Assembly (NCBI GenBank): GCA_937883755.1
Contig: CAKZYA010000006.1
Location: 62,001 to 126,000 of the forward strand
Length of the DNA: 64,000 nucleotides
DNA from: an uncultured Flammeovirgaceae bacterium
GTDB taxonomy: Bacteria > Bacteroidota > Bacteroidia > Cytophagales > Cyclobacteriaceae
Direction of reading: 5' to 3'
Made by a program: the position numbers and the translations under genes. The notes beneath the pieces were generated by a model. The model was not told where the DNA came from, did no database searches, and saw nothing but the letters and a program-made list of their open reading frames with translations. Positions 1-64,000 of this stretch are shown here, one piece after another. How positions within the stretch are numbered: position 1 is the first letter of the stretch; every line of letters begins with the position of its first letter.

Positions 1-21
1 GAAGTAATCTACTACTTGGGA

Positions 22-64
22 GGAGATCACTTCGTCGCTCATCCTTCGCTTCTCGTGATGACGT
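22..64 (-). repeat. Interspersed GTCATTGCGAG-type intergenic repeat, copy 1
   Basis: The segment reads GGAGATCAC at one end and GTGATGACGT at the other, with TTCGTCGCTC and CTTCGCTTCTC between. On the minus strand this is an ACGTCAT..CGAG..GCGAAG..ATCTCC element. A second copy, differing at several positions, lies at 53442-53478 on the plus strand. The ends can pair, so a transcript could fold into a hairpin. Similar elements are widespread between genes in Bacteroidota; function unknown. Confidence 0.6.
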
Positions 65-109
65 GTACTTGGTTTGTTTGTTTTAGTAAAGCAGTCGCTT
101 TCAGTACGA

Positions 110-646
110 TTAATTACCAAGTAGATTTTGATCCTTAAATACATCAGTAATTACATCTACTCCTGCTTTGGCCAACTGACCAAGACCTTGATCAATAAGC
201 TTTCCTTTCAGTTGTTGAAACCAGTCTTTCTTGCCAAGCACATTCAACAGATTTTTCAGGGTTTCTATTTCTTTTAACAGATCATCATAGATAATCTCCT
301 GTCCTACTTCCAACTTATTTAATCTAACAGCTAACTCATCTAATCGGATAGCTATTTCCTTCTGTTGATCAGATGAAAATTTGTCTTTCGGGGCATAGTC
401 GGATACCTCTGAGAGTTCTTCTACGTATTCAGCTCCATTGGCTGTCAATTCTACACCCAGACTATCTTTTGATAAATAGTCATCAAGGTATCCAATTGTA
501 TTTAGACTTTTGATGATTTGGATGGCTTCGTTCCACGTTGCATCAATATCATACTCATCATAGAATTTACGTAGGTCAACAATGCCCTCTGATTTTCTAG
601 CGTATAGCCATTTCAAAATAAGTTCTTTATGTTCCTTAATGGTCAT
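110..646 (-). CDS. Hypothetical protein with helical N-terminus and coiled coil
   Basis: I do not recognise this 178-residue protein. Roughly residues 1-80 look like a helical, possibly winged-helix fold. Residues 90-140 are rich in heptads (RLDELAVRLNKLEVGQ) and probably form a coiled coil, followed by a short amphipathic tail. No signal peptide, membrane segment or catalytic motif is visible, so it is probably cytoplasmic. It starts 19 bp downstream of the sulfatase-rhamnosidase stop codon on the same strand and could be co-transcribed with it, but nothing in the sequence ties it to glycan breakdown. A DNA-binding or scaffold role would be a guess. Confidence 0.6.
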   Translation of the reverse strand: MTIKEHKELILKWLYARKSEGIVDLRKFYDEYDIDATWNEAIQIIKSLNTIGYLDDYLSKDSLGVELTANGAEYVEELSEVSDYAPKDKFSSDQQKEIAIRLDELAVRLNKLEVGQEIIYDDLLKEIETLKNLLNVLGKKDWFQQLKGKLIDQGLGQLAKAGVDVITDVFKDQNLLGN

Positions 647-665
647 CTGTCAAGTACCTCTTCAA

Positions 666-3600
666 TTAAAAAGAATTTACCCGAACCTCGATCTGGTTTA
701 TGCCGGGTTTTAGACGGATAGAACCGAAATCGGGATTGGTAGTCTCTCCATTTAGCGTAACGATGGCATTTGCCGCATTGGGCAGAGAAAATTCGGCTAC
801 TGTGTTGGCGGGTAGTTCAATAGTATACTGTTGGCGACGGTTACTGACGAACTCGTATTCGCCAGTTATTGCACCTTTAACAGTAGGCATTTTAATACTG
901 CTCTTCTTCAAATTGCTCATTTGTGGCTCAATAGTGATGATACCAAACCCTGGAGTTTTAGGCCGGATGCCCCAGAGGTAACGGGGAATAATGTTGGCGG
1001 GAGCGGCACCCCAGGCGTGGTTCCAGTCCAGGTTGGGTTTATATTTCATATCCCAAGCTTCCAGGGCAACAGTAGAGCCAGCGGCAATCATATTCCACCA
1101 ACTACGGTCGTGAGTAGCCGTCATTAATTCCAGGACGTAGTCACTGGCTCCGGCTTCGTACAAGCCTTCCAGCAAAAACTGAGAGCCGTATACGCTACAC
1201 GCCATTCCCCGCGATTTAATGAATTCTACTACCGTTTTCTGATGTTCCGGAGGGACTAAGTCAAAAGCCAGCGGCATCATGTTGGAGTGTAGAGATGAGT
1301 GGGTCGCACCTTCGCCATCGATATAAATGCCGTTTTCTTTATCAAACAACGTAGTATTGATGGCTTGCTTTACTTTTGCGGCCATCAGTGCGAAGTGAGT
1401 AGCATCTTCGGACTTACCTAGTACCTCGGCTAGTTCCGCCATAATCTTCATATTCTGATAGAAAAAGCTGTTCACTACCGTGTTAATCGGCAGCATTTGG
1501 TGACCGTCGCGCTCACCTTCGGGAGTAGAGAGCTTCCAGCCGGTATCTTTTTGGGCGGGAGGCCAATCTACTATATCTTTCAATCGGTTAGTAGTATCTG
1601 AGAAACCTAGCTGAGCCATATACTCTCCAGTTACCTTGCCAGAGGTGGAGCTAATCAGTCCGTCTTCCCGTACTAAATCTATCAAAGTTTTACTCTTCAA
1701 TGGCTCGTAGTATTTTTCAATCAGTTCGGTGTTGCCACTATAGTAATAATCCTGATACATCATCAGAGCGGTATGCAGCAGCCACTCGGTGGGCCAGGTT
1801 GGGTTGTTCATGAACCATTCAATAGTTCGCTGCGCCATCGCGTACTCCCGGTCGGTGGTGTAGTGCCCAAGCTGGTTGATGTAGGCATCCGCCTCATAGG
1901 GAATCCGTTCCCGGTCACCGTCTACGTATATTCCAGTAAAAGAAGTCGCTTTCATGCTGTACTTGCACAAATCCCACACTTGGTTTAGTAGCGTATCGGA
2001 GGAAGTAAAGCTACTGGCGTCTTCGTTCCAGTAGTTGAAATAAGCTAATTGAGTAAGATTGTCTTCGGTCAATTCAGTCTGCAACCCTTCCAGTTCGGCG
2101 TAACGGAAGGGCATTATGATGCCAAATGAGTCGGGCAGGGCTACGGCTACGGGCAGGGTATTGCGCTCGTTTCGTTCTAATTCAATAATGTAAGTCGTCT
2201 GATCCGGTTGAACCGCCAGTTGCACTTCCTGATAACGCAAAGTGCCCCCCGGCTCCCGATCAATCTGACCACCTTTCAGCTTTTCGCCTAGTCGGACAGT
2301 AATTGTACTCGCATTAGTAGTCTTGTACTGCAATTCCAACGTACCGAAAGCGTGTTTGCCAAAATCAACCAAGTAACTATCCTCTCCGGTATTTTGTAAT
2401 GTAATTGGTTTTATGCGTTCCTGTTGAAAAACTTTATCAGGAGCAATACCCGACTGAAAATTGCTAGTCTGGAAAGAATGAACTTCCGAATAATTAGTCA
2501 CCCGATTGCCTTCGTCCCAAATGCGTACTTTCCAATAGTAAGTAGTGTTAGGGTTCAGTGATTCACCTTGATGCGAAACATTGGCAGATTCGTTACCTCG
2601 GGCTTGACCGCTATTCCAAACATCCCCAATATTCTGCGCCAACTTCTCCGTTGAAGAAGCAACTAGTAATTGGTAGCCTTGCTGCCGGACTGCGCCACCA
2701 GGCAGTACCCAGCTATATTCCGGCAAAGGATCGTTAATGGCTTTGGTGTTCGACGGACGAATAAATTCCACCATTAAACTATGCGGAGCAGCAGAAAGTG
2801 AATCACTCTTTTGACTGATGAGTCGGTCGCAAGCTAATTGCATTTGGCTGAGTACATCTTGATATTTCGGATTATCGGCTAGATTGTTAATTTCCTGCGA
2901 ATCGTCCGTCAGATGGTAAAGTTCTTCACTAGATTTATCATTGATATAGCGAAAGTATTTCCACTCCGCTGTACGAACCCCCTCGCTGGGCGGAATATTC
3001 TCAAACTCCCACAAATGCTCAATCAGTGCCGTATCTCGGCTCAGGCTGGTGCTCTCACCCGAAACAATCAGCTGCAAACTCTTGCCCTGATAACTTTTCG
3101 GCACATCTACGCCCGCCAGATCAACAATAGTTGCCGGAATATCTACGTTCTGAGCCATCTCAGTTACATCCTGGTGCTTACCTTCCCTAGGGTCAAATAC
3201 AATCAAAGGAACCCGCACGGAGTTATCGTAGAGTAGCCATTTACCAGCCAGTTGGCGCTCACCCAGAAAATAGCCATTGTCACCCATCAAAATGATGACC
3301 GTATTCTCGTCTAGTTTCTTCTTCTTCAGTTGCTGCCGAATTTTTCCCAGCTCGCGGTCAATTCCTGAGATCATGCGGTAGTAGCCTTTTACACTATGTT
3401 GGTGCTTTTCGGGAGTATCGTACCGCCAGTGCCAGCGGGTGCGATTGAATCCTTCGCGCACGGGTTCAGGTAGTTCATTGAAATATCGGTCAGCACCTAG
3501 CTCTGGATCGGGTACCGTAGTTTTCGCCAGTAGTTTGTCAGACTCTTCTTGCCAGAAGTATTGATCCTCGGCGGGATCATGAGCATGAGGAGCACTAAAG

Positions 3601-4187
3601 CTAAGTGACAGGCAGAATGGCGTATTCGGATTAGCTTGGTCGATAAAATCCAGGGCTTTTTGTCCGGTATAGCGGGTAAGGTGAACCGTATCTTCACCCA
3701 GCGTTTTGTAATAGTAGCCTCGGCGATCTTTAAATCTACCGTTGCGGTCATAGGATTCATGAACATCAAATAATTCATCTAAAGCAGCGTAATTCACCCC
3801 GAATTTACCGAAGAATCCGGTCTGGTAGCCAGCATTTTTGAGGAGCTTGGGGTAGGCCTGCTGCATATACGCTGATTGAATTGGCCCGGTTTGGAAGTTG
3901 TAGCGATGGGTTCGTTCGTACAATCCGCTTAAGATACTCGCTCGGCTTCCAGCGCAGATAGGAGTGCTTACCATAGCGTGGGAGAAGTATGTTCCCTGCT
4001 CAGCCAGCTTATCCATCTCTGGGGTATGAATTAGTTCATTTCCAGCGTAGCCAAGAGCATCCCAGCGTTGATCATCGGTAAGAATAAAAATAATGTTAGG
4101 TCGAGAGGGGTTATTGTTTGTTTTTTGAGCGAAGCTAGTAAGTCCTGCTCCGGCTATCAGCCAGATTAATAATACTACTCTGATCAT
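666..4187 (-). CDS. Secreted bifunctional sulfatase / GH78 alpha-L-rhamnosidase
   Basis: Two enzymes are fused in one exported chain. The track ORF has 1187 residues from 4229; I prefer the internal ATG at 4187 (residue 15 of the track), which starts directly on a signal peptide, MIRVVLLIWLIAGAGL, ending in FAQ. Track residues 43 to about 490 are a type I sulfatase: PNIIFILTDDQR supplies metal-binding aspartates, TPICAGSRAS is the formylglycine site (Cys92), and LMGDNGYFLGER the second metal half-site. From about 505 an Fn3-like linker (YYWKVRIWDEG) leads into a GH78 catalytic region with DGDRERIPYEADAY and a tryptophan-rich helical barrel. The same order of domains is known from the ulvan-degrading P36 enzyme of Formosa agariphila (S1_25 plus GH78). 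Likely role: removing sulfate and rhamnose from ulvan-type oligosaccharides outside the cytoplasm. The CAGSR motif has Gly where Pro or Ala is usual. No SusC/SusD pair lies nearby. Confidence 0.88.
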   Translation of the reverse strand: MIRVVLLIWLIAGAGLTSFAQKTNNNPSRPNIIFILTDDQRWDALGYAGNELIHTPEMDKLAEQGTYFSHAMVSTPICAGSRASILSGLYERTHRYNFQTGPIQSAYMQQAYPKLLKNAGYQTGFFGKFGVNYAALDELFDVHESYDRNGRFKDRRGYYYKTLGEDTVHLTRYTGQKALDFIDQANPNTPFCLSLSFSAPHAHDPAEDQYFWQEESDKLLAKTTVPDPELGADRYFNELPEPVREGFNRTRWHWRYDTPEKHQHSVKGYYRMISGIDRELGKIRQQLKKKKLDENTVIILMGDNGYFLGERQLAGKWLLYDNSVRVPLIVFDPREGKHQDVTEMAQNVDIPATIVDLAGVDVPKSYQGKSLQLIVSGESTSLSRDTALIEHLWEFENIPPSEGVRTAEWKYFRYINDKSSEELYHLTDDSQEINNLADNPKYQDVLSQMQLACDRLISQKSDSLSAAPHSLMVEFIRPSNTKAINDPLPEYSWVLPGGAVRQQGYQLLVASSTEKLAQNIGDVWNSGQARGNESANVSHQGESLNPNTTYYWKVRIWDEGNRVTNYSEVHSFQTSNFQSGIAPDKVFQQERIKPITLQNTGEDSYLVDFGKHAFGTLELQYKTTNASTITVRLGEKLKGGQIDREPGGTLRYQEVQLAVQPDQTTYIIELERNERNTLPVAVALPDSFGIIMPFRYAELEGLQTELTEDNLTQLAYFNYWNEDASSFTSSDTLLNQVWDLCKYSMKATSFTGIYVDGDRERIPYEADAYINQLGHYTTDREYAMAQRTIEWFMNNPTWPTEWLLHTALMMYQDYYYSGNTELIEKYYEPLKSKTLIDLVREDGLISSTSGKVTGEYMAQLGFSDTTNRLKDIVDWPPAQKDTGWKLSTPEGERDGHQMLPINTVVNSFFYQNMKIMAELAEVLGKSEDATHFALMAAKVKQAINTTLFDKENGIYIDGEGATHSSLHSNMMPLAFDLVPPEHQKTVVEFIKSRGMACSVYGSQFLLEGLYEAGASDYVLELMTATHDRSWWNMIAAGSTVALEAWDMKYKPNLDWNHAWGAAPANIIPRYLWGIRPKTPGFGIITIEPQMSNLKKSSIKMPTVKGAITGEYEFVSNRRQQYTIELPANTVAEFSLPNAANAIVTLNGETTNPDFGSIRLKPGINQIEVRVNSF

Positions 4188-4525
4188 CTTAGTAAATATA
4201 GTTAGGTTGTTAGACTCCCATGCCATCAATTATTTAACAGAGTAGGGAGTTGTATGGGTTAAAGTAAAAGGTTTCTTATCCGAACCTCATCCTGCTTCAC
4301 CCTGCTTCGTTTTTCCTGATTAGGAAATTTAAGGGATTGGTAGATAAAAATAGTCTACACTACTATTGGATATGGTATTCCATGACTGTTTACCATTTTA
4401 TCCCTCGAGTACATCACTGGACATTACCATCCATCTTTATTACTTTTGCTCAGATACTGATTAAAGTCAGCCACTTTAATTTTTCCGACATCGGTAAAAC
4501 CCGTTGCTAACAACCCAGTTACACT
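4188..4525. other. Intergenic region between divergent genes
   Basis: This gap must carry the divergent promoters of the sulfatase gene (minus) and the LysE-type gene (plus). I see a short direct repeat (CTGCTTCACCCTGCTTCG) near 4292-4309, but no clear operator palindrome, terminator or RNA gene. Confidence 0.4.
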
Positions 4526-5149
4526 GTGCTAACCAATTTTTTAGTTGCCTTTATCCTAGCGTTTGTTGGTTACCTTCCGTTCGGAACGGTGAACATGGTC
4601 GTATTGAATACGGCAATTACTCGTGCCTTTCGTCCAGCAGTAATGATTGCACTGGGGGCAGCCGTGGTAGACCTTTTTTATACGTATATAGCCATTACCC
4701 TTAACCAATGGCTAGGTCGCCAACTCGTTAACAACATCTACGTAGATATTGCTGCCCTCATTATTCTGGTCAGTGTGGGGTTATACTTCTGGTTTTCTTC
4801 GCCCCAGCAGAAAAAACAATCCCAGTCTGCTAAGCAAAGCTGGGGGTTTTTCGGTACCGGATTAACCTTTGGCGTTATCAATCCTCAAAGCTTACCCTTT
4901 ATTACATTAGGACTGCTGTACGCCAAATCACAAGATTGGGTATTTCTGACTGGTTTTAGTAATTATTTGGGGCTAATGCTGGGAGTGGCTGTCGGACGTT
5001 TCCTATCCCTGGTGCTCTACGCACAAGCCGGACAGTGGTTGGCTACCCAGCTAAAGCAGTTTACCCAATGGGCTAATAAAGTAACGGGTGGTATTCTTCT
5101 TTCCCTAGGTGGTTATCAGGCATTTCGGGTGTTTGCTGAAGTGTGGTAG
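4526..5149 (+). CDS. LysE-family transporter
   Basis: A 207-residue, very hydrophobic protein with about six membrane segments and the LysE/RhtB layout: an N-terminal FVGYLPFGTVNMVVLNTAI segment, a charged cytoplasmic loop (SSPQQKKQSQSAKQ), and the family-typical FGVINPQSLPF before the next helices. The family exports amino acids or related small solutes across the inner membrane; the substrate here cannot be read from sequence. The start is a GTG codon; no better ATG lies before the first membrane helix. It stands alone between a divergent glycan-degrading gene and a Tat-exported enzyme gene. Confidence 0.85.
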   Translation: MLTNFLVAFILAFVGYLPFGTVNMVVLNTAITRAFRPAVMIALGAAVVDLFYTYIAITLNQWLGRQLVNNIYVDIAALIILVSVGLYFWFSSPQQKKQSQSAKQSWGFFGTGLTFGVINPQSLPFITLGLLYAKSQDWVFLTGFSNYLGLMLGVAVGRFLSLVLYAQAGQWLATQLKQFTQWANKVTGGILLSLGGYQAFRVFAEVW

Positions 5150-5159
5150 TAATGTTGTG

Positions 5160-5199
5160 TTTATGTATTCATATGTTCGTGAGTACCTGAATACATAAA
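5160..5199. repeat. Perfect 12-bp inverted repeat in a repeat-rich spacer
   Basis: TTTATGTATTCA (5160-5171) is perfectly complementary to TGAATACATAAA (5188-5199), with a 16-nt loop holding GTTCGTGAG. A second related stretch (CATGAATATACGAACAC) follows to about 5218, and GTTCGT/ACGAAC can pair across the element. It lies 10 bp after the LysE-type stop codon, so it may terminate that transcript, though no T-tract follows. Confidence 0.6.
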
Positions 5200-5283
5200 T
5201 ACATGAATATACGAACACCCTATCGCTAGCTTTACAGTAGATTTTCCAGTAGATTAGTTCGTAGCAACCTAACATCAACAACT

Positions 5284-6630
5284 ATGCACCGAAGAAATGC
5301 GCTGAAAGGGCTGGGGCTGGCCGGATTAGGCTTTACCGTTCCGGCAGCATCGGCTACTGCCAAACACCAAAATCTTAACCGAGGCATGAAACCTGTTACC
5401 ATCACCAAAGTAAAAGCCATTGCTACCTGTCCGCACAACATTGAGTTGATTGTAGTAAAAGTAGAAACCAGTGAACCAGGGCTGTACGGAGTAGGCTGTG
5501 CCACCTTCCGGCAACGAGCCCACGCGGTAGTTTCGGCTATTAACGATTATCTGGATGATTTTTGCCGAGGTAAAGATGTAGACAATATTGAAGATATCTG
5601 GCAAACGGCTTACGTGAGCTCCTACTGGCGCAATGGCCCGGTATTGAATAATGCCCTAAGTGGATTAGACCAGGCTCTATGGGATATTAAGGGAAAACGA
5701 GCCGGAATGCCAGTATATCAACTGCTAGGTGGCAAATGTCGGTTTGCCGTAGACTGCTACGCCCATGGCGGTGGAAAAACCGTAGAAGAAACGATAGAAA
5801 ACGTGCAACGCTTCATGGAAGAAGGCTACCGTCACGTCCGGATTCAGTTAGGCGGTTACGGAGCCGCACAAATGTTAGGCGGTTACGGGAATACTACCGA
5901 TCAAACGCCTGATTTCAAAAAGGCTAATTTCGGTACACCGGATGATAACTACATGAATCCGTACTTGTACACCAAGTCAGTCCCCAAGCTATTTGAAGAA
6001 GTGCGGAAAGCTTGCGGTGAGGAAGTAGAATTGCTGCACGATGTACACGAACGACTACAACCGCTGGATGCCATCAACATGATTAAGGCATTAGAAGAAT
6101 ATCGTCCCTTCTTTATTGAGGATCCGTTTTCACCCGAGAATATTGGCTACTTTCCCATGTTACGGCAGCAAACTACCGTACCCATTGCGATGGGCGAGTT
6201 GTTCAACAGCCCTCACGAGTGGCTGAACCCCATGAGTGAAAGGTTGTTTGACTTTATACGTATTCATATCTCCCAGATTGGAGGTATTACTCCGGCAATG
6301 AAAGTAGCTCGCTTGGGTGAGTGGTTTAATGTACGCACCGCCTGGCACGGCCCCGGTGATGTTTCTCCAGTAGGCCACGCTGCTAACGCCCATATCGATT
6401 TTGCAGTGTGGAATTTTGGTATTCAGGAGGCAGTGAGCTTTTCGGATACGCTACGAGAAATCTTTCCGGGTGCCCCCGAAATGAAAGACGGCTACATGTA
6501 CATTAACGAAGTGCCCGGTTTAGGGGTGGATGTGAATGAAGAGCTAGCCCTAAAGTACCCATTGCCTGAGAAGAATAACTATAACTGGACGCAACTACGC
6601 AAAGGGGATGGTACTCCGGTACGCCCCTAG
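5284..6630 (+). CDS. Tat-exported enolase-superfamily dehydratase (mannonate dehydratase-like)
   Basis: 448 residues, enolase superfamily, closest in appearance to D-mannonate/D-gluconate dehydratases (ManD, RspA-like), which remove water from a sugar acid to give a 2-keto-3-deoxy acid. Metal ligands are visible as D253 in LLHDVHERLQP, E279 in FFIEDPFSPEN and E305 in IAMGELFNSPHEW, with the same mutual spacing as D210/E236/E262 of characterised ManD. H255 (the DxH pair) and AWHGPGDVSPVGH complete the site. The start (MHRRNALKGLGLAGLGF) is a twin-arginine leader ending near ASATA, so the enzyme probably acts in the periplasm, unusual for a family best known from the cytoplasm. The gene is convergent with and overlaps the next one by 4 bp. 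The substrate is not certain; galactonate or another acid sugar is possible. Confidence 0.85.
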   Translation: MHRRNALKGLGLAGLGFTVPAASATAKHQNLNRGMKPVTITKVKAIATCPHNIELIVVKVETSEPGLYGVGCATFRQRAHAVVSAINDYLDDFCRGKDVDNIEDIWQTAYVSSYWRNGPVLNNALSGLDQALWDIKGKRAGMPVYQLLGGKCRFAVDCYAHGGGKTVEETIENVQRFMEEGYRHVRIQLGGYGAAQMLGGYGNTTDQTPDFKKANFGTPDDNYMNPYLYTKSVPKLFEEVRKACGEEVELLHDVHERLQPLDAINMIKALEEYRPFFIEDPFSPENIGYFPMLRQQTTVPIAMGELFNSPHEWLNPMSERLFDFIRIHISQIGGITPAMKVARLGEWFNVRTAWHGPGDVSPVGHAANAHIDFAVWNFGIQEAVSFSDTLREIFPGAPEMKDGYMYINEVPGLGVDVNEELALKYPLPEKNNYNWTQLRKGDGTPVRP

Positions 6631-7277
6631 CGCTTCTGAGATGTTACTTTTAGTTCTTCTACTAAGTTACGCTCGGTTTGTAACTCACGACGCAAGCGAC
6701 GTTCTTTTTCCAGCGAGGTTTTTCTGAATTCCTCTAGCTCATGCTGAATTTTACGATAATCCTGCCGAGTGCGAGAGGTCACTTTCTGACTGCTCCGATA
6801 CTGGTAAATCGCTCCGGCTAACAGTAAAGCCAAGACTAGTACAGTGATCCAGAAAAAATTCAGGAAACCTGTTTTCGGGAAGTCGAGACCTAATACGGAA
6901 ATATGCGTACTCTCGTGCTCGCTCGCTGCAATGATAGCATCTTTCTCTCGAATACTAGCGTTTAGCGAATTAAGCTCACTATCTTGAGAAGCTACCCGAT
7001 CTTGAGTTTGCCGTAGATCCTGGCGAACATTCTTCAGGGAATCCTGAGCATTTCTCCAAAAGCGGTTCAGACGGTTTAGGCTCACTACCCGATACTCATT
7101 CCCGGATCGGGATGTTACTGAGTTAGACCCTTGTACCATCTCCTGAAACTGCTGAGGCAAGGGTTGAGGAACAGATGGAATATTTTCTTCCTGAGCTACT
7201 AGGGGATTGGCAATAAAAATGATAATCCCAATAAAAGTGATAGCAAAAAGGACGTTGCGTAGGTTAATCGTTTTCAT
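6627..7277 (-). CDS. Signal-peptide, single-TM coiled-coil protein of unknown function
   Basis: 216 residues. The N-terminus (FAITFIGIIIFIANPLVAQ) is a signal peptide or first membrane helix. Residues 70-120 form a coiled coil (NVRQDLRQTQDRVASQDSEL), a clear membrane helix follows near 138-160 (FFWITVLVLALLLAGAIY), and the C-terminus is a strongly charged helix (SLEKERRLRRELQTERN) predicted to be cytoplasmic. I see no enzyme motif. Similar proteins occur in Cytophagales and are sometimes mislabelled as a tRNA methyltransferase. Its last codons overlap the convergent dehydratase gene. Envelope-spanning scaffold is the most that can be inferred. Confidence 0.7.
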   Translation of the reverse strand: MKTINLRNVLFAITFIGIIIFIANPLVAQEENIPSVPQPLPQQFQEMVQGSNSVTSRSGNEYRVVSLNRLNRFWRNAQDSLKNVRQDLRQTQDRVASQDSELNSLNASIREKDAIIAASEHESTHISVLGLDFPKTGFLNFFWITVLVLALLLAGAIYQYRSSQKVTSRTRQDYRKIQHELEEFRKTSLEKERRLRRELQTERNLVEELKVTSQKR

Positions 7278-7515
7278 AGTTGATACTCACGGTTAATCAA
7301 TTATACCGACAGTAGGGATGCAAAGGTAGCGTATGTCTTATCAAATTCAAAAAACAAGCGAAGGTGTAGTCCGGTTCAGCTAATCAAACAAAGAATTCTT
7401 ATTGCTAACCAATTAATCCATGTTTTTACTATCGAAAAATTAGCTACACTAACTACTTATTTCTCGGCCTGTTCAATGATGCAAAGTAATTTCACTGTTC
7501 TAACGTATTGTTTTT

Positions 7516-8391
7516 ATGATTAGCATACCCCAACGCCTTCTTCACGAATCTTTTGTCACGGTATTGCTTCGGTCATCTCAGGCACTCTTCATCCAGAAAG
7601 AGTTGAATAAGTCGGCTGGGAATTGACAGAGCTACATCTCCCGGCACGTACTTACCACCGTCTTAGAGGGAGAGCAACATATTTTCAGTAACGATGGATA
7701 TAAGATTATCGTTCGAGCCGGAGAAATGGCCGTACTCCGGCGCGGATTATACACCGTAACTGATTTGATTTCTGGACAGGGTAGTTTTCGGGCTAATCTG
7801 ACATTCTTTGAAGAAGATATTTTTAGTAGTTTACCCTTTGCTACTAATACCGCCTATTCCTCCTCAACATCTACTGAGTTGTCAGGAGAGAAATTTCCTA
7901 CTCCAGCATCAATCACACTATTTTGGCAATCACTTATACCATGGCTACACACAATATCCAGCCCAAATGCTGCGCTTCAGCATATCAAAGCTCAGGAGTT
8001 TTTTGCTTTGTTAGCTGCCAGCGAAGTAATATCTTCTGTGTTCAGGGTAGTGAAATCCGAGCGAAAAGCTGCTCAGAACATTCGGCAGTTTATGGAAGAA
8101 CACTACGACAAGCCACTTTCCGTAGCCGACTACGCCTATTTAACTGGTAGGAGCGAGTCTACTTTTCGACGAGAGTTTAAAATTAAGTTTGGTACGACAC
8201 CGCGGCAGTGGATTATCCAAAAGCGACTGGAAAAAGCTAATAGTTTACTACAGACTACCTCAAAAGACGTCACTCAGGTTGCCGTGGATGTGGGTTACGA
8301 AAATGTATCGCACTTTATCAGCGAGTACAAAAAGCAGTACGGATATACTCCCAAGCAACGCCCAACCCTAACTACCGTGCAACTGCGCTAA
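7516..8391 (+). pseudogene. AraC-family regulator gene interrupted by an in-frame TGA
   Basis: The track lists only 7726-8391 (221 aa), but the same frame is open back to ATG 7516 except for one TGA at 7624-7626 (codon 37 of 291). Translation on both sides is protein-like: SQALFIQKELNKSAGN, stop, then QSYISRHVLTTVLEGEQH and GYKIIVRAGEMAVLRRG. The latter is the usual cupin-type effector core of ExsA-like AraC proteins, directly joined to M71 of the track ORF. The C-terminal 100 residues hold the two helix-turn-helix units (LSVADYAYLTGRSESTFRRE and TQVAVDVGYENVSHFISEY). A single TGG-to-TGA change would explain it. The alternatives are a sequencing error, readthrough, or translation from M71 of a protein lacking part of its N-terminal domain. 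It sits 122 bp upstream of a dehydrogenase gene it may once have controlled. Confidence 0.8.
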
Positions 8392-8466
8392 CCTTCTGAC
8401 TGAAATCCGGTATCCTGCCCGATAACCCGCAGTTTCTTATAGTACGCGCGGCGATCTTTAACTCAA

Positions 8467-8484
8467 AAATTATCAATTTTCAAT
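8467..8484 (+). repeat. TATCAATTTTCAA leader repeat, copy 1
   Basis: AAATTATCAATTTTCAAT lies 29 bp before the ATG of the dehydrogenase gene. It matches the core of a repeat found in the same orientation upstream of trpA, trpB, ispF, thyA and the peroxiredoxin-like gene. Confidence 0.45.
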
Positions 8485-8513
8485 CGGGCGCCGAGCGCTG
8501 TAACCTATCAACT

Positions 8514-9392
8514 ATGCAAGTAACTTTTATTGGATTAGGCATTATGGGCAGCCGGATGGCAAAGAACCTGCTGAAGAATAATATTAAACTTACCGTTTTT
8601 AATCGCTCACCGGAGCCAGTACAAGAACTAGTTAAACAAGGCGCGAGTAGCGCTAATTCAGTAGATGAAGCAGTGGCTGAAGCTGATATTGTCATCACGA
8701 TGCTATCTTCACCCGAAGCAGTAAAGCAGGTGATGCTAGGCGATAGGGGTGGTCTGGCAAGTATGAAAGAGCGAGCCCTTTGGATTGATTGCTCAACGGT
8801 TAACCCTTCATTTTCTCGGGAAGAGAAACAGGCAGTAGATACTCAAGGAAAGCGGTTTATGGATGCCCCGGTAGCGGGATCGAAACCTCAGGCGGAGCAG
8901 GCTGAACTTATATTCTTTGTTGGTGGCGAAGAACCTGACTTATTGGAAGCTGAAGAGTTACTTCAGCTGATGGGTAAGAAAGTAATTCACGTAGGGGAAG
9001 CTAGTAAAGGTACGTCGTTCAAGATGTTGGTAAATGCGATGTTAGCGCAATCAATAGTTTTGTTTTCGGAAACACTACTGCTGGGCGAGAAGATGGGGTT
9101 GGATCAAGATTTTTTACTAAAAACAATGCCTGGCTTACCCGTGGTAGCTCCGTTTGTTCAGGCCAAAACTGATATGATTCGTTCAGGCGACTACGACACC
9201 CAATTTTCTCTGGAGCTGATGTACAAGGATTTACATCTGGCGTCAATTACCGCCTACGAATACCAACAACCATTGTATTTGGCAAACTTGACAAAGGAAT
9301 TATACGCCCATGCTACCCAAAATGGACTAGGGCGAGCTGATTTTGCGGCTATTCATCAGTTTTTGAGCGAGAAGAAGCAGCGTTATGGCTAG
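8514..9392 (+). CDS. NAD(P)-dependent beta-hydroxyacid dehydrogenase
   Basis: 292 residues, the usual length of the 3-hydroxyisobutyrate dehydrogenase / glyoxylate-succinic semialdehyde reductase family. The N-terminal Rossmann fold begins with VTFIGLGIMGSRMAKNL (dinucleotide-binding GxGxMG). DCSTVNP and DAPVAGSKPQAE are substrate-binding segments, and GTSFKMLVNAML contains the catalytic lysine. The C-terminal helical domain (KDLHLASITAYE) is intact. It oxidises or reduces a small beta-hydroxyacid in the cytoplasm; the DAPVAGSK variant resembles glyoxylate/succinic semialdehyde reductases, so aldehyde detoxification is a reasonable guess. The 3-prime end overlaps the convergent DUF6691 gene by 4 bp. 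Confidence 0.88.
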   Translation: MQVTFIGLGIMGSRMAKNLLKNNIKLTVFNRSPEPVQELVKQGASSANSVDEAVAEADIVITMLSSPEAVKQVMLGDRGGLASMKERALWIDCSTVNPSFSREEKQAVDTQGKRFMDAPVAGSKPQAEQAELIFFVGGEEPDLLEAEELLQLMGKKVIHVGEASKGTSFKMLVNAMLAQSIVLFSETLLLGEKMGLDQDFLLKTMPGLPVVAPFVQAKTDMIRSGDYDTQFSLELMYKDLHLASITAYEYQQPLYLANLTKELYAHATQNGLGRADFAAIHQFLSEKKQRYG

Positions 9393-9802
9393 TGCGGTAA
9401 CTTGTCTCGGAGCAATCCATAAACATAAGTGCCTAGTACCGCAGAAAGAATCATGATGATGACTATGGTCATCCCGCTGCCTAGCAAAATGAACATGGGA
9501 CCAGGACAGGCGCCCGTCAACGCCCAGCCTAAACCAAAAATAATCCCCCCAAACAGGTACCTAGGGCTACTGCGCTGCTTAGGGCTAATCACAATGGGTC
9601 GATTGTCAATTGACTTTATATTGAAGCGTTTGATCAATTGGATCAGAACAATACCAATAAGTACTGAAGACCCAATCACCCCGTACATATGAAACGACTG
9701 AAACCGGAACATTTCGTAGATGCGATACCAGGAGATGACTTCTGCTTTCGCTAACGTAATTCCAAAGATGACTCCGACGAATAAATATTTTAAGAATTTC
9801 AA
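9389..9802 (-). CDS. YeeE/YedE-type half transporter (DUF6691)
   Basis: 137 residues with about four membrane helices. The sequence GLGWALTGACPGPMFILLG holds the conserved cysteine motif of YeeE/YedE (TsuA-like) proteins, which in characterised members carry thiosulfate across the membrane. It is half the size of a full TsuA, and the neighbour 13 bp upstream supplies the other half with its own cysteine motif (GGCTSGHAISG). The pair therefore probably assembles into one thiosulfate or sulfane-sulfur importer in the inner membrane. Second gene of the operon transcribed from the 10446 operator. Substrate inferred from family and neighbours. Confidence 0.85.
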   Translation of the reverse strand: MKFLKYLFVGVIFGITLAKAEVISWYRIYEMFRFQSFHMYGVIGSSVLIGIVLIQLIKRFNIKSIDNRPIVISPKQRSSPRYLFGGIIFGLGWALTGACPGPMFILLGSGMTIVIIMILSAVLGTYVYGLLRDKLPH

Positions 9803-9815
9803 ATTACTGCTCTAG

Positions 9816-10382
9816 TTAGATGGTAAGTAAATAGGGAAGGATGAAGTACGTGGCTACCAGTCCGCCAATGAAAAATCCGATAACTGCTACCAGCGAAGGA
9901 AATTGTAAATCTGATAGACCACTGATAGCGTGCCCCGACGTACACCCACCAGCGTAGCGAGTTCCAAATCCGACCAGAAAACCACCTACTACTATCATAA
10001 TAATTCCTTTTACCGTAAGCAGAGCCTCCCAGGTGAAAATATCAGCAGGAAGTACGCTTTCGCCTGGGTTCTTTATACCTAACTCTTGTAGTTCAGTGAC
10101 GGTAGCTTGAGAAATATGGACTTGTTGGCCAGGCATGAAATATTTGTAGGTAATGGCTCCACCAATCATCATTCCTGCCGCAAAGACTAAGTTCCAAACT
10201 TGTTTTCGCCAGTTAAAGTTGAAAAATGCACTCTGTCGCCCAGCTCCAGCAATAGAGCACATAGTTCGTAGGTTGGCTGAAATCCCAAAGCTGTTGCCAA
10301 ACCATAGTAGAGCAAACATAATTGATGCAATGATAGGCCCCGCTACATACCACGGCCAGGGTTGACTAATAAATTCAATCAT
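9816..10382 (-). CDS. YeeE/YedE family thiosulfate-type transporter subunit
   Basis: 188 residues with five or so membrane helices. RYAGGCTSGHAISGLSDLQFPS is the diagnostic cysteine motif of the YeeE/YedE family. A periplasmic-looking loop (HISQATVTELQELGIKNPGE) separates the first and later helices. With the DUF6691 gene 13 bp downstream it forms a two-subunit importer, probably for thiosulfate or related sulfur compounds. The ATG at 10382 lies 63 bp downstream of the GTAAC-N4-GTTAC palindrome shared with the rhodanese and SulP genes, which places it in the same predicted Crp/Fnr regulon. Confidence 0.87.
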   Translation of the reverse strand: MIEFISQPWPWYVAGPIIASIMFALLWFGNSFGISANLRTMCSIAGAGRQSAFFNFNWRKQVWNLVFAAGMMIGGAITYKYFMPGQQVHISQATVTELQELGIKNPGESVLPADIFTWEALLTVKGIIMIVVGGFLVGFGTRYAGGCTSGHAISGLSDLQFPSLVAVIGFFIGGLVATYFILPYLLTI

Positions 10383-10445
10383 CTTACGTCTCGAAAATCA
10401 TTATTAATTAAAGCATAAAAGTATGCTTATCCGAAGAGAGATCTT

Positions 10446-10459
10446 GTAACAATTGTTAC
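10446..10459 (-). promoter_or_regulatory. Predicted Crp/Fnr operator upstream of the YeeE/YedE operon
   Basis: GTAACAATTGTTAC is a perfect 14-bp palindrome, here symmetric through the spacer too. Exactly 22 nt downstream on the minus strand lies TACTTTTA (10416-10423), close to the Bacteroidota minus-7 element TAnnTTTG. The same palindrome plus 22-nt spacing recurs before two other sulfur genes. The operator centre would fall close to -41.5, the class II activator position for Crp/Fnr proteins (inference). Confidence 0.75.
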
Positions 10460-10483
10460 TTAGAAAAGAGGAGGAAGAATAGT

Positions 10484-10526
10484 AAAAAAATAAGTGATTA
10501 GACTACAAACGTTGGTGCTTGTAGCC
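10484..10526 (-). terminator. Terminator downstream of the MBL-rhodanese gene
   Basis: Read on the minus strand, CTACAA (rc of 10519-10524) pairs with TTGTAG (rc of 10503-10508) around a 10-nt loop, followed a few bases later by TTATTTTTTTAC. A short stem with a T-tract at the right place after the 10589 stop codon, before the next operator. Confidence 0.5.
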
Positions 10527-10588
10527 TAACCATCTTTTACTAACGGTTCATCTATGTTACACCGTATCCGCCTGAGTTCTTAGCCGAC

Positions 10589-12001
10589 TTACTGTTTTAA
10601 TGCAGTCGGACATACGTAATCAGTACGGGGAATATCGGTTTCTTTAATGGCCTTGAATCCTCCGGCAATATCAGTCACCTGGTGATATCCGCGTGATTTG
10701 AGAATAGAAGCGGTAATCATTGAGCGGTAACCTCCGGCACAGTGCAGATAGTAGTGCTCTTGCTGATCTACTTCATCCATATTCTCACTGATAAAATCTA
10801 ACGGAAGATTAACCGCCTTCTCTAGGTGCTCGGCGTCGTATTCCGTTGGTTTCCGAACGTCTAACACGTTCAATTTTTCCGATTTTAACTTTTCAGCCAG
10901 TTGATCGGCACTGATCGACGTAACCTGATCCGTTTCTCGCCCGGCAGCTTTCCAGGCATCAATGCCTCCTTTTAGGTAGCCTAGCGTATTATCGTAGCCA
11001 ACCCGAGAAAGACGAGTAACTACTTCTTCTTCTCTTCCCGGATCAGCAACGAAGATGATAGGCTGCTGAAGGTCAGGAATTAGGGCGCCTACCCAAGGGG
11101 CAAAGCTACCATCAATACCGATAAAAATGGCATTAGGGATATGATCTTGGGCGAAAGCCTGAGGAGATCTTGTATCTAGCACTAATGCACCTTCGTGATT
11201 AGCCATTGCTTCAAACGTATCAACATCCAGTGGGATATTACCTTTCTCAAGTATTTTATCTAAGCCAATTGCACCCGATTTATTCATGGCCACGTTCTGA
11301 GCAAAGTACTGAGGCGGAGGCAGTAATCCTTCGGTCACTTCCTGAATGAACTCTTCTTTAGTCATATTCGCCCGAAGCGCGTAATTTGTTTTCTTTTGTC
11401 TACCTAGCGTATCATTAGTCTCTGAGCTCATATTTTTTCCGCAAGCTGAGCCAGCACCGTGAGCCGGATACACAATAACATCATCGGGCAGTGTCATAAT
11501 TTTACTGCGAAGACTATCGTAGAGATAACCCGCCAAATCGTTTTTGGTCAATGTGCCCTTTTGAGCTAAATCAGGTCGGCCAACATCACCGATGAACAAC
11601 GTATCACCACTGAAAATAGCCTGTTCTTTGCCATTCTCATCTATCAGAAGGTAGGTGGCACTTTCCATCGTATGTCCTGGGGTGTGTAGCACCTTAATTT
11701 GCACATTACCCAATTGAAATACTTCACCGTCTTCTGCCTCATGAATATCATATTCTGCTTTGGCACCCGGCCCGTAAATAATCGTAGCTCCCGTTTTAGC
11801 CGCTAAATCGACGTGCCCCGATACAAAATCAGCGTGGAAGTGAGTCTCAAAAATATACTTGATTTGAGCGTCCTCCTTTTTTGCTTTGTCAATGTAGGGT
11901 TGCGATTCGCGAAGTGGATCAATAATCGCTGCTTCTCCTTCACTTTCAATGTAGTAGGCTCCTTGAGCTAGGCAACCGGTATAAATCTGTTCTATTTTCA
12001 T
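10589..12001 (-). CDS. MBL-fold hydrolase with two rhodanese domains (persulfide-handling)
   Basis: 470 residues. Residues 1 to about 210 are a metallo-beta-lactamase fold of the persulfide-dioxygenase/CstB type, with ETHFHADFVSGH and LHTPGHTMES as metal-site segments and FSGDTLFIGDVGRPDL further on. The fifth motif position after HADx is Phe, not His. Two rhodanese domains follow. The first (about 265-355) has VADPGREEE where an active-site cysteine loop should be and is probably inactive. The second (about 370-460) has HCAGGYRS, a normal catalytic loop. The likely role is oxidation or transfer of sulfane sulfur from persulfides, protecting against sulfide. Single-gene unit with its own operator 47 bp upstream and a terminator downstream. 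Substrate not provable from sequence. Confidence 0.88.
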   Translation of the reverse strand: MKIEQIYTGCLAQGAYYIESEGEAAIIDPLRESQPYIDKAKKEDAQIKYIFETHFHADFVSGHVDLAAKTGATIIYGPGAKAEYDIHEAEDGEVFQLGNVQIKVLHTPGHTMESATYLLIDENGKEQAIFSGDTLFIGDVGRPDLAQKGTLTKNDLAGYLYDSLRSKIMTLPDDVIVYPAHGAGSACGKNMSSETNDTLGRQKKTNYALRANMTKEEFIQEVTEGLLPPPQYFAQNVAMNKSGAIGLDKILEKGNIPLDVDTFEAMANHEGALVLDTRSPQAFAQDHIPNAIFIGIDGSFAPWVGALIPDLQQPIIFVADPGREEEVVTRLSRVGYDNTLGYLKGGIDAWKAAGRETDQVTSISADQLAEKLKSEKLNVLDVRKPTEYDAEHLEKAVNLPLDFISENMDEVDQQEHYYLHCAGGYRSMITASILKSRGYHQVTDIAGGFKAIKETDIPRTDYVCPTALKQ

Positions 12002-12048
12002 ATTAATTGGCTTTTTTATAATACTACGAATATAATACTGCGATGGGC

Positions 12049-12062
12049 GTAACCTTTGTTAC
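12049..12062 (-). promoter_or_regulatory. Predicted Crp/Fnr operator upstream of the MBL-rhodanese gene
   Basis: GTAACCTTTGTTAC has perfect GTAAC/GTTAC arms. On the minus strand it is followed after exactly 22 nt by TAGTATTA (12019-12026), a weak minus-7-like element. It lies 47 bp before the start codon, nearly the same as in front of sulP. Confidence 0.75.
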
Positions 12063-12070
12063 ACTACGCG

Positions 12071-13804
12071 TCAAATTTTATTTTTTATAGCTACCCCATG
12101 CTGAAGGGCAAGGTCTCGGTACTGATAATCTCCATCAGGTGAGGCATTGACGGCATCGTTCAGGGTTAAATAAATATTTTCTTCACCAATGATACCAAGT
12201 AGCCCAGTTCGATGTAATGTATCTCTTACTGGGCCGATTACATCACTTAACAATAATTGAATATTCTTTTCTTGAAATGTACCCAGCAGATCGGAGATGC
12301 CTTGGGCAGCGGAAGCATCAATCTGACTAACTGCCGATGCATCCAAAATCACCTGCTTAATTTTATCATTTTCTTCTAGTAGTGCCTCAATATAATCTTT
12401 AATATTTTGGATATTGATGAATGTTAGCGGAGCATCAATTCTAAGAATCGCCCGGTTATCCCAGACCTCCAGATCACGAAACCGCTTAATATTTCTAAAT
12501 TCACTCTGCCCTTTCAAGCGCCCAAGCTGAGCAATGTGCGGATACGCGGCTCGGTAGAGCAGAATGAGAATGGATAGCACCACTCCCGATACAATTCCGG
12601 GAACCATACCGAAAGTTATGGTAGCAAAAAAGGTAACCATGAGCAGCCCAAACTCAATTTTGTTCTCACGCCACAGCTTTTTTACGTATCTGAAGTCAAT
12701 CAATCCGGCTACGGCTACCATAATTACTGAGGCGAGAATAGCAGTAGGCAAATAATAGAATAGAGGCGTGAGGAACAACAGTGTTAGACCAATTAGTGTT
12801 GCGCTAAAAATTGATGCTAACGGAGTGTGGGCTCCCGATTGATGATTAACTGCCGAGCGGGAAAACCCTCCGGTTACCGGATACGACTGAAACAAAGAAC
12901 CAATCAGGTTAGCTGCTCCCAATCCAATGAGCTCCTGGTTAGCGATTACTTTATGATTTTTCTGCTTGGCTTCAATGGCCTTGGCTACGGAAAATGCCTC
13001 CATAAATGCCACCACCGAAATAGTTAACGCGAGCGGAATCAACTCGCTTATTTTACCCAATTCGAACTGTGGCCACTGAAAAGATGGCAATCCTTTGGGA
13101 ATACTTTCTACGATATTCACTCCAGCACTATGTAGCTGAAAAAAGTATACGATAGCGGTACCGGCAGCCACTGCGATAAGTGCACCCGGTATATTGTTAT
13201 GAATTTTCTTGGCACCTTTAATTACTACGATACCGCCAATGCCTATAAATAGCGTTATCAAATGCGTTTCGTCTATTTTTTGTACGGCACTCCAAAGTAT
13301 CTCGTACACCTTATTACTCTTTTCAATCTCAGTTCCGAGTAAGTATTTCAGTTGGTTAATCCCGATGATTAGTGCGGCGGCGGAAGTGAAGCCACTGATT
13401 ACTGGTTTAGACAATAAGTTAGTAATGAAGCCCATGCGGAAAACTCCAAGTAACAACTGAAACGCTCCCATAAAAAACGCTAACAAAATGGCAAAGCCAA
13501 TGTAAGCGTCAGTGCCTTCGGTAGCTAGCACCGAAACTCCGGCGGCTACCAGTAGTGAGTCCATAGCCACCGGTGCTACCGATAATTGCCGCGACGTACC
13601 GAAAATAGCGTAGATAATCTGAGGGACAATGGAAGCATAAAGCCCATACACCGGAGGTAACCCGGCGATTAAGGCGTAAGCCATACCCTGAGGAATCAGC
13701 ATAATACCTACAGTCAGGCCAGCAAACAAGTCACCGGGCAAGTAAGCACGCTGGTAGTTAGCTAACCATTGGGTTATGGGGAATGTCTTCTGAACAATAT
13801 TCAT
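12071..13804 (-). CDS. SulP-family anion transporter with STAS domain
   Basis: A full-length SulP protein: ten or more membrane helices starting with the family signature FAGLTVGIMLIPQGMAYALI and PVYGLYASIVP, then a cytoplasmic STAS domain (about 445-560, VILDASAVSQIDASAAQGI). The family carries sulfate, bicarbonate or other anions; here the sulfur neighbours favour sulfate or a related oxyanion. The track ORF starts at 13837, but I choose the ATG at 13804 (residue 12, MNIVQKTFPITQW). This puts the operator 46 bp upstream, matching the 47 bp of the MBL gene; the longer start would leave only 13 bp and place the promoter element inside the gene. Confidence 0.9.
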   Translation of the reverse strand: MNIVQKTFPITQWLANYQRAYLPGDLFAGLTVGIMLIPQGMAYALIAGLPPVYGLYASIVPQIIYAIFGTSRQLSVAPVAMDSLLVAAGVSVLATEGTDAYIGFAILLAFFMGAFQLLLGVFRMGFITNLLSKPVISGFTSAAALIIGINQLKYLLGTEIEKSNKVYEILWSAVQKIDETHLITLFIGIGGIVVIKGAKKIHNNIPGALIAVAAGTAIVYFFQLHSAGVNIVESIPKGLPSFQWPQFELGKISELIPLALTISVVAFMEAFSVAKAIEAKQKNHKVIANQELIGLGAANLIGSLFQSYPVTGGFSRSAVNHQSGAHTPLASIFSATLIGLTLLFLTPLFYYLPTAILASVIMVAVAGLIDFRYVKKLWRENKIEFGLLMVTFFATITFGMVPGIVSGVVLSILILLYRAAYPHIAQLGRLKGQSEFRNIKRFRDLEVWDNRAILRIDAPLTFINIQNIKDYIEALLEENDKIKQVILDASAVSQIDASAAQGISDLLGTFQEKNIQLLLSDVIGPVRDTLHRTGLLGIIGEENIYLTLNDAVNASPDGDYQYRDLALQHGVAIKNKI

Positions 13805-13850
13805 AGTGTAACCGAATACTTCAAAATACGAAATCATAACACTATTCGGC

Positions 13851-13864
13851 GTAACTATTGTTAC
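13851..13864 (-). promoter_or_regulatory. Predicted Crp/Fnr operator upstream of sulP
   Basis: GTAACTATTGTTAC sits between the regulator stop codon (13871) and sulP. TATTTTGA (13821-13828) follows after exactly 22 nt on the minus strand. Third member of the set. It supports both the regulon and the shorter sulP start. Confidence 0.78.
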
Positions 13865-13870
13865 AGAGGC

Positions 13871-14512
13871 TTACAAAATATCAATACGGTTGCGGTATTG
13901 CTCAATCCTACCTTCCTTCTCTAGTTTCTTTAACAAGCGGGATATTACTACCCGCGAGGTATTTAGCTCATTGGCAATCTGCTGGTGGGTTTTGTGAATC
14001 TCGAAGGAGCCGGTTGCTTGCTGGGTGTCTAGTAGGTACTTGTACAACCGTTCGTCCATATGGTGAAAGACTACGCTATCAATGGCGTTGAGCAGCTCGT
14101 CAAACCGGGTTTGGTACGCCTGGAAAACATACTTCTTAAACGATTGGTACTTAGATATCCACGGATCGATGTAGGACATGGGGATCATCCACAGTAGGGA
14201 GTCCTCTTCGGCTACTACTTTAAACGTAGATATTTTGCCTTCCAGACAGCAAGTGATGGACATCGCACAGGTTTCACCGCCTTCAAGATAGTACAAGAAA
14301 ACTTCCTGCCCATTAGCGTCCTGGCGCATTACCTTCAGTAAACCGTTCAGCACTAATGGTATCTCATCACTCGAGTTACCGGGGCTTATCACTGTCTGCC
14401 CTTCCTTGGTTTTTCTAAGGCGACCGATTATCTGTATTTCTTCAATGAGCTTAGGCTCTAGGTTAGCCCTTCTCAGTACAGTATCTACTAATTCATTTGT
14501 AAGTGTAGCCAT
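13871..14512 (-). CDS. Crp/Fnr-family transcriptional regulator of the sulfur cassette
   Basis: 213 residues. Residues 25-120 form a cyclic-nucleotide-binding-like beta-roll, and the C-terminus carries a winged helix-turn-helix (THQQIANELNTSRVVISRLL). The phosphate-binding cassette of true cAMP receptors (GEhxGExxL...R.A) is not seen; instead GGETCAMSITCC places three cysteines (82, 88, 89) at that spot. These could sense persulfide or redox state, an inference from position and context. It is the only regulator in the cassette and sits first in the run, immediately upstream of sulP, so it is the obvious candidate to bind the three GTAAC-N4-GTTAC sites. I see no such palindrome before its own start. 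Confidence 0.85.
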   Translation of the reverse strand: MATLTNELVDTVLRRANLEPKLIEEIQIIGRLRKTKEGQTVISPGNSSDEIPLVLNGLLKVMRQDANGQEVFLYYLEGGETCAMSITCCLEGKISTFKVVAEEDSLLWMIPMSYIDPWISKYQSFKKYVFQAYQTRFDELLNAIDSVVFHHMDERLYKYLLDTQQATGSFEIHKTHQQIANELNTSRVVISRLLKKLEKEGRIEQYRNRIDIL

Positions 14513-14553
14513 CTTTTACGTTTTAACTCACTGAGAACGTATCAGTCTGGTTT

Positions 14554-15339
14554 CTAGTTACGTACTGAACCAATAAACGCCGTAATATCCTTTTCCAGAT
14601 CTTGGCTTTCGGCTAGGGTTTTGATAAAAGCACTGCCAATAATGGCTCCCTGAGCGTATTGGCAGGTCTGACTGAAAGTTTCGTGGTTAGAGATACCAAA
14701 GCCAATTAGCTGCGGATGATGCAACTGCATAGCCTGAATGCGATTAAAGTAGGTAATCTGCTCTTTAGTAATACTCCCCCGCGCTCCGGTGATACTGGCG
14801 GATGAGACCATGTAAATAAATCCGTGCGAATGCTCATCAATCAGTCGGATGCGCTCTTCGGATGTTTGGGGAGTGATTAAAAAGATGTTGTACAGCCCGT
14901 AGGATTCAAACATGGTTTTGTACTCCTCCAAATAGGCTTGCATAGGTAGGTCGGGAATAATTAGCGCATCGATGCCTATTTCTTGACACTGCTCACAAAA
15001 CTTTTCCACTCCGTACTGAATCACTGGATTTAAATAACCCATCAGGATAAGCGGAATATCTACCTTCTGCCGGATGTCTTGTAATTGTTGCAACAGCACC
15101 TTAATACTCATTCCATTGTCCAGCGCCTGCTGGCTACTATCCTGAATAGTGGGGCCATCAGCTAAAGGATCAGAATACGGCATCCCGATCTCGATCAGAT
15201 CGGCACCCGCTTGTTGCAGATACTCAGCAATGCTAACGGTATCGTCTAACTGAGGAAACCCAGCAGTATAGTAAACGGAAAGTATCTTTTCCTTCTTCTG
15301 CTGAAAAAGCTGATCTATTCGGTGAGTGGTTTGAAGCAT
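14554..15339 (-). CDS. trpA: Tryptophan synthase alpha subunit
   Basis: 261 residues, the usual TrpA length, cleaving indole-3-glycerol phosphate to indole for TrpB. LIEIGMPYSDPLADGPTIQ contains the catalytic Glu and Asp region, ALIIPDLPMQAYLEE follows the barrel order, and VSSASITGARG and IGFGISNHET are the phosphate-binding loops. It functions with trpB (19278-20486), but in this genome five unrelated genes lie between them, so the two subunits are probably made from separate transcripts. A TATCAATTTTCAA-type repeat sits just upstream of the start. Confidence 0.97.
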   Translation of the reverse strand: MLQTTHRIDQLFQQKKEKILSVYYTAGFPQLDDTVSIAEYLQQAGADLIEIGMPYSDPLADGPTIQDSSQQALDNGMSIKVLLQQLQDIRQKVDIPLILMGYLNPVIQYGVEKFCEQCQEIGIDALIIPDLPMQAYLEEYKTMFESYGLYNIFLITPQTSEERIRLIDEHSHGFIYMVSSASITGARGSITKEQITYFNRIQAMQLHHPQLIGFGISNHETFSQTCQYAQGAIIGSAFIKTLAESQDLEKDITAFIGSVRN

Positions 15340-15345
15340 AGTTAT

Positions 15346-15379
15346 CTAATTGAAAGTTGAAAATGCATAGTTAATAATG
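15346..15379 (-). repeat. TATCAATTTTCAA leader repeat, copy 2 (trpA)
   Basis: On the minus strand the sequence before trpA contains AACTATGCATTTTCAACTTT and then CAATTAG, ending six bases before the ATG. It is a diverged member of the repeat family seen upstream of ispF, thyA and others, in the same orientation relative to the gene. Confidence 0.45.
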
Positions 15380-15437
15380 TGTAGTGTGTGGGGCAACCCG
15401 TGCAATAAAAATTGGCTTGTTTGTTGGATTTAGAGCT

Positions 15438-15944
15438 TTATGACGTTATTGTAGCATTTTCAATTTCCTCTTTAAGGTATCTGCCGAAAAACTCCGCATC
15501 TTGTCGTATTTGCCAAATGAAATAAAGTAAAAACATTACAAATCCTATCGGAAAAATCAGAGTTGAGCTATCGTCATATTTAATGTAGACATAGATTGCA
15601 ATAACCATCCAAATAGGGATTCCAATTAACATGAGGTTCTTTATCTGGGATTTCAAGCTAACCCATAGGTTAATTTTTAGGAGGTTGTTCTCTAATTCAT
15701 AATCACCTGAAATCAGGCTAAAATCTAAGAGAGAAGGCTTAAATTCGCTCTTATAGAAAAGCTTATTTTTCTTCTCTATCCAAAAAGTCTTATTCTTGAG
15801 TTCGCCATACAGGTGTTTGTCAGTCGAGTCAAAAATATTTCCCGAAGAATTTGGGGAGTCAACTTTGTTACGAAACCAATGAATAAATTGGCTTTCATTA
15901 GATTTTAGCTCGATCAGTAAGTATTTTGTGAAGCTCAAGTTCAT
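15438..15944 (-). CDS. Hypothetical two-TM membrane protein
   Basis: 168 residues, family not recognised. A soluble N-terminal half of about 100 residues (many Lys, Asn and Ser; KNKTFWIEKKNKLFYKS) precedes two adjacent membrane helices (LMLIGIPIWMVIAIYVYI and LIFPIGFVMFLLYFIWQI) and a short charged tail. No signal peptide. Base composition is more A+T-rich than the flanking genes. Lies in the segment separating trpB from trpA; function unknown. Confidence 0.6.
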   Translation of the reverse strand: MNLSFTKYLLIELKSNESQFIHWFRNKVDSPNSSGNIFDSTDKHLYGELKNKTFWIEKKNKLFYKSEFKPSLLDFSLISGDYELENNLLKINLWVSLKSQIKNLMLIGIPIWMVIAIYVYIKYDDSSTLIFPIGFVMFLLYFIWQIRQDAEFFGRYLKEEIENATITS

Positions 15945-16027
15945 AACTATATACCCTGTAGCAGTAGATAGTAGCTCATTGTCAGTTGGTAAATCTTTCT
16001 ACATTATTTTTTAAATGCCATAAGAGA

Positions 16028-16909
16028 TCATCGGAAACGCTCATTGATTGCTTGGGCAAAACGGTAGGGCGATTTAGTATCGGTGCGAAAATACAACGAA
16101 GGTTCGATCAATTCTACTTCCATAAGCGCAAATTCGCCGGCTGGTAAACGAACCAGGTCAATTCGGGCGTAGAGTGGACTAAAGGGAATGGCCTTGTAAA
16201 CCTGCTGAGCGGTTTCTAGTAAATTAGTAGATGGCTGAGTTGCCTGGATCAGCCCACCATGCTCTTCCTGTACCCGAAAATCATTCGCTTTGGGAATTTT
16301 TACAATCGCATGGCTATACGATCCACCGAAGAAGAAAAGCGAGTATTCTCCTTCTTCCAAAATAGCCGGAATAAAAGGCTGCACCATAAACGAGCGTTGC
16401 TGAAAGGTTTGAGCTACGGTTTCCCAAACGGCCTCATCGGTTTCCTGGGTAAGCCAAAAGGTATCATCGGCATTCGCACTGACGGTTGGTTTGATAATCA
16501 GTTCGGTAGTATTCCAGCCTTGCCACCACTGTTTAATCGTACTACGATCAAAAGTTGTACCCCATTGCGTAGGCACAATACGAATTCCTTGCCTTTCCAG
16601 ATCATACAAATAAATTTTATCAATATTCCACCGTACCAAATCAAGGCTGTTTTCCATTGGGACACCAGAGGCTACTATATCTTTCAGAACCTTCAAGAAT
16701 TCTTGAGGTGCCTGCTGGTAGTCCCAAGGAGTACGGATGATTACCGCATCGTAGCGGTTCGCCGCCCGGTCACTCCAGTCAGTATCTATACTGCGCCAGG
16801 AAATAGGGTGTACTCGCCAGCCTAATTCGGCTAGCGGTTCGTAGGTAAGTGCATCGTCGCTCACGAAGCCTTCCAGGCTATCCATTGTAAGAAAGACACA
16901 GTTTTTCAT
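16028..16909 (-). CDS. ATP-grasp enzyme (RimK/DcsG-like ligase)
   Basis: 293 residues. Begins with a pre-ATP-grasp fold (KNCVFLTMDSLEGF, YDAVIIRTPWDYQQAP) and continues into an ATP-grasp core with ELIIKPTVSANADDTF (nucleotide-binding lysine strand), FMVQPFIPAILEEGEYSLFFF and the metal-binding end FALMEVELIEPSLYF. This arrangement is seen in small ATP-dependent ligases such as the cycloserine enzyme DcsG and in RimK-like proteins, which join a carboxylate to an amine using ATP. The substrates here are unknown. It starts 9 bp after the methyltransferase stop codon on the same strand, so the two are probably co-transcribed. Confidence 0.82.
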   Translation of the reverse strand: MKNCVFLTMDSLEGFVSDDALTYEPLAELGWRVHPISWRSIDTDWSDRAANRYDAVIIRTPWDYQQAPQEFLKVLKDIVASGVPMENSLDLVRWNIDKIYLYDLERQGIRIVPTQWGTTFDRSTIKQWWQGWNTTELIIKPTVSANADDTFWLTQETDEAVWETVAQTFQQRSFMVQPFIPAILEEGEYSLFFFGGSYSHAIVKIPKANDFRVQEEHGGLIQATQPSTNLLETAQQVYKAIPFSPLYARIDLVRLPAGEFALMEVELIEPSLYFRTDTKSPYRFAQAINERFR

Positions 16910-16918
16910 TAACCGAGT

Positions 16919-17947
16919 TTACAGCTTTTCTTTTAGGCTTTGAATAGCAGAAGATAAACGTTTTTCAGCGATGGCTACGTATTCGGTATTTTTCTCAAAA
17001 CCAATAAACCTCCGCTGGTGATTCACGCAAGCTACGCCCGTACTTCCACTACCCGTAAACGGATCGAGAACTATACTTTTTTTGTGAGTGACAAGTTTTG
17101 CCAAATGCGCCATTAGCTTCACAGGCTTCTTAGTCGGATGATGGTTGAAGTCATCCGCATGCTGACGAACTTTGGGAACTAGAAAGAATTTATCGTAACC
17201 GTCATCAAACGGATCAGTCCGTAGTACATTGCCAGTAACCCGACCTTTAGGATGTGGGTTATGACCTACTTTTCCTTCGCCCCTTTCATACGGGATTCGT
17301 GTATCTTCCAGATTCAGCGCACCAGTGCCATGCTTGAGAACATTTTGGGCTACGGTTACGCCGCTTGGTAGTGGTTTTCGCACCATAATAATGGGTTCGT
17401 AGCAGGGTTTAATTCCCATGCCCCAACCTTGATAGTTTTTGCCTTCTTCGCTCGCAGGTTCGTAGCGATATTTTCTTTCTTCTTCTTTGCGGTCAGTTGC
17501 GTAGCGGTCCGCCGCGCGGTAACTCTCAGCCCCTCCTTTTTTATAACCCTGTACGTAATTGTAAGTACCAGTTTTAGTACTTTCCACGTCTAATTCTTTA
17601 TCAATATCCAGTCCCACATCACGGCTTTTGGGCATACCATTTAGGAAGACCCACATTAATATATCTTTGATATGGAAGCCGGAATTTTCTAAATGCAGCA
17701 TTAAGTGGTGCATCAAACGGATGGAAGAGAATACCAAAGCATACCCCCCGGGCTTCAGTACCCGAAAACAATCTTTCCAGATCTGTTCATTCGGTAGAGC
17801 TTTATCCCACTTGTGCGCCTGAAAACCAATACCGTAGGGAGGGTCGGTAATCACTGCATCAATTGATTCGTTTTCAATTTCTGGTAATCCGTAGCAACTT
17901 TGGTTATGGATTTGGTAGAGATCGTTGTGGTTGGAATCATTTATCAT
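16919..17947 (-). CDS. Site-specific DNA methyltransferase (beta class, orphan)
   Basis: 342 residues. AVITDPPYGIGF (DPPY, residues 35-38) precedes the SAM-binding LDPFTGSGSTGVA (from 295), the motif order of beta-class amino-methyltransferases, which modify N6 of adenine or N4 of cytosine. KPVKLMAHLAKLV is the usual segment before motif I. DPPY rather than SPPY favours adenine methylation. The middle (residues 110-260) is probably the target-recognition region. No restriction endonuclease or specificity subunit lies beside it, so it looks solitary. A 12-bp hairpin ends two bases before the ATG. Confidence 0.88.
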   Translation of the reverse strand: MINDSNHNDLYQIHNQSCYGLPEIENESIDAVITDPPYGIGFQAHKWDKALPNEQIWKDCFRVLKPGGYALVFSSIRLMHHLMLHLENSGFHIKDILMWVFLNGMPKSRDVGLDIDKELDVESTKTGTYNYVQGYKKGGAESYRAADRYATDRKEEERKYRYEPASEEGKNYQGWGMGIKPCYEPIIMVRKPLPSGVTVAQNVLKHGTGALNLEDTRIPYERGEGKVGHNPHPKGRVTGNVLRTDPFDDGYDKFFLVPKVRQHADDFNHHPTKKPVKLMAHLAKLVTHKKSIVLDPFTGSGSTGVACVNHQRRFIGFEKNTEYVAIAEKRLSSAIQSLKEKL

Positions 17948-17949
17948 GA

Positions 17950-17978
17950 ACGGGCTATAGTTTTACACTATCGCCCGT
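17950..17978 (-). promoter_or_regulatory. Hairpin directly upstream of the methyltransferase start
   Basis: ACGGGCTATAGT (17950-17961) pairs with ACTATCGCCCGT (17967-17978) with one mismatch and a 5-nt loop. On the coding strand the stem ends two bases before the ATG, so folding in mRNA would cover the ribosome entry site. It could also stop transcription from the GNAT gene upstream, but there is no T-tract. Confidence 0.55.
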
Positions 17979-18009
17979 AATTTACGCTATTTATTGCTAC
18001 CAGGCAGCG

Positions 18010-18504
18010 TTAGTTCAATTTCTTCCAGAAGACCACTTTATCTTCGCCCTCCTGATAAAAATCGCGAATAACGGCTTCTCGAGCATAACCGCACTTATCG
18101 TAAAACTCTCGAGTAAGCTCAAACTCCGGTAAGCCAGAAGTCTCTACAATCAGCACTCGGTGTCCTGCCTCCCGGAGTAGTTTTTCAATATAGCTCATTA
18201 TTTTGGCACCAATGCCGTTACCCTGATATTCTTTACGAACGGCAATTAAATACAGATTGTAAGTCCCTTCGGTCATTTTTTCGGGAGCGCAATAGGCTAT
18301 GGCCACTGGGATGCCTTCTTCATCTTTCGTCAGCCAAATATCTTCTGATGATGGGTTATTAAAGTAGTCAGCGATCATCTCATCCAATAGTTCCGAGGGA
18401 AATAGTTCGCTTGAGTCTATTACTGCCTTTAAATCTTGTACGTCGATTGGGCTAACTTTTCTAATGGTTGAGCTCATTTGGAGTAAGTATTTTTGTTCGT
18501 ACAA
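18010..18504 (-). CDS. GNAT-family N-acetyltransferase
   Basis: 164 residues with the GNAT fold: LYLIAVRKEYQGNGIGAKIM is motif A with the acetyl-CoA pyrophosphate-binding Q/RxxGxG/A loop, and FYDKCGYAREAVIRDFYQEGEDKVVFWKKL is the typical C-terminal end. It transfers an acetyl group to an unknown amine. The first nine residues are unlike the family, and the ATG at 18477 (MSSTIRKVSPID) is an equally good start. Lies between the methyltransferase and an AraC-type regulator on the same strand. Confidence 0.87.
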   Translation of the reverse strand: MYEQKYLLQMSSTIRKVSPIDVQDLKAVIDSSELFPSELLDEMIADYFNNPSSEDIWLTKDEEGIPVAIAYCAPEKMTEGTYNLYLIAVRKEYQGNGIGAKIMSYIEKLLREAGHRVLIVETSGLPEFELTREFYDKCGYAREAVIRDFYQEGEDKVVFWKKLN

Positions 18505-18524
18505 AGTTCTTACTTTCCACTCAA

Positions 18525-19244
18525 CTACTCTTGTAACGTTCTGCTATTGTACACCTCCGATGGGCTGATGCCTAACCGCTCTTTGAAAGTTTTACTAAAA
18601 TGGGCTTGGTCGTAAAATCCGCAGCTTAGTGATGCTGAAAAAAGGCTATCGTGATTTTCTAGCACTAATGCTATGGTCTTCTTCAATCGGCACCACGCCC
18701 GATATTTTTTGAGCGAAATGCCTACGTTTTCTTTAAACAAATGGGATAGCCTGCTTTCGGAAAGATGAGTTTTATCTTGTAAAACCTTGATCATTGAATT
18801 GTATTCTATATCTTGGTTCTCCAGAAAATCTAAGCATACATTAACTCGTTCGTCATAGGTTTTGGTAGCGTTAACCTGACGAGCAGCCTGCTCCAAGTAT
18901 TCTAGTAATGCTAATCTATCATTGGCTGAGTTTTCAATATATACTCCATTCTTAATGCTGATTTTATATTGAGCTAAAGCTGCTTTTATCCACGAATCCT
19001 GGTGTTCAACCATCAATAATCTTAACTGACATCCATCGGCCAAAACTTTGTGTGGAACATTAGTATCAATTACTGCGAAAGTGATATCAGCGTGATTTGA
19101 GTCAGACGTCAAAGTTGAAAAACTGCCTTCAGTGGCTACGATAATCTCAACAGCGGGGTGAGAATGTAATGCGGCATTGAAGTTGGTAATCTCAAAGCTA
19201 TAGATACCTTGATGGGTGTCAAACTCTCGGACAGTCATTATCAA
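18525..19244 (-). CDS. AraC-family transcriptional regulator
   Basis: 239 residues. An N-terminal cupin-like domain (HSHPAVEIIVATEGSF, IDTNVPHKV) is followed by a two-helix-turn-helix AraC domain (HLSESRLSHLFKENVGISLKKY and CGFYDQAHFSKTFKERLGISPSE). Binds DNA and probably a small ligand; the regulated gene is not evident. The GNAT gene begins 20 bp downstream, so it may be in the same transcript. The regulator sits immediately upstream of the segment that separates trpB from trpA. Confidence 0.87.
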   Translation of the reverse strand: MIMTVREFDTHQGIYSFEITNFNAALHSHPAVEIIVATEGSFSTLTSDSNHADITFAVIDTNVPHKVLADGCQLRLLMVEHQDSWIKAALAQYKISIKNGVYIENSANDRLALLEYLEQAARQVNATKTYDERVNVCLDFLENQDIEYNSMIKVLQDKTHLSESRLSHLFKENVGISLKKYRAWCRLKKTIALVLENHDSLFSASLSCGFYDQAHFSKTFKERLGISPSEVYNSRTLQE

Positions 19245-19277
19245 TTATTCTCCTTCACCTGTCCATTGTTATACTAA

Positions 19278-20486
19278 CTAATATTTTCCCCATTTAATGT
19301 AGGTCTCCAGGTCTTTATCGCCCCGGCCTGACAAATTGATAATAACCACATCACTAGGTTTTAGCTCCATTTGCGCGAGAACACTAATGGCATGAGCGGT
19401 CTCAATGGCGGGAATAATACCTTCCAGTCGGCTAAGTTGGATTCCGGCCTGCATAGCTTCATCGTCAGTTACATTGTAGAATTTAGCTCTTCCGCTATCG
19501 AACAGATGAGCATGCAGCGGACCGATGCCCGGATAATCTAGTCCGGCAGAAATAGAGTGAGGCTCTACTACTTGACCGTCTTCGGTTTGCATTACTAACG
19601 AGCGACTGCCGTGCAAAATACCGGCTTTACCTAGAGCAGTGGTAGCGGCTGATCTTCCTGAAGCAACTCCCAACCCACCCGCTTCTACGGCAATCAATTC
19701 AACGTTGGATCGATTTAAATAATGGTAATAAGCTCCAGCGGCATTGCTGCCTCCGCCTACGCAGGCTACTACGTAATCTGGGTCTTCTGAACCAATTTTT
19801 TCTTTGAGCTGCCATTTGGTTTCCTCACTAATCACTGACTGAAAACGGGCGACCATATCAGGGTAAGGGTGAGGTCCAACGACTGAACCAATGATGTAAT
19901 GACTATCAATTGGATTGTTAATCCAGTGACGCATGGCTTCGTTCGTAGCATCTTTCAGGGTTTTGCTACCGCTGTGGGCAGGAACCACTTCGGCACCTAG
20001 AATTCGCATTCGCTCTACGTTAGGCTTTTGGCGCTCGGTGTCCAGTGCGCCCATAAACACTTTACACTCCATCCCCATCAGGGCACAGACGGTAGCCGTA
20101 GCTACGCCGTGCTGTCCGGCTCCGGTTTCGGCGATGATGTATTTCTTATTCAGTCGCTTGGCTAAAAGGATTTGTCCAATAGTATTGTTTACTTTATGTG
20201 CTCCGGTATGGCATAAGTCCTCCCGTTTCAGGTAGATATTCGCCCCGTACTCTTGCGAAAGTCGTTCGGCAAAGTAAAGCGGAGTAGGACGACCGACGTA
20301 ATCTTTCAGCAATTGCTGAAATTCTTCTTGAAAGTCTTCTTCTCGTGTAATCGCAAGATAATTCTCCCGTAGCTCTTCAATATTAGGGTGGAGCATTTCG
20401 GGGATAAACGCCCCGCCAAACTGCCCGTAGTAGCCGTTGTTGTTTACCTGAAACGATACTTGCGGTTTTTCTTGTACCTCGTTCAT
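19278..20486 (-). CDS. trpB: Tryptophan synthase beta subunit
   Basis: 402 residues, canonical TrpB length. The PLP lysine lies in [14 protein letters not shown], the substrate loop is ETGAGQHG, and the phosphate-binding loop is [25 protein letters not shown] is near the C-terminus. It joins indole and serine to make tryptophan in the cytoplasm, normally in an alpha-2 beta-2 complex with TrpA. Here it is the first gene of a minus-strand run (trpB, AraC, GNAT, methyltransferase, ATP-grasp, hypothetical, trpA). No other trp gene is present. Confidence 0.97.
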
Positions 20487-20520
20487 AAGTCCTCTGAATT
20501 AAGACTGAAAATTACAAAAT

Positions 20521-20560
20521 ATAGTTGAAAGGTGATAGCGGATAATTGATAGCGAATAAC
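20521..20560 (-). repeat. TATCAATTTTCAA leader repeat, copy 3 (trpB)
   Basis: On the minus strand this reads GTTATTCGCTATCAATTATC then CGCTATCACCTTTCAACTAT, ending 34 bp before the trpB ATG. It contains two tandem versions of the CGCTATCAnnTATC unit. Confidence 0.5.
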
Positions 20561-20591
20561 AAAGAAGGGCAGTTCTACAACTTTTTATCCA

Positions 20592-20621
20592 ACTGCGGAC
20601 TACTGACTGTCGACTGTGGAC
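20592..20621. repeat. GACT-rich short tandem repeat
   Basis: The sequence contains GCGGACTACTGACTG, then TCGACTGTGGACTAG: four imperfect GACT(A/G)-type units with internal dyad symmetry (GTCGAC). It lies in the divergent spacer between trpB and the DUF819 gene, next to the TATCAA-type repeat. Role unknown; probably another dispersed micro-repeat. Confidence 0.4.
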
Positions 20622-20666
20622 TAGATTTTCAAAGTTTTCCCTATTTTGCGGTTTGAGTTTTTACTG

Positions 20667-21821
20667 ATGCCCGACCAACCTTTGTATGTGTTAGCGATGC
20701 TTTGCTTGAGTGTGCTCATTTGTGAGTGGCTGGTTCGCACTACGTTTCTTAAGCATCTGAGTACAGCCTTGCTGGTCATTCTGTTTGTGGCTTTACTGGC
20801 AAATTTGGGCATTATGCCTTCAGCTTCGCAGGGTTCACCCGTTTACTCCGGCATTTTCACTTACGTTGCCCCACTATCTATTTTCTTTTTGCTGCTGGAC
20901 GTCAATTTGGAAAGTATCAAAAGGGCGGGAGCACCGATGCTGATTTTGTTTGGAGTAGGTATTGTCGGCACAGTGCTGGGAGTGCTGGCTGGAATGTATC
21001 TAATTGGTGGGGGCGAGCAGTTTGGCGAACTATATCCAGCCATTAGTGGGATGTTTGTCGGTACGTACACCGGGGGTAGTGTCAATTTTAACGCCATTGC
21101 TATTCACTACAATGTGATGGAGGAAGGAGTGTTGTACGCTGGAATGGCAGCGGTTGATAATATCATTACTGCGTTGTGGATGGTGGTTACCCTACTGGTA
21201 CCGACGTTGTTCCGCAAGAAGGCTAATCGCCCCGTGACGAATATTACCGATCAGGCTACTAAAACCATTCCTCCCGAACGGGAGAAGGAAACGATTGGTA
21301 TCATCTCACTGAGCATTTTGCTGAGTCTAGGCTTTTTCAGCTTACTAATTTCCAATCTATTAGCTGAATGGTTGGCAACGCTGGGAATTGTAATTCCCTC
21401 CATTCTTATTCTAACGACTATTGCCTTGCTGTTAGCACAGATTCCGGCATTACACCAATTACCGGGCGGACATTTACTGGGTTTGTTTAGTGTTTACTTG
21501 TTTCTCGCGGTAATTGGGGCATACTGTGAGTTTGCTGCGCTCAGTCAAATTGGTGATTTGGCATGGCGGTTGTTAGTACTGGTAGTCACCATCGTACTGA
21601 TTCACGGGCTTTTCACATTCGGGGCAGCCGCTATCGGGAAGTTAGATTGGGATGTGGCCGCTGTTGCCTCCCAGGCCAATATCGGTGGCTCTTCATCAGC
21701 CCTAGCCCTAGCTAAAAGCCTAAACCGAATGGATTTATACCTACCAGGAATTCTGGTTGGTGCCTTAGGCAATGGGGTCGGTACATATTTAGGGTTTTTA
21801 ATTGCTGGGTGGTTGGCGTAG
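20667..21821 (+). CDS. DUF819-family membrane protein
   Basis: About 384 residues with ten or so membrane helices, matching the DUF819 (YjcL-type) family. Family-typical segments include AISGMFVGTYTGGSVNFNAIA and, in the second half, AAVASQANIGGSSSALALAKS. The two halves look like related inverted modules, as in secondary transporters. Function of the family is not established. The track begins at a TTG (20646); I prefer the ATG at 20667 (MPDQPLYVLAML), which leads straight into the first helix. Divergent from trpB. Confidence 0.85.
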   Translation: MPDQPLYVLAMLCLSVLICEWLVRTTFLKHLSTALLVILFVALLANLGIMPSASQGSPVYSGIFTYVAPLSIFFLLLDVNLESIKRAGAPMLILFGVGIVGTVLGVLAGMYLIGGGEQFGELYPAISGMFVGTYTGGSVNFNAIAIHYNVMEEGVLYAGMAAVDNIITALWMVVTLLVPTLFRKKANRPVTNITDQATKTIPPEREKETIGIISLSILLSLGFFSLLISNLLAEWLATLGIVIPSILILTTIALLLAQIPALHQLPGGHLLGLFSVYLFLAVIGAYCEFAALSQIGDLAWRLLVLVVTIVLIHGLFTFGAAAIGKLDWDVAAVASQANIGGSSSALALAKSLNRMDLYLPGILVGALGNGVGTYLGFLIAGWLA

Positions 21822-21838
21822 GTATAAATCCCCCTTAA

Positions 21839-22021
21839 CCCCTTGAGGAAAGCAGAGCTGTTGTATTCCAAAATACATTACGAGATACTGTACCCATCGT
21901 CAACGCTGTAATTTCACATAAGATTGCTACTTACTCTACTAATGGTAATGGTGGTGTCCGGAAAGGTCACTACTATTTATCGATGAAGATGAAAAAGAGG
22001 AGCTATGTTCCAGTTCATTAG
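21839..22021 (+). pseudogene. Possible coding remnant without start codon
   Basis: Between DUF819 and ogt one plus-strand frame stays open for 60 codons and reads like protein (ESRAVVFQNTLRDTVPIV, then HKIATYSTNGNGGVRKGHYY). There is no ATG at its head and a stop immediately upstream. An open stretch of this length is not rare by chance, so this is only a suggestion that the tail of a lost gene remains here. Confidence 0.25.
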
Positions 22022-22031
22022 GTATAGACAC

Positions 22032-22535
22032 CTAAAACAAACTCAGCACCCCGTGGGCGATGCGCTTTTCGTGGTCGAGTAGCCACTTTTTACGCCACAT
22101 GCCACCATTGTAGCCCGTTAGGTTGCCACTTGCCCCGATGATGCGGTGGCAGGGGACAATAATCGCAATCCGGTTTTTGCCATTCGCCAAACCCACTGCT
22201 CGGCTGCTTTTGGCGTTACCAATCTGTCGGGCCAAGTCAGCATAGGTATTCGTCTGACCGAACGGAATCTTTAATAGTCCTTGCCAGACGGTTTGTTGAA
22301 AAGGAGTACCTTCCTGCTGGAATTGTAATCCAAACGTTCGGCGCCATCCGGCAAAGTATTCATCTAAGTGCGTAGCACATCGTCGGAGTAAAGCTGGGGC
22401 ATCATCGGCATTCACCGCTTCTTCTTCTAATTCCTGGTGCAAATCAGCGTAGCGCACCCCGGTAAGGAAGGACTCATTTCCGCTGATGAGTAAATCACCT
22501 AAGGGGGAAGGATGCACGATGGTGAAGGTATGCAT
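22032..22535 (-). CDS. ogt: Methylated-DNA-protein cysteine methyltransferase
   Basis: 167 residues, the usual size of Ogt-type repair proteins. AIIVPCHRIIGASG holds the acceptor cysteine in the invariant PCHR motif. AVGLANGKNRIA and LTGYNGGMWRKKWLLDHEK are the flanking conserved parts, and the helix-turn-helix RAVGLAN region enters the minor groove. It removes alkyl groups from O6-methylguanine in a one-way reaction. It lies 5 bp downstream of a sugar-isomerase-like gene on the same strand, a chance operon partner as far as can be seen. Confidence 0.93.
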   Translation of the reverse strand: MHTFTIVHPSPLGDLLISGNESFLTGVRYADLHQELEEEAVNADDAPALLRRCATHLDEYFAGWRRTFGLQFQQEGTPFQQTVWQGLLKIPFGQTNTYADLARQIGNAKSSRAVGLANGKNRIAIIVPCHRIIGASGNLTGYNGGMWRKKWLLDHEKRIAHGVLSLF

Positions 22536-22540
22536 GGCAT

Positions 22541-23359
22541 CTATACATGCTTACGGTAAGCTTCAATAATCTGGTTGAGAAACTCAGCTTGATCCATGCT
22601 CCAGTAGCGGTTAGAAAAAATTTCTACTTCAATCATCCCCTTAAACCCAGCTTCTTCCACCCATTCCCGAATCTGAGGCACATTGATGCAGCCTTCGCCC
22701 ATTAGTCCTCGGTCGAGTAGGAAATCTTCGGTAGGTACCCGCCAGTCGCACACGTGGAAAGCTGAGAGGTTACCGTTGCGCCCGCAGCGCATAATTTCGG
22801 ATTGTAAATTATCGTCCCACCAGAGGTGATATACGTCAGCAGCAATGCCTACCCAGGGGGAATCGATGGATTCCGCCATATCGTTGGCCTGCCCCAGCGT
22901 ATTCACTGCTGAGCGGGTATCGGCGTACATGGGGTGCAGCGGTTCAATGGTTACTTGCACCTGATTAGCTTCGGCGTGGGGCAAAATAGCTTCTATCCCT
23001 TCCTGAATCTGCTGTCGTGAAGTAGTTAACGGCTGGCTGGGTTCAGCCCCGCAGACTAGCACTACCATTGGTGCGCCTAATTCAGCCGCCTCGTCAATTG
23101 CTCGCTTATTATCATCAATAGTGGCCTGTCGTTTCTCAGCACTGCTAGCCGGAAAAAATCCGCCTCGGCACAGCGATACTATGCTCAACGCATGATTGCG
23201 CAGGCGGTCACCCGTTTGAGCAATATTTCTTCCTTCTAAAGCATCGCGCCATACGGTAATACCTTTCACACCCGCTTCGGCAAAGCGTTCGGATGATTCT
23301 TCAATACTCCAGGGCTTGGTAGTGATGGTATGGATGCAGAGTTGAGACAGGTCTTCCAA
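22541..23359 (-). CDS. Sugar phosphate isomerase/epimerase-like TIM-barrel protein
   Basis: 272 residues of the AP endonuclease 2 / xylose isomerase-like barrel family. QVTIEPLHPMYADTRSAV, VGIAADVYHLWWDDN, FHVCDWRVPTEDF and GMIEVEIFSNRYW bring in turn the Glu, Asp-His, His and Glu residues that bind the divalent metal in this family. Such enzymes isomerise or epimerise sugars or cyclitols; the exact substrate is unknown. No signal peptide, so cytoplasmic. Probably co-transcribed with ogt. Confidence 0.83.
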   Translation of the reverse strand: MEDLSQLCIHTITTKPWSIEESSERFAEAGVKGITVWRDALEGRNIAQTGDRLRNHALSIVSLCRGGFFPASSAEKRQATIDDNKRAIDEAAELGAPMVVLVCGAEPSQPLTTSRQQIQEGIEAILPHAEANQVQVTIEPLHPMYADTRSAVNTLGQANDMAESIDSPWVGIAADVYHLWWDDNLQSEIMRCGRNGNLSAFHVCDWRVPTEDFLLDRGLMGEGCINVPQIREWVEEAGFKGMIEVEIFSNRYWSMDQAEFLNQIIEAYRKHV

Positions 23360-23445
23360 TGTAGTACTAGTTTAATCGGTGAATAGCGATTAAAATTACA
23401 AAAGGAATTTACTTACTCTAGCATTCTACTAGGTTTTCTCAACGT

Positions 23446-24552
23446 TTACCCAGTGATAGAAAAGGCATGAGCCGGAATTTCTCCTAGATTCTTCATCATA
23501 TTAACGTGAGAAACCAGTGCATCCCGAAAGCGCGTCTTTTCATAATAGGGCAATTGAAACTCTTTAGCTGTCTGCTCCACAATGGGAGAAATAGCTTCGT
23601 AGTGGATATGGCAGATATTTGGAAACAGATGATGCTCTACCTGAAAGTTAAGTCCTCCTACATACCAATTTAACAAGCGGTTACTACGAGCAAAGTTGGC
23701 CGTCGTTTCTAACTGGTGAATAGCCCAGGCATTTTCAATATTACCTTCTTCATTAGGTAGCGGCTGCTCTACATCCTCTACGATATGCGCCAGCTGAAAC
23801 ACTAGAGTAAGTATGTACCCCGCAGTGAAGTGCATAGCTAAAAGTCCGATTATTACTTGCCACCATAATAAGGGAGTGATTAGTATTGGAAGAGCAATTG
23901 TAAAGAAGAGATACAACACCTTCGTAAAAATAAGTTTCGTCAGTTCGCTAGAGAACTTTGTTTTTTGCCGCTCTACCATCCCAGTTCGATGATAGTTGAG
24001 TAGCTTAATCAAGTCGCTGATGATGAAAAACAGGGTATTGAACCCGTACAAGAAGAATACATATACGTACTGGTAGCGGTGTATCCACTGGAGGGGCGCG
24101 TGCTTTGATAGGCGAATAACCAATTTAGTTCGGATGTCGTCATCTAGCCCATGAATATTGGTGTAAGTATGGTGTAGTACATTATGCTGTATTTTCCAGA
24201 CGACTGGGTTAGCCCCAATAAAATAGGTGAGATAGCCTACCCAGCGATTAACGGTAGCGTTACGGGAATAAGAACCGTGCAGGGCATCATGCATAACTGA
24301 CATACCAATACCGGCCATTGCTACTCCCATAACAACTGCTAATGGCAAAAGCCACCAGGCATTGACCGATAAGGTAAGTATGGCTGCATAAGAGCCGAGG
24401 TAGAGCGTTGTGAGAATAATGGTTTTTGCTACCATTCTCCGGTTGCCATAATGAGAGATTTCCTTGTCTTTAAAATACTGATTGACGCGTTTGCGCAGCG
24501 TCGGAAAAAAGGTTGATCGATCAGCATCGACAAACCGTACTTGGTAGTTCAT
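23446..24552 (-). CDS. Membrane fatty-acid desaturase (linoleoyl-CoA desaturase-like)
   Basis: 368 residues with four or more membrane helices and the three histidine boxes of acyl-lipid/acyl-CoA desaturases: MHDALHGS, HNVLHHTYTN and NFQVEHHLFPNICH. Gln at the start of the last box (QVEHH) is the front-end desaturase variant. The enzyme inserts a double bond into a fatty acyl chain at the inner membrane using a di-iron centre. There is no fused cytochrome b5 domain, so an external electron donor is required. Monocistronic as far as can be seen. Confidence 0.9.
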   Translation of the reverse strand: MNYQVRFVDADRSTFFPTLRKRVNQYFKDKEISHYGNRRMVAKTIILTTLYLGSYAAILTLSVNAWWLLPLAVVMGVAMAGIGMSVMHDALHGSYSRNATVNRWVGYLTYFIGANPVVWKIQHNVLHHTYTNIHGLDDDIRTKLVIRLSKHAPLQWIHRYQYVYVFFLYGFNTLFFIISDLIKLLNYHRTGMVERQKTKFSSELTKLIFTKVLYLFFTIALPILITPLLWWQVIIGLLAMHFTAGYILTLVFQLAHIVEDVEQPLPNEEGNIENAWAIHQLETTANFARSNRLLNWYVGGLNFQVEHHLFPNICHIHYEAISPIVEQTAKEFQLPYYEKTRFRDALVSHVNMMKNLGEIPAHAFSITG

Positions 24553-24750
24553 ACAACTGGTTTAAAGAGCGAAAATGATACGCTGCTCAGTCAAGAAAGA
24601 TGAGCCAAACGAGAGGGAGTGAGATAACACCGTCTGGTGGGGCAATGATCCTTAGTGTCTGTATGCCACGCTAATTTAATTCCCCTCTACTACATATTGT
24701 TTTAAGAGAATGTTCAAGGGAAAGGCAAAATAGAATAAATTTCCCGCTAA

Positions 24751-25236
24751 TCAATTGCTTTTCTTTACTATCAGCGCTACCGCATGAGTGGCTACACCTT
24801 CTTTTCTCCCCACAAACCCCATTTTCTCGGAGGTAGTTGCTTTAATGGATAGAGCTGATTCGTCTACCTGCATTACTTTAGCCATAGTAGTCCGCATTGC
24901 CAGAATATGAGGATTTACCTTTGGAGCTTCCAGGCATACCGTGGCATCAATATTTCCTAATTCGTAGCCTTCCCTACGCAGTAGTTGCATTACTTCTCTC
25001 AGCAAAATTTTGCTATCAACCCCTTTATACTGTGGGTCAGTGTCGGGAAAGTGAAAGCCAATATCGCGTAAGTTCGCTGCACCCAACAAGGCATCACAGA
25101 TCGCGTGAATCAGTACATCGGCATCCGAATGGCCTTTTGCCCCGTGGGTGTGTTCCAGGCGAATACCTCCTAGCCAGAATTCTCTTCCCTCTTCTAGTTG
25201 GTGAACATCGTAGCCGTAACCAATTCTAAAACTCAT
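24751..25236 (-). CDS. ispF: 2-C-methyl-D-erythritol 2,4-cyclodiphosphate synthase
   Basis: 161 residues, canonical IspF of the MEP isoprenoid pathway, closing CDP-methylerythritol 2-phosphate into the cyclic diphosphate. RIGYGYDVHQL supplies the zinc Asp/His, GHSDADVLIHAICDALLGA the conserved core, and TTSEKMGFVGRKEGVA the C-terminal loop. Works in the same pathway as ispE (35746-36567). A repeat of the TATCAATTTTCAA family ends just before its ATG. Confidence 0.97.
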   Translation of the reverse strand: MSFRIGYGYDVHQLEEGREFWLGGIRLEHTHGAKGHSDADVLIHAICDALLGAANLRDIGFHFPDTDPQYKGVDSKILLREVMQLLRREGYELGNIDATVCLEAPKVNPHILAMRTTMAKVMQVDESALSIKATTSEKMGFVGRKEGVATHAVALIVKKSN

Positions 25237-25238
25237 AG

Positions 25239-25271
25239 AATAATTGAAAATTGATAGTGGATAATTGATAG
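25239..25271 (-). repeat. TATCAATTTTCAA leader repeat, copy 4 (ispF)
   Basis: On the minus strand the segment reads CTATCAATTATCCACTATCA followed by ATTTTCAATTATT, ending within a few bases of the ispF start. It is the most regular copy: two TATCA units followed by TTTTCAA. Confidence 0.6.
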
Positions 25272-25427
25272 TTTTTAAGTTGCTGAAAATCAGTGCTCTG
25301 AATTGTGAGTAACGTATAGGTTTAAGATGGAATTAGTATGAATGCAATGATACGAAAAGCTATCTACTTGTCACTACTTTATCGGCATTCATATCTTTTG
25401 CTATTTTCTATCGTTCACTGTTAATTG

Positions 25428-25442
25428 CACCGTGCCACGGTG
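25428..25442. repeat. Perfect 7-bp palindrome before nuoD
   Basis: CACCGTG-C-CACGGTG is a perfect inverted repeat with a one-base centre, 22 bp before the nuoD ATG. The spacing is too tight for an RNA hairpin, so a dimeric protein-binding site is more likely. It also contains the GTG used as a start in the ORF track. Confidence 0.5.
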
Positions 25443-25464
25443 GCACTGTACATTGCTTCCTTAC

Positions 25465-26682
25465 ATGGCAGATACCATTCAGTACCAATACGATCCCGAT
25501 CATCTACAGAACTCTGAGCCTACCAAATATCGGGCTGAGGATTTAACTCCCGAGCAGATGGTGATTAATATCGGCCCCCAGCATCCCTCTACCCATGGTG
25601 TACTTCGACTAGAGGTGGTTACAGAGGGAGAGGTCATCGTAGATGTAGTGCCACATTTGGGCTATTTACACCGATGCTTTGAAAAGCACGCTGAATCATT
25701 ACCTTATAATCAGATCATTCCCTACGTAGACCGGATGGATTATTTGGCAGCAATGAATTCTGAACACGCTTACGCGATGGGAGTGGAGCGTATGCTAGGG
25801 ATTCAAGATAATATTCCGGCTCGGGTAGAATATATTCGAGTGCTGGTGGCGGAGCTGAATCGTTTGGCTTCGCACTTCGTAGCGATTGGTACCTACGCTA
25901 TGGATATTGGGGCGTATACCCCTTTTTTATGGATGATGCGTGATCGCGAACATATTCAGCGGATGCTGGAGTGGGTCTGCGGAGCCCGGATGCTCTATAA
26001 CTACATCTGGATTGGTGGTTTATTTTACGATCTGCCCGTTGGCTTTGAAGAACGCTGCCAAGAATTCGTTACTTACTTGCGACCAAAGCTAAGCGAATTA
26101 GAGCAGTTGGTTATAGATAACAAAATCTTCGTAGAGCGTACCGCTAACGTAGGCGTATTGCCATTGGATTTAGCTATTAATTACGGAATCTCAGGCCCAA
26201 TGCTTCGGGCTTCAGGTTTACGTTACGACCTAAGGCGGGTAGACGGTTACTCAGTATACCCCGAGTTGGAATTTGATATTCCGATTGGGGAAGGAAAAAT
26301 GGGTGCCGTAGGCGATTGCTGGGATCGAACCTATGTTCGGGTACGGGAGTGCTACGAATCGTTACGGATCATCGAGCAGTGTATAACCCAACTAACTGGC
26401 GACCACAAGCGCACCCGAGAATTTGATCCCCGAGCCGTAGTTCCTAAGAAGATCCGTCCGAAGCAACAAGATTTATACGTACGAGCTGAGAACCCTCGGG
26501 GCGAACTGGGTTTCTATTTCCGGGCTGATGGGCGCAGCGACATTCCCTTCCGCTGCAAAGCCCGTAGCTCCTGCTTTGTAAACCTTTCTATTCTGGCTGA
26601 GCTCAGCCGAAGCGGCATGATTGCCGACCTGGTAGCCATCCTTGGCTCTATTGATATTGTACTGGGCGAGGTAGATCGGTAA
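25465..26682 (+). CDS. nuoD: NADH-quinone oxidoreductase subunit D
   Basis: A complete 405-residue NuoD (49-kDa subunit) of respiratory complex I, forming part of the quinone pocket in the peripheral arm. [14 protein letters not shown] carries the conserved His-Pro-x-His quinone region, followed by [25 protein letters not shown] and the end [24 protein letters not shown]. The track adds 11 residues from a GTG at 25432; I choose the ATG at 25465 (MADTIQYQY) because the palindrome lies in the extra part. No other nuo gene is next to it: ispF is divergent upstream and a signalling gene follows. Confidence 0.95.
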
Positions 26683-26822
26683 CCAAGCATTTTTCAGTGT
26701 AATTTCCAACTTAATATGCCAGATGTAATTTAGCTACTCAAATTCAGTATTAAGAATCTCATTAAGGCTATACTTTTGGTTGAGTGTTTATAACTAATAA
26801 TACGGTCTAAAACATAAGATTC

Positions 26823-28343
26823 ATGACATTCGCCCAGATACTGAATGCGGGTATCCGAGATGATCAGCCTTCTCACTTACAAAAAAAAATAAGGATTGCC
26901 AACAGCGTAGCGCTCATTGTTAGCTTTGGGGTAGCCCTGCCCTTCATAATCGTTTCGCTGATTCATTTTCCTCCTGTAGCAATTCTTCCTAGTATTGGTT
27001 TCTTTGTTTGCCTAGGTTCTATAGGAGCAAATGCATTAGGAGCTCCAGTGACTGGAAGGGGAATTATTTCACTGTTACCGGTTACACTAACGGCTCTCTT
27101 TCATGTTGGCTTGGCAGCTGCTGGCGAACCACCGATATTTGGAGTGTACTTAATAGCATTAAGTTTTTCTAGTGTTGTGTTTTTGGTGTTTGACTTGCGG
27201 GAAAAAACCTATTTATTTTCTATCGCTGGTATTATAGCACTCATTTTTATCTCATTCCCCTACACCCAACATTGGTGGGAGCCTGTGATCGATGATACAA
27301 TCATCCGAGAGGGGTACGTGAGCATTGTTGCTATTCTTACCAGTCTTACTTTTGCTTTTGGTAGCGTTCTTACATTGGTAACTCAAAACCAATTATCCGA
27401 AAAAAAAACTGCCCAATTACTTGCTGAAGCAAATGAAATCAATGAAAAAGCTAAAGAGTCAGAGCAAGAACTAAAGGAAAGCCTGAAGCAGTTAGAAGAA
27501 GCCCAAGAGGAAGAGAAACGGCGACAGTGGGTAGCTGAAGGGCTAGCCCAAACGGTAAGCATACTTCGTGAGAATGATGATCTACAAAGTATGAGCGACC
27601 GAATTATTAGCCATATCATTCGCTATATCAATGCCAATCAGGGGGGGCTGTTTATCGTCGATGAACAAGGTGGCAATGAGTGCCTTCGTCTTCAAGCTTG
27701 TTATGCCTACGGGCGCAAAAAATTTAGAAAAAAGACAATAGCTATCGGAGAAGGGCTACTGGGGCAGACGTATCTAGAGAAAGAATACAACTACCTCACT
27801 GACATTCCTCAGGACTACGTTGATATTACTTCCGGCTTGGGTAAGGCCACTCCTCGTGCTTTACTGATTATACCCCTTATGATTAATGAAGAAGTTGAAG
27901 GAGTGTTGGAGTTAGCTTCTTTACAAGAGCTTAAGCCGCATGAGATTGAGTTCGTTCAAACATTAGGCGAAAACATTGCCGCTACGCTGCGGAATGGTCG
28001 GATAAGTACCGAAACTAAAATGCTGTTGGAAGAGTCGCAGCAGCAGACTGAAGAGATGCGGGCACAGGAAGAAGAGATGCGCCAGAACATGGAAGAACTA
28101 CAAGCTACTCAGGAACAATCGGAACGCTTAAGGGCTGAGCTAGAAGAAAATGAAAACTTATTAAAAGAAAAGCTTCAAGAACTAGAAGATGCTCAGCGGG
28201 AAACCGAGGAAGTGCGCCGGGTTGAGAAACAACGTGCTGATGAGCAAATCAAGTCCAGAAATAAGATGATGGAAAAGGCCATGCAAAAATTTAAGGAAAG
28301 AGAACAAGAATTGATGGCTCAGCTAGAAGCTGCCAAAGAATAA
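26823..28343 (+). CDS. Membrane-anchored GAF-domain coiled-coil signalling protein
   Basis: 506 residues. Five or six membrane helices occupy about residues 25-190, then a coiled coil (EKAKESEQELKESLKQLEE), a GAF domain (about 250-400; YINANQGGLFIVDEQGG, IGEGLLGQTYLEKEYNYL, ALLIIPLMINEEVEGVLEL) and a long C-terminal coiled coil to the end (EEMRAQEEEMRQNMEEL). There is no kinase, cyclase or output enzyme domain. GAF domains bind small ligands or partner proteins. The layout suggests a membrane sensor that passes signals by protein contact. Three small STAS-like paralogues follow directly, the first 34 bp downstream, with no terminator until 29831, which points to one functional unit. Confidence 0.85.
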   Translation: MTFAQILNAGIRDDQPSHLQKKIRIANSVALIVSFGVALPFIIVSLIHFPPVAILPSIGFFVCLGSIGANALGAPVTGRGIISLLPVTLTALFHVGLAAAGEPPIFGVYLIALSFSSVVFLVFDLREKTYLFSIAGIIALIFISFPYTQHWWEPVIDDTIIREGYVSIVAILTSLTFAFGSVLTLVTQNQLSEKKTAQLLAEANEINEKAKESEQELKESLKQLEEAQEEEKRRQWVAEGLAQTVSILRENDDLQSMSDRIISHIIRYINANQGGLFIVDEQGGNECLRLQACYAYGRKKFRKKTIAIGEGLLGQTYLEKEYNYLTDIPQDYVDITSGLGKATPRALLIIPLMINEEVEGVLELASLQELKPHEIEFVQTLGENIAATLRNGRISTETKMLLEESQQQTEEMRAQEEEMRQNMEELQATQEQSERLRAELEENENLLKEKLQELEDAQRETEEVRRVEKQRADEQIKSRNKMMEKAMQKFKEREQELMAQLEAAKE

Positions 28344-28377
28344 ATCGTTTACCCATTTATTAAAGATAAAATGCCCT

Positions 28378-28797
28378 ATGGAAAATATTAGCGAAAGTTT
28401 TTTTGAAGCAGAGTATGATCAATCTATCAACACTATTGTAGTACGATGGCTTACTTCGCCCTCATCTCAAGAATTCAGAATAGGTATGAATCATATTATT
28501 ACTCTTTTACGAGAGCATCCAACTGGTACGCTGCTAACGGACACTACTAATTTGGGTGCAATTGATGAAGATGACCAAATATGGTCTTATACCGAATGGC
28601 TAGAGCAGGCGGTGGTTAACGGATACGATACCCTCGTACTTGTTATGTCTCCTGATATCTTTGCCCAAATGTCGGTGGAAGATATTATGACTCAAGCCAA
28701 TGCGGCTACAAAAGGTCGAATAGTTAATCAGTACTTTGATAACGAACAGGATGCCAAAGCGTGGATAAAGCAACGATCCGAAACGGTTAGTCAATAG
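28378..28797 (+). CDS. STAS-like (SpoIIAA-like) domain protein, paralogue 1
   Basis: 139 residues. Shares with the two following genes a common signature: an opening beta strand near NTIVVRW, a Trp pair in DDQIWSYTEW, then SPDIFAQMSVEDIMTQ and a C-terminal YFDNEQDAKAWIKQ helix. The alternating strand/helix pattern and size fit a STAS-like fold, as in anti-sigma antagonists, although no phosphorylatable Ser in a DxS context is evident. Cytoplasmic. Immediate neighbour of the GAF/coiled-coil membrane protein, so it may dock to it. Fold assignment is inferred, not proven. Confidence 0.7.
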   Translation: MENISESFFEAEYDQSINTIVVRWLTSPSSQEFRIGMNHIITLLREHPTGTLLTDTTNLGAIDEDDQIWSYTEWLEQAVVNGYDTLVLVMSPDIFAQMSVEDIMTQANAATKGRIVNQYFDNEQDAKAWIKQRSETVSQ

Positions 28798-28844
28798 AGA
28801 CAGAAACATACAATTGCTAATCAGTAAGGTGACCTCGTATCTAG

Positions 28845-28967
28845 GCTGGTGAACTGAAGTTAACCAAAGCGAGAGCTACTAAGGCTTATCAGCCCAAAGA
28901 AACTACACTTCAAGTAGCATTACAGCAAAAAGAAGAATTAAACCGTCTTGTAAAATCCCAAAATTAA
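28845..28967 (+). pseudogene. Possible coding remnant between STAS-like paralogues
   Basis: After a TAG at 28842 one frame runs 40 codons to a TAA that ends one base before the next gene. It reads like a helical C-terminus (KARATKAYQPKETTLQVALQ, then QKEELNRLVKSQN). No start codon is present. It may be the tail of a lost gene in this locus; chance is not excluded. Confidence 0.3.
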
Positions 28968-28968
28968 T

Positions 28969-29364
28969 ATGACTATGGTATCTTTTGATGAAAAGTTCTT
29001 ACAAATTTATTACGATGAAACGGTGCCTTGTGTCACCATGCAGTGGAAAGACTTTGCTACCAGTGAAGAGTTTAAGATCGGTCTAAATAAGGGCTTAGAC
29101 TTGCTTATGGAGCAAAATACAGAAAACTGGTTGGCAGATTTACGAAAGATGGATGTGATTGATCCAGACGATGAAAAATGGAGCAACGAAGATTGGTTTC
29201 CAAGAGCTTTGGCGGGTGGAGTAAAGAAGATGGCGCTCATCCCATCTGAAGATATATTTAACAATATGTCGGTAGAGAGTATTATGAACGAAGTGGCAGG
29301 AACAGGCTTGGTAGTTCATTACTTTGATAATGTAGAAGAAGCGAAAACGTGGTTGAAGTCATAA
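28969..29364 (+). CDS. STAS-like (SpoIIAA-like) domain protein, paralogue 2
   Basis: 131 residues, paralogous to the genes on both sides. Matches include ADLRKMDVIDPDDEKWSNED (the D-R-K variant of the central loop), SEDIFNNMSVESIMNEV and HYFDNVEEAKTWLKS. The two start codons ATGACTATG are equally plausible and change only two residues. Sequence identity to the flanking copies looks modest, so the duplication is old and each copy may have its own partner. Same strand and probably the same transcript as the upstream GAF protein. Confidence 0.7.
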   Translation: MTMVSFDEKFLQIYYDETVPCVTMQWKDFATSEEFKIGLNKGLDLLMEQNTENWLADLRKMDVIDPDDEKWSNEDWFPRALAGGVKKMALIPSEDIFNNMSVESIMNEVAGTGLVVHYFDNVEEAKTWLKS

Positions 29365-29396
29365 ACTTTTTATTAATCATTTAAATAAATCTATGT

Positions 29397-29804
29397 ATGG
29401 AAGTAACAGTAATTTCGGTGAAGAATGCTTTAGGGGAAGACATTCTTCAAATCGAGCACGATGAAGCTCGTGATTGGCTTTACACTCGTTGGATAGGTGA
29501 TGTAACCGTTGAGGATGTTAAAGCAGGGGGAGAAAAGATGCTAGAGCAAATTCAAGAAAAATCTTGCCAAAAGGTACTAAACGATAATCGTGATGTTACT
29601 GGCTCTTGGGATGATGCAAATGAGTGGATCACTCAGAATTGGATGCCTCGGATTGTCAGTGCTGGTTTGCAGAAATTTGCTCATATTATATCGCCAGATA
29701 TTTTTGCTGCTATGTCAGTGGAGGAAATGATGACTCAAGTAAGTGGCTTTGAGATGCATATTTTTGAAGATGAAGAGAAAGCGAAAGTCTGGTTGAGGTC
29801 GTAA
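29397..29804 (+). CDS. STAS-like (SpoIIAA-like) domain protein, paralogue 3
   Basis: 135 residues. Carries the same signature as paralogues 1 and 2: LYTRWIGDVTVEDVKAG, NDNRDVTGSWDDANEWITQN, SPDIFAAMSVEEMMTQV and IFEDEEKAKVWLRS. It has a slightly longer N-terminus. Last gene of the locus; a strong terminator begins 26 bp after its stop. Predicted cytoplasmic. Function unknown; conservation of the SxDIFxxMSVE block in all three copies marks the probable binding surface. Confidence 0.7.
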   Translation: MEVTVISVKNALGEDILQIEHDEARDWLYTRWIGDVTVEDVKAGGEKMLEQIQEKSCQKVLNDNRDVTGSWDDANEWITQNWMPRIVSAGLQKFAHIISPDIFAAMSVEEMMTQVSGFEMHIFEDEEKAKVWLRS

Positions 29805-29830
29805 TCAATTCGGTCTTACCGTAGAATACT

Positions 29831-29853
29831 AAAGGCGCCAATGGCGCCTTTTT
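29831..29853 (+). terminator. Strong rho-independent terminator closing the GAF/STAS-like locus
   Basis: AAAGGCGCC and GGCGCCTTT form a perfect 9-bp stem around an AAT loop, and the stem runs into TTTTT. It lies 26 bp after paralogue 3 and before the divergently regulated lipoprotein gene. Confidence 0.85.
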
Positions 29854-29951
29854 GCGTCGAGGCCTATTATCTACTCAACTATCTTTCAAGAGTAGTTTTT
29901 TCAATCTGCAGATAAATAGATAACTTATACAGTCGTCTTAGCTGTAATCTC

Positions 29952-32900
29952 ATGCGTTATCTACCTCTCTACCTTGCTTTATTATTCTTCCTAGTAGCTA
30001 TTGTAAACAGTTGTACTCATCAGTCTTCGGACAACCAAGCAGCCGTTAAATCTGAAGATCAAGCCCTTTCGATTCAACAAAGCGATACCACAATTTCAGT
30101 ATTTCGAGCTAATCAGAATCAGCCTATTCTAACCCAACTGGCTAAAGCCGATTTTCGTCCTTATTTGCATCCCATCATCGCGCCCGACGGAAAAGGGGAG
30201 CTCACCGAGTACAGCCCTGGTCACCACAAACACCAGACTGGACTTTATTGGGGTTTTACCCGAGTAAATGGTCGAGACTATTTTCATCACCCTGAAGGGG
30301 GTTACTGGCAGAAAGTCTCGGCTTCGGTTATTCAATCCGAGGGGGAAACAGTAGAGTGGCAAACAGTCTACAACCTGCTGGACTCAACTGGTAGTGCGGT
30401 GCTGACCGAAACCCAGAACTGGACAATACAACTGGATTCGGGAAAGTATATTCTAGATTTAGAATGGCGAGGCGAAGCCCAGACGAACGTCACTATTGGC
30501 GAATATGATTACGGTGGACTGTTCCTGCGAATGCCCTGGTACGAAGGTATTCCCGGTGAAGTAGTGAACGCCGCTCGCCAGCGTGACGAGAAAGCCGAAG
30601 GTCAACGAGCCATGTGGGTAGATGTTGGCATGCAGGTAGAAGGTCGTGGCGATCTGGCACATATCACCATCTTCGATCATCCAGATAATGCCGGATTTCC
30701 CCAGCCTTGGCGAGTAGACGGTCAGCTAGGTATTGGTCCGGTAAGGGCACGATTAGGGGATTGGACGATTGCTGAAGGGGAAACCGAAGTAATCCGTCAT
30801 CGGCTCGTCGTGTATACTGGCGATCTGGATGATGTGGAAATGAAAGCAGCTTGGGAAGAATATACTGGGGAAGGAGCTATGTATTCTACCGCTGCTCTCT
30901 GGAAAATTGCTCAGCAGGAAGCCCGCGAAGCTAAGTTCCTAACTCCCGAAGCAGCCGTAGAGTCTATGACCGTAATGGATGGCTATCAGGTAAATGCTTG
31001 GGCCGCCGAACCCATGCTTACTCAGCCTATGGCATTCTGCTGGGATGATCGTGGTCGACTGTGGGTTGCTGAAAATCTGGATTATGAATCGCGAGGGCAT
31101 GGCTTTTCTAACGATGGCAATAGCCGAATTCTAATTCTGGAAGATACTGACCGGGACGGAGAGGCAGATAGCCGGAAAGTTTTTCTGGAAGGTATTCCCT
31201 TCCCGGCAGCGATTGCAGTGGGCATGGGCGGATTATTTCTGGGTGCCCCGCCCAATTTGTTGTTTGTACCTGATCGTGATGGCGATGATAAAGCCGATGA
31301 AGACGATATTGAAATCCGGCTGACGGGTTGGGGCATTCGTGACCGTCACGAAACGCTAAACAGTTTGCATTGGGGGCCAGACGGATGGCTCTACGGCTGT
31401 CAAGGCTTTGCCACTCCTTCCAAAGTAGGTAAACCAGACAAAAATGCGCGTATTTATCGGGCTAATGAATCTTTTCCAGAAGATATTCTGGAAGGCAATG
31501 GAGTAGATTTTAATGGTGGAGTTTGGCGCTATCACCCTACTAAAGATCGCTTTGAAGTAGTAGCCCATGGCTTTAGTAATCCCTGGGGGATTGACTACGA
31601 TGCGAAGGGGCAACTATTCATCAGTGCTTGCGTGATTCCACATATGTGGCACGTCATTCCTGGGGGTATTTACCACCGGCAGGGCGGACAGCACTTCAAC
31701 CCCTATGTTTACGAAGACATTAAAACCATTGCTGACCATCGGCACCGTTCGGCTCACGGTGGGGCTAGAATTTATCAGTCCGATGCATTTCCAGCGGAGC
31801 AGCGTGGGCGAATTTTCATGGCTAACATTCACGAACATGCGGTACTTACCGATGTACTAGAGCCAAAGGGCTCGGGCTTTGTAGCTCACCATGGTGACGA
31901 GTTTATGATGGCTAATAATGCTCAATGGGTAGGTTTTAGTATGGAAATTGGCCCGGATGGTGGAGTGTATGTACTCGATTGGCATGATGCCGATATTTGC
32001 GGTAAGGAAGTACTACACAAAGAGACCGGACGCATTTTCCGTATTACCGCTAAAGAATCACTAGCCGAAGATTGGGAAGGAAGGTACTCCGATCTGAACC
32101 AAATGAGCGATCAGCAACTAATCGAATTACAAACCAGCCCTAGTGACTGGCACGCCCGTCGGGCTCGGGTTATTTTACAGCACCGGGCAGCGGAGGGTAA
32201 ATTGAAAAATGACACTCATCGGCAGTTACGCCAAATCTACCAATCAGCTTCTAATGTTGACTATCGGCTAAGAGCGATGTGGTCGTTGCATGTAACCCAA
32301 GGCTTTTCGGTTAAACAACTTCAGAAAGCTTTGTCCGATGAAGATCAGTACGTTCGGGCTTGGGCTATTCAGCTTTTGTGTGAAGACCAATCTCCTTCGC
32401 CTTCTGTTCTCAAGCAGTTCACTAAAATGGCAGCGAATGATTCCTCTCCGGTGGTACGGTTATATTTGGCCACCGCTTTACAGCGTATCAATCCTGAGGC
32501 TCGTTGGGATGTTGCGCAAGCACTAATGACGCACAGAGAAGATGCCGACGATCATAATTTGCCCAAGATGATTTGGTATGGCTTTGAATCGTTAGTGGAA
32601 GATGATCCTGAGCGAGCATTAACTGTTGCTTCCGAAAGTCGTATTCCGATGCTGGCGGAGTTCACCGCTCGCCGGACTATTGATGCTGATGTTCCCGATA
32701 TGCTCGTAGACCAACTGGGAAAGAATCCAGCTACTCTAATCAGTATGCTGGAGGGTACTCGCGATGGTCTGGAGGGACGATCCGATCTGACTGCTCCAAA
32801 AAATTGGTCAGCTACTTACGCGAAATTGAAGCAAGCGAAGAGTAAAGAAGTGAACCAGTTAGCCCTGGAAATAGCTCAGCAGCTTGGTGACACTGAAGCT

Positions 32901-33800
32901 GCTCAGCAGTATCTGGCTACGCTAAAAAATCAGCGAGTACCCATAGAACAGCGCAGAAAAGCCTTGCAAAATCTGGCCGATCAACAGCGAAACGAGTTAC
33001 TAGCAGAACTGCCAAGCTTATTAAATGATAAAAATTTGCGTACTGAAGCCATCCGAGCCGTAGCTGTATTTGACGAAGAATCACTCGGTGAACAGCTGCT
33101 TAGTCAATATGCTTCGCTAAATACCAATGATAAACTGGAAGCGGTACAGGCGTTAGCTTCTCGTCCCAAATATGGGTGGATGCTGGCTCAAGCAATCAAA
33201 AGTGAAGAGATACCCAAACGAGATGTTCCGGCTTATGTAGCTCGGCAATTGCGGCGGGTAGTAGGCAGCGGTTTCGTAGAGATTTGGGGACCGATTGATG
33301 AACTTAGTGGTGATTTAAGCGCATCTTACGCCAAATACCGAAGCCTGCTTACCGAAACGGCCTTAGCTACGGCTAATCCGGTACACGGCCGCACCCTATT
33401 CACCCGAACCTGCGGGCCCTGCCACCAAATGTACAGTGAAGGGGGAAATGTGGGGCCGGATATTACCGGGGCAAATCGTCAGAACGTAGAATACATTCTC
33501 AGTAACGTGCTGGAACCCAGCAGCGAGATTCAGGATGATTATAAAATGACGATAGTAACTACTCGCAGCGGGCGTACCTACGCGGGTAATATCACTACTG
33601 AGAATGATCGCCAACTTACCTTGCGAGTAGTTGGACAAGAAGCCGTCGTAATCAATAAATCAGAAATACAGTCGCAGGAGGAATCGCCTAACTCTATGAT
33701 GCCAGCCGGATTGTTCAATATACTTTCGGATGAAGAAGTACTAGATCTAATGGCTTATCTGCGCACTGATCAGCAAGTAACTTCGCTAGAAAGCGATTAG
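29952..33800 (+). CDS. DUF6807 / PVC-type propeller / HEAT / cytochrome c lipoprotein
   Basis: 1282 residues. A lipoprotein signal (FFLVAIVNSC, Cys21) anchors it to a membrane. About residues 40-310 are a DUF6807 (PmoA-family) domain with HHKHQTGLYWGFTRVNG. About 330-700 are the PVC-type beta-propeller (YQVNAWAAEPMLTQPMAFCW, SLHWGPDGWLYGCQGFATP, DWHDADICGK). About 720-1100 are HEAT-like helical repeats. The end is a PVC-type cytochrome c domain: RTCGPCHQMYSEGG binds heme (Cys1154, Cys1157, His1158) and PNSMMPAG offers the axial Met. The propeller family resembles sugar dehydrogenases; electrons could pass to the fused heme. Substrate unknown. Both modules are linked to carbohydrate breakdown in Planctomycetes and Bacteroidota. 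Confidence 0.87.
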   Translation: MRYLPLYLALLFFLVAIVNSCTHQSSDNQAAVKSEDQALSIQQSDTTISVFRANQNQPILTQLAKADFRPYLHPIIAPDGKGELTEYSPGHHKHQTGLYWGFTRVNGRDYFHHPEGGYWQKVSASVIQSEGETVEWQTVYNLLDSTGSAVLTETQNWTIQLDSGKYILDLEWRGEAQTNVTIGEYDYGGLFLRMPWYEGIPGEVVNAARQRDEKAEGQRAMWVDVGMQVEGRGDLAHITIFDHPDNAGFPQPWRVDGQLGIGPVRARLGDWTIAEGETEVIRHRLVVYTGDLDDVEMKAAWEEYTGEGAMYSTAALWKIAQQEAREAKFLTPEAAVESMTVMDGYQVNAWAAEPMLTQPMAFCWDDRGRLWVAENLDYESRGHGFSNDGNSRILILEDTDRDGEADSRKVFLEGIPFPAAIAVGMGGLFLGAPPNLLFVPDRDGDDKADEDDIEIRLTGWGIRDRHETLNSLHWGPDGWLYGCQGFATPSKVGKPDKNARIYRANESFPEDILEGNGVDFNGGVWRYHPTKDRFEVVAHGFSNPWGIDYDAKGQLFISACVIPHMWHVIPGGIYHRQGGQHFNPYVYEDIKTIADHRHRSAHGGARIYQSDAFPAEQRGRIFMANIHEHAVLTDVLEPKGSGFVAHHGDEFMMANNAQWVGFSMEIGPDGGVYVLDWHDADICGKEVLHKETGRIFRITAKESLAEDWEGRYSDLNQMSDQQLIELQTSPSDWHARRARVILQHRAAEGKLKNDTHRQLRQIYQSASNVDYRLRAMWSLHVTQGFSVKQLQKALSDEDQYVRAWAIQLLCEDQSPSPSVLKQFTKMAANDSSPVVRLYLATALQRINPEARWDVAQALMTHREDADDHNLPKMIWYGFESLVEDDPERALTVASESRIPMLAEFTARRTIDADVPDMLVDQLGKNPATLISMLEGTRDGLEGRSDLTAPKNWSATYAKLKQAKSKEVNQLALEIAQQLGDTEAAQQYLATLKNQRVPIEQRRKALQNLADQQRNELLAELPSLLNDKNLRTEAIRAVAVFDEESLGEQLLSQYASLNTNDKLEAVQALASRPKYGWMLAQAIKSEEIPKRDVPAYVARQLRRVVGSGFVEIWGPIDELSGDLSASYAKYRSLLTETALATANPVHGRTLFTRTCGPCHQMYSEGGNVGPDITGANRQNVEYILSNVLEPSSEIQDDYKMTIVTTRSGRTYAGNITTENDRQLTLRVVGQEAVVINKSEIQSQEESPNSMMPAGLFNILSDEEVLDLMAYLRTDQQVTSLESD

Positions 33801-33948
33801 CAAACGGCTTTGCTACTTTGGTAAGTCAAATTTTCTCACTGTCCTTGTGTATTCCTGTCAGGATACCCATCTTTACAATGAAAAATTGATAGCGATTTAC
33901 GCGGTTATGAATTAACCTTCCAGTTAGTCTGTGATATACTACTGCCCA

Positions 33949-33985
33949 CTATCAACTTTCCATTTTTCACTGTCAATTTTCAACT
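33949..33985 (+). repeat. TATCAATTTTCAA leader repeat, copy 5 (thyA)
   Basis: CTATCAACTTTCCATTTTTC followed by ACTGTCAATTTTCAACT, ending six bases before the thyA ATG. A partial inverted copy (AAAAATTGATAGCG) lies about 60 bp upstream at 33881-33894, so a larger fold is possible. Confidence 0.6.
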
Positions 33986-33991
33986 AAAGTT

Positions 33992-34786
33992 ATGCAACAG
34001 TACCTTGATTTGATGCGCCATATCCTGGATCATGGTGTAAAGAAAGAAGATCGAACTGGAACCGGTACATTGAGTGTGTTTGGTCATCAAATGCGCTTCG
34101 ATTTACAGGAAGGTTTTCCGGTTACTACTACCAAGAAATTACACTTACGCTCCATTATTCATGAGTTGCTTTGGTTCTTACAGGGCGATACCAACATTCG
34201 TTACTTAAAAGAGAATAAAGTTAGGATTTGGGATGAGTGGGCGGATGAAAATGGCAATCTGGGTCCGGTATATGGACATCAATGGCGGAGCTGGCCTACT
34301 CCCGATGGACGCTCTATTGATCAAATTAAACAAATACTTTATCAGATTAAAAATACTCCCGATTCACGCCGAATCATCGTTTCAGCTTGGAATGTGGCCG
34401 ATGTGGAGAAGATGGCCTTGCCACCTTGCCACGCTCTGTTTCAATTTTACGTAGCCGAGGGTAAACTTTCCTGTCAGTTATACCAGCGTAGTGCTGATGT
34501 ATTTTTGGGGGTGCCTTTTAATATTGCTTCCTACGCTCTGCTGACTATGATGGTAGCTCAAGTATGCGATCTAGAGCCCGGTGAGTTTATTCATACCTTT
34601 GGCGATGCCCATTTGTATACTAACCATTTAGAGCAGGCTGGATTACAACTTAGCCGAAATCCTCGTCCACTACCCATTATGAAAATTAACCCCGAAGTGA
34701 AAGATCTTTTTGCATTTTGCTATGAGGATTTTGAGCTAATCAATTACGACCCTCACCCCCATATTAAAGCTGAAGTAGCGGTGTAG
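33992..34786 (+). CDS. thyA: Thymidylate synthase
   Basis: 264 residues, the same length as E. coli ThyA. It methylates dUMP to dTMP using methylene-tetrahydrofolate. [12 protein letters not shown] holds the nucleophilic cysteine, [22 protein letters not shown] the dUMP-binding Arg/Asp/Asn residues, and [16 protein letters not shown] the N-terminal Arg loop. No folA (dihydrofolate reductase) is adjacent, unlike many genomes. Followed by a hairpin that probably ends the transcript. Confidence 0.97.
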
Positions 34787-34787
34787 T

Positions 34788-34808
34788 GCAAGGTTTTAGT
34801 AACCTTGC
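34788..34808 (+). terminator. Hairpin after thyA
   Basis: GCAAGGTT and AACCTTGC form a perfect 8-bp stem around TTAGT, two bases after the thyA stop codon. There is no strong T-tract, so termination may need Rho or may be partial. Confidence 0.5.
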
Positions 34809-35043
34809 TGTATTCCGGTAACTTATACCTCTAAAAGAGTTGCTAGTTACATGAACAGCATTGGTTAGTAAGGCCTCTAAAACACTTATAAAGACAATTA
34901 ATAATATAAATAATAATATAAAATGATCTTTTTCTTCCCTATTTTTCTTTACTAACAATAGTAATGGCAGGTATTCCTAGTTAACATTACTTAGCTGGGA
35001 TTCATGGCTAAACTCAGGATTAAAGTAGTCAGATAGGTGTCAA
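34809..35043. other. A+T-rich intergenic region
   Basis: About 235 bases between the thyA hairpin and the next gene leader. Part of it (34880-34925) is almost pure A and T (AATAATATAAATAATAATAT). No RNA gene or convincing ORF is seen; the promoter of the 35085 gene must lie in the right half. Confidence 0.4.
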
Positions 35044-35080
35044 GTTTGATGCAATTAGGCTGAACGTCTAATTATCAAAC
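35044..35080 (+). promoter_or_regulatory. 5-prime leader hairpin ending four bases before a start codon
   Basis: GTTTGAT plus AATTAG (35044-35058, with a GC bulge) pair with CTAATT plus ATCAAAC (35068-35080): 13 perfect pairs around a 9-nt loop. In the mRNA of the 35085 gene this would hide the ribosome entry site. A similar arrangement precedes the DNA methyltransferase gene. Confidence 0.5.
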
Positions 35081-35084
35081 TGCC

Positions 35085-35738
35085 ATGAAATACATCATTT
35101 GTTTACTGTTCCTTAGCATTACTGTGCAATTTGTAAAAGCTACTGATCTCCCTCAATACGGGGTTTGGTGCACCGGGAAAGTAATACTAGATAATGATGT
35201 AGTATTAGAAGGTAAGATTAGTTACGATCTCAAATTTGAAGCCCTTCAGGTTAAAACAGGTGATTTGGTACGCACCTACACAGCCGAAAATATTGTGGAT
35301 TTCGAAATGTTTGACCCAATCAAGTATCGCCACCGTAAGTACGTAGCAGTTGATCATTCAATGAAGGAAGGATACAAGCGTAAGACCTTTTTTGAAGTAT
35401 TGTCGGATGGAGAGATTACCATACTCCGTAAAAGTAAATATGTACGCCGTCCACGAGTTACAGAAGACTTTCGTGCTCCGCATATATACTTGAATGCGGT
35501 TTGCCGACACACGTACTACATATATCATCAGGAAAAGTTTACTGAGATAGAAGATTTTCGAGCCCAAGTAATGCCCCTGATGAGCTCATACCAGCAAGAA
35601 GTAAATGATTACGTTCAGAAGTGTAGGCTTAAACTAAAGGAAATTCATGAGCAAATGCGAGTTATCAATCTCTATAACCAATTAGCTGCTCAACAAACAG
35701 ATCCCCAGTTCATCAGCGAGTCGTTAGGTGATGAGTAG
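35085..35738 (+). CDS. Exported hypothetical protein
   Basis: 217 residues, family not recognised. A clear signal peptide (KYIICLLFLSITVQFVKA) is followed by a beta-rich segment (GKVILDNDVVLEGKISYDLK, TYTAENIVDFEMFDP) like proteins that fill the periplasm or coat the outer membrane in Bacteroidota, and a helical C-terminal part (LKLKEIHEQMRVINLYNQL). No catalytic motif. Its leader forms a hairpin at the start codon. It stands alone between thyA and the convergent ispE. Confidence 0.65.
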   Translation: MKYIICLLFLSITVQFVKATDLPQYGVWCTGKVILDNDVVLEGKISYDLKFEALQVKTGDLVRTYTAENIVDFEMFDPIKYRHRKYVAVDHSMKEGYKRKTFFEVLSDGEITILRKSKYVRRPRVTEDFRAPHIYLNAVCRHTYYIYHQEKFTEIEDFRAQVMPLMSSYQQEVNDYVQKCRLKLKEIHEQMRVINLYNQLAAQQTDPQFISESLGDE

Positions 35739-35745
35739 ATCGCTA

Positions 35746-36567
35746 CTAAATAGCGGCTTGCCATACTGAGTAAGACTTACTTAACCTATCTACATCAGGT
35801 TTCTGCTCAAATAGCCCGTACAGGGTAGAGCCTGACCCACTCATACTCGCGTAAAATGCCCCAGTCTGGTAAAGCTGATCTTTGATATTCTGCAAAATCG
35901 GGTGTTGCGCGAATACCGAAGGCTCAAAGTCGTTCACCACAGTACTTTTCCAATTATTAGGTTCGCTACCTTTTAGGAGATCATCTAAAGGAATCGTGGA
36001 AAGTTGAGAATTATGGCGTGGTACCACCTCAGCATACGCCTGAGCGGTAGAAATCGCAACGTCAGGAAAGACCAGTACAATATACTTCCCACTCAGATCC
36101 AGTGATATTTCCTGAAACTCATTACCTGTTCCACTGGCCAGCACTGGCTGATTACGAATAAAGAACGGGCAGTCACTCCCAAGTTGACTGGCGTAGCTTT
36201 CTAGCTGCTCATCGGTAAGTGATAGAGAAAAAAGGTCATTTAAACTACAAAGTAGAAAAGAAGCATTAGAGGAACCACCACCTAATCCACCCCCCATCGG
36301 GATAATTTTATGCAGATGAATTTGAACCGGAGGCAGGTCAAAGTCAGTTTGTAATAACTCATAAGCTCGCACGCACAAATTATTCTCAGATTTCCCTGGA
36401 ATGGATAATCCAGAAGTATCAAACTGAAAAGCCTTTGCTTCAATTACCTCGAGAATGTCTCGTAGTGGGATAGGTACGAAGCAGGTTTCAATGTTATGGT
36501 AACCATCCTGCCGTTTACTTACAATGTGTAAACCTAAATTGATCTTTGCGTTGGGAAAAACTACCAT
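35746..36567 (-). CDS. ispE: 4-diphosphocytidyl-2-C-methyl-D-erythritol kinase
   Basis: 273 residues, GHMP kinase fold. FPNAKINLGLHIVSKRQDGYH opens the protein, PMGGGLGGGSSNASFLL is the ATP-binding glycine loop, and YASMSGSGSTLYGLF the C-terminal GHMP motif. It phosphorylates CDP-methylerythritol in the MEP pathway, one step before IspF, which is encoded 10 kb away. It follows fabI on the same strand, separated by 66 bp that contain a perfect 17-bp hairpin. Confidence 0.96.
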   Translation of the reverse strand: MVVFPNAKINLGLHIVSKRQDGYHNIETCFVPIPLRDILEVIEAKAFQFDTSGLSIPGKSENNLCVRAYELLQTDFDLPPVQIHLHKIIPMGGGLGGGSSNASFLLCSLNDLFSLSLTDEQLESYASQLGSDCPFFIRNQPVLASGTGNEFQEISLDLSGKYIVLVFPDVAISTAQAYAEVVPRHNSQLSTIPLDDLLKGSEPNNWKSTVVNDFEPSVFAQHPILQNIKDQLYQTGAFYASMSGSGSTLYGLFEQKPDVDRLSKSYSVWQAAI

Positions 36568-36583
36568 ACCCGGAAACCGAAAA

Positions 36584-36622
36584 CCGGAGTCTGGAAACCG
36601 AAATCCGGTTTCCAGACTCCGG
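36584..36622. repeat. Perfect 17-bp inverted repeat between fabI and ispE
   Basis: CCGGAGTCTGGAAACCG (36584-36600) and CGGTTTCCAGACTCCGG (36606-36622) pair perfectly around AAATC. The flanks repeat parts of the arms (CCCGGAAACCGAAA at 36569-36582 and GGACTCCG after it). In minus-strand RNA the stem would lie between the two genes without a following T-tract. Probably a dispersed repeat that could modulate expression of ispE. Confidence 0.7.
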
Positions 36623-36633
36623 ACTCCGTATTT

Positions 36634-37446
36634 TTATTTGCTCATTTCTTCAATGATTGCCTCGCTGATACCGGAGGATGAGAAGCCGCCATCATGCATC
36701 AAATTCTGCATGGTAACCATGCGGGTAAGGTCTGAGAAGAGCGTGATTACGTAATTGGCACAATCATCGGCAGAAGCATTACCGAGCGGAGACATTTTAT
36801 CAGCGTAGTCGAAAAATACATCAAAGCCGGAAATACCTGTTCCCGCCGTAGTTTTAGTAGGTGACTGAGAAACGGTATTGACCCGGATATTTTTCAGACG
36901 AGCCAGACGAGCACCGTAGCTACGGGCGATAGACTCTAACACCGCTTTCGCCTGAGCCATATCGCCGTAATCAGGAAAATTGCGTTGAGCCGCAATGTAA
37001 CTTAGGGCAACAATAGAACCCCACTCATTCACTACGTCCATTTTCTCGGCCACCTGCATCACTTTGTGGAAAGACAATCCAGAAATATCGAGGGTTTTCA
37101 GAAACCAATCGTAGTTAAGGTTACCGTATTCCCTACCTTTCCGTACATTTGGACTCATTCCGATAGAATGCAGGATGAAGTCCAGCTTTCCATCTAAAAC
37201 TTCGGTAGAATCCTGAAATAGTTTTTCTAAATCTTCTAGCGAGGTGGCATCGGCCGGTAGCACTTTGGCATCGCACTGTTCGGCTAATTCGTTGATTTTA
37301 CCCATCCGCAGGGCTACCGGAGCATTGGTCAGTGTGAACGAAGCACCTTCCTCCCTTGCTTTCAACGCTACTTTCCAGGCAATAGAATTTTCATCGAGTG
37401 CTCCGAAGATAATTCCTTTTTTTCCAGCTAATAAGTTATAACCCAT
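36634..37446 (-). CDS. fabI: Enoyl-[acyl-carrier-protein] reductase
   Basis: 270 residues, FabI-type short-chain dehydrogenase completing each cycle of fatty-acid elongation with NADH. LLAGKKGIIFGALDENSIAWK is the FabI-style nucleotide-binding start. The catalytic Tyr-x6-Lys is in FPDYGDMAQAKAVLESIA, and RVNTVSQSPTKTTAGTGI is the substrate loop region targeted by triclosan. Upstream gene of the ispE pair. No other fab genes nearby. Confidence 0.96.
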   Translation of the reverse strand: MGYNLLAGKKGIIFGALDENSIAWKVALKAREEGASFTLTNAPVALRMGKINELAEQCDAKVLPADATSLEDLEKLFQDSTEVLDGKLDFILHSIGMSPNVRKGREYGNLNYDWFLKTLDISGLSFHKVMQVAEKMDVVNEWGSIVALSYIAAQRNFPDYGDMAQAKAVLESIARSYGARLARLKNIRVNTVSQSPTKTTAGTGISGFDVFFDYADKMSPLGNASADDCANYVITLFSDLTRMVTMQNLMHDGGFSSSGISEAIIEEMSK

Positions 37447-37521
37447 AATCTATGAATTTTGATAGTTCAGTATGTTTTTGGTCGGCAAAACTACTATTTT
37501 TTAGCTTGGCATCAGTAGCTT

Positions 37522-38151
37522 TCAGATTAATTTAATCTCAACCTTCTTCTTCTCCGGTTCAATTTTTAACCATTCCTTGCAGCTGTTTTTCGAGATACAA
37601 TCTATCAAACTTTGATTTTGCAAATAGTTTTCAACTGACTCTTTCCCGAACCGAATGGTCATTTCGTAAATCTCTTGTCCACTTTTACCAATCCAGGCTT
37701 TTGTTTTTATTTCTTGGTTTACTCTCAGAACGGACTTTGCCAAGCTTCTCATCTCAATAGGCAGATAATCTATTCCATCGCACCAAAATCCCTGTACTCT
37801 TTCATCCTCCAACTCACCGAAATTTAGCCTATACTCTAGGTGTGTGCAAAATTCCTGATTGAAGGAAAGCTCCATTTTTAGGTTATAATTGAACGCTTTA
37901 CATTTTGGGCAATCCATATTTTCTTCTATCAATTCATCGAAATTACAGCGGTGGCATTTCCCAAAATCTTTATTGATATGAGCAACCGTAGCTTTTGCAT
38001 CTCTTAAGCTCAAACGATACTCGTCTTTTATTTTTCTAACTGCAAATAATTTAAAATCCTGAACTATCAGCCCCCAAATTTCCAGCTTTTGTTCTTCGGA
38101 GAAACTCAGCTTTACTATTTCACTTCCACATCGTTTGCAGGTTGTGTTCAT
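37522..38151 (-). CDS. Zinc-ribbon protein with L7/L12-like helical segment
   Basis: 209 residues, not a family I can name. TCKRCGSEI at the start and GKCHRCN plus MDCPKCKAF in the middle give three CxxC pairs, enough for zinc ribbons. Between them SLRDAKATVAHIN resembles the conserved helix of the ribosomal L7/L12 C-terminal domain (LKEAKDxV), a module also found outside ribosomes. The C-terminal half shows no motif. Cytoplasmic. Relatively A+T-rich. Lies between fabI and a DUF2279 gene on the same strand. Confidence 0.6.
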   Translation of the reverse strand: MNTTCKRCGSEIVKLSFSEEQKLEIWGLIVQDFKLFAVRKIKDEYRLSLRDAKATVAHINKDFGKCHRCNFDELIEENMDCPKCKAFNYNLKMELSFNQEFCTHLEYRLNFGELEDERVQGFWCDGIDYLPIEMRSLAKSVLRVNQEIKTKAWIGKSGQEIYEMTIRFGKESVENYLQNQSLIDCISKNSCKEWLKIEPEKKKVEIKLI

Positions 38152-38174
38152 CTTCTCGCTCGTTAGTTTTTGAA

Positions 38175-39092
38175 CTAAAAATACAGTGCTCGTACTTTAA
38201 ATCCGTCCACTCGATTATACTCTAAAGTAGGCGCCGGAATTTTAATATAATTGAGTGCCCAAAGAACTTTCTTTAGGTAGGGGTTAGAAACTGGCAGCTT
38301 AGTTAGATTAACATCTACTGAGAGAAAAAACTGTCGGTAGCGAGTTAAACTTGGCATCTGAATACCGCGAGAAACTTCTGGGTTACGAAATTCAGATAAC
38401 ATCCCGTTGCCACTGTAGCCCCACGCCACGTTTAGCCACGGCGGTAGGCGAGATGAGCGAAATATAGATTTTAGGTTGGCTGATAGCCAGTAAGTGTGCC
38501 CATTGTAATCTTGAAAAAAACGTTCGCCGTGCGTCTCACCCAGTACCCACGGACGGTACTGAGCATAACTGGAAGGCGAATAAGAAAATTTCATTCGTAC
38601 GGCTTGTTCTCCCAGCCAAGCTTGTTGGGTTATAAACAGGGCAGAACCAGCCGCGTTAGCAATCATGTCGCCCCAAGAAAAACCGTAACCTTCGTACAAA
38701 CCATCGAATACTTCGATAGGAGTTTGTAAAACCAAGCCCAACGTACCGCCGTACCATAGTGATTTTTTGTGAGAGACTCCCGCCCAGCGCAGTGCCTGAT
38801 AACCTATCTCACTCTCAAAATAGGCCGCGTACATATGTCCGGCCTTGTCTAATTGCAACCAACCATCGTTATCGTTGTACCAATGAAACGGAACCGATTC
38901 GTGATCGCGATACCAAACAAACTGTAAATAGGATAATCCAGCAGCATAAAACGCCGACTCAGCTAGAATAACACCGCGAAGTCGCCCGGTATGAAGGGTA
39001 TCAGGGTACGTTGATTGGGCGGAGGTAGTACTAACCAATAGAACTGTTGCGAGCAAGAAAACGCTACTGAACACTATCTTTCTAATACCCAT
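38175..39092 (-). CDS. DUF2279-family membrane-associated protein
   Basis: 305 residues with a signal peptide (FSSVFLLATVLLVSTTSAQ). WLQLDKAGHMYAAYF and GLVLQTPIEVFDGLYEGYGFSWGD are the hallmarks of the DUF2279 family (YfiM-like), and SWGDMIANAAGSALFITQQ completes the core. The C-terminal 120 residues are specific to Bacteroidota and look beta-rich, perhaps an outer-membrane contact. The function of the family is unknown. It starts 76 bp after the stop of the DJ-1/PfpI gene on the same strand. Confidence 0.82.
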   Translation of the reverse strand: MGIRKIVFSSVFLLATVLLVSTTSAQSTYPDTLHTGRLRGVILAESAFYAAGLSYLQFVWYRDHESVPFHWYNDNDGWLQLDKAGHMYAAYFESEIGYQALRWAGVSHKKSLWYGGTLGLVLQTPIEVFDGLYEGYGFSWGDMIANAAGSALFITQQAWLGEQAVRMKFSYSPSSYAQYRPWVLGETHGERFFQDYNGHTYWLSANLKSIFRSSRLPPWLNVAWGYSGNGMLSEFRNPEVSRGIQMPSLTRYRQFFLSVDVNLTKLPVSNPYLKKVLWALNYIKIPAPTLEYNRVDGFKVRALYF

Positions 39093-39168
39093 AGAAAATG
39101 AACGTTGCTTGACGGTTTGGCGTCTTTGGTGGAAGTGATTTTTACGCTACTGTCAAACAGTCTATTGG

Positions 39169-39927
39169 TTACAAGTCAGAATCTACTACCAAATGCGGAA
39201 TCGTAGCTAAATCCCAATCAATCACTAATCCCTGGGCTAGACTTTCAGCGATTTCTTTTCCGTACAAATACTCACAGAGGTACAAGGCAGCTTCAAAGGA
39301 TTTGGCTCCGCCCGCCGAGGTGATGAACTTGCCATCGTGCACGAATAACACATCTTTATGTACTTCCAGTTGAGGAAACATCTGGCGGTAAGTATTAATA
39401 TCACTCGGAAAGGTGGTAGAAGCATACCCATCTAAAATACCTGCTTTGGCCAGTACAAATGCGCCATCGCAGTGGGAAGTGACAAACTGAGCATTCTCAG
39501 CGGTTTTATGCACGAACTCTAGCATTATTTCGTCTTCCAAATCAGTATCCAGATGATGCTCGGCACTGGGCACGACCAGAATATCAATGGGTGGAACATC
39601 ATCTTTAAGGTAGTTGTAATCTGGTAAAATCCGCATTCCCTCAAAAGTAGTAATTACCTCGGTGGTATTGGCTACCGTAAATACCCGCATGGGTTTGATC
39701 CCCTCGCGGAAAATGGTATGCTGAAAAATATCGTAAGGTGCGGTGAGTTCAGTATTATACACTCCGTCCATAATCAGCAAGGCCACATTATAAGCTTCCT
39801 GTAAAGTGTCTTTCGAAACAGGATTATTTTCAGCAGTAGCGGGCTGAGTTGGATCGCAACCTGAATTACCCAAGCTAAACAGTAAGAAGACAATCAGCGG
39901 AGAAAGTAATCGTAGCATATTTTTCAA
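39169..39927 (-). CDS. DJ-1/PfpI-family lipoprotein
   Basis: 252 residues. A lipoprotein signal (FLLFSLGNSGC) places it in the periplasm or outer membrane. The rest is a DJ-1/PfpI (class I glutamine amidotransferase-like) domain: VALLIMDGVYNTELTAPYDI at the start, and QFVTSHCDGAFVLAKAGILDG with the nucleophile cysteine at the elbow, then FITSAGGAKSFEAALYL. Relatives act as glyoxalases, chaperones or the sensory half of transcription factors; here no DNA-binding domain is attached. Surface location is unusual for the fold. Confidence 0.85.
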   Translation of the reverse strand: MKNMLRLLSPLIVFLLFSLGNSGCDPTQPATAENNPVSKDTLQEAYNVALLIMDGVYNTELTAPYDIFQHTIFREGIKPMRVFTVANTTEVITTFEGMRILPDYNYLKDDVPPIDILVVPSAEHHLDTDLEDEIMLEFVHKTAENAQFVTSHCDGAFVLAKAGILDGYASTTFPSDINTYRQMFPQLEVHKDVLFVHDGKFITSAGGAKSFEAALYLCEYLYGKEIAESLAQGLVIDWDLATIPHLVVDSDL

Positions 39928-40279
39928 TCTGGATTCATAATTAGCTTGAAAGTAGCAAAAATTCAGATGAAGTGTAGCTAAGTTAAAAAGACTTCGACTG
40001 GACTTTTAATAAAAACTATACTACGCCAAAAGTGTCCATTACTGTCCGTTCATTTTTGTCTGGGAGACCCCGTCTTGAAACAAAAACGAACCGCAGCGGC
40101 GGCCGCCAAAAAGTTCAAGAAAATTCAATGCTTCTTCGCACAAAGCTAATGCACACCCCGCTGAATTTTCAGGCCGGCGCACCGATATTTCCAAATCTTT
40201 TATGTGAAGTTGTTTACGAAAAAGACACAAAGACTATTGGTACAATAGTCACCGAAGTCTTCTGATAATGAGGGGCTAA
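39928..40279. other. Intergenic region with a G+C-rich patch
   Basis: About 350 bases without a convincing gene. The stretch GCAGCGGCGGCCGCC (40091-40105) is richer in G and C than its surroundings. Two short overlapping ORFs in the track (77 and 63 aa, opposite strands) show no start signal or recognisable motif. It may be a dispersed repeat or a gene remnant. Confidence 0.35.
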
Positions 40280-41737
40280 TTATTTTCCTTGAATCTCATT
40301 GATTGTTTGCACGATCTGAGACGCCAATTGCCGTTGGTTTTTTTCAGACGCTAAAAATGCTGACTCCTGCGGGTTGGACAGAAAACCTAAATTAAGCAGT
40401 ACCGACGGACAGGGGGCTGTTTTGAGTACCAGAAAGTCAGCTTGTTTTACCGCACTTTTCCCAGCTTCGGTGAGCGTAATGTTTTGGATAAACTGCTGGC
40501 TATATTTTTCTGATAGGTCACTCTGAGCATTTTGGGTTGAATAATATGCTTCTAATCCTTGTTGTGCTTCATCATCGTGCTGATTAATGTGCAGCGAGAG
40601 AAACAAATCAGCATTACTCTGATTAGCTACTTCCACCCGGTCGGAGAGAGAAATAGCATCATCGCCTTCGCGGGTGTAGATTAACCGAATGGAAGAAGTT
40701 GAGGTCAATTCATCCATTGCTTTAGCAATCGCTAATACTATGTCTTTTTCTTCCAGTTGCCCATTGGTAGTTCCAGCATCTGACCCGCCGTGCCCGGCAT
40801 CAATTACTACGGTAAATACCGAGTCGTTTGGGTAATAGGTCAACTGGTTTGACTGACTCGTGAAGGCAGTCATTACGAATAAGCCCACTGCCGCTAGTGC
40901 GGTAAATCCTAGCTTACTGGCGAAAGCCAAGGGAGAAGAAATAGTGCGTTGCATCATAAGAATTCGGTGTTTGGTTAAAGAATAATGAAAGCCACTACCC
41001 AGATGGGGGTAAGTGCGGTGGTGCATAAAATCTAATAATGTATGACTGTAAGCCGAAGCTTTGGATATCTGGCTGACTACGTAGTTATCGGCACAAAACT
41101 CATGGTTAGCCACTAGTGCCCGTCGGTACGCCCAAAGCAACGGATGAAACCAACCGAGAATCAAGATTAGCTCAATGAATAAAATATCCAGCGTATGTCC
41201 GTGACGAACGTGAAGAGACTCGTGCCGAATAATATCTTGAGGAATGTTACTCTGTAAATATTCTTCTTGATTGACAACGACGTAGCGACCGAAACTAAAC
41301 GGAGCTACGGGTTCTTTCACCAAGCGGAGCAATATTTTACCGTTGGTATGATGCTCCGCATTTGCCAGTAGGCAGTACATTGCCCAAAGATGTTTCGCAA
41401 AGCGAAAAGTCATTCCTAACACACCGATTCCGTAAACTAAGTACAACAGATAAACTAATCTGAACTCAGATGGCTGATTGACTGAAGGTGCGCCAATTGC
41501 TCCGGCAGTTTCCGGCAGCTCCAAATCTCCAGTGCTGAACAGAAGATGGCTATCGTCAAAATAGGTGGCTTGAAATAAATCTGGCAGTGTAGCCAACGGA
41601 ATAAGCAGTGAGAAAACAATTGACCCTAGCAAATAGAACCGATTAAACAAAAACCATTTATCCTTCCGAAAGAAGAGGTAATAGCAGCCAAGTAGCAGTG
41701 CCAGGCTGATGGTAGATTTGATTAAGTAAAAAATCAT
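40280..41737 (-). CDS. BlaR1-type M56 protease fused to an amidase-like sensor domain
   Basis: 485 residues. N-terminal membrane helices (about 1-120) carry an M56 metalloprotease with RHESLHVRHGH (zinc His172 and His176, catalytic Glu173) and the third ligand in NHEFCADNYV (Glu213). A last helix (AALAAVGLFVMTAF region, about 275-293) leads to a periplasmic Amidase_3 domain from about 305: VIDAGHGGSDAG (His316), LEEKDIVLAIA (Glu330) and LFLSLHINQ (His383) keep the zinc ligands of muramoyl-alanine amidases. The catalytic Glu, normally in VLVExGF, is Asn449 in SVLLNLGFLSN. This is the architecture of a BlaR1 antirepressor in which the usual sensor is replaced by a probably inactive amidase. Translationally coupled to blaI-like (ATGA overlap). 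Confidence 0.88.
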   Translation of the reverse strand: MIFYLIKSTISLALLLGCYYLFFRKDKWFLFNRFYLLGSIVFSLLIPLATLPDLFQATYFDDSHLLFSTGDLELPETAGAIGAPSVNQPSEFRLVYLLYLVYGIGVLGMTFRFAKHLWAMYCLLANAEHHTNGKILLRLVKEPVAPFSFGRYVVVNQEEYLQSNIPQDIIRHESLHVRHGHTLDILFIELILILGWFHPLLWAYRRALVANHEFCADNYVVSQISKASAYSHTLLDFMHHRTYPHLGSGFHYSLTKHRILMMQRTISSPLAFASKLGFTALAAVGLFVMTAFTSQSNQLTYYPNDSVFTVVIDAGHGGSDAGTTNGQLEEKDIVLAIAKAMDELTSTSSIRLIYTREGDDAISLSDRVEVANQSNADLFLSLHINQHDDEAQQGLEAYYSTQNAQSDLSEKYSQQFIQNITLTEAGKSAVKQADFLVLKTAPCPSVLLNLGFLSNPQESAFLASEKNQRQLASQIVQTINEIQGK

Positions 41738-42111
41738 TGCTTCTTCTTTTCCTCAATTTGTTCCTGAATAATGCTCCGTAGTTCTTCTAATTCCTTAAGT
41801 GACAGGTCAGCCTTTGCAGTGAAAAAGGAAGCAAACTGAGCCGGAGAATTATTGAAGAAGTTCTGGACAATCTGGTTGAAGTGGTTCTTCATATATTCTC
41901 CCTTCTTCAGTTTTGGAAAGTACTCTCGCACCTTGCCTCGCTGGATAAATCCTACCAGTTCCTTATTGATCATGCGAGTGAGTAAGGTGGCAATAGTGGT
42001 GTAAGCGGGTTTAGGTTCTGGAAAAGCATCTACCAGGTCTTTCATGTACGCCTTCTCCAACTTCCAGAGATAATTCATCAGTTGCTCTTCGGCTTTGGTT
42101 AGTTTTTTCAT
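41734..42111 (-). CDS. BlaI/MecI-family transcriptional repressor
   Basis: 125 residues. Winged helix of the BlaI/MecI/CopY family (LTKAEEQLMNYLWKLEKAYM, PAYTTIATLLTRMINKELV) followed by a dimerisation helix region (IVQNFFNNSPAQFASFF). In this family the repressor is cut by its M56 partner, classically between Asn and Phe; an NF pair is present at 84-85 (position suggestive, not proof). The gene overlaps the M56/amidase gene by 4 bp. It probably represses its own operon and unknown cell-wall genes. Confidence 0.9.
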   Translation of the reverse strand: MKKLTKAEEQLMNYLWKLEKAYMKDLVDAFPEPKPAYTTIATLLTRMINKELVGFIQRGKVREYFPKLKKGEYMKNHFNQIVQNFFNNSPAQFASFFTAKADLSLKELEELRSIIQEQIEEKKKQ

Positions 42112-42142
42112 TATAAACTCATTTAAAATTTTAGTACTGCTC

Positions 42143-43396
42143 TTACTGAAATGGTTGATAGGTAAATTTGCGCCAAAGCCTTTCTAAAGGACCTTGATCA
42201 AATTTTTGCATCCAAAACCAACTGATACTGAGTTGAAGCAGCCAAATGCCTATTACAATCAGCAGTAGTTCAGCGCGTGAATACTGATTGTACTTTCCCA
42301 ATCCGTAACCGTAGAAGATCAGCCCGCAAATAATACTTTGCAGTATATAGTTGCTAAGAGCCATTCTACCCACCAGCGAAATCGGGTTAGCTGTAAATCT
42401 CTTGAGGTATTTTTGATAGACCCCATTGAATAACAGAATGTAGGCCAGCCCTAATGTCTGTTTAGGAAAAGTAAATAACCAGCTCTGTCCTACACTTTTC
42501 ACAGGTTCGAAATACTCAAATGTCCAGTGATAGTACCGGAAATAATTCGTCGTTAGTGCAGCAACCAAAATAATCAGCGTAATGGGCCAGTAATACGTTA
42601 CCGAGCGATAATTGTGGAACACGCCTAATTTGTACAGTATTATTCCGAGAACCATCATCAAGAGTGTGCGGAACAGTATGCCTTGGTAAAAGACAGCACC
42701 TTTATGGACTTTTGTATGTTCGGCATTGGCTAGCCAGCCTTGATAAAGTGTAGTCCGCGGTACATCTATATTAGAGTGATCTGCCTCACCAGGCTGAGTT
42801 CTTTTCTTCCAGGTTTCTATCCTTTTTTGATCTTCTTCGGTTTGTTCTTCTAAAGTTAGCTTAACCGCCTGGGTATATTCACGGAATTGTTCTTTAGTCT
42901 TACTCGTACGTTCGTAGGAGTTATAAAGCAGTATTCCAGCAAATAGCAGTACAACAATTACTAGCTGATTTACCTTGAATGAACGGAGGGGAAACAGGAA
43001 AAAGCCGCAAGCAGCATAGTGATACAAAACGTCACCGTCCCAGATTAAGTAGGCATGGATAAGACCAAAGATGAATAACCAAAGTAACCGTCGGGCATAA
43101 ATATCCATCGCCTTCAGTCCCAAATTTTTACGTTCTAATCTTTCTAAGAAAATATAGAAGCCCACTCCGAACAGTAAGGTAAACATACTAAAGAACTTAC
43201 CTTGGGCTAGAAAGAATACCCAAAAACGGACGAGATGGTCAGCCTCACTAGCGAAACCATATTTGTATGGATTCCAAGGGTCGGGATAGGAAAAAGACTC
43301 AATGTTGATGATTAAGATGCCTAACAATGCAATCCCTCGTAAAAAGTCAAGTGAGTTAATTCTCTCAGATAGTGAAGTAGGCTCTAGCACTAGCAA
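42143..43396 (-). CDS. DUF418-family membrane protein
   Basis: 417 residues with ten or so membrane helices. NSLDFLRGIALLGILIINI and GKFFSMFTLLFGVGFYIF are the standard opening of the DUF418 (YeiB-like) family, and ANPISLVGRMALSNYILQSI the C-terminal signature. These proteins are thought to be transporters or acyltransferase-like; function not established. It ends 31 bp before the BlaI-type gene on the same strand, so it may be part of the same stress operon. Confidence 0.85.
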   Translation of the reverse strand: MLVLEPTSLSERINSLDFLRGIALLGILIINIESFSYPDPWNPYKYGFASEADHLVRFWVFFLAQGKFFSMFTLLFGVGFYIFLERLERKNLGLKAMDIYARRLLWLFIFGLIHAYLIWDGDVLYHYAACGFFLFPLRSFKVNQLVIVVLLFAGILLYNSYERTSKTKEQFREYTQAVKLTLEEQTEEDQKRIETWKKRTQPGEADHSNIDVPRTTLYQGWLANAEHTKVHKGAVFYQGILFRTLLMMVLGIILYKLGVFHNYRSVTYYWPITLIILVAALTTNYFRYYHWTFEYFEPVKSVGQSWLFTFPKQTLGLAYILLFNGVYQKYLKRFTANPISLVGRMALSNYILQSIICGLIFYGYGLGKYNQYSRAELLLIVIGIWLLQLSISWFWMQKFDQGPLERLWRKFTYQPFQ

Positions 43397-43409
43397 TGTT
43401 TACTATTAG

Positions 43410-43427
43410 TATAGTTTATATACTATA
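43410..43427. promoter_or_regulatory. Palindrome upstream of DUF418
   Basis: TATAGT-N6-ACTATA, 13 bp before the DUF418 start on the minus strand. BlaI-type repressors bind palindromes with TAC/GTA-like arms, so an operator is possible, but an A+T-rich palindrome could be chance. Confidence 0.35.
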
Positions 43428-43652
43428 AATGTAGTAATAAAAATTGCTAATCAAAATGATCACTACTACTCGGCCGTGATACTTAATAATTCGCTAACCT
43501 TACTCTAGTCTTCTTTTACTATTAACTCACGCTCTTCGGCTATTTCAAAGAGGTGGAAGAGGAGTAAATATCTTAGTGTCAGTGAGGTGACAAACAGTAA
43601 ATAGGTAAATCAACGTTGTAACATCAGTGTTTAAACTTTAATTTTAGTATAA

Positions 43653-44165
43653 ATGTCATTACCTTCTCGAGAAAACCAATTATCAGAGTTGGCTTCATAC
43701 TCAAAACGTATGCGAATTGAAGATCAGATTCAACAGCGGACTTTCTCGAACGAATGGCATAAGCTGCGGGTTAATCTTATGTACACCAGTAACTGGTTGC
43801 GAGGTGAACTTACGCAGTTCTTGAAACCATTCGGTATTACCCAACAACAATTCAATATACTGCGAATACTACGCGGTCAGCATCCTGATGCCCTCAGCAC
43901 GCAACAACTGCGCGAGCGCCTGATTGACCGGATGTCGGACACTTCCCGGCTGGTAGATCGCCTACAACAAAAAGGGCTAGCTTGTAAAGGTGAGTGCCGT
44001 AAAGACAAGCGATTGGTCGATATTACAATCACCGAAAAAGGACTAACATTACTTTGCCAGATTGATGAGCGTATGGCTGACTTAGATAAAAACATGCAAA
44101 GCTTAACTGAACAAGAAGCCAAGGTACTCAACAGACTACTCGATCGTCTCCGCCAGGATACTTAA
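43653..44165 (+). CDS. MarR-family transcriptional regulator
   Basis: 170 residues with the MarR winged helix: GITQQQFNILRILRGQHPDAL, STQQLRERLIDRMSDTSRLVDRLQQKGL (recognition helix) and RKDKRLVDITITEKGLTLL (wing). A 30-residue N-terminal extension precedes the core. The regulated genes are not evident; the following gene is hypothetical and a peroxiredoxin-like gene lies 0.7 kb downstream. The cysteines near the wing (LACKGECRKDK) could respond to oxidants, which is speculation. Confidence 0.88.
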   Translation: MSLPSRENQLSELASYSKRMRIEDQIQQRTFSNEWHKLRVNLMYTSNWLRGELTQFLKPFGITQQQFNILRILRGQHPDALSTQQLRERLIDRMSDTSRLVDRLQQKGLACKGECRKDKRLVDITITEKGLTLLCQIDERMADLDKNMQSLTEQEAKVLNRLLDRLRQDT

Positions 44166-44223
44166 ATATTGTTCTAACTACTCGTGCTTATTGTGAGAGT
44201 TGTTCATCTACCATTAGTGAAAT

Positions 44224-44769
44224 ATGCTATTTTCGAAGAAGAGAAAAGAAAAGCTATTTAATCATCTCGGTGATCCTCCCGAACCATGGGAAAAAAGAGT
44301 TATTATCCCTGCATCGGGAATCATTGCGGGAGGTTGGACTAAAGATAGTAAAATCTTCTTGTTGTCCTCGAACGGATATTCGGTAATAAATCCACTGATA
44401 GGGGAAATTGAGATAAGAAATTGGGATGAGGATAATTCGGCAAATAGCAACTTCTCTTCGGATAACCTAGAATATACAATATCAGAACTAAACGAAACAG
44501 TAAGAGTATTCGGACTGAGAGGTGGAAATGGAAACCATCTTACCTCTGATTATTGGAATTTAGACTCTTTCTGTCCTGGACTTGGTCAACAGATTGTAGG
44601 GTTAATTAACTTAGAAGATAAATCTAATTATCCGGAGTATTGGAGAAATTTCTATCTAATAGAACTTAAGAGACTTGAATACTTTACTCTCACCTACGGA
44701 TTTTCTCCAAATGAAAAATGTTTTGGAATCTTTGGATCAGGCGGTGCGGAAGTTTTCAGTAGAGAATAG
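44224..44769 (+). CDS. Hypothetical protein
   Basis: 181 residues, not recognised. No signal peptide or membrane segment. The sequence alternates beta-like strands and aromatic residues (GWTKDSKIFLLSSNGYSVIN, DYWNLDSFCPGLGQQIVG) and is acidic in the middle. It is more A+T-rich than neighbours, a possible sign of recent acquisition. Such small soluble singletons in Bacteroidota are sometimes immunity-like proteins, but no toxin gene is next to it. Confidence 0.5.
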   Translation: MLFSKKRKEKLFNHLGDPPEPWEKRVIIPASGIIAGGWTKDSKIFLLSSNGYSVINPLIGEIEIRNWDEDNSANSNFSSDNLEYTISELNETVRVFGLRGGNGNHLTSDYWNLDSFCPGLGQQIVGLINLEDKSNYPEYWRNFYLIELKRLEYFTLTYGFSPNEKCFGIFGSGGAEVFSRE

Positions 44770-44814
44770 AATGACATAAAACTTATCGGAAAGCCTCCTC
44801 TAATTACTTTCAAG

Positions 44815-44843
44815 TATCCATTATCACTTATCAATTTTCAACT
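44815..44843 (+). repeat. TATCAATTTTCAA leader repeat, copy 6 (peroxiredoxin-like)
   Basis: TATCCATTATCACTTATCAA followed by TTTTCAACT, ending six bases before the ATG at 44850: the same TTTTCAACT-N6-ATG spacing as in front of thyA. Confidence 0.6.
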
Positions 44844-44849
44844 AATCTC

Positions 44850-45494
44850 ATGTCATTACGAAATAGACTAGACGCTCGGCGAACCGATTTCAACCAGAAA
44901 GCTCCCCAAACCACTAAAGACGCTTACCAGCGTGGTGTAGAATCCGTGGCTGATAGCGGTATTGTACAGCAAGCCAAAAATGAACGCGATCAGGCGATTG
45001 ATTTTATCTTATCTAATGCTCAAGGGCGATCAGTAAGTTTAGCCGAATATCTAAAGCAAGGCCCGGTGGTATTAACCTGGTACCGAGGCGGCTGGTGTCC
45101 TTACTGCAACATTACATTACGAGCACTACAACAGGCTCTACCCAAAATCAAAGCCGAAGGAGCCAATTTGTTAGCACTCACCCCCGAACTACCGAATAAG
45201 TCACTCAGTACTCAGGAAAAAAACGAATTAGAATTTGAGGTGCTTACTGACCAAGATAACCAAGTTGCCCGAGAGTACGGACTAGTTTTTAAGCTCACCC
45301 CCGAGGTAAGTGAGTTGTACAAGCGAAACCTTAGCCTGTCAGAATACAACGGAAACGATAGTGATGAGCTTCCTATCGCGGCTACCTATGTTATTGACCA
45401 AAAGGGTGAAATTCGGTACGCATTTTTAGATGCTGAGTACCGCCATCGAGCTGAACCTGAGCAGATTATTGAGGTGCTTCAATCCATCCATTAA
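44850..45494 (+). CDS. Peroxiredoxin-like thioredoxin-fold protein
   Basis: 214 residues. VVLTWYRGGWCPYCNITL is the active-site segment of the AhpC/TSA-like family, with a CPYC pair that could form a disulfide in the manner of thioredoxins. EYGLVFKLTPEVSELY and IAATYVIDQKGEIRYAF complete the fold. An N-terminal helical extension of about 60 residues precedes it. It probably reduces peroxides or disulfides in the cytoplasm. No signal peptide. The upstream leader carries the TATCAATTTTCAA repeat. Confidence 0.86.
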   Translation: MSLRNRLDARRTDFNQKAPQTTKDAYQRGVESVADSGIVQQAKNERDQAIDFILSNAQGRSVSLAEYLKQGPVVLTWYRGGWCPYCNITLRALQQALPKIKAEGANLLALTPELPNKSLSTQEKNELEFEVLTDQDNQVAREYGLVFKLTPEVSELYKRNLSLSEYNGNDSDELPIAATYVIDQKGEIRYAFLDAEYRHRAEPEQIIEVLQSIH

Positions 45495-45624
45495 TCCTAG
45501 TATCTGCTCCGAATTTAGCTGAAAACTTCCTAGAGCATTATCTACTACTGATAGTAGACAATACATTTTGAGGAACTTAGGCTATTAAAATTTCTCCAGA
45601 TAGATATGAAATAAAAAAATTAAT

Positions 45625-45643
45625 CAAATAGTTAAACTATCTG
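45625..45643. promoter_or_regulatory. 19-bp palindrome upstream of an outer-membrane protein gene
   Basis: CAAATAGTTAAACTATCTG: the inner 13 bases ATAGTT-A-AACTAT are a perfect palindrome and the arms extend to nine bases with one mismatch. About 50 bp before the start codon at 45696, an operator-like place. Confidence 0.5.
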
Positions 45644-45695
45644 ATTGTATTCACGTATCCTTACTCATCATCAGAGATTTATTTTTTAAGAAGCA

Positions 45696-46946
45696 ATGGG
45701 GATCAAAGGTGGAGCTAGTAACAGATTGAATCATAAAGGTTGTCATTTTTTGTTTCTGATACGGAGAACTCCTAAACAAGTTAGATTCATCTCTAGTCAG
45801 TGGCTACTAAGCTTTTTCGTTAGCAGTTATATGCTAATGGTCGGCACACCAGCATCAGCCCAGTGGATTGACGATGCCATCGAGTTTTTCACACTTCATC
45901 CCAATCGCCGAAATGTACGTCAGGATAGCAGCCTGTATCCGGCCAAAATAGTACTATCACCCGTGGTTATTTACTCACCAGAGACCAGCGTAGGGTTGGG
46001 GGTAGGTGCCAAATATCTATTTAAGATGAGAGGTTCCGGCAATGAGACCCGGACATCTAACATGCCGATGTCGGTCATCTACACCCTGGAAAATCAGTTT
46101 ATTGCCTACTCTGGATTTGAGATTTTCTCCAACCAAGAGCGATGGATGCTGACTGGTAACCTCCGCTATCAGATATTTCCGCAACTATACTACGGTATTG
46201 GTCGCAACACTCCCCGAAGTAATGAAGAAGAATACAACTACACCCAAGTACTGATTGAACCCATTTTACTAAAGCGCGTGTTTGCTCGGTATTTATTTCT
46301 TGGCGGTGGTGTTCGTTATAACCGAATTAGCAACGTGGAGTTAGAGACTGATGGATTATTAGCGAATAGCGACTATCCTGGTTCTAACGGATCTACCTCG
46401 GTAGGTACCCAGTTAGCTGCGGTCTACGACAGTCGCGATAATTTGCTTAACGCTCACCGGGGCTGGTATCTGGAACTTACCCACGGCTTCTATAGTAAAG
46501 TGCTGGGAGGGACGCAGGAGTTTCAGCTTACCCGCGTGGATTTACGCCACTACTTTCGCCCCTTCCGAAACCGTTCTGATGTGTTGGCTTTCCAGTTTAT
46601 GAGTCACTTCAGCTATGATGGAGCTCCCCTAAATGAGCTAGCAGCAATGGGCAGTGAAGAAATTATGCGGGGCTATTATGAAGGGCGCTACCTAGACCGC
46701 AAGCTGATTGCTGCTCAGGTAGAGTACCGGGCAAAATTAGTAGGCCGATTAGGTGGTGTACTTTTCTTGGGTGCGGGCGACGTTGCCCATCAGGTAAAAG
46801 ACTTTCAACTGGAGAATATGCGGGGTTCGGTAGGGTTTGGCCTGCGCTTTTTATTAGATAAACGAGAAGATCTGAATATCCGAGCGGATTGGGGATTTGG
46901 TAACCGCACCAATAACTATTATCTCAATATTGCCGAGGCTTTCTAG
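45696..46946 (+). CDS. BamA/TamA-type outer-membrane barrel protein
   Basis: 416 residues. After an unusually long basic N-terminus (about 45 residues) and a hydrophobic stretch ending in GTPASAQ, the rest is an outer-membrane beta-barrel of the surface-antigen family: VGLGVGAKYLFKMRGSG, LAAVYDSRDNLLNAHRGWYL (the Omp85 hallmark DxRDNxxxPxxG-like strand), and a C-terminal strand ending in aromatic Phe (NIAEAF). No POTRA domains. The true start may lie further in, near the hydrophobic segment. Role unknown; possibly an outer-membrane channel or lipid-linked protein. Confidence 0.82.
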   Translation: MGIKGGASNRLNHKGCHFLFLIRRTPKQVRFISSQWLLSFFVSSYMLMVGTPASAQWIDDAIEFFTLHPNRRNVRQDSSLYPAKIVLSPVVIYSPETSVGLGVGAKYLFKMRGSGNETRTSNMPMSVIYTLENQFIAYSGFEIFSNQERWMLTGNLRYQIFPQLYYGIGRNTPRSNEEEYNYTQVLIEPILLKRVFARYLFLGGGVRYNRISNVELETDGLLANSDYPGSNGSTSVGTQLAAVYDSRDNLLNAHRGWYLELTHGFYSKVLGGTQEFQLTRVDLRHYFRPFRNRSDVLAFQFMSHFSYDGAPLNELAAMGSEEIMRGYYEGRYLDRKLIAAQVEYRAKLVGRLGGVLFLGAGDVAHQVKDFQLENMRGSVGFGLRFLLDKREDLNIRADWGFGNRTNNYYLNIAEAF

Positions 46947-47246
46947 AATAAATCCACTTAGCCATACCTTTTTGTTTTGGCGTTGATGAACCGCCTTTCT
47001 AACTTGGATTCCCCTTGCTGAAAAGCCACATAATGTGAGATAGGACTAAGAACATTTTTCTATTGTTTGGGGAAGATTTGCTGTCTGAGCAAAGCGAGTT
47101 TCAAATCTTTCTAGATTTTTTGCTTACTTTTTCATCGATGGAAAAAGCCGACGCGGCGCGGTAAGAGCCACCCAGCTTGAGGGTGAGAGTTTGATAATCA
47201 GGCGCTTATGAATTTCCATTGATAAACGTCAATCCATATTTACATC
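46947..47246. other. Intergenic region with repeat-like element
   Basis: About 300 bases without a gene. From 47083 the sequence contains AAGATTTGCTGTCTGAG, AAATCTTTCTAGATTTTTTG and CTTTTTCATCGATGGAAAAA, a series of dyads I associate with a common Bacteroidota intergenic element. The CTTTTTC/GGAAAAAG part may also act as a weak terminator for the barrel gene. Confidence 0.4.
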
Positions 47247-47852
47247 ATGCAGAAAGATACCGAAGAAAAAATTCTGGATGCCGCCAAAGAGATTTTCTCT
47301 CAAAAGGGTTTTGACGGTGCTCGTATGCAGGAGATTGCCGATAAAGCCGATATTAATAAGGCTATGCTACATTACTACTTTCGGAGTAAGCAGCAGTTGT
47401 TTGAGCGAATTGTAGAATCGCATATTCAGCTCATTACTCCCAAGTTAGTAGAAGCAATTTCGGATTCAGGTACTGTTATAGAAAATTTGGAGCGGTTAGT
47501 AGATATATATATTGATACCATCATTGAGAACCCTTCCATGCCGATGTTTTTGTTGAATGAGCTGTCGCAGCGGCGGGTAGATGCGTTTAAGCAGATGAAA
47601 AAAGTGTTGGAACGCGAGAAAGCAATCGCTAAGCTATTTCAGAAAATGAAGGAAGAGCAAAAGCGGGGAGTTCTTAAAGAAATTCCGCCGCATCATTTGC
47701 TGCTTTCGGTCATGTCGCTTATTGTGTTTCCGTTTATTGCCTGGCCAGTTTTTCAGCATCTCATCGAGATTCCCGAGGAACAATACAATTCCATGATGCT
47801 AGAACGAAAGCCAATTGTTAAAGATTTTATTCGCTCGGCGATAACCAAATAA
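47247..47852 (+). CDS. TetR/AcrR-family transcriptional repressor of the efflux operon
   Basis: 201 residues. The N-terminal helix-turn-helix is KILDAAKEIFSQKGFDGARMQEIADKADINKAMLHYYFRSKQQLF, textbook TetR; the remainder is the helical ligand-binding and dimerisation domain. It precedes, on the same strand, an eight-part efflux operon similar to ybhGFSR, which in E. coli is under the TetR protein CecR/YbiH. Two TAAC-A/TGGTTA palindromes between this gene and the tolC-like gene are its probable binding sites. Confidence 0.9.
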   Translation: MQKDTEEKILDAAKEIFSQKGFDGARMQEIADKADINKAMLHYYFRSKQQLFERIVESHIQLITPKLVEAISDSGTVIENLERLVDIYIDTIIENPSMPMFLLNELSQRRVDAFKQMKKVLEREKAIAKLFQKMKEEQKRGVLKEIPPHHLLLSVMSLIVFPFIAWPVFQHLIEIPEEQYNSMMLERKPIVKDFIRSAITK

Positions 47853-47869
47853 AAAATTTTACGTATTCT

Positions 47870-47883
47870 TAACTAAATGGTTA
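47870..47883 (+). promoter_or_regulatory. Predicted TetR operator 1
   Basis: TAACTAAATGGTTA: arms with one mismatch around AA. The longer match TTAACTAAATGGTTAAATC resembles operator 2 (CTAACCAAATGGTTAAATC) 111 bp downstream. Confidence 0.6.
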
Positions 47884-47980
47884 AATCAATTGATGGGAAT
47901 GGTTTCACAACATTTTATCCTCACTATAAATAGCGGGATCTAAATCACAGGAGGAAAGCGCTATTTTTTTGAATACAAAC

Positions 47981-47994
47981 TAACCAAATGGTTA
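47981..47994 (+). promoter_or_regulatory. Predicted TetR operator 2
   Basis: TAACCAAATGGTTA has perfect TAACCA/TGGTTA arms around AA and lies 19 bp before the start of the tolC-like gene, where a bound repressor would block the start of the transcript or translation. Confidence 0.65.
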
Positions 47995-48013
47995 AATCTA
48001 ATTGTAATACTCA

Positions 48014-49291
48014 ATGGCAGAAGTAAGAATTATGACGGGGATATGTTTAGTACTGGCTGCGCTTACTGCAGTCGGACAAACTGCCCCGTCGCCAACACTA
48101 ACGCTGCGAGAGGTATATCAGCTAGCCGAACAGAACTATCCGCTTATTAAAGATGCGGCTTTTATCGACAAAATTGAGGACGTTAGCCTGGAGTCTATCC
48201 AGCGTAGTGGTCTCCCGCAGATTAGTCTAAACGGAGTAGGTCAGGTACAAAGTGAGAATATCACCATTCCTCTCGGAGAAAATGTTCTGGAAGCTCCCAC
48301 CGAAACTTACAATCTCTATGTCGGAGTCAACTACGATCTCTACGACGGAGGAGCGAAGAAGGCTCAACGGAATATTGAGACGGCATCAGCGAATGTAGAA
48401 CGTAAATCACTGGATGTTCAGCTACGTAGAACTAAAGAACGGGTAAATAATCTAGTATTTGCTATTTCGCTCGCCCGAAAGCAAAAGCAGATTCTGCAAA
48501 CTTCTCGCGACGATCTGGACACGAATATCGCCACGCTGCAAGCAGGCTATGAGAATGGAGTAGTTCTGGAAAGCGAAGTTGCTAAACTCAAGGTAAGGCA
48601 ACTTGAACTTGCCTCCGAAATTATTAAGACCGACGGCAATATTGATACCTACTTTGCCCTTCTAGGGCAACTGACTGGCCGAGTATTCCCTAGAGACATA
48701 CAAATCGATATGCCTAAGGAGTATCCTCCCTTTCAGTTGAATGAAGTTAGTCGGCCCGAGCAGGAGCTATTTAATAACCAAAAGCGGTTGTTTGAGGCTC
48801 AGGAATCATCCATCTCCGCTCGTACCCGTCCTAAAATTTCACTGTTTGCCCAGGGTGGAATAGGCTATCCCAATCCGCTAAACTTCGCTGACTTTAGCAC
48901 CGCCCCCTACGGCCTAGGTGGAATAAAACTTAACTGGAACCTAATCGACTTCGGAAAAGGAAATCTGGATAAACAACGGTTGCAACTACAGCAAGAGCAG
49001 GTAGAAGTAGACCGAGAACTTTTTCTGTTTGATGTTAACTCCGAAGCAAAAGAATATCAAGAGAAAATCGCGACGCTAGAGGCTCAAATTGAAAACGACG
49101 AAACCATTGTGCAGTTTCAGCAGGAAATTCTGGATCAGTCGCAGGTACAGCTAGATAACGGGGTAATCAATTCCAACGATTATGTTACCCAAGTCAATGC
49201 CACTATCAATGCTGAACAGCAACTGGAGTTTAATAGGATTCAACTCGAACAAACCATTATTGATTATCTGACGCTACTAGGTCAATTATAA
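48014..49291 (+). CDS. TolC-family outer-membrane efflux protein
   Basis: 425 residues. Two repeats of the TolC family with long helices (SLESIQRSGLPQISLNGVG, NVERKSLDVQLRRTKERVNN, YQEKIATLEAQIENDETIVQ) after a short signal sequence (MTGICLVLAALTAVGQ). Forms the outer-membrane tunnel that exports substrates passed by the HlyD-type and ABC proteins encoded next. It starts 19 bp after TetR operator 2 and the HlyD gene begins one base after its stop codon: one operon. Confidence 0.9.
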   Translation: MAEVRIMTGICLVLAALTAVGQTAPSPTLTLREVYQLAEQNYPLIKDAAFIDKIEDVSLESIQRSGLPQISLNGVGQVQSENITIPLGENVLEAPTETYNLYVGVNYDLYDGGAKKAQRNIETASANVERKSLDVQLRRTKERVNNLVFAISLARKQKQILQTSRDDLDTNIATLQAGYENGVVLESEVAKLKVRQLELASEIIKTDGNIDTYFALLGQLTGRVFPRDIQIDMPKEYPPFQLNEVSRPEQELFNNQKRLFEAQESSISARTRPKISLFAQGGIGYPNPLNFADFSTAPYGLGGIKLNWNLIDFGKGNLDKQRLQLQQEQVEVDRELFLFDVNSEAKEYQEKIATLEAQIENDETIVQFQQEILDQSQVQLDNGVINSNDYVTQVNATINAEQQLEFNRIQLEQTIIDYLTLLGQL

Positions 49292-49292
49292 A

Positions 49293-50204
49293 ATGAACAG
49301 CATGAAGCTATATTATTTACTAGGTGTAATTGCCGTTTTTCTAACGAGCTGCAACAATGGCGAGAAGTCTGACGCCTACGGTAACTTCGAGGCGACCAGC
49401 ATTACGGTAAGTGCCAAAGGTAGTGGTGAACTGATTACATTCAACGTAGAAGAAGGCCAACAACTAAAGGCGAATCAGCCGATAGGACTGATTGATACCA
49501 CTCAACTTCATTTAGAAAAACTAAGATTACAAGCCCAAATTGAAGCCCTCGATCTTAAACTACAGGAAGCCGATCCCGAAGTGGCCGTGCTGGTAAAAGA
49601 TAGAAGCAACCTCACTCGAGAGCGTGACCGTACCGAACGGCTACTGAAGGAGAAAGCCGCTACCCAGCAGCAGTTAGATGATTTTAACGGAAAGATTGAC
49701 GTCATCAACCAGCGAATTGAAGCCACCCGGCGTACGATCAACATTGCTAACCGAGGAATTCTGGCCGAACGAAAACCGCTGGAAGCTCAAATTGCCTTAG
49801 TAGAAAAACAATTACGCGATTATCGCATCATAAATCCGATCTCGGGTACGGTGCTCACTAAGTTTGCCGAACCCAGCGAACTGGTTAACCAAGGCTCACC
49901 GCTGTATAAAGTTGCCAATCTGGACGAGATGAAGCTCAAAGCCTACACCAGCGCTACCCTGCTGCAAAACGTCAAGCTCAATGATAAAGTAACGGTACTG
50001 ATTGATAAAGGAGAAGAGGATTATGAGGAACTCAGTGGGACTATCTCCTGGATTGCCAGCGATGCGGAGTTCACTCCCAAAACCATAGAAACTAAAGAGG
50101 AGCGGGTCAACCTGGTGTACGCCATTGAAGTGAAAGTCAGGAACGACGGCACACTGAAAATAGGCATGCCCGGTGAAGTGGTGTTTAACTCAACCGACGG
50201 ATAA
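49293..50204 (+). CDS. HlyD-type periplasmic adaptor lipoprotein (YbhG-like)
   Basis: 303 residues. A lipoprotein signal (LLGVIAVFLTSC) tethers it to the inner membrane. The lipoyl-like halves (GSGELITFNVEEGQQLKANQ and NPISGTVLTKFAEPSELVNQG) flank a coiled-coil hairpin (LTRERDRTERLLKEKAATQQ), followed by a beta-barrel domain. It bridges the TolC-type tunnel and the ABC pump. The ATG at 49302 (MKLYYLL) is an alternative start. The ABC ATPase gene begins immediately at its stop codon. Confidence 0.9.
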   Translation: MNSMKLYYLLGVIAVFLTSCNNGEKSDAYGNFEATSITVSAKGSGELITFNVEEGQQLKANQPIGLIDTTQLHLEKLRLQAQIEALDLKLQEADPEVAVLVKDRSNLTRERDRTERLLKEKAATQQQLDDFNGKIDVINQRIEATRRTINIANRGILAERKPLEAQIALVEKQLRDYRIINPISGTVLTKFAEPSELVNQGSPLYKVANLDEMKLKAYTSATLLQNVKLNDKVTVLIDKGEEDYEELSGTISWIASDAEFTPKTIETKEERVNLVYAIEVKVRNDGTLKIGMPGEVVFNSTDG

Positions 50205-51128
50205 ATGTCAGCCATTGTAGTAGACAATATCAGTAAGAGCTACGGCGATGTCCGGGCGCTAAAGTCTATCAACTTTGCCGTAGAAGACGGCGAACTCTTT
50301 GGGCTGATTGGCCCGGATGGAGCCGGTAAATCTACCCTCTTTCGGATTCTTACTACCCTATTGTTGGCCGACGAGGGCAATGGCCAGGTAGTAGGCCACG
50401 ATGTGGTGAAGGAATACAAAGCAGTCCGTCAGAAAGTAGGCTATATGCCGGGGCGATTTTCTCTCTACCAGGATTTAAGCGTAGAAGAAAACCTAACCTT
50501 CTTTGCCACCATCTTTGGTACCACTATTGAGGAGAACTACGATCTGGTCAAAGATATTTACGTTCAAATTGAGCCGTTTAAAGATCGCTTGGCGGGCAAT
50601 CTCTCGGGCGGGATGAAGCAGAAACTAGCACTCTGTTGTGCCTTGATCCATAAGCCGGAAGTGCTCTTTCTGGACGAGCCAACAACCGGAGTAGACGCGG
50701 TTAGTCGAAAAGAATTCTGGGACATGCTCAAAAGCCTTAAGGAAAAGAATGTCGCGATTTTGGTGAGTACGCCCTACATGGACGAAGCCAGTCTGTGCGA
50801 TCGCATCGCCTTGATACAAAACGGGGAAATCCTGAGTATTGATCAGCCCCAGCGCATGGTAGAAAAGTTCGATAAGCCGCTGTACGCGATCAAGGCCGAA
50901 AATACCTACCAAGCGCTCAAAGACCTGAGAACCCAACCGTTTACCGAAAGTGCGCTACCCTTCGGAGAATATATCCACCTCATCACTACCGACTTCCACG
51001 AAGCCCCCGAGATCAAGGCGCTGCTGGAACAAGAAGGAATTAAGGTGGAAGAAGTTAAGCCGATGAAAGCTACCGTAGAAGACATCTTCTTGGATCTATC
51101 AGAAGCGGAGGAAACGATTACCACTTAA
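50205..51128 (+). CDS. ABC transporter ATPase, N-terminal-half-of-YbhF type
   Basis: 307 residues, one nucleotide-binding domain: LIGPDGAGKSTLFRIL (Walker A), LSGGMKQKLALCCALI (signature) and EVLFLDEPTTGVD (Walker B). GPDGAGKST and the context match the first half of the double ATPase YbhF of E. coli. In this genome the two halves are separate genes, and this one carries an extra C-terminal tail of about 70 residues (IKALLEQEGIKVEEVKPMKA). It drives export in complex with the two permeases downstream. Confidence 0.9.
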   Translation: MSAIVVDNISKSYGDVRALKSINFAVEDGELFGLIGPDGAGKSTLFRILTTLLLADEGNGQVVGHDVVKEYKAVRQKVGYMPGRFSLYQDLSVEENLTFFATIFGTTIEENYDLVKDIYVQIEPFKDRLAGNLSGGMKQKLALCCALIHKPEVLFLDEPTTGVDAVSRKEFWDMLKSLKEKNVAILVSTPYMDEASLCDRIALIQNGEILSIDQPQRMVEKFDKPLYAIKAENTYQALKDLRTQPFTESALPFGEYIHLITTDFHEAPEIKALLEQEGIKVEEVKPMKATVEDIFLDLSEAEETITT

Positions 51129-51137
51129 TGTAGCCAA

Positions 51138-51863
51138 ATGACTAAGCCAAATGTGATCGAAGTACAGGAACTGACGAAAAAGTTTGGTGATTTCACCGCG
51201 GTGGATGCGATTACCTTTGAGGTGGAACGCGGAGAGATATTCGGGTTTCTGGGAGCCAACGGAGCTGGAAAAACTACGGCGATGCGAATGCTCACTGGCC
51301 TGAGCAAACCTACAGCAGGTAAAGGCTCAGTCGCCGGGCTAGACGTAGTACGGCAGTCGGAGAAGATCAAGGAGCGCATCGGCTATATGTCGCAAAAATT
51401 CAGCCTCTATAACGACCTGACCGTCAAGGAAAACATCCGATTCTACGGTGGAGTATACGGGCTTTCACGCCAGCAGATTCGGGAGAAAACAGCAACGATT
51501 CTTAACGATCTCCAGCTTACCGAAGTAGCTAACAAGCAAGTAAAATCTCTACCGTTAGGTTGGAAACAGCGCTTGGCTTTTGCCATATCCATGGTGCACG
51601 ATCCGGACATTGTGTTTCTGGATGAGCCTACCGGAGGGGTAGACCCGCACGTGAGAAGGCAGTTCTGGGAAGCTATTTACAGTGCAGCCGAAAAAGGCCG
51701 CACCATCTTCGTTACCACTCACTATATGGACGAAGCAGAATACTGCGACCGAGTGTCTATTATGGTTGCCGGAAAAATAGAGGCGCTCGATACCCCTAGC
51801 CAATTGAAGCAACAGTTTGAAGTGCAGACCATGGACGAGGTATTTCTCAAACTAGCTCGATAA
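51138..51863 (+). CDS. ABC transporter ATPase, C-terminal-half-of-YbhF type
   Basis: 241 residues. FLGANGAGKTTAMRMLTGL is Walker A and DIVFLDEPTGGVDPH is Walker B, but the signature reads LPLGWKQRLAFAISM instead of LSGGxxQ. The second ATPase half of YbhF has the same LPLGxKQR variant, so the pair (this gene and the preceding one, 9 bp apart) is a split YbhF. One ATP site of the heterodimer would thus be degenerate, as in many asymmetric exporters. Confidence 0.9.
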   Translation: MTKPNVIEVQELTKKFGDFTAVDAITFEVERGEIFGFLGANGAGKTTAMRMLTGLSKPTAGKGSVAGLDVVRQSEKIKERIGYMSQKFSLYNDLTVKENIRFYGGVYGLSRQQIREKTATILNDLQLTEVANKQVKSLPLGWKQRLAFAISMVHDPDIVFLDEPTGGVDPHVRRQFWEAIYSAAEKGRTIFVTTHYMDEAEYCDRVSIMVAGKIEALDTPSQLKQQFEVQTMDEVFLKLAR

Positions 51864-51888
51864 ACAAGTAAACCATAAATAAAAAGCT

Positions 51889-52314
51889 ATGAAACAGATC
51901 GTATTGATAGTCATTACCGCGATAGCGTTCATGAACTTCACCCCCGCCAATATAGGTAAAGTGACGGTAGAGCTTACTGGAATTGAGAAAACGGAGGGGC
52001 AGGTTGTATTTATGCTCTTTGATCAGGAAGATGGCTTTCCCAACCAGCCCGACAAAGCCTTGAAAAAGGGTATTGTCCAAAAATACAGCGATAAAGCTAC
52101 TTATTCTTTCGAGGGCATTCCTTACGGCACCTACGCCATTGCTGTTTTTCACGATGAGAATAGTGACGGAGAGATTGAAAGAAATTTTGTGGGAATGCCC
52201 AAAGAATCAGTCGGAGCTACTAATATGTTCAAGATGGGTAGACCCAATTTCAATAAATGCTCCTTCGAGCTGAAGGAAGATGAGAAGAAACTCAATATGG
52301 TATTTATCATTTAG
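51889..52314 (+). CDS. DUF2141 protein inside the efflux operon
   Basis: 141 residues with a signal peptide (KQIVLIVITAIAFMNFTPA) and a DUF2141 domain (GQVVFMLFDQEDGFP, YGTYAIAVFHDENSDGE, FVGMPKESVGATN). Such proteins are small periplasmic or surface beta-sandwiches of unknown role. Placing it between an ATPase and a permease gene of the same exporter (25 bp and 3 bp gaps) is unusual and suggests it assists this pump, for example by binding a substrate in the periplasm. Confidence 0.85.
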   Translation: MKQIVLIVITAIAFMNFTPANIGKVTVELTGIEKTEGQVVFMLFDQEDGFPNQPDKALKKGIVQKYSDKATYSFEGIPYGTYAIAVFHDENSDGEIERNFVGMPKESVGATNMFKMGRPNFNKCSFELKEDEKKLNMVFII

Positions 52315-52317
52315 AGG

Positions 52318-53427
52318 ATGGGAAAAGTATTCTGGGCATTTGTACGGAAAGAGTTCTATCACATCATCCGGGATAAGCGCACGCTGCTCATCCTTTTCGG
52401 GATGCCGTTAGCCCAGATTCTCATTTTTGGCTATGCGGTCACCAACGAATTCAATGATGCTGAGATCGATGTGCTAGATTACGCTCGTGACGAAGCTAGC
52501 CAGCAGTTAATCCAGCATCTGCAAAGCTCCGGTAACTTCGTGGTCAATAATGTACTGACTTCCGAAAAGGAGATAGAAGCAGGAATGAGAGCGGGCAACG
52601 CAAAAGTAGTAGTAGCCATTCCGGACGATTTTTCCGAAATGCTCTACGCTGGTCAGCCCCAGAAAGTGCAGGTTATCGCTGATGGTTCCGATCCTAATAA
52701 TGCCACCACCCTGGTGCAGTACGTCACCCAGATGGTCAACAGCTTTGAAATGGAGCGGCGGGAGATTTCCCCCAACCCCTACCAGATAGGTATCGAAACC
52801 CGCATGATGTACAATCCACAACTGGTGGGCGCATATAATTTCGTACCGGGTACTATCGCTCTAATCTTGCTGATCATCTGTGCGATGCTCACCTCCCTTA
52901 CTATCGCGCGAGAAAAAGAACTGGGTACGATGGAGATACTGTTGGTTTCCCCTTTGCCCCCTCTACTGATTATTGCCGGTAAAGTAACACCCTACGCCTT
53001 TCTGTCCTTCATCAATGCGGTACTAGTGTTGCTAATTGGCTACTTCGTTTTCGATGTTCCAGTAGTAGGTAGTGTTGGGCTTTTGCTGCTGATGTGCTTT
53101 CTGTATGTAGTAACAGCCCTGTCGTTAGGTATTTTGATCTCGACTGCATCGGCCACTCAGCAGGATGCGATGATGCGGTCGTTGATGGGACTGATGATGC
53201 CCTCGATGATTCTGTCCGGTTTCATTTTCCCGCTAGCCAGTATGCCACTGATACTTCAGTACCTAGGGAAAATTGTACCGGCCACTTACTTTATTGAGAT
53301 TCTGAAGGGAGTGATGCTGCGCGGAGTGGGCCTGAACTTTATTCTATTTGAGGTAGGCATACTGTTACTAATGACTGTGGTGCTACTGCTACTGACGTGG
53401 CGAAATTTTAAAATACGGTTAGAGTGA
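52318..53427 (+). CDS. ABC-2 type permease (YbhS/YbhR-like), first
   Basis: 369 residues, ABC-2 layout: one membrane helix (LLILFGMPLAQILIFGYAV), a periplasmic domain of about 150 residues (IQHLQSSGNFVVNNVLTSEK, VIADGSDPNNATTL), then five helices with LTSLTIAREKELGTMEILLVSPL, the conserved E-loop that meets the ATPase, and MMPSMILSGFIFPLASMP. Works with the second permease as a heterodimer to form the export channel for drugs or lipids. Confidence 0.92.
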   Translation: MGKVFWAFVRKEFYHIIRDKRTLLILFGMPLAQILIFGYAVTNEFNDAEIDVLDYARDEASQQLIQHLQSSGNFVVNNVLTSEKEIEAGMRAGNAKVVVAIPDDFSEMLYAGQPQKVQVIADGSDPNNATTLVQYVTQMVNSFEMERREISPNPYQIGIETRMMYNPQLVGAYNFVPGTIALILLIICAMLTSLTIAREKELGTMEILLVSPLPPLLIIAGKVTPYAFLSFINAVLVLLIGYFVFDVPVVGSVGLLLLMCFLYVVTALSLGILISTASATQQDAMMRSLMGLMMPSMILSGFIFPLASMPLILQYLGKIVPATYFIEILKGVMLRGVGLNFILFEVGILLLMTVVLLLLTWRNFKIRLE

Positions 53428-53441
53428 TTAAGGATTTCAGA

Positions 53442-53478
53442 ACGTCATTGCGCGCGAGATACGAGCAAAGCAATCTCC
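53442..53478 (+). repeat. Interspersed GTCATTGCGAG-type repeat, copy 2
   Basis: ACGTCATTGCGCGCGAGATA then CGAGCAAAGCAATCTCC, the plus-strand version of the element at 22-64. It sits within the 81-bp gap between the two permease genes of one operon, so it was inserted in transcribed DNA and could lower expression of the second permease. Confidence 0.65.
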
Positions 53479-53508
53479 TACAAATGGATCGATTTTAAAC
53501 AGAATAAT

Positions 53509-54633
53509 ATGAAGATACTAGGCTATCTCATTCAGAAAGAATTTATCCAGATCATCCGGAACAAAGCATTGCTGCCGATGATGACCATTTTGCCGATTGT
53601 GCAGCTTATTGTGCTATCGAACGCAGCTTCCAACGAGGTGAAGGATATTAAAATTGTACTGGTAGATAAAGATCAGTCGGAAATATCGCGGGCACTCACC
53701 AACAAGATTGTAGCGAACGATCGGTTCACGCTAGTTTCCGCTCCGTTCGACAATCAGGAAGCTTTTAATCTGATGCAGAAAAACCAGGCTGATATTGTAT
53801 TGGAAATACCCATTGACTTTGAAAAAGCCTACTACCGGGGCGAGACTCCCAAAGTGCAAATGTTGGTGAACGCTATCAACGGGCAACAGGCAACGGTAGG
53901 CTCGGGCTACCTGAACAGTATTATCGCTTCTCTAAATGCTGAGATCATCCAGCGAGAGCCGATGATGATCAGTACGGTACAAAATCAGATAGCTTCGGTA
54001 GTGGTTTCCTCCAACAGTTGGTATAATCCCGAACTTAAGTATCCGCATTTTATGGCTCCGGGCATTCTGGCCGAACTAACCGCTTTGCTCACCATTGTAC
54101 TTTCGGCTATGAACGTAGTGCGTGAGCGGGAAATAGGAACTATTGAGCAGATCAACGTAACCCCTATCAAGAAATGGCAATTCATTGTCGGCAAGCTGGT
54201 GCCATTTCTCTGCGTGGGATTGATCTTACTAACCGTGGGTCTAATCGCCAGTAAGCTGATTTTCGACATTCCCATGCGTGGTAGTATTGCGCTAATCTTC
54301 GGTTACGCCATCATTAATCTCATCTGTGTTTTAGGACTAGGATTACTCATCTCCAACTTCGCCAACACCCAACAGCAGGCCATCTTCGTTGCTTTCTTTT
54401 TTGTGATGATATTTATTCTGATGTGCGGGCTGTTCACTCCGATAGACAGCATGCCTAAGTGGGCGCAGTACCTTACCATCCCTAATCCCTTAGCTCATTT
54501 CATCTCCGTCAGCCGAAAAGTATTGCTCAAAGGCAGCGGCTTTGTGGATATCCGATGGGAGTTCATTTACACCTTCCTGCTCGCTATTGTCTTCAATACA
54601 TTGGCAGTGTGGAGCTACAAAAAGCAAGAATAA
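53509..54633 (+). CDS. ABC-2 type permease (YbhS/YbhR-like), second
   Basis: 374 residues, same fold as the first permease: first helix (LPMMTILPIVQLIVLSNAAS), a periplasmic domain (VLEIPIDFEKAYYRGETPK), then five helices with MNVVREREIGTIEQINVTPI (ATPase-contact loop) and the final FVMIFILMCGLFTPIDSMP. Last gene of the TetR-controlled efflux operon. No terminator is evident before the next gene, 163 bp away. Confidence 0.92.
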   Translation: MKILGYLIQKEFIQIIRNKALLPMMTILPIVQLIVLSNAASNEVKDIKIVLVDKDQSEISRALTNKIVANDRFTLVSAPFDNQEAFNLMQKNQADIVLEIPIDFEKAYYRGETPKVQMLVNAINGQQATVGSGYLNSIIASLNAEIIQREPMMISTVQNQIASVVVSSNSWYNPELKYPHFMAPGILAELTALLTIVLSAMNVVREREIGTIEQINVTPIKKWQFIVGKLVPFLCVGLILLTVGLIASKLIFDIPMRGSIALIFGYAIINLICVLGLGLLISNFANTQQQAIFVAFFFVMIFILMCGLFTPIDSMPKWAQYLTIPNPLAHFISVSRKVLLKGSGFVDIRWEFIYTFLLAIVFNTLAVWSYKKQE

Positions 54634-54796
54634 GCCATTTAAAAGCTAAATCTTTACCTACTGACAGAATCGCCTAATTAGGTTTTTGCAGTAGATCACT
54701 CTTATATTGAGGTTTTTAGAGGGGATCTATGCTTTGTCGGTCAGCTTACCTTTACCTAGTGCATCCTCTTATATCTTTCCGGAAAAAATCAGAGTA

Positions 54797-55753
54797 ATGA
54801 GGCTGAAAATACATCATATCTTTAGCTGGATTTTGTTGTCTATCCTACTTGTTCGGTGTATTGGCACTGATGTGGTAGATGATGCCAACGACATTTTTCC
54901 GATAATTATTCAATCTCCCGCGCAGAATTCACTACTGGTGGGTGAAGCACTAACGCTGACTGCCGAACGTCAGACTATCGGTGGCGAAACCATCCCGACT
55001 GAATCGTTTACCTGGACTAGCTCCAATCCGGATGTAGCTTCGGTAAGTCCGCAGGGTGCTGTAGAGGCAATTGCTGCTGGGCAAACCCGCATTACTGCCG
55101 CAGTAGGAAACTCCATGAGCGAACCTTGGCTACTCACTGTAGTAGCTAACCAAGAGGAGGTAGCTCAAATATCGGTGACTGCTGAACAAACGAGTCTGGA
55201 AATAGGAGAAACATTGCAACTAACGGCAATGGCCAGAAACGTGTCAGGTGAGCTTATGTCTGATCAGATGTTTAGCTGGCAAAGCTCCGACGAAAGTGTG
55301 GTGACCGTCAATGATGCTGGACTGTTAACGGCTATCGGGAACGGATCGGCGGAAATAGTAGCTCGGATAGATGATATAGAAAGTGCCCCCTTCTCAGTAA
55401 TTGTTGGGGCAACGGCTCGCACCGGTACTTTTCAAGGGGTTGGTAGTTACGATGCCAAAGGAATGGGTACTCTCAGTCTGAACGAAGCCGGTGAGCTTAT
55501 TCTCACGACCAGTGATGATTTTGAAACCGAATTTGCGGCGGGTACTTTCTTATACTTGGCAAACAACACTTCAGGCTCTACCGTCGCGGCTGAAGGAGTA
55601 GAGATTGCTGATATATCGGATAACCTAAGTGGAGCCCAGACCTTCAATATCAGTGAGATCAACGAAAATATTGAGCTGGATACTTACCGCTACATTATCA
55701 TTCTTTGTAAACCCTTCCGAATCACTTTTGGCCTGGCCGATTTAGACGCATAG
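54797..55753 (+). CDS. Big_2 / DM13 domain lipoprotein
   Basis: About 318 residues from the ATG at 54797 (MRLKIHHIFSWILL), which gives a lipoprotein signal ending LLVRC; the track start at 54707 adds 30 residues with no role. Two bacterial Ig-like (Big_2) domains (WTSSNPDVASVSPQGAVEAI; WQSSDESVVTVNDAGLLTAI) lead to a C-terminal DM13 domain (GVGSYDAKGMGTLSL, DTYRYIIILCKPFRITFGLA). DM13 domains have a conserved Cys and are predicted to take part in redox at the cell surface. Followed 5 bp later by an outer-membrane barrel gene: likely a surface pair. Confidence 0.87.
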   Translation: MRLKIHHIFSWILLSILLVRCIGTDVVDDANDIFPIIIQSPAQNSLLVGEALTLTAERQTIGGETIPTESFTWTSSNPDVASVSPQGAVEAIAAGQTRITAAVGNSMSEPWLLTVVANQEEVAQISVTAEQTSLEIGETLQLTAMARNVSGELMSDQMFSWQSSDESVVTVNDAGLLTAIGNGSAEIVARIDDIESAPFSVIVGATARTGTFQGVGSYDAKGMGTLSLNEAGELILTTSDDFETEFAAGTFLYLANNTSGSTVAAEGVEIADISDNLSGAQTFNISEINENIELDTYRYIIILCKPFRITFGLADLDA

Positions 55754-55758
55754 TAATT

Positions 55759-56604
55759 ATGAAATCTATTCGCATACTCTTATTTATTAGCATATTGACC
55801 CTTCCATCGGTGGTTTTGGCCGGAGGAGGTTGGACGCAGCCTCTAAAATCGGGATACTTCAAGCTGGGACAGAATTTTATCATTGCCAACCAATTTTATC
55901 AACCTGACGGCGAAATTGTAGATATTACTACTGTTAGCCTCTATACCACCAGCGCCTATTTAGAATACGGATTCACTGATCGGCTTACCGGCACGCTTTA
56001 CGTTCCCTTTTTCGTGCGTAGCACGCTAAATGAAGTAGAATATACTTCGGGGCGTCCGTCTGATCCTGGTGACGTTGTGAATAGCATCGGGGATACGGAC
56101 ATTGGCCTTAAATACGGATTATTGCAAAACGGTCCGGTGGTGCTAGCCGTAGGTCTCACCCTAGGTTTGCCTTTGGGCGAAACTGAAGGTGGGGAAACTG
56201 GGCTATTGCAAACTGGCGACGGAGAATTTAATCAACTTCTTACAGTAGAGGCAAGTCGCGCCCTCGGCAATTTCTACGCTACGGCTTTAGTCGGATTTAA
56301 CAATCGTACCGAGGATTTCTCCGATGAATTTCGGTACGGACTTGAGATCGGTCGCTCTTGGAACAACCGCTGGATTACTCAACTTCGGTTTTATGGAGTA
56401 GAATCGTTTATGAACGGAAACACTGAAGGTGGAGGAGGCAACAGTATCTTCGCTAATAATCTGGAGTTTCTAGCCATCACTCCTGAGGTAGCTTACAACA
56501 TTCGTGATAATTTCGGAGTTACGGTTAATGCTGGGTTTGCTGCCTTCGGAAGGCGAATACTGGCCAACCCTAACTACGGAGTAGGTTTGTTCTACACATT
56601 CTAA
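55759..56604 (+). CDS. Outer-membrane barrel protein (phenol-degradation meta-pathway-like)
   Basis: 281 residues. A signal peptide (ILLFISILTLPSVVLA) is followed by alternating strands typical of the MetA-pathway transporter-like barrels: SAYLEYGFTDRLTGTLYVPF, IGDTDIGLKYGLLQ, and VAYNIRDNFGVTVNAGFAAF, with an aromatic C-terminal end (GLFYTF). Such barrels are often found next to DM13 or redox proteins. The gene is 5 bp from the DM13 lipoprotein gene and 8 bp from the hydrolase gene, so the three form one operon. Confidence 0.75.
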   Translation: MKSIRILLFISILTLPSVVLAGGGWTQPLKSGYFKLGQNFIIANQFYQPDGEIVDITTVSLYTTSAYLEYGFTDRLTGTLYVPFFVRSTLNEVEYTSGRPSDPGDVVNSIGDTDIGLKYGLLQNGPVVLAVGLTLGLPLGETEGGETGLLQTGDGEFNQLLTVEASRALGNFYATALVGFNNRTEDFSDEFRYGLEIGRSWNNRWITQLRFYGVESFMNGNTEGGGGNSIFANNLEFLAITPEVAYNIRDNFGVTVNAGFAAFGRRILANPNYGVGLFYTF

Positions 56605-56612
56605 TCATTCTC

Positions 56613-57458
56613 ATGAAGTACTTCTCACTTTTTTTAATTTTTGCCCTATTCACTCAAACCGTTTGGGCTCAAGATGACATTACTATTTGTGGCTTAGCAG
56701 ATGCTGAAAATACCGAGTTATTTGCTTCTCTGGCCGATGATCCGGTTTTTAGAGCTAAGCACGACTTGGTTTCTTACACCCACGAGAACGCTAAGGGCGA
56801 AGAAATAACTTTTGATACTTCCGACGGACAGCAGGGGAGTGCCTATTACTTGGCAGCCAAAGGAAACTCTAATCAGTACCTACTGGTGATTCACGAGTGG
56901 TGGGGACTAAATGATCATATTAAACGAGAGGCTGAAAGGTTGCATAAGGATCTGGATAACGTACACGTGATGGCGTTGGATATTTACGATGGCAAAGTAG
57001 CTACCAGTCGCGAGTTGGCCCAACAGTACATGCAGTCCGTCACTACCGACCGGGCGAAAGCCATCATTGACGGAGCCATTCAGCACGCTGGGGATAATGC
57101 CGAAATTGCTACCATCGGCTGGTGCTTCGGTGGAGGCTGGTCATTAAGAGCTACTATTTTAGCCGATGAGCAAGCGATTGGCTGCGTAATGTATTACGGT
57201 ATGCCAGTGCAGAACATGGAAGAAATCAAAGAGATAGAAACCGATGTGCTAGGAATCTTTGCCGAATACGACGGCTACATCACTCCGAAAGTAGTAAAGG
57301 AATTTGAGCAGCAAATGAAAGAGGCCGACAAAGATATTGAAGTTCACATGTACGAAGCTGACCACGGCTTTGCCAATCCCAGTGGCTCCCGTTACGATGA
57401 AGATGCAGCTAAAGATGCCTACGATAAAACGTTAGCTTTCTTGAAAGAGCGTTTGTAG
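56613..57458 (+). CDS. Exported dienelactone hydrolase-family protein
   Basis: 281 residues with a signal peptide (FSLFLIFALFTQTVWA). The alpha/beta-hydrolase core is of the dienelactone hydrolase type: VIHEWWGLNDHIKREAERL, the nucleophile elbow ATIGWCFGGGWSL with Cys instead of Ser, Asp in FAEYDGYITP and His in MYEADHGFANPSGSRY. It opens a lactone or ester outside the cytoplasm; the substrate is unknown. Third gene of the DM13 operon. Confidence 0.88.
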   Translation: MKYFSLFLIFALFTQTVWAQDDITICGLADAENTELFASLADDPVFRAKHDLVSYTHENAKGEEITFDTSDGQQGSAYYLAAKGNSNQYLLVIHEWWGLNDHIKREAERLHKDLDNVHVMALDIYDGKVATSRELAQQYMQSVTTDRAKAIIDGAIQHAGDNAEIATIGWCFGGGWSLRATILADEQAIGCVMYYGMPVQNMEEIKEIETDVLGIFAEYDGYITPKVVKEFEQQMKEADKDIEVHMYEADHGFANPSGSRYDEDAAKDAYDKTLAFLKERL

Positions 57459-57462
57459 CAAA

Positions 57463-58086
57463 TTAATTAGACACTATTTCTATATTATCAATTTTCCAAT
57501 GGTCATCAATTAGCCTGATGGTGGCTTCACACCTCTTATTCCAGAAATATCTCCCAGAAGAATCTTCATTATAGAATTGACCTGAGATAACCACTACCGT
57601 TGGGTTTACAGCTTCAATATTGATAATTTTTATTCCATCTACTGGTTCCAGTTCTAATGTCCATCGGTAAAAACTGAAGAAGTCACAGCCAATACTTTCG
57701 TAGCCGTCAATATCCTCAAATTGCACGGCCAATTTTTCAAATTCTATGTTACTGATCTGTTCACTGCAATTTTGATAACGTTGTATTTCTTTGCTGATAA
57801 GCGAGTCAGAAAAGTGATGTCTTCTCAAATTGCCAATATACTTTTCCAATGCGATAGTGGACATTCCATTATCGTTAGCAGCGAATCGCGGTTGATATTC
57901 GTCAGTTAATCCCTGCCTAATCGCAGTAAAATACCATTCATAGAAGTCAGTAACATAATCGGCGATTTTGCCTGTATTTACATTTTCTTGACTATACGTG
58001 TGGGTCAGGATATTCGTCAGAGTAATTATGACAATAACCAGTCTTACTTTTTTTCTCGAGATGTTACAAAATCCCCTCATCAGCAA
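57463..58086 (-). CDS. Exported hypothetical protein
   Basis: 207 residues. An uncleaved or cleaved hydrophobic start (VRLVIVIITLTNILTHTYSQ) sends it across the inner membrane. The rest is an alpha+beta domain with several Trp/Tyr (TDFYEWYFTAI, FFSFYRWTLELEPVDG) and a C-terminal strand pair (WNKRCEATIRLIDDHWKIDN), reminiscent of DUF3828/NTF2-like proteins, but I would not assign it. Its start overlaps the end of radC by 23 bp, so it is probably translated with it. Confidence 0.6.
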   Translation of the reverse strand: MLMRGFCNISRKKVRLVIVIITLTNILTHTYSQENVNTGKIADYVTDFYEWYFTAIRQGLTDEYQPRFAANDNGMSTIALEKYIGNLRRHHFSDSLISKEIQRYQNCSEQISNIEFEKLAVQFEDIDGYESIGCDFFSFYRWTLELEPVDGIKIINIEAVNPTVVVISGQFYNEDSSGRYFWNKRCEATIRLIDDHWKIDNIEIVSN

Positions 58087-58765
58087 AGCTCAAGTAACTT
58101 TGATCGGTAAAAATAATATGATCTAGTACGGGTAAATCTAAGTGTTTGCCCGCTTCTTTGAGTTTACGAGTCAGATGAATATCCGCTTCGCTAGGTTTAA
58201 GATTACCCGATGGGTGGTTATGCACTAGTACAATTGAACTGGCAAGTTTTTCCAGTGCTTCCTTAAAAATAGTTTTAGGATCAGCTATCGTACCACTCAC
58301 TCCGCCCTGACTTATGCAGTGGGTATTGATGACCATATTAGCGCGATTAAGCAAAATGATCCAGAACTGTTCTAAAGGCTGATCAAGCAAGTAGGGCTGC
58401 ATAATGCGGTAGGCATCTTCTGAACTTAGAATTTTCTCTCGCTTTATAGGCTCACTACTCTTACGCCTTCGTCCCAATTCCAGTGCACTCACAATGCTAA
58501 TCGCCTTAGCTTCGCCGATTCCCTCAAACTTTTTTAAATCAGCTACCGAGAGTTTCGCTAGTTCGTGTAGGTTGTGATTCACACTGTGTAGAATTATCTT
58601 ACCTACATCTACTGCGCTTTTATCGCGGGTACCCGAGCCAATTAAAATAGCAATCAGTTCAGCGTCCGATAAAGCCCCTCTACCCTTCAGTAATAGTTTT
58701 TCCCGAGGACGATCTTCTTCCGCCCAGCTTAAGATTCCACGTTCTCGCAAATGAGTTTCTTTCAT
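58064..58765 (-). CDS. radC: RadC-family DNA repair/JAB1-MPN protein
   Basis: 233 residues. N-terminal helix-hairpin-helix (LSVADLKKFEGIGEAKAISI) and C-terminal JAB/MPN metalloprotease-like domain with VLVHNHPSGNLKPSEADIHLT and LDHIIFTDQSYLSF (metal HxH and D). Despite its name, a role in repair has not been shown for the family; it is common near mobile DNA. Here it lies after rpsT and before an exported hypothetical, without mobile elements. Confidence 0.93.
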   Translation of the reverse strand: MKETHLRERGILSWAEEDRPREKLLLKGRGALSDAELIAILIGSGTRDKSAVDVGKIILHSVNHNLHELAKLSVADLKKFEGIGEAKAISIVSALELGRRRKSSEPIKREKILSSEDAYRIMQPYLLDQPLEQFWIILLNRANMVINTHCISQGGVSGTIADPKTIFKEALEKLASSIVLVHNHPSGNLKPSEADIHLTRKLKEAGKHLDLPVLDHIIFTDQSYLSFADEGIL

Positions 58766-58781
58766 AGTGAGACGAAGAAAA

Positions 58782-58814
58782 TAAAAAAGCCTTACGCTTG
58801 CTAAGCATAAGGCT
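58782..58814 (-). terminator. Rho-independent terminator of rpsT
   Basis: On the minus strand, AGCCTTATGCTT and AAGCGTAAGGCT form a 12-bp stem with one G-T pair around AGC, followed by TTTTTTATTTT. It lies 25 bp after the rpsT stop, between rpsT and radC. Confidence 0.85.
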
Positions 58815-58838
58815 CATCTATATAATGTATGTACTTTT

Positions 58839-59093
58839 TTACGACAATTGGTTCACGTGCTTCGCTAGGTGTGATTTCTGATGCGCCGCCTTATTCTTAT
58901 GAATGATATTGTTCTTAGCCAATTTGTCAATCATTCCGGCTACTTTTGGGTATAGCTTTTCGGCTTCAGCCTTATCAGTGGCGTTTTCTAAACGCTTGAT
59001 AAACGTGCGAGTAGTTTTCAACTGGTAGCGGTTACGAAGCCGTCGGGTTTCATTAGAACGAATGCGCTTAAGAGCTGACTGATGATTTGCCAT
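58839..59093 (-). CDS. rpsT: 30S ribosomal protein S20
   Basis: 84 residues. MANHQSALKRIRSNETRRLR at the start and KNKAAHQKSHLAKHVNQLS at the end are typical of S20, which binds 16S rRNA early in assembly. The track adds 34 residues from 59195 with no homology; the ATG at 59093 gives the standard length. Followed by a strong terminator, so monocistronic. Confidence 0.96.
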   Translation of the reverse strand: MANHQSALKRIRSNETRRLRNRYQLKTTRTFIKRLENATDKAEAEKLYPKVAGMIDKLAKNNIIHKNKAAHQKSHLAKHVNQLS

Positions 59094-59266
59094 AATTATT
59101 TGATGTATCTGCTTCTGTTCGCTGATGAGAACAGAAAAATTTCCGCTTTGGTTTAAAAGGACTGCAAATTTAGAGATATTTCTCAAATATGCCAATCATA
59201 ATTTAATTGTTTAATCGTACTTGGGTTAGAGAATATAATTACAACTTCTACCTGAGCTATTATCCA

Positions 59267-60151
59267 TTACGCCCTGTAAAGCAATGGAAAAAACTGACCT
59301 TCCATTGGCTCACCCTTCTTAACCGGAGGTACCCCGGCTAGTAGTTCATCATTGGTATCTGACTGAGTTCCGTCGGCAAACACATTCAGCACAAACGCTC
59401 GACGGGATCGTTCCGAATGGTTAGCATAGGAGCCGTGTACCGTGAGTGGATGGTGAAAGGAACCGTAGCCCCGCTTCATTTCTACGGGTACTGGTTTGAA
59501 TTCAGCTTTCTGTTCTTCCGTGAGGTAATCCATGACTCCCTCCATATCTCCAGCAAGTTCAGGCTTATCCAGCAATCCCCAGCGATGACTACCGGGTACA
59601 TAATACAAACAACCGTTTTCAGTAGAGGCATCATCCAGTCCTACCCAGCAGGTGAGGTGCTGCATCGGAATGGTTCTCGTCCAGTAAGAATAGTCTTGAT
59701 GCCAAGCGACCACGCCACCGTGCCGAGCGGGTTTACAGAACAGTTGATCGTGCCAGAAGCGTACGGAGTTGTTACCTAACAATTGACTGGCCGTCATGAC
59801 AAAGGCAGGGTTCCATAAAATATCGTGGAAACCCGGTTTGATACGCCAGTGACCCAGTGAATGAAACAGCGTGGTATTTGGGTCAGCCGATTCATTAGAA
59901 TGAAACTCGTAAAACAGCGAGTGTCCTGGATGATTGGGGTTAGTGAGATCTTCTAACTCATCTCGCAAGACATCCACTTGCCAATCTTCCAGTAGCTTGA
60001 TATTGAATAGATAGCCATTTTCCTGAAAAAACGCTACTTGCTCATCGCTAAGCCGATACTGATCCCACTCTTTGGAAGTTTGGGGTTGTTTGAATAAATC
60101 GGATACTAAACTGTGGATTTCGGATAGATCCTGAGTAGTTGCTGATTGCAT
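59267..60151 (-). CDS. Phytanoyl-CoA dioxygenase (PhyH)-family protein
   Basis: 294 residues, Fe(II)/2-oxoglutarate dioxygenase. The iron triad is seen in VAWHQDYSYWTRTI (His and Asp) and SFHHPLTVHGSYANHS (distal His), and RRAFVLNVFADGT holds the Arg for 2-oxoglutarate. Substrate unknown; family members hydroxylate lipids, ectoine or natural products. Divergent or unrelated to the neighbouring DUF1501 gene except for strand, which it shares (43 bp gap). Confidence 0.88.
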   Translation of the reverse strand: MQSATTQDLSEIHSLVSDLFKQPQTSKEWDQYRLSDEQVAFFQENGYLFNIKLLEDWQVDVLRDELEDLTNPNHPGHSLFYEFHSNESADPNTTLFHSLGHWRIKPGFHDILWNPAFVMTASQLLGNNSVRFWHDQLFCKPARHGGVVAWHQDYSYWTRTIPMQHLTCWVGLDDASTENGCLYYVPGSHRWGLLDKPELAGDMEGVMDYLTEEQKAEFKPVPVEMKRGYGSFHHPLTVHGSYANHSERSRRAFVLNVFADGTQSDTNDELLAGVPPVKKGEPMEGQFFPLLYRA

Positions 60152-60194
60152 GTCATTAGACTTTTATCAGGTCAAGAATTTCATTACCCATAAG

Positions 60195-61640
60195 TTAAGC
60201 CAAAATATCTTTTACTACATGCCCATGGACATCTGTTAGACGATACCTTCGCCCCTGATGCTTAAAGGTAAGTTGTTCATGATCGATGCCCATTAGGTGT
60301 AGTAAGGTGGCTTGAAAATCGTGGACATGGACGCCATTGCTAGCCACGTTATAGCTAAACTCATCGGTTTCGCCGTAAACCATACCGGGTTTTACCCCCG
60401 CCCCCGCCATCCACATGGTAAAGCAACCCGGATGGTGATCGCGACCATAGTTATCTTTCGTCAAGCGCCCTTGCGAGAAGCTAGTTCGCCCGAATTCCCC
60501 GCCCCAAACCACGAGTGTATCTTCTAATAAACCGCGCTGTTTCAAGTCTTGGATTAATCCGGCAGTAGCTTGGTCAGTATCTAGTGCTTGTCGTTTAATA
60601 CCTTTAGGTAGACCACCGTGCTGATCCCAGCCCATGTGATAGAGTTGAATAAATTTCACGTCCCGTTCAGCGAGTCGGCGAGCGAGTAAACAGTTAGCCG
60701 CGTAAGTACCGGGTTTACGCGCATCCTCGCCGTACAACTCGTAAATGTGATCGGGTTCGTTACCCATATCAACGGCTTCGGGAACAGAGGTTTGCATTCG
60801 GTACGCCATTTCGTACTGGGTAATCTTGGAGTGGATTTCGGGATCACCCCAGAGGCCGTACTGGTGCTCGTTCATTTCTTTAATGTAATCTAACGCCCGA
60901 CGGCGATCTTCTTTGTGTACACCGTAAGGGTTATTCAGGTAGAGTACTGGATCTTTTCCTGAGCGGAACTGCACCCCCTGATGGTGAGATGCTAAAAATC
61001 CGTTGCCCCAGGCGGCTGAACTTAGCGGTTGGGCACCTCCACCCTTAGAGATAAGAACGATAAAATGGGGTAAATTTTCATTATCAGAACCTAAACCGTA
61101 GCTTAACCAGGAGCCAATGCTAGGGCGACCGCTAAGTTGAGAACCCGTTTGCACGAACATTACCGCTGGCTCATGATTGATCGCCTCGGTATACATGGAT
61201 TTGATGATGCACAGATCATCCACTACTTGTGAGGTGTAGGGAAAAAGCTCGCTTATCCAAGCCCCGGACTGACCGTACTGCTTAAAATCATAGATGGACT
61301 GCACCAACGGAAAGGTAGATTGTCCGGTGACCATGCCCGAATTGCGCTGAGTACCCCGCACTGAATCGGGGATTTCCTGCCCGTGCCACTTGGCTAAGGC
61401 AGGTTTGTAATCAAAGGTTTCTATTTGGGAGGGACCTCCACTTTGAAACAGGTAGATTACCCGTTTAGCTTTAGCCGGAAAGTGTGGACCCGTAATGATT
61501 CCTCCGTTAGAAGATGGTTGAGCTAATGCATCAGCAGGGTTGAGTAAGTTCCCCAACGCTAAGGCACCGAACCCTAAACTGCTTTGCTTCAAAAAATCTC
61601 GGCGGGAATGCCGTAGTTGTAATCGCTTTATCTCTTCCAT
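60195..61640 (-). CDS. Tat-exported DUF1501 protein
   Basis: 481 residues. The start contains SRRDFLKQSSLGFGALALG, a strong twin-arginine signal. The rest is DUF1501: FQSGGPSQIETFDYKPAL, YHMGWDQHGGLPKGIKRQ, WGGEFGRTSFSQGR and GRDHHPGCFTMWMAGAGVKP, a sulfatase/alkaline-phosphatase-like fold with likely metal ligands. Always found beside DUF1553 genes in Planctomycetes and Bacteroidota; function unproven, probably periplasmic carbohydrate or sulfated substrate breakdown. The DUF1553 stop codon is one base from its start codon. Confidence 0.92.
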   Translation of the reverse strand: MEEIKRLQLRHSRRDFLKQSSLGFGALALGNLLNPADALAQPSSNGGIITGPHFPAKAKRVIYLFQSGGPSQIETFDYKPALAKWHGQEIPDSVRGTQRNSGMVTGQSTFPLVQSIYDFKQYGQSGAWISELFPYTSQVVDDLCIIKSMYTEAINHEPAVMFVQTGSQLSGRPSIGSWLSYGLGSDNENLPHFIVLISKGGGAQPLSSAAWGNGFLASHHQGVQFRSGKDPVLYLNNPYGVHKEDRRRALDYIKEMNEHQYGLWGDPEIHSKITQYEMAYRMQTSVPEAVDMGNEPDHIYELYGEDARKPGTYAANCLLARRLAERDVKFIQLYHMGWDQHGGLPKGIKRQALDTDQATAGLIQDLKQRGLLEDTLVVWGGEFGRTSFSQGRLTKDNYGRDHHPGCFTMWMAGAGVKPGMVYGETDEFSYNVASNGVHVHDFQATLLHLMGIDHEQLTFKHQGRRYRLTDVHGHVVKDILA

Positions 61641-61641
61641 A

Positions 61642-64000
61642 TTATTGTCGGGTAAATGCTTCGTTGGTGTTCATAATAGCGTTAGAAACCGTAGCCAAAG
61701 CTGCTACCTGAATCGTCGGTAAGGACGGGTTTCTTTCGTACTCCCCAATGCTTAGGTAAGCCTGAGCATCCTGTGGCTCATCTTCAAACCGATTAACTTC
61801 TTTTTGATAGAACTCAGTAAGCATACTCATCTCCTGATCATCAGGGCTTCGTCCGGTAATCAGTCTAAAGGCTTTTTCCAGTTGACGAGTAGCGTTTTGC
61901 TGGTTTTCCTCGATCAATCGCTCGGCTAAAACGCGGGAGGCTTCCAGGTATTGAGGATCATTCAGTAAAACCAAGGCTTGCAGCGGAGTACTGGTGGTAC
62001 GTCGGCGTACCGTGCAGATGCCTCGTTCGGGAGCATCAAAAATTAGCATAGAGGGTGGCGGAGCCGTCCGTTTCCAGATAGTATATAAACTGCGCCGATA
62101 CAATCCATCGCCCGGTTCTTGTAAGTACTGATAACGCCAACCCTTATTGCTTAACTCGTCCCACAATCCGGCGGGTTGATAGGGATATACACTCGATCCA
62201 CCAGTAGAATCAACAAGTAGGCCACTAATAGCCAACGCGTTATCCCGAATCATCTCAGCCGGCAAGCGGAATCGTGGCCCCCGAGCCAATAGTATATTTT
62301 CTTTATCCCGTTCGGCTAACTCAGGAGTGATAACTGAACTTTGTTGGTAAGTAGCTGACATCACAATCTGTTTGTGCAATGCTTTTATATCCCAGCCAGA
62401 TTCCGTAAAAGTGACCGCCAGCCAATCTAGCAGTTCCGGGTGTGAGGGTAACTCGCCTTGGTTACCAAAATCTTCCGAGGTTCGAACTAAGCCCGTCCCG
62501 AAGTGCATTTGCCAAATACGATTAACGAAGACTCGAGCAGTGAGTGGGTTCTTTTCATCAAAAAGCCACTTGGTAAGTCCCAGGCGGTTTTGTGGTAAAT
62601 CCTCATTGTAAGATAGTACCGCTTCCGGTACGCCGGGTGATACTTCCTCGGTACGGGCGTTGTATAGTCCCCGGTCTAAAATGTAAGTAGGGCGAGGCTC
62701 TTCCCGGTCGCCCATCACCATAATCTCAGGAATCTCATTCAGTGCGGTATTCATCTTAACTCGCTGGTGGTGCAGACTATCCCGTAGCGTTTTGGCTAAA
62801 GTATCCATCTCTTCCCAGTAATATTCCTGCAAAAGTGACGCTTCTTGATTAATCGCCTTCATAGCTTCCTCCGGATCGTACGAATACAGTATTTCCAGAC
62901 CAGTCAGGTTTCGGTCGTACACTTTGATCTCATCAATCCCGCCGTTTTTAAAGGGAATAATGTGGACTCTTTGCCCTAAAGTAAACCCATTAAAGCCGTA
63001 AGTATGAATATCCGGCTCGTAGAGAATGCCTTTGTACAGATTGTCTTGGTCAATATTTGCCGAAGCAGGTTGCCCATTCACATAAAGATGAACCCCTTCG
63101 GCCTGGCTGGAGCCATCGTAAGTGATCGTTACTAGTGACCATTCTTTAGCTGGCAGTGCATTCTGGGAAGTAAGCTGAATGCTGTTGTACGGCCAGGAAT
63201 GAGCCATGATGAATTGCAAGCGATTATCAGTTAGGTGTAGGGAATAGCCTTTGTAACCCAGCCGTAAATCCTCACAGTGGTAGAATACTCCAACTTTTTG
63301 GTAAACCGTATCTGGGTACAGCCAGAGCGAGACTGAGAAAGGTTCAGTACGCTCGTACCAGCCTACTTTTTCACCCAATTTCACTGAGTTATAATCGCTG
63401 ACAAAGAAAGCGTTACCTTTTTTCCCTTCTTTAATAACAGGCTCCTTTAGTGTTGCCGACTTGTGACCGTCAACTAGATTAGGTGAGGTGAACGCATCGT
63501 CATTGGATTGAATCTGATCAAACGGATAGTGAGCTACTAAATCTTGATTAATTTGTCGCTTCAGGCTAGATTCTGAAAGATTGGTATGAGCTTTCCAGTT
63601 TTGGTACTGCTCGTCTGATGATGGTTTTTGTTGCTCTAATTTTGCCTCAAGGTTCTCAATTTTTTGGCTAATAAACTGGATGATGTTTTCCTGCTCTTCA
63701 CTACTGAGTAGAAGGGAAGGGCCAGGGGTTTGATCGGGTCCGTATACCGGAGTACCTATCTCGCGGGTGCTGTTGAAAAAGCCAGAGACTTTGTAGAAAT
63801 CTGCTTGACTAATCGGATCATACTTATGATCGTGGCAACGGGCGCACTCCAGCGATAGTCCCATGAATGCTTGCCCAACTGTTCCTACCCGGTCGGCAAT
63901 GTACTCCTGCCGATATTCTTCAAATACAATCCCTGCCTCCGAATTTTTCTTGTGCAGTCGGTTAAAGGCAGTGGCTAAAATACTTTCTTGGGTAGGATTG
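61642..64000 (-). CDS. DUF1549/DUF1553 protein with LamG domain (5-prime end outside window)
   Basis: The track ORF starts at 63864, but the frame remains open through 64000 and the extra 45 residues (RLHKKNSEAGIVFEEYRQEY, IADRVGTVGQAFMG) are the conserved DUF1549 core, so the gene runs off the right edge. SLECARCHDHKYDPIS is a CxxCH heme-type site. A LamG/concanavalin-like domain (about 130-320 of the track ORF, VSLWLYPDTVYQK, HLYVNGQPASAN) is inserted, and the C-terminal DUF1553 follows (TKWLFDEKNPLTARVFVNRIW, RRSLYTIWKRTAPPPSM, TPLQALVLLNDPQYLE). Partner of DUF1501. It is 787 or more residues here. Confidence 0.92.
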   Translation of the reverse strand, partial: NPTQESILATAFNRLHKKNSEAGIVFEEYRQEYIADRVGTVGQAFMGLSLECARCHDHKYDPISQADFYKVSGFFNSTREIGTPVYGPDQTPGPSLLLSSEEQENIIQFISQKIENLEAKLEQQKPSSDEQYQNWKAHTNLSESSLKRQINQDLVAHYPFDQIQSNDDAFTSPNLVDGHKSATLKEPVIKEGKKGNAFFVSDYNSVKLGEKVGWYERTEPFSVSLWLYPDTVYQKVGVFYHCEDLRLGYKGYSLHLTDNRLQFIMAHSWPYNSIQLTSQNALPAKEWSLVTITYDGSSQAEGVHLYVNGQPASANIDQDNLYKGILYEPDIHTYGFNGFTLGQRVHIIPFKNGGIDEIKVYDRNLTGLEILYSYDPEEAMKAINQEASLLQEYYWEEMDTLAKTLRDSLHHQRVKMNTALNEIPEIMVMGDREEPRPTYILDRGLYNARTEEVSPGVPEAVLSYNEDLPQNRLGLTKWLFDEKNPLTARVFVNRIWQMHFGTGLVRTSEDFGNQGELPSHPELLDWLAVTFTESGWDIKALHKQIVMSATYQQSSVITPELAERDKENILLARGPRFRLPAEMIRDNALAISGLLVDSTGGSSVYPYQPAGLWDELSNKGWRYQYLQEPGDGLYRRSLYTIWKRTAPPPSMLIFDAPERGICTVRRRTTSTPLQALVLLNDPQYLEASRVLAERLIEENQQNATRQLEKAFRLITGRSPDDQEMSMLTEFYQKEVNRFEDEPQDAQAYLSIGEYERNPSLPTIQVAALATVSNAIMNTNEAFTRQ

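Follow-up and report, generated by a model that had tools for sequence, protein, structure and literature searches.

A BlaR1-like receptor gene with an amidase-type sensor domain lacking its catalytic glutamate in an uncultured Cyclobacteriaceae bacterium

In BlaR1, the sensor of the receptor is related to a penicillin-recognising wall enzyme. The window analysed here (the whole stretch of 64,000 nucleotides) contains a gene in which a BlaR1-type membrane protease is joined to a domain from a different wall enzyme, an N-acetylmuramoyl-L-alanine amidase of the Amidase_3 family, with Asn in place of the catalytic Glu. What might such a protein sense, and what would it control? The reading that we favor, with a probability of about 60%, is that of a wall sensor resembling BlaR1, whose amidase domain would bind peptidoglycan stems without cutting them, trigger the cleavage of BlaI and open an operon composed of a DUF418 gene, blaI and blaR. 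With this receptor the cell would probably be able to monitor the condition of its wall and to respond by turning on this small operon. The features of the locus are as follows:

40280-41737, minus strand: gene of the M56-Amidase_3 fusion receptor (485 aa); predicted layout, a membrane M56 protease with a periplasmic loop at residues ~51-95, a last membrane helix at ~269-294 and the amidase sensor at 307-481
40295-40819, minus strand: Amidase_3 sensor domain (residues 307-481), with zinc ligands His316, Glu330 and His383, and Asn449 for the catalytic Glu
40391-40393, minus strand: codon AAT of Asn449, at the catalytic-Glu position of the alignment
41546-41557, minus strand: codons of D61-D62-S63-H64 (DxSH motif) in the predicted periplasmic loop, conserved in the clade of the window protein only
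41734-42111, minus strand: gene of a BlaI/MecI-type repressor (125 aa), overlapping the receptor gene by 4 bp
42143-43396, minus strand: gene of a DUF418 membrane protein (TmAT acyltransferase superfamily), first of the putative operon
43402-43415, minus strand: second dyad, ACTATACTAATAGT, read by eye, its centre 20 bp from that of the first
43421-43436, minus strand: predicted operator of the BlaI/MecI type, TACTACATTTATAGTA, which differs from TACTACANNTGTAGTA at one position and covers the putative -7 element
43426-43433, minus strand: putative -7 element TACATTTA, inside the operator dyad
43452-43455, minus strand: putative -33 box TTTG, 18 bp from the -7 element

The receptor gene is not a chance open reading frame, since two congeners carry it at 78-87% identity with the Asn conserved. 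Pfam placed Peptidase_M56 at residues 94-251 (E 8.9e-12, above the cut-off) and Amidase_3 at residues 310-480 (E 3.8e-43), with the last helix at ~269-294 between them, in agreement with the first-pass annotation, which had described a last membrane helix followed by an Amidase_3 domain. The M56 motifs that it had read, HESLH at 172-176 and Glu213, are at those positions and were the same in 17 of 17 aligned fusions, where H172, E173, H176, E213 and D217, the residues of HExxH and ExxxD, were invariant; these are the M56 motifs of BlaR1 (PMC9834060). The order of parts is likewise that of BlaR1, with the helix at 269-294 preceding the amidase, which would place the sensor outside the membrane.

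The three zinc ligands assigned to the amidase domain in that annotation, His316, Glu330 and His383, were all found in place and were invariant in the 17 aligned fusions. Its assignment of Asn449 to the catalytic position also held, this residue aligning without gaps with the Glu of VLxExGF in the amidases of PDB entries 4rn7, 5emi, 3ne8 and 1jwq. Structure modelling, which it had proposed, returned an Amidase_3 fold: in an AlphaFold model of the full receptor the amidase domain reached a pLDDT of ~97, and its Foldseek matches were Amidase_3 structures, among them CwlV, AmiC2 and CwlD. The membrane part scored poorly and is unreliable, because the M56-only alignment was too poorly conserved to gather viral-contig relatives as input. 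Within the sensor region Amidase_3 was the only domain found, and a penicillin-binding class D beta-lactamase-like domain was not found there. Thus, the domain shares its fold, its His-Glu-His zinc ligands and its cleft with Amidase_3 N-acetylmuramoyl-L-alanine amidases such as CwlD, CwlV and AmiC2, but differs from them in the Asn at the catalytic position and in its fusion to a membrane protease. It is of the compact CwlV type (~175 aa) and lacks the insertion seen between the two matched stretches of AmiA and AmiB from E. coli; an insertion of that kind is present in the host's own amidase L121.

To place the missing Glu in context, the fusions were searched for and the catalytic column aligned, as the first-pass annotation had suggested. 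In approximately 1,800 genomes of Bacteroidota, sampled by family, order, class and phylum with some genomes entering more than once, there were at least 23 full-length M56-Amidase_3 fusions, the window included, these counts being lower bounds because the large searches scored the best few candidates per genome. The largest family sample contained the fusion in at least 14 of 397 genomes at E <= 1e-85. A scan of genome contigs with the single protein as query gave one congener only, and the fourth congener of the set, G156, was without the fusion. No description of M56-Amidase_3 fusions was found in the open-licence papers searched.

The 23 fusions carry Glu (15), Asn (5), Ile (2) or Asp (1) in the catalytic column. 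Asn is present in the window protein, its two congeners, L011 and L013; Asp in L014; and Ile in L019 and L313, the latter found and added after the alignment of 22 fusions with 95 distinct viral-contig Amidase_3 domains. In that alignment the His, Glu and His zinc ligands were conserved in 117 of 117 domains, and Glu occupied the catalytic column in all 95 viral-contig amidases, as it did in both of two other host amidases. Glu-less proteins were therefore 8 of 23 among the fusions versus 0 of 97 among other amidases (Fisher p = 6e-7, the sequences being related), and because of this relatedness the number of events matters more than the p value. In the tree, the five Asn proteins and the Glu-bearing L012 form one clade (support, 100/99), in which L012 is sister to L011 (99/96), so that either one gain of Asn and one reversal or repeated gains would have taken place. 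The Asp and Ile proteins form a separate clade (99/95). The tree thus points to the loss of Glu at least two times, in at least two lineages, with Glu as the commoner and probably ancestral state of the fusions. Since most fusions keep Glu, and L012 keeps it inside the Asn clade, the loss appears derived rather than system-defining, and non-cutting would not be a requirement of the system. One finding named beforehand as adverse to the non-cutting reading had two halves, homologues with Glu and Asn as a single-strain change. The single-strain half was rejected, Asn being fixed in three species of the window genus and occurring in two other genera, whereas the other half was partly borne out by the 15 Glu-bearing fusions.

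The repressor gene, whose 4-bp overlap with the receptor gene had been noted at the outset, encodes a Penicillinase_R protein (E 2.4e-26) that matches MecI (1okr) and BlaI (1sd4). A blaI gene precedes the fusion gene in 17 of the 17 loci first examined whose contig reaches that far, and likewise in the later loci L141 to L144 and L319.

BlaI, MecI and CopY operators are of the TACANNTGTA type (PMC7253601), and the -7 element of Bacteroidota is TANNTTTG (PMC6847099). Relatives carry a dyad TACTACATTTGTAGTA no more than ~50 bp from the start of blaI, with 0 or 1 mismatches in six loci (L106, L107, L109, L113, L114 and L116) and 2 or 3 in another three (L108, L110 and L111). The window genus has no TACTACATTTGTAGTA-type dyad before blaI; a dyad is located instead upstream of the DUF418 gene. 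This TACA/TGTA dyad at the putative promoter, the predicted operator at 43421-43436, is conserved in the congeners, where it is exact in both, and in the relatives. In the congeners it contains the -7 element TANNTTTG exactly, and in the window as TACATTTA, with TTTG 18 bp upstream of the element in all three. It is one of only two sites with no more than one mismatch in the 7.6-Mb genome; the other, C63:106344, was rejected as a target, being inside a long coding frame. Sites with two mismatches showed no excess over a control pattern across the whole genome (48 versus 57), so only close sites are meaningful. The operator match supports a predicted BlaI-controlled DUF418-blaI-blaR operon. The receptor and BlaI of the first-pass annotation stood, and what it had missed was the operator and the DUF418 gene that would head the operon.

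These features place the system close to BlaR1/MecR1 of Staphylococcus and Bacillus licheniformis, which share with it a membrane M56 gluzincin with HExxH and ExxxD, an outer loop between helices 2 and 3, a C-terminal sensor related to a wall enzyme and, by the predicted topology, lying outside, an adjacent BlaI/MecI repressor gene and an operator of similar type, predicted here, over the promoter. In contrast to the class D beta-lactamase-like sensor of BlaR1/MecR1, the sensor here is an Amidase_3 domain with a zinc site; the operon of the window contains neither a beta-lactamase nor a PBP gene, and its host is a Gram-negative member of the Bacteroidota.

From BlaR1 and CwlD we infer, by analogy, the topology, the lost hydrolysis, the ligand and the signalling, which would operate as follows. 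BlaI bound to the dyad over the promoter would keep the DUF418-blaI-blaR operon off. Lying in the periplasm, the amidase domain at the C-terminus would use its cleft and intact zinc site to bind muropeptides or muramoyl-peptide stems, and would no longer cut them because the water-activating Glu is replaced by Asn449. Binding of the ligand would displace the periplasmic loop, possibly the His or Asp of the DxSH motif, from the sensor, and the last helix would relay the change to the M56 protease in the cytoplasm. Once activated, the protease would cleave BlaI and so turn on DUF418, blaI and blaR. BlaR1 cleaves BlaI directly. Its outer loop (residues 56 to 96) is reported to fill the sensor site until a ligand displaces it (PMC9834060). 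The loop at residues ~51-95 of the window protein is equivalent to that loop, and its DxSH motif is conserved in the six-member clade of the window protein and not elsewhere in the fusion alignment. The BlaI cut site keeps the Phe at P1' (F97, aligned to Phe102 of S. aureus BlaI) but has Phe instead of Asn at P1, a change that would count against cleavage of BlaI. A peptidoglycan dipeptide can also bind to BlaI/MecI itself (PMC3305447), which is a possible second wall input.

Glu199 of C. difficile CwlD corresponds to Asn449 and holds the zinc-bound water in position. Spores with E199A fail to germinate, yet the mutant protein remains stable and able to bind its partner GerS (PMC8496864); by analogy, this supports binding without cutting by the Asn449 domain, and it argues against a domain that remains a working amidase, with Asn449 and another residue as base, and that senses by cutting or substrate turnover. 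Such an enzyme would agree with the 15 of 23 fusions that keep Glu and look catalytic. The candidate base is His387, next to the zinc ligand His383, which is conserved in the Asn clade and could act as an alternative base, a point against the non-cutting reading. His387 did not come with Asn, however, since the Glu-keeping L012 also has it, and the substitute Glu elsewhere in the domain that the first-pass annotation had named as a possible refutation found no counterpart, the Amidase_3 alignment containing no acidic residue specific to the Asn clade. We regard a working amidase as distinctly unlikely. The survival of GerS binding in E199A would also suit a pseudo-amidase that senses a protein partner, for instance a LytM-type amidase activator, rather than peptidoglycan, and EnvC-type activators control division amidases (PMC10268282). 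The compact domain of the window, without an insertion like those of AmiA, AmiB and the host's own L121, speaks against such a partner, and we consider this reading improbable.

Selection bears on the two remaining alternatives. Between the congeners, dN/dS was 0.057 to 0.086 in the amidase domain versus 0.098 to 0.114 in the M56 part. The loop and linker mostly gave higher values, but estimates from such small segments are noisy. The amidase domain is thus under strong purifying selection, and from its residues it looks non-catalytic. A relaxed or drifting remnant without function would fit the loss of the catalytic residue in more than one lineage, but such decay was rejected on these values, lower than those of M56, and on zinc ligands that were never lost, so that we consider it very improbable. 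The replacement of Glu by Asn, Asp or Ile would be expected if binding alone mattered, as it would in a domain that only tethers the receptor to the wall as an anchor or tension gauge, the signal being mechanical or passing via the membrane helices and ligand chemistry being irrelevant. A plain anchor would not need a zinc site, though, and the zinc ligands are present in every member, in what is the most constrained part of the protein; a mere tether is therefore unlikely as well.

Beyond the non-cutting wall sensor that we favor for this locus, a tentative and rather doubtful extension would be a class of wall-integrity receptors in Bacteroidota, formed by fusion of an amidase to a BlaR1 protease. 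In the clade of the window, catalysis would have been removed to leave a pure binder, the His and Asp of DxSH would latch onto the zinc site until stems displaced the latch, and the output would include DUF418, which may modify the envelope. The favored wall sensor would itself be a case parallel to BlaR1, derived from another wall enzyme, in a phylum about whose wall sensing little is known. The locus also suggests a receptor chassis, M56-BlaI, on which sensors can be swapped, and the naturally occurring Glu, Asn, Asp and Ile forms offer a direct test of whether an enzyme must lose catalysis to become a sensor.

Several M56 paralogues of the host (L002, L003, L004 and L007, several adjoining BlaI-type genes) end, as read by eye, in TonB_C, plug-like or POTRA-like tails, which suggests a common chassis on which sensors are exchangeable. 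They resemble the window protein in the N-terminal M56, the BlaI-type gene and the swapped C-terminal periplasmic part, but the tail of the window protein is a peptidoglycan-enzyme domain. In another family, the fusions L070, L071 and L072 run past the amidase into plug-like or TonB_C-like tails; thus, amidase and TonB-type parts occur in one receptor.

As regards the surrounding genes, the DUF418/YeiB family of the first gene belongs to the TmAT acyltransferase superfamily (PMC12423673). In the Ile genus (L114 and L319), too, DUF418 lies next to the fusion, following it, and DUF418 neighbours were seen only at Glu-less fusions. Unlike a constant partner, it does not always accompany the receptor, and its role as a fixed partner was rejected, nearer DUF418 orthologues being located elsewhere, away from BlaI and M56. 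Just beyond the Glu-bearing fusion L115, a membrane protein with a weak match to GWT1 (TmAT-type; L115:7172-8296) may be a parallel case to DUF418. All three congeneric loci encode, downstream of the fusion, a DJ-1/PfpI-family protein with a lipoprotein-like start (39169-39927 in the window), whose gene may belong to the operon. In the congener G071, a pair formed by an Eco47II-like restriction endonuclease and a C5 methylase (L104:6235-8256), absent from the corresponding place in the window, lies between the fusion and the DJ-1/PfpI gene.
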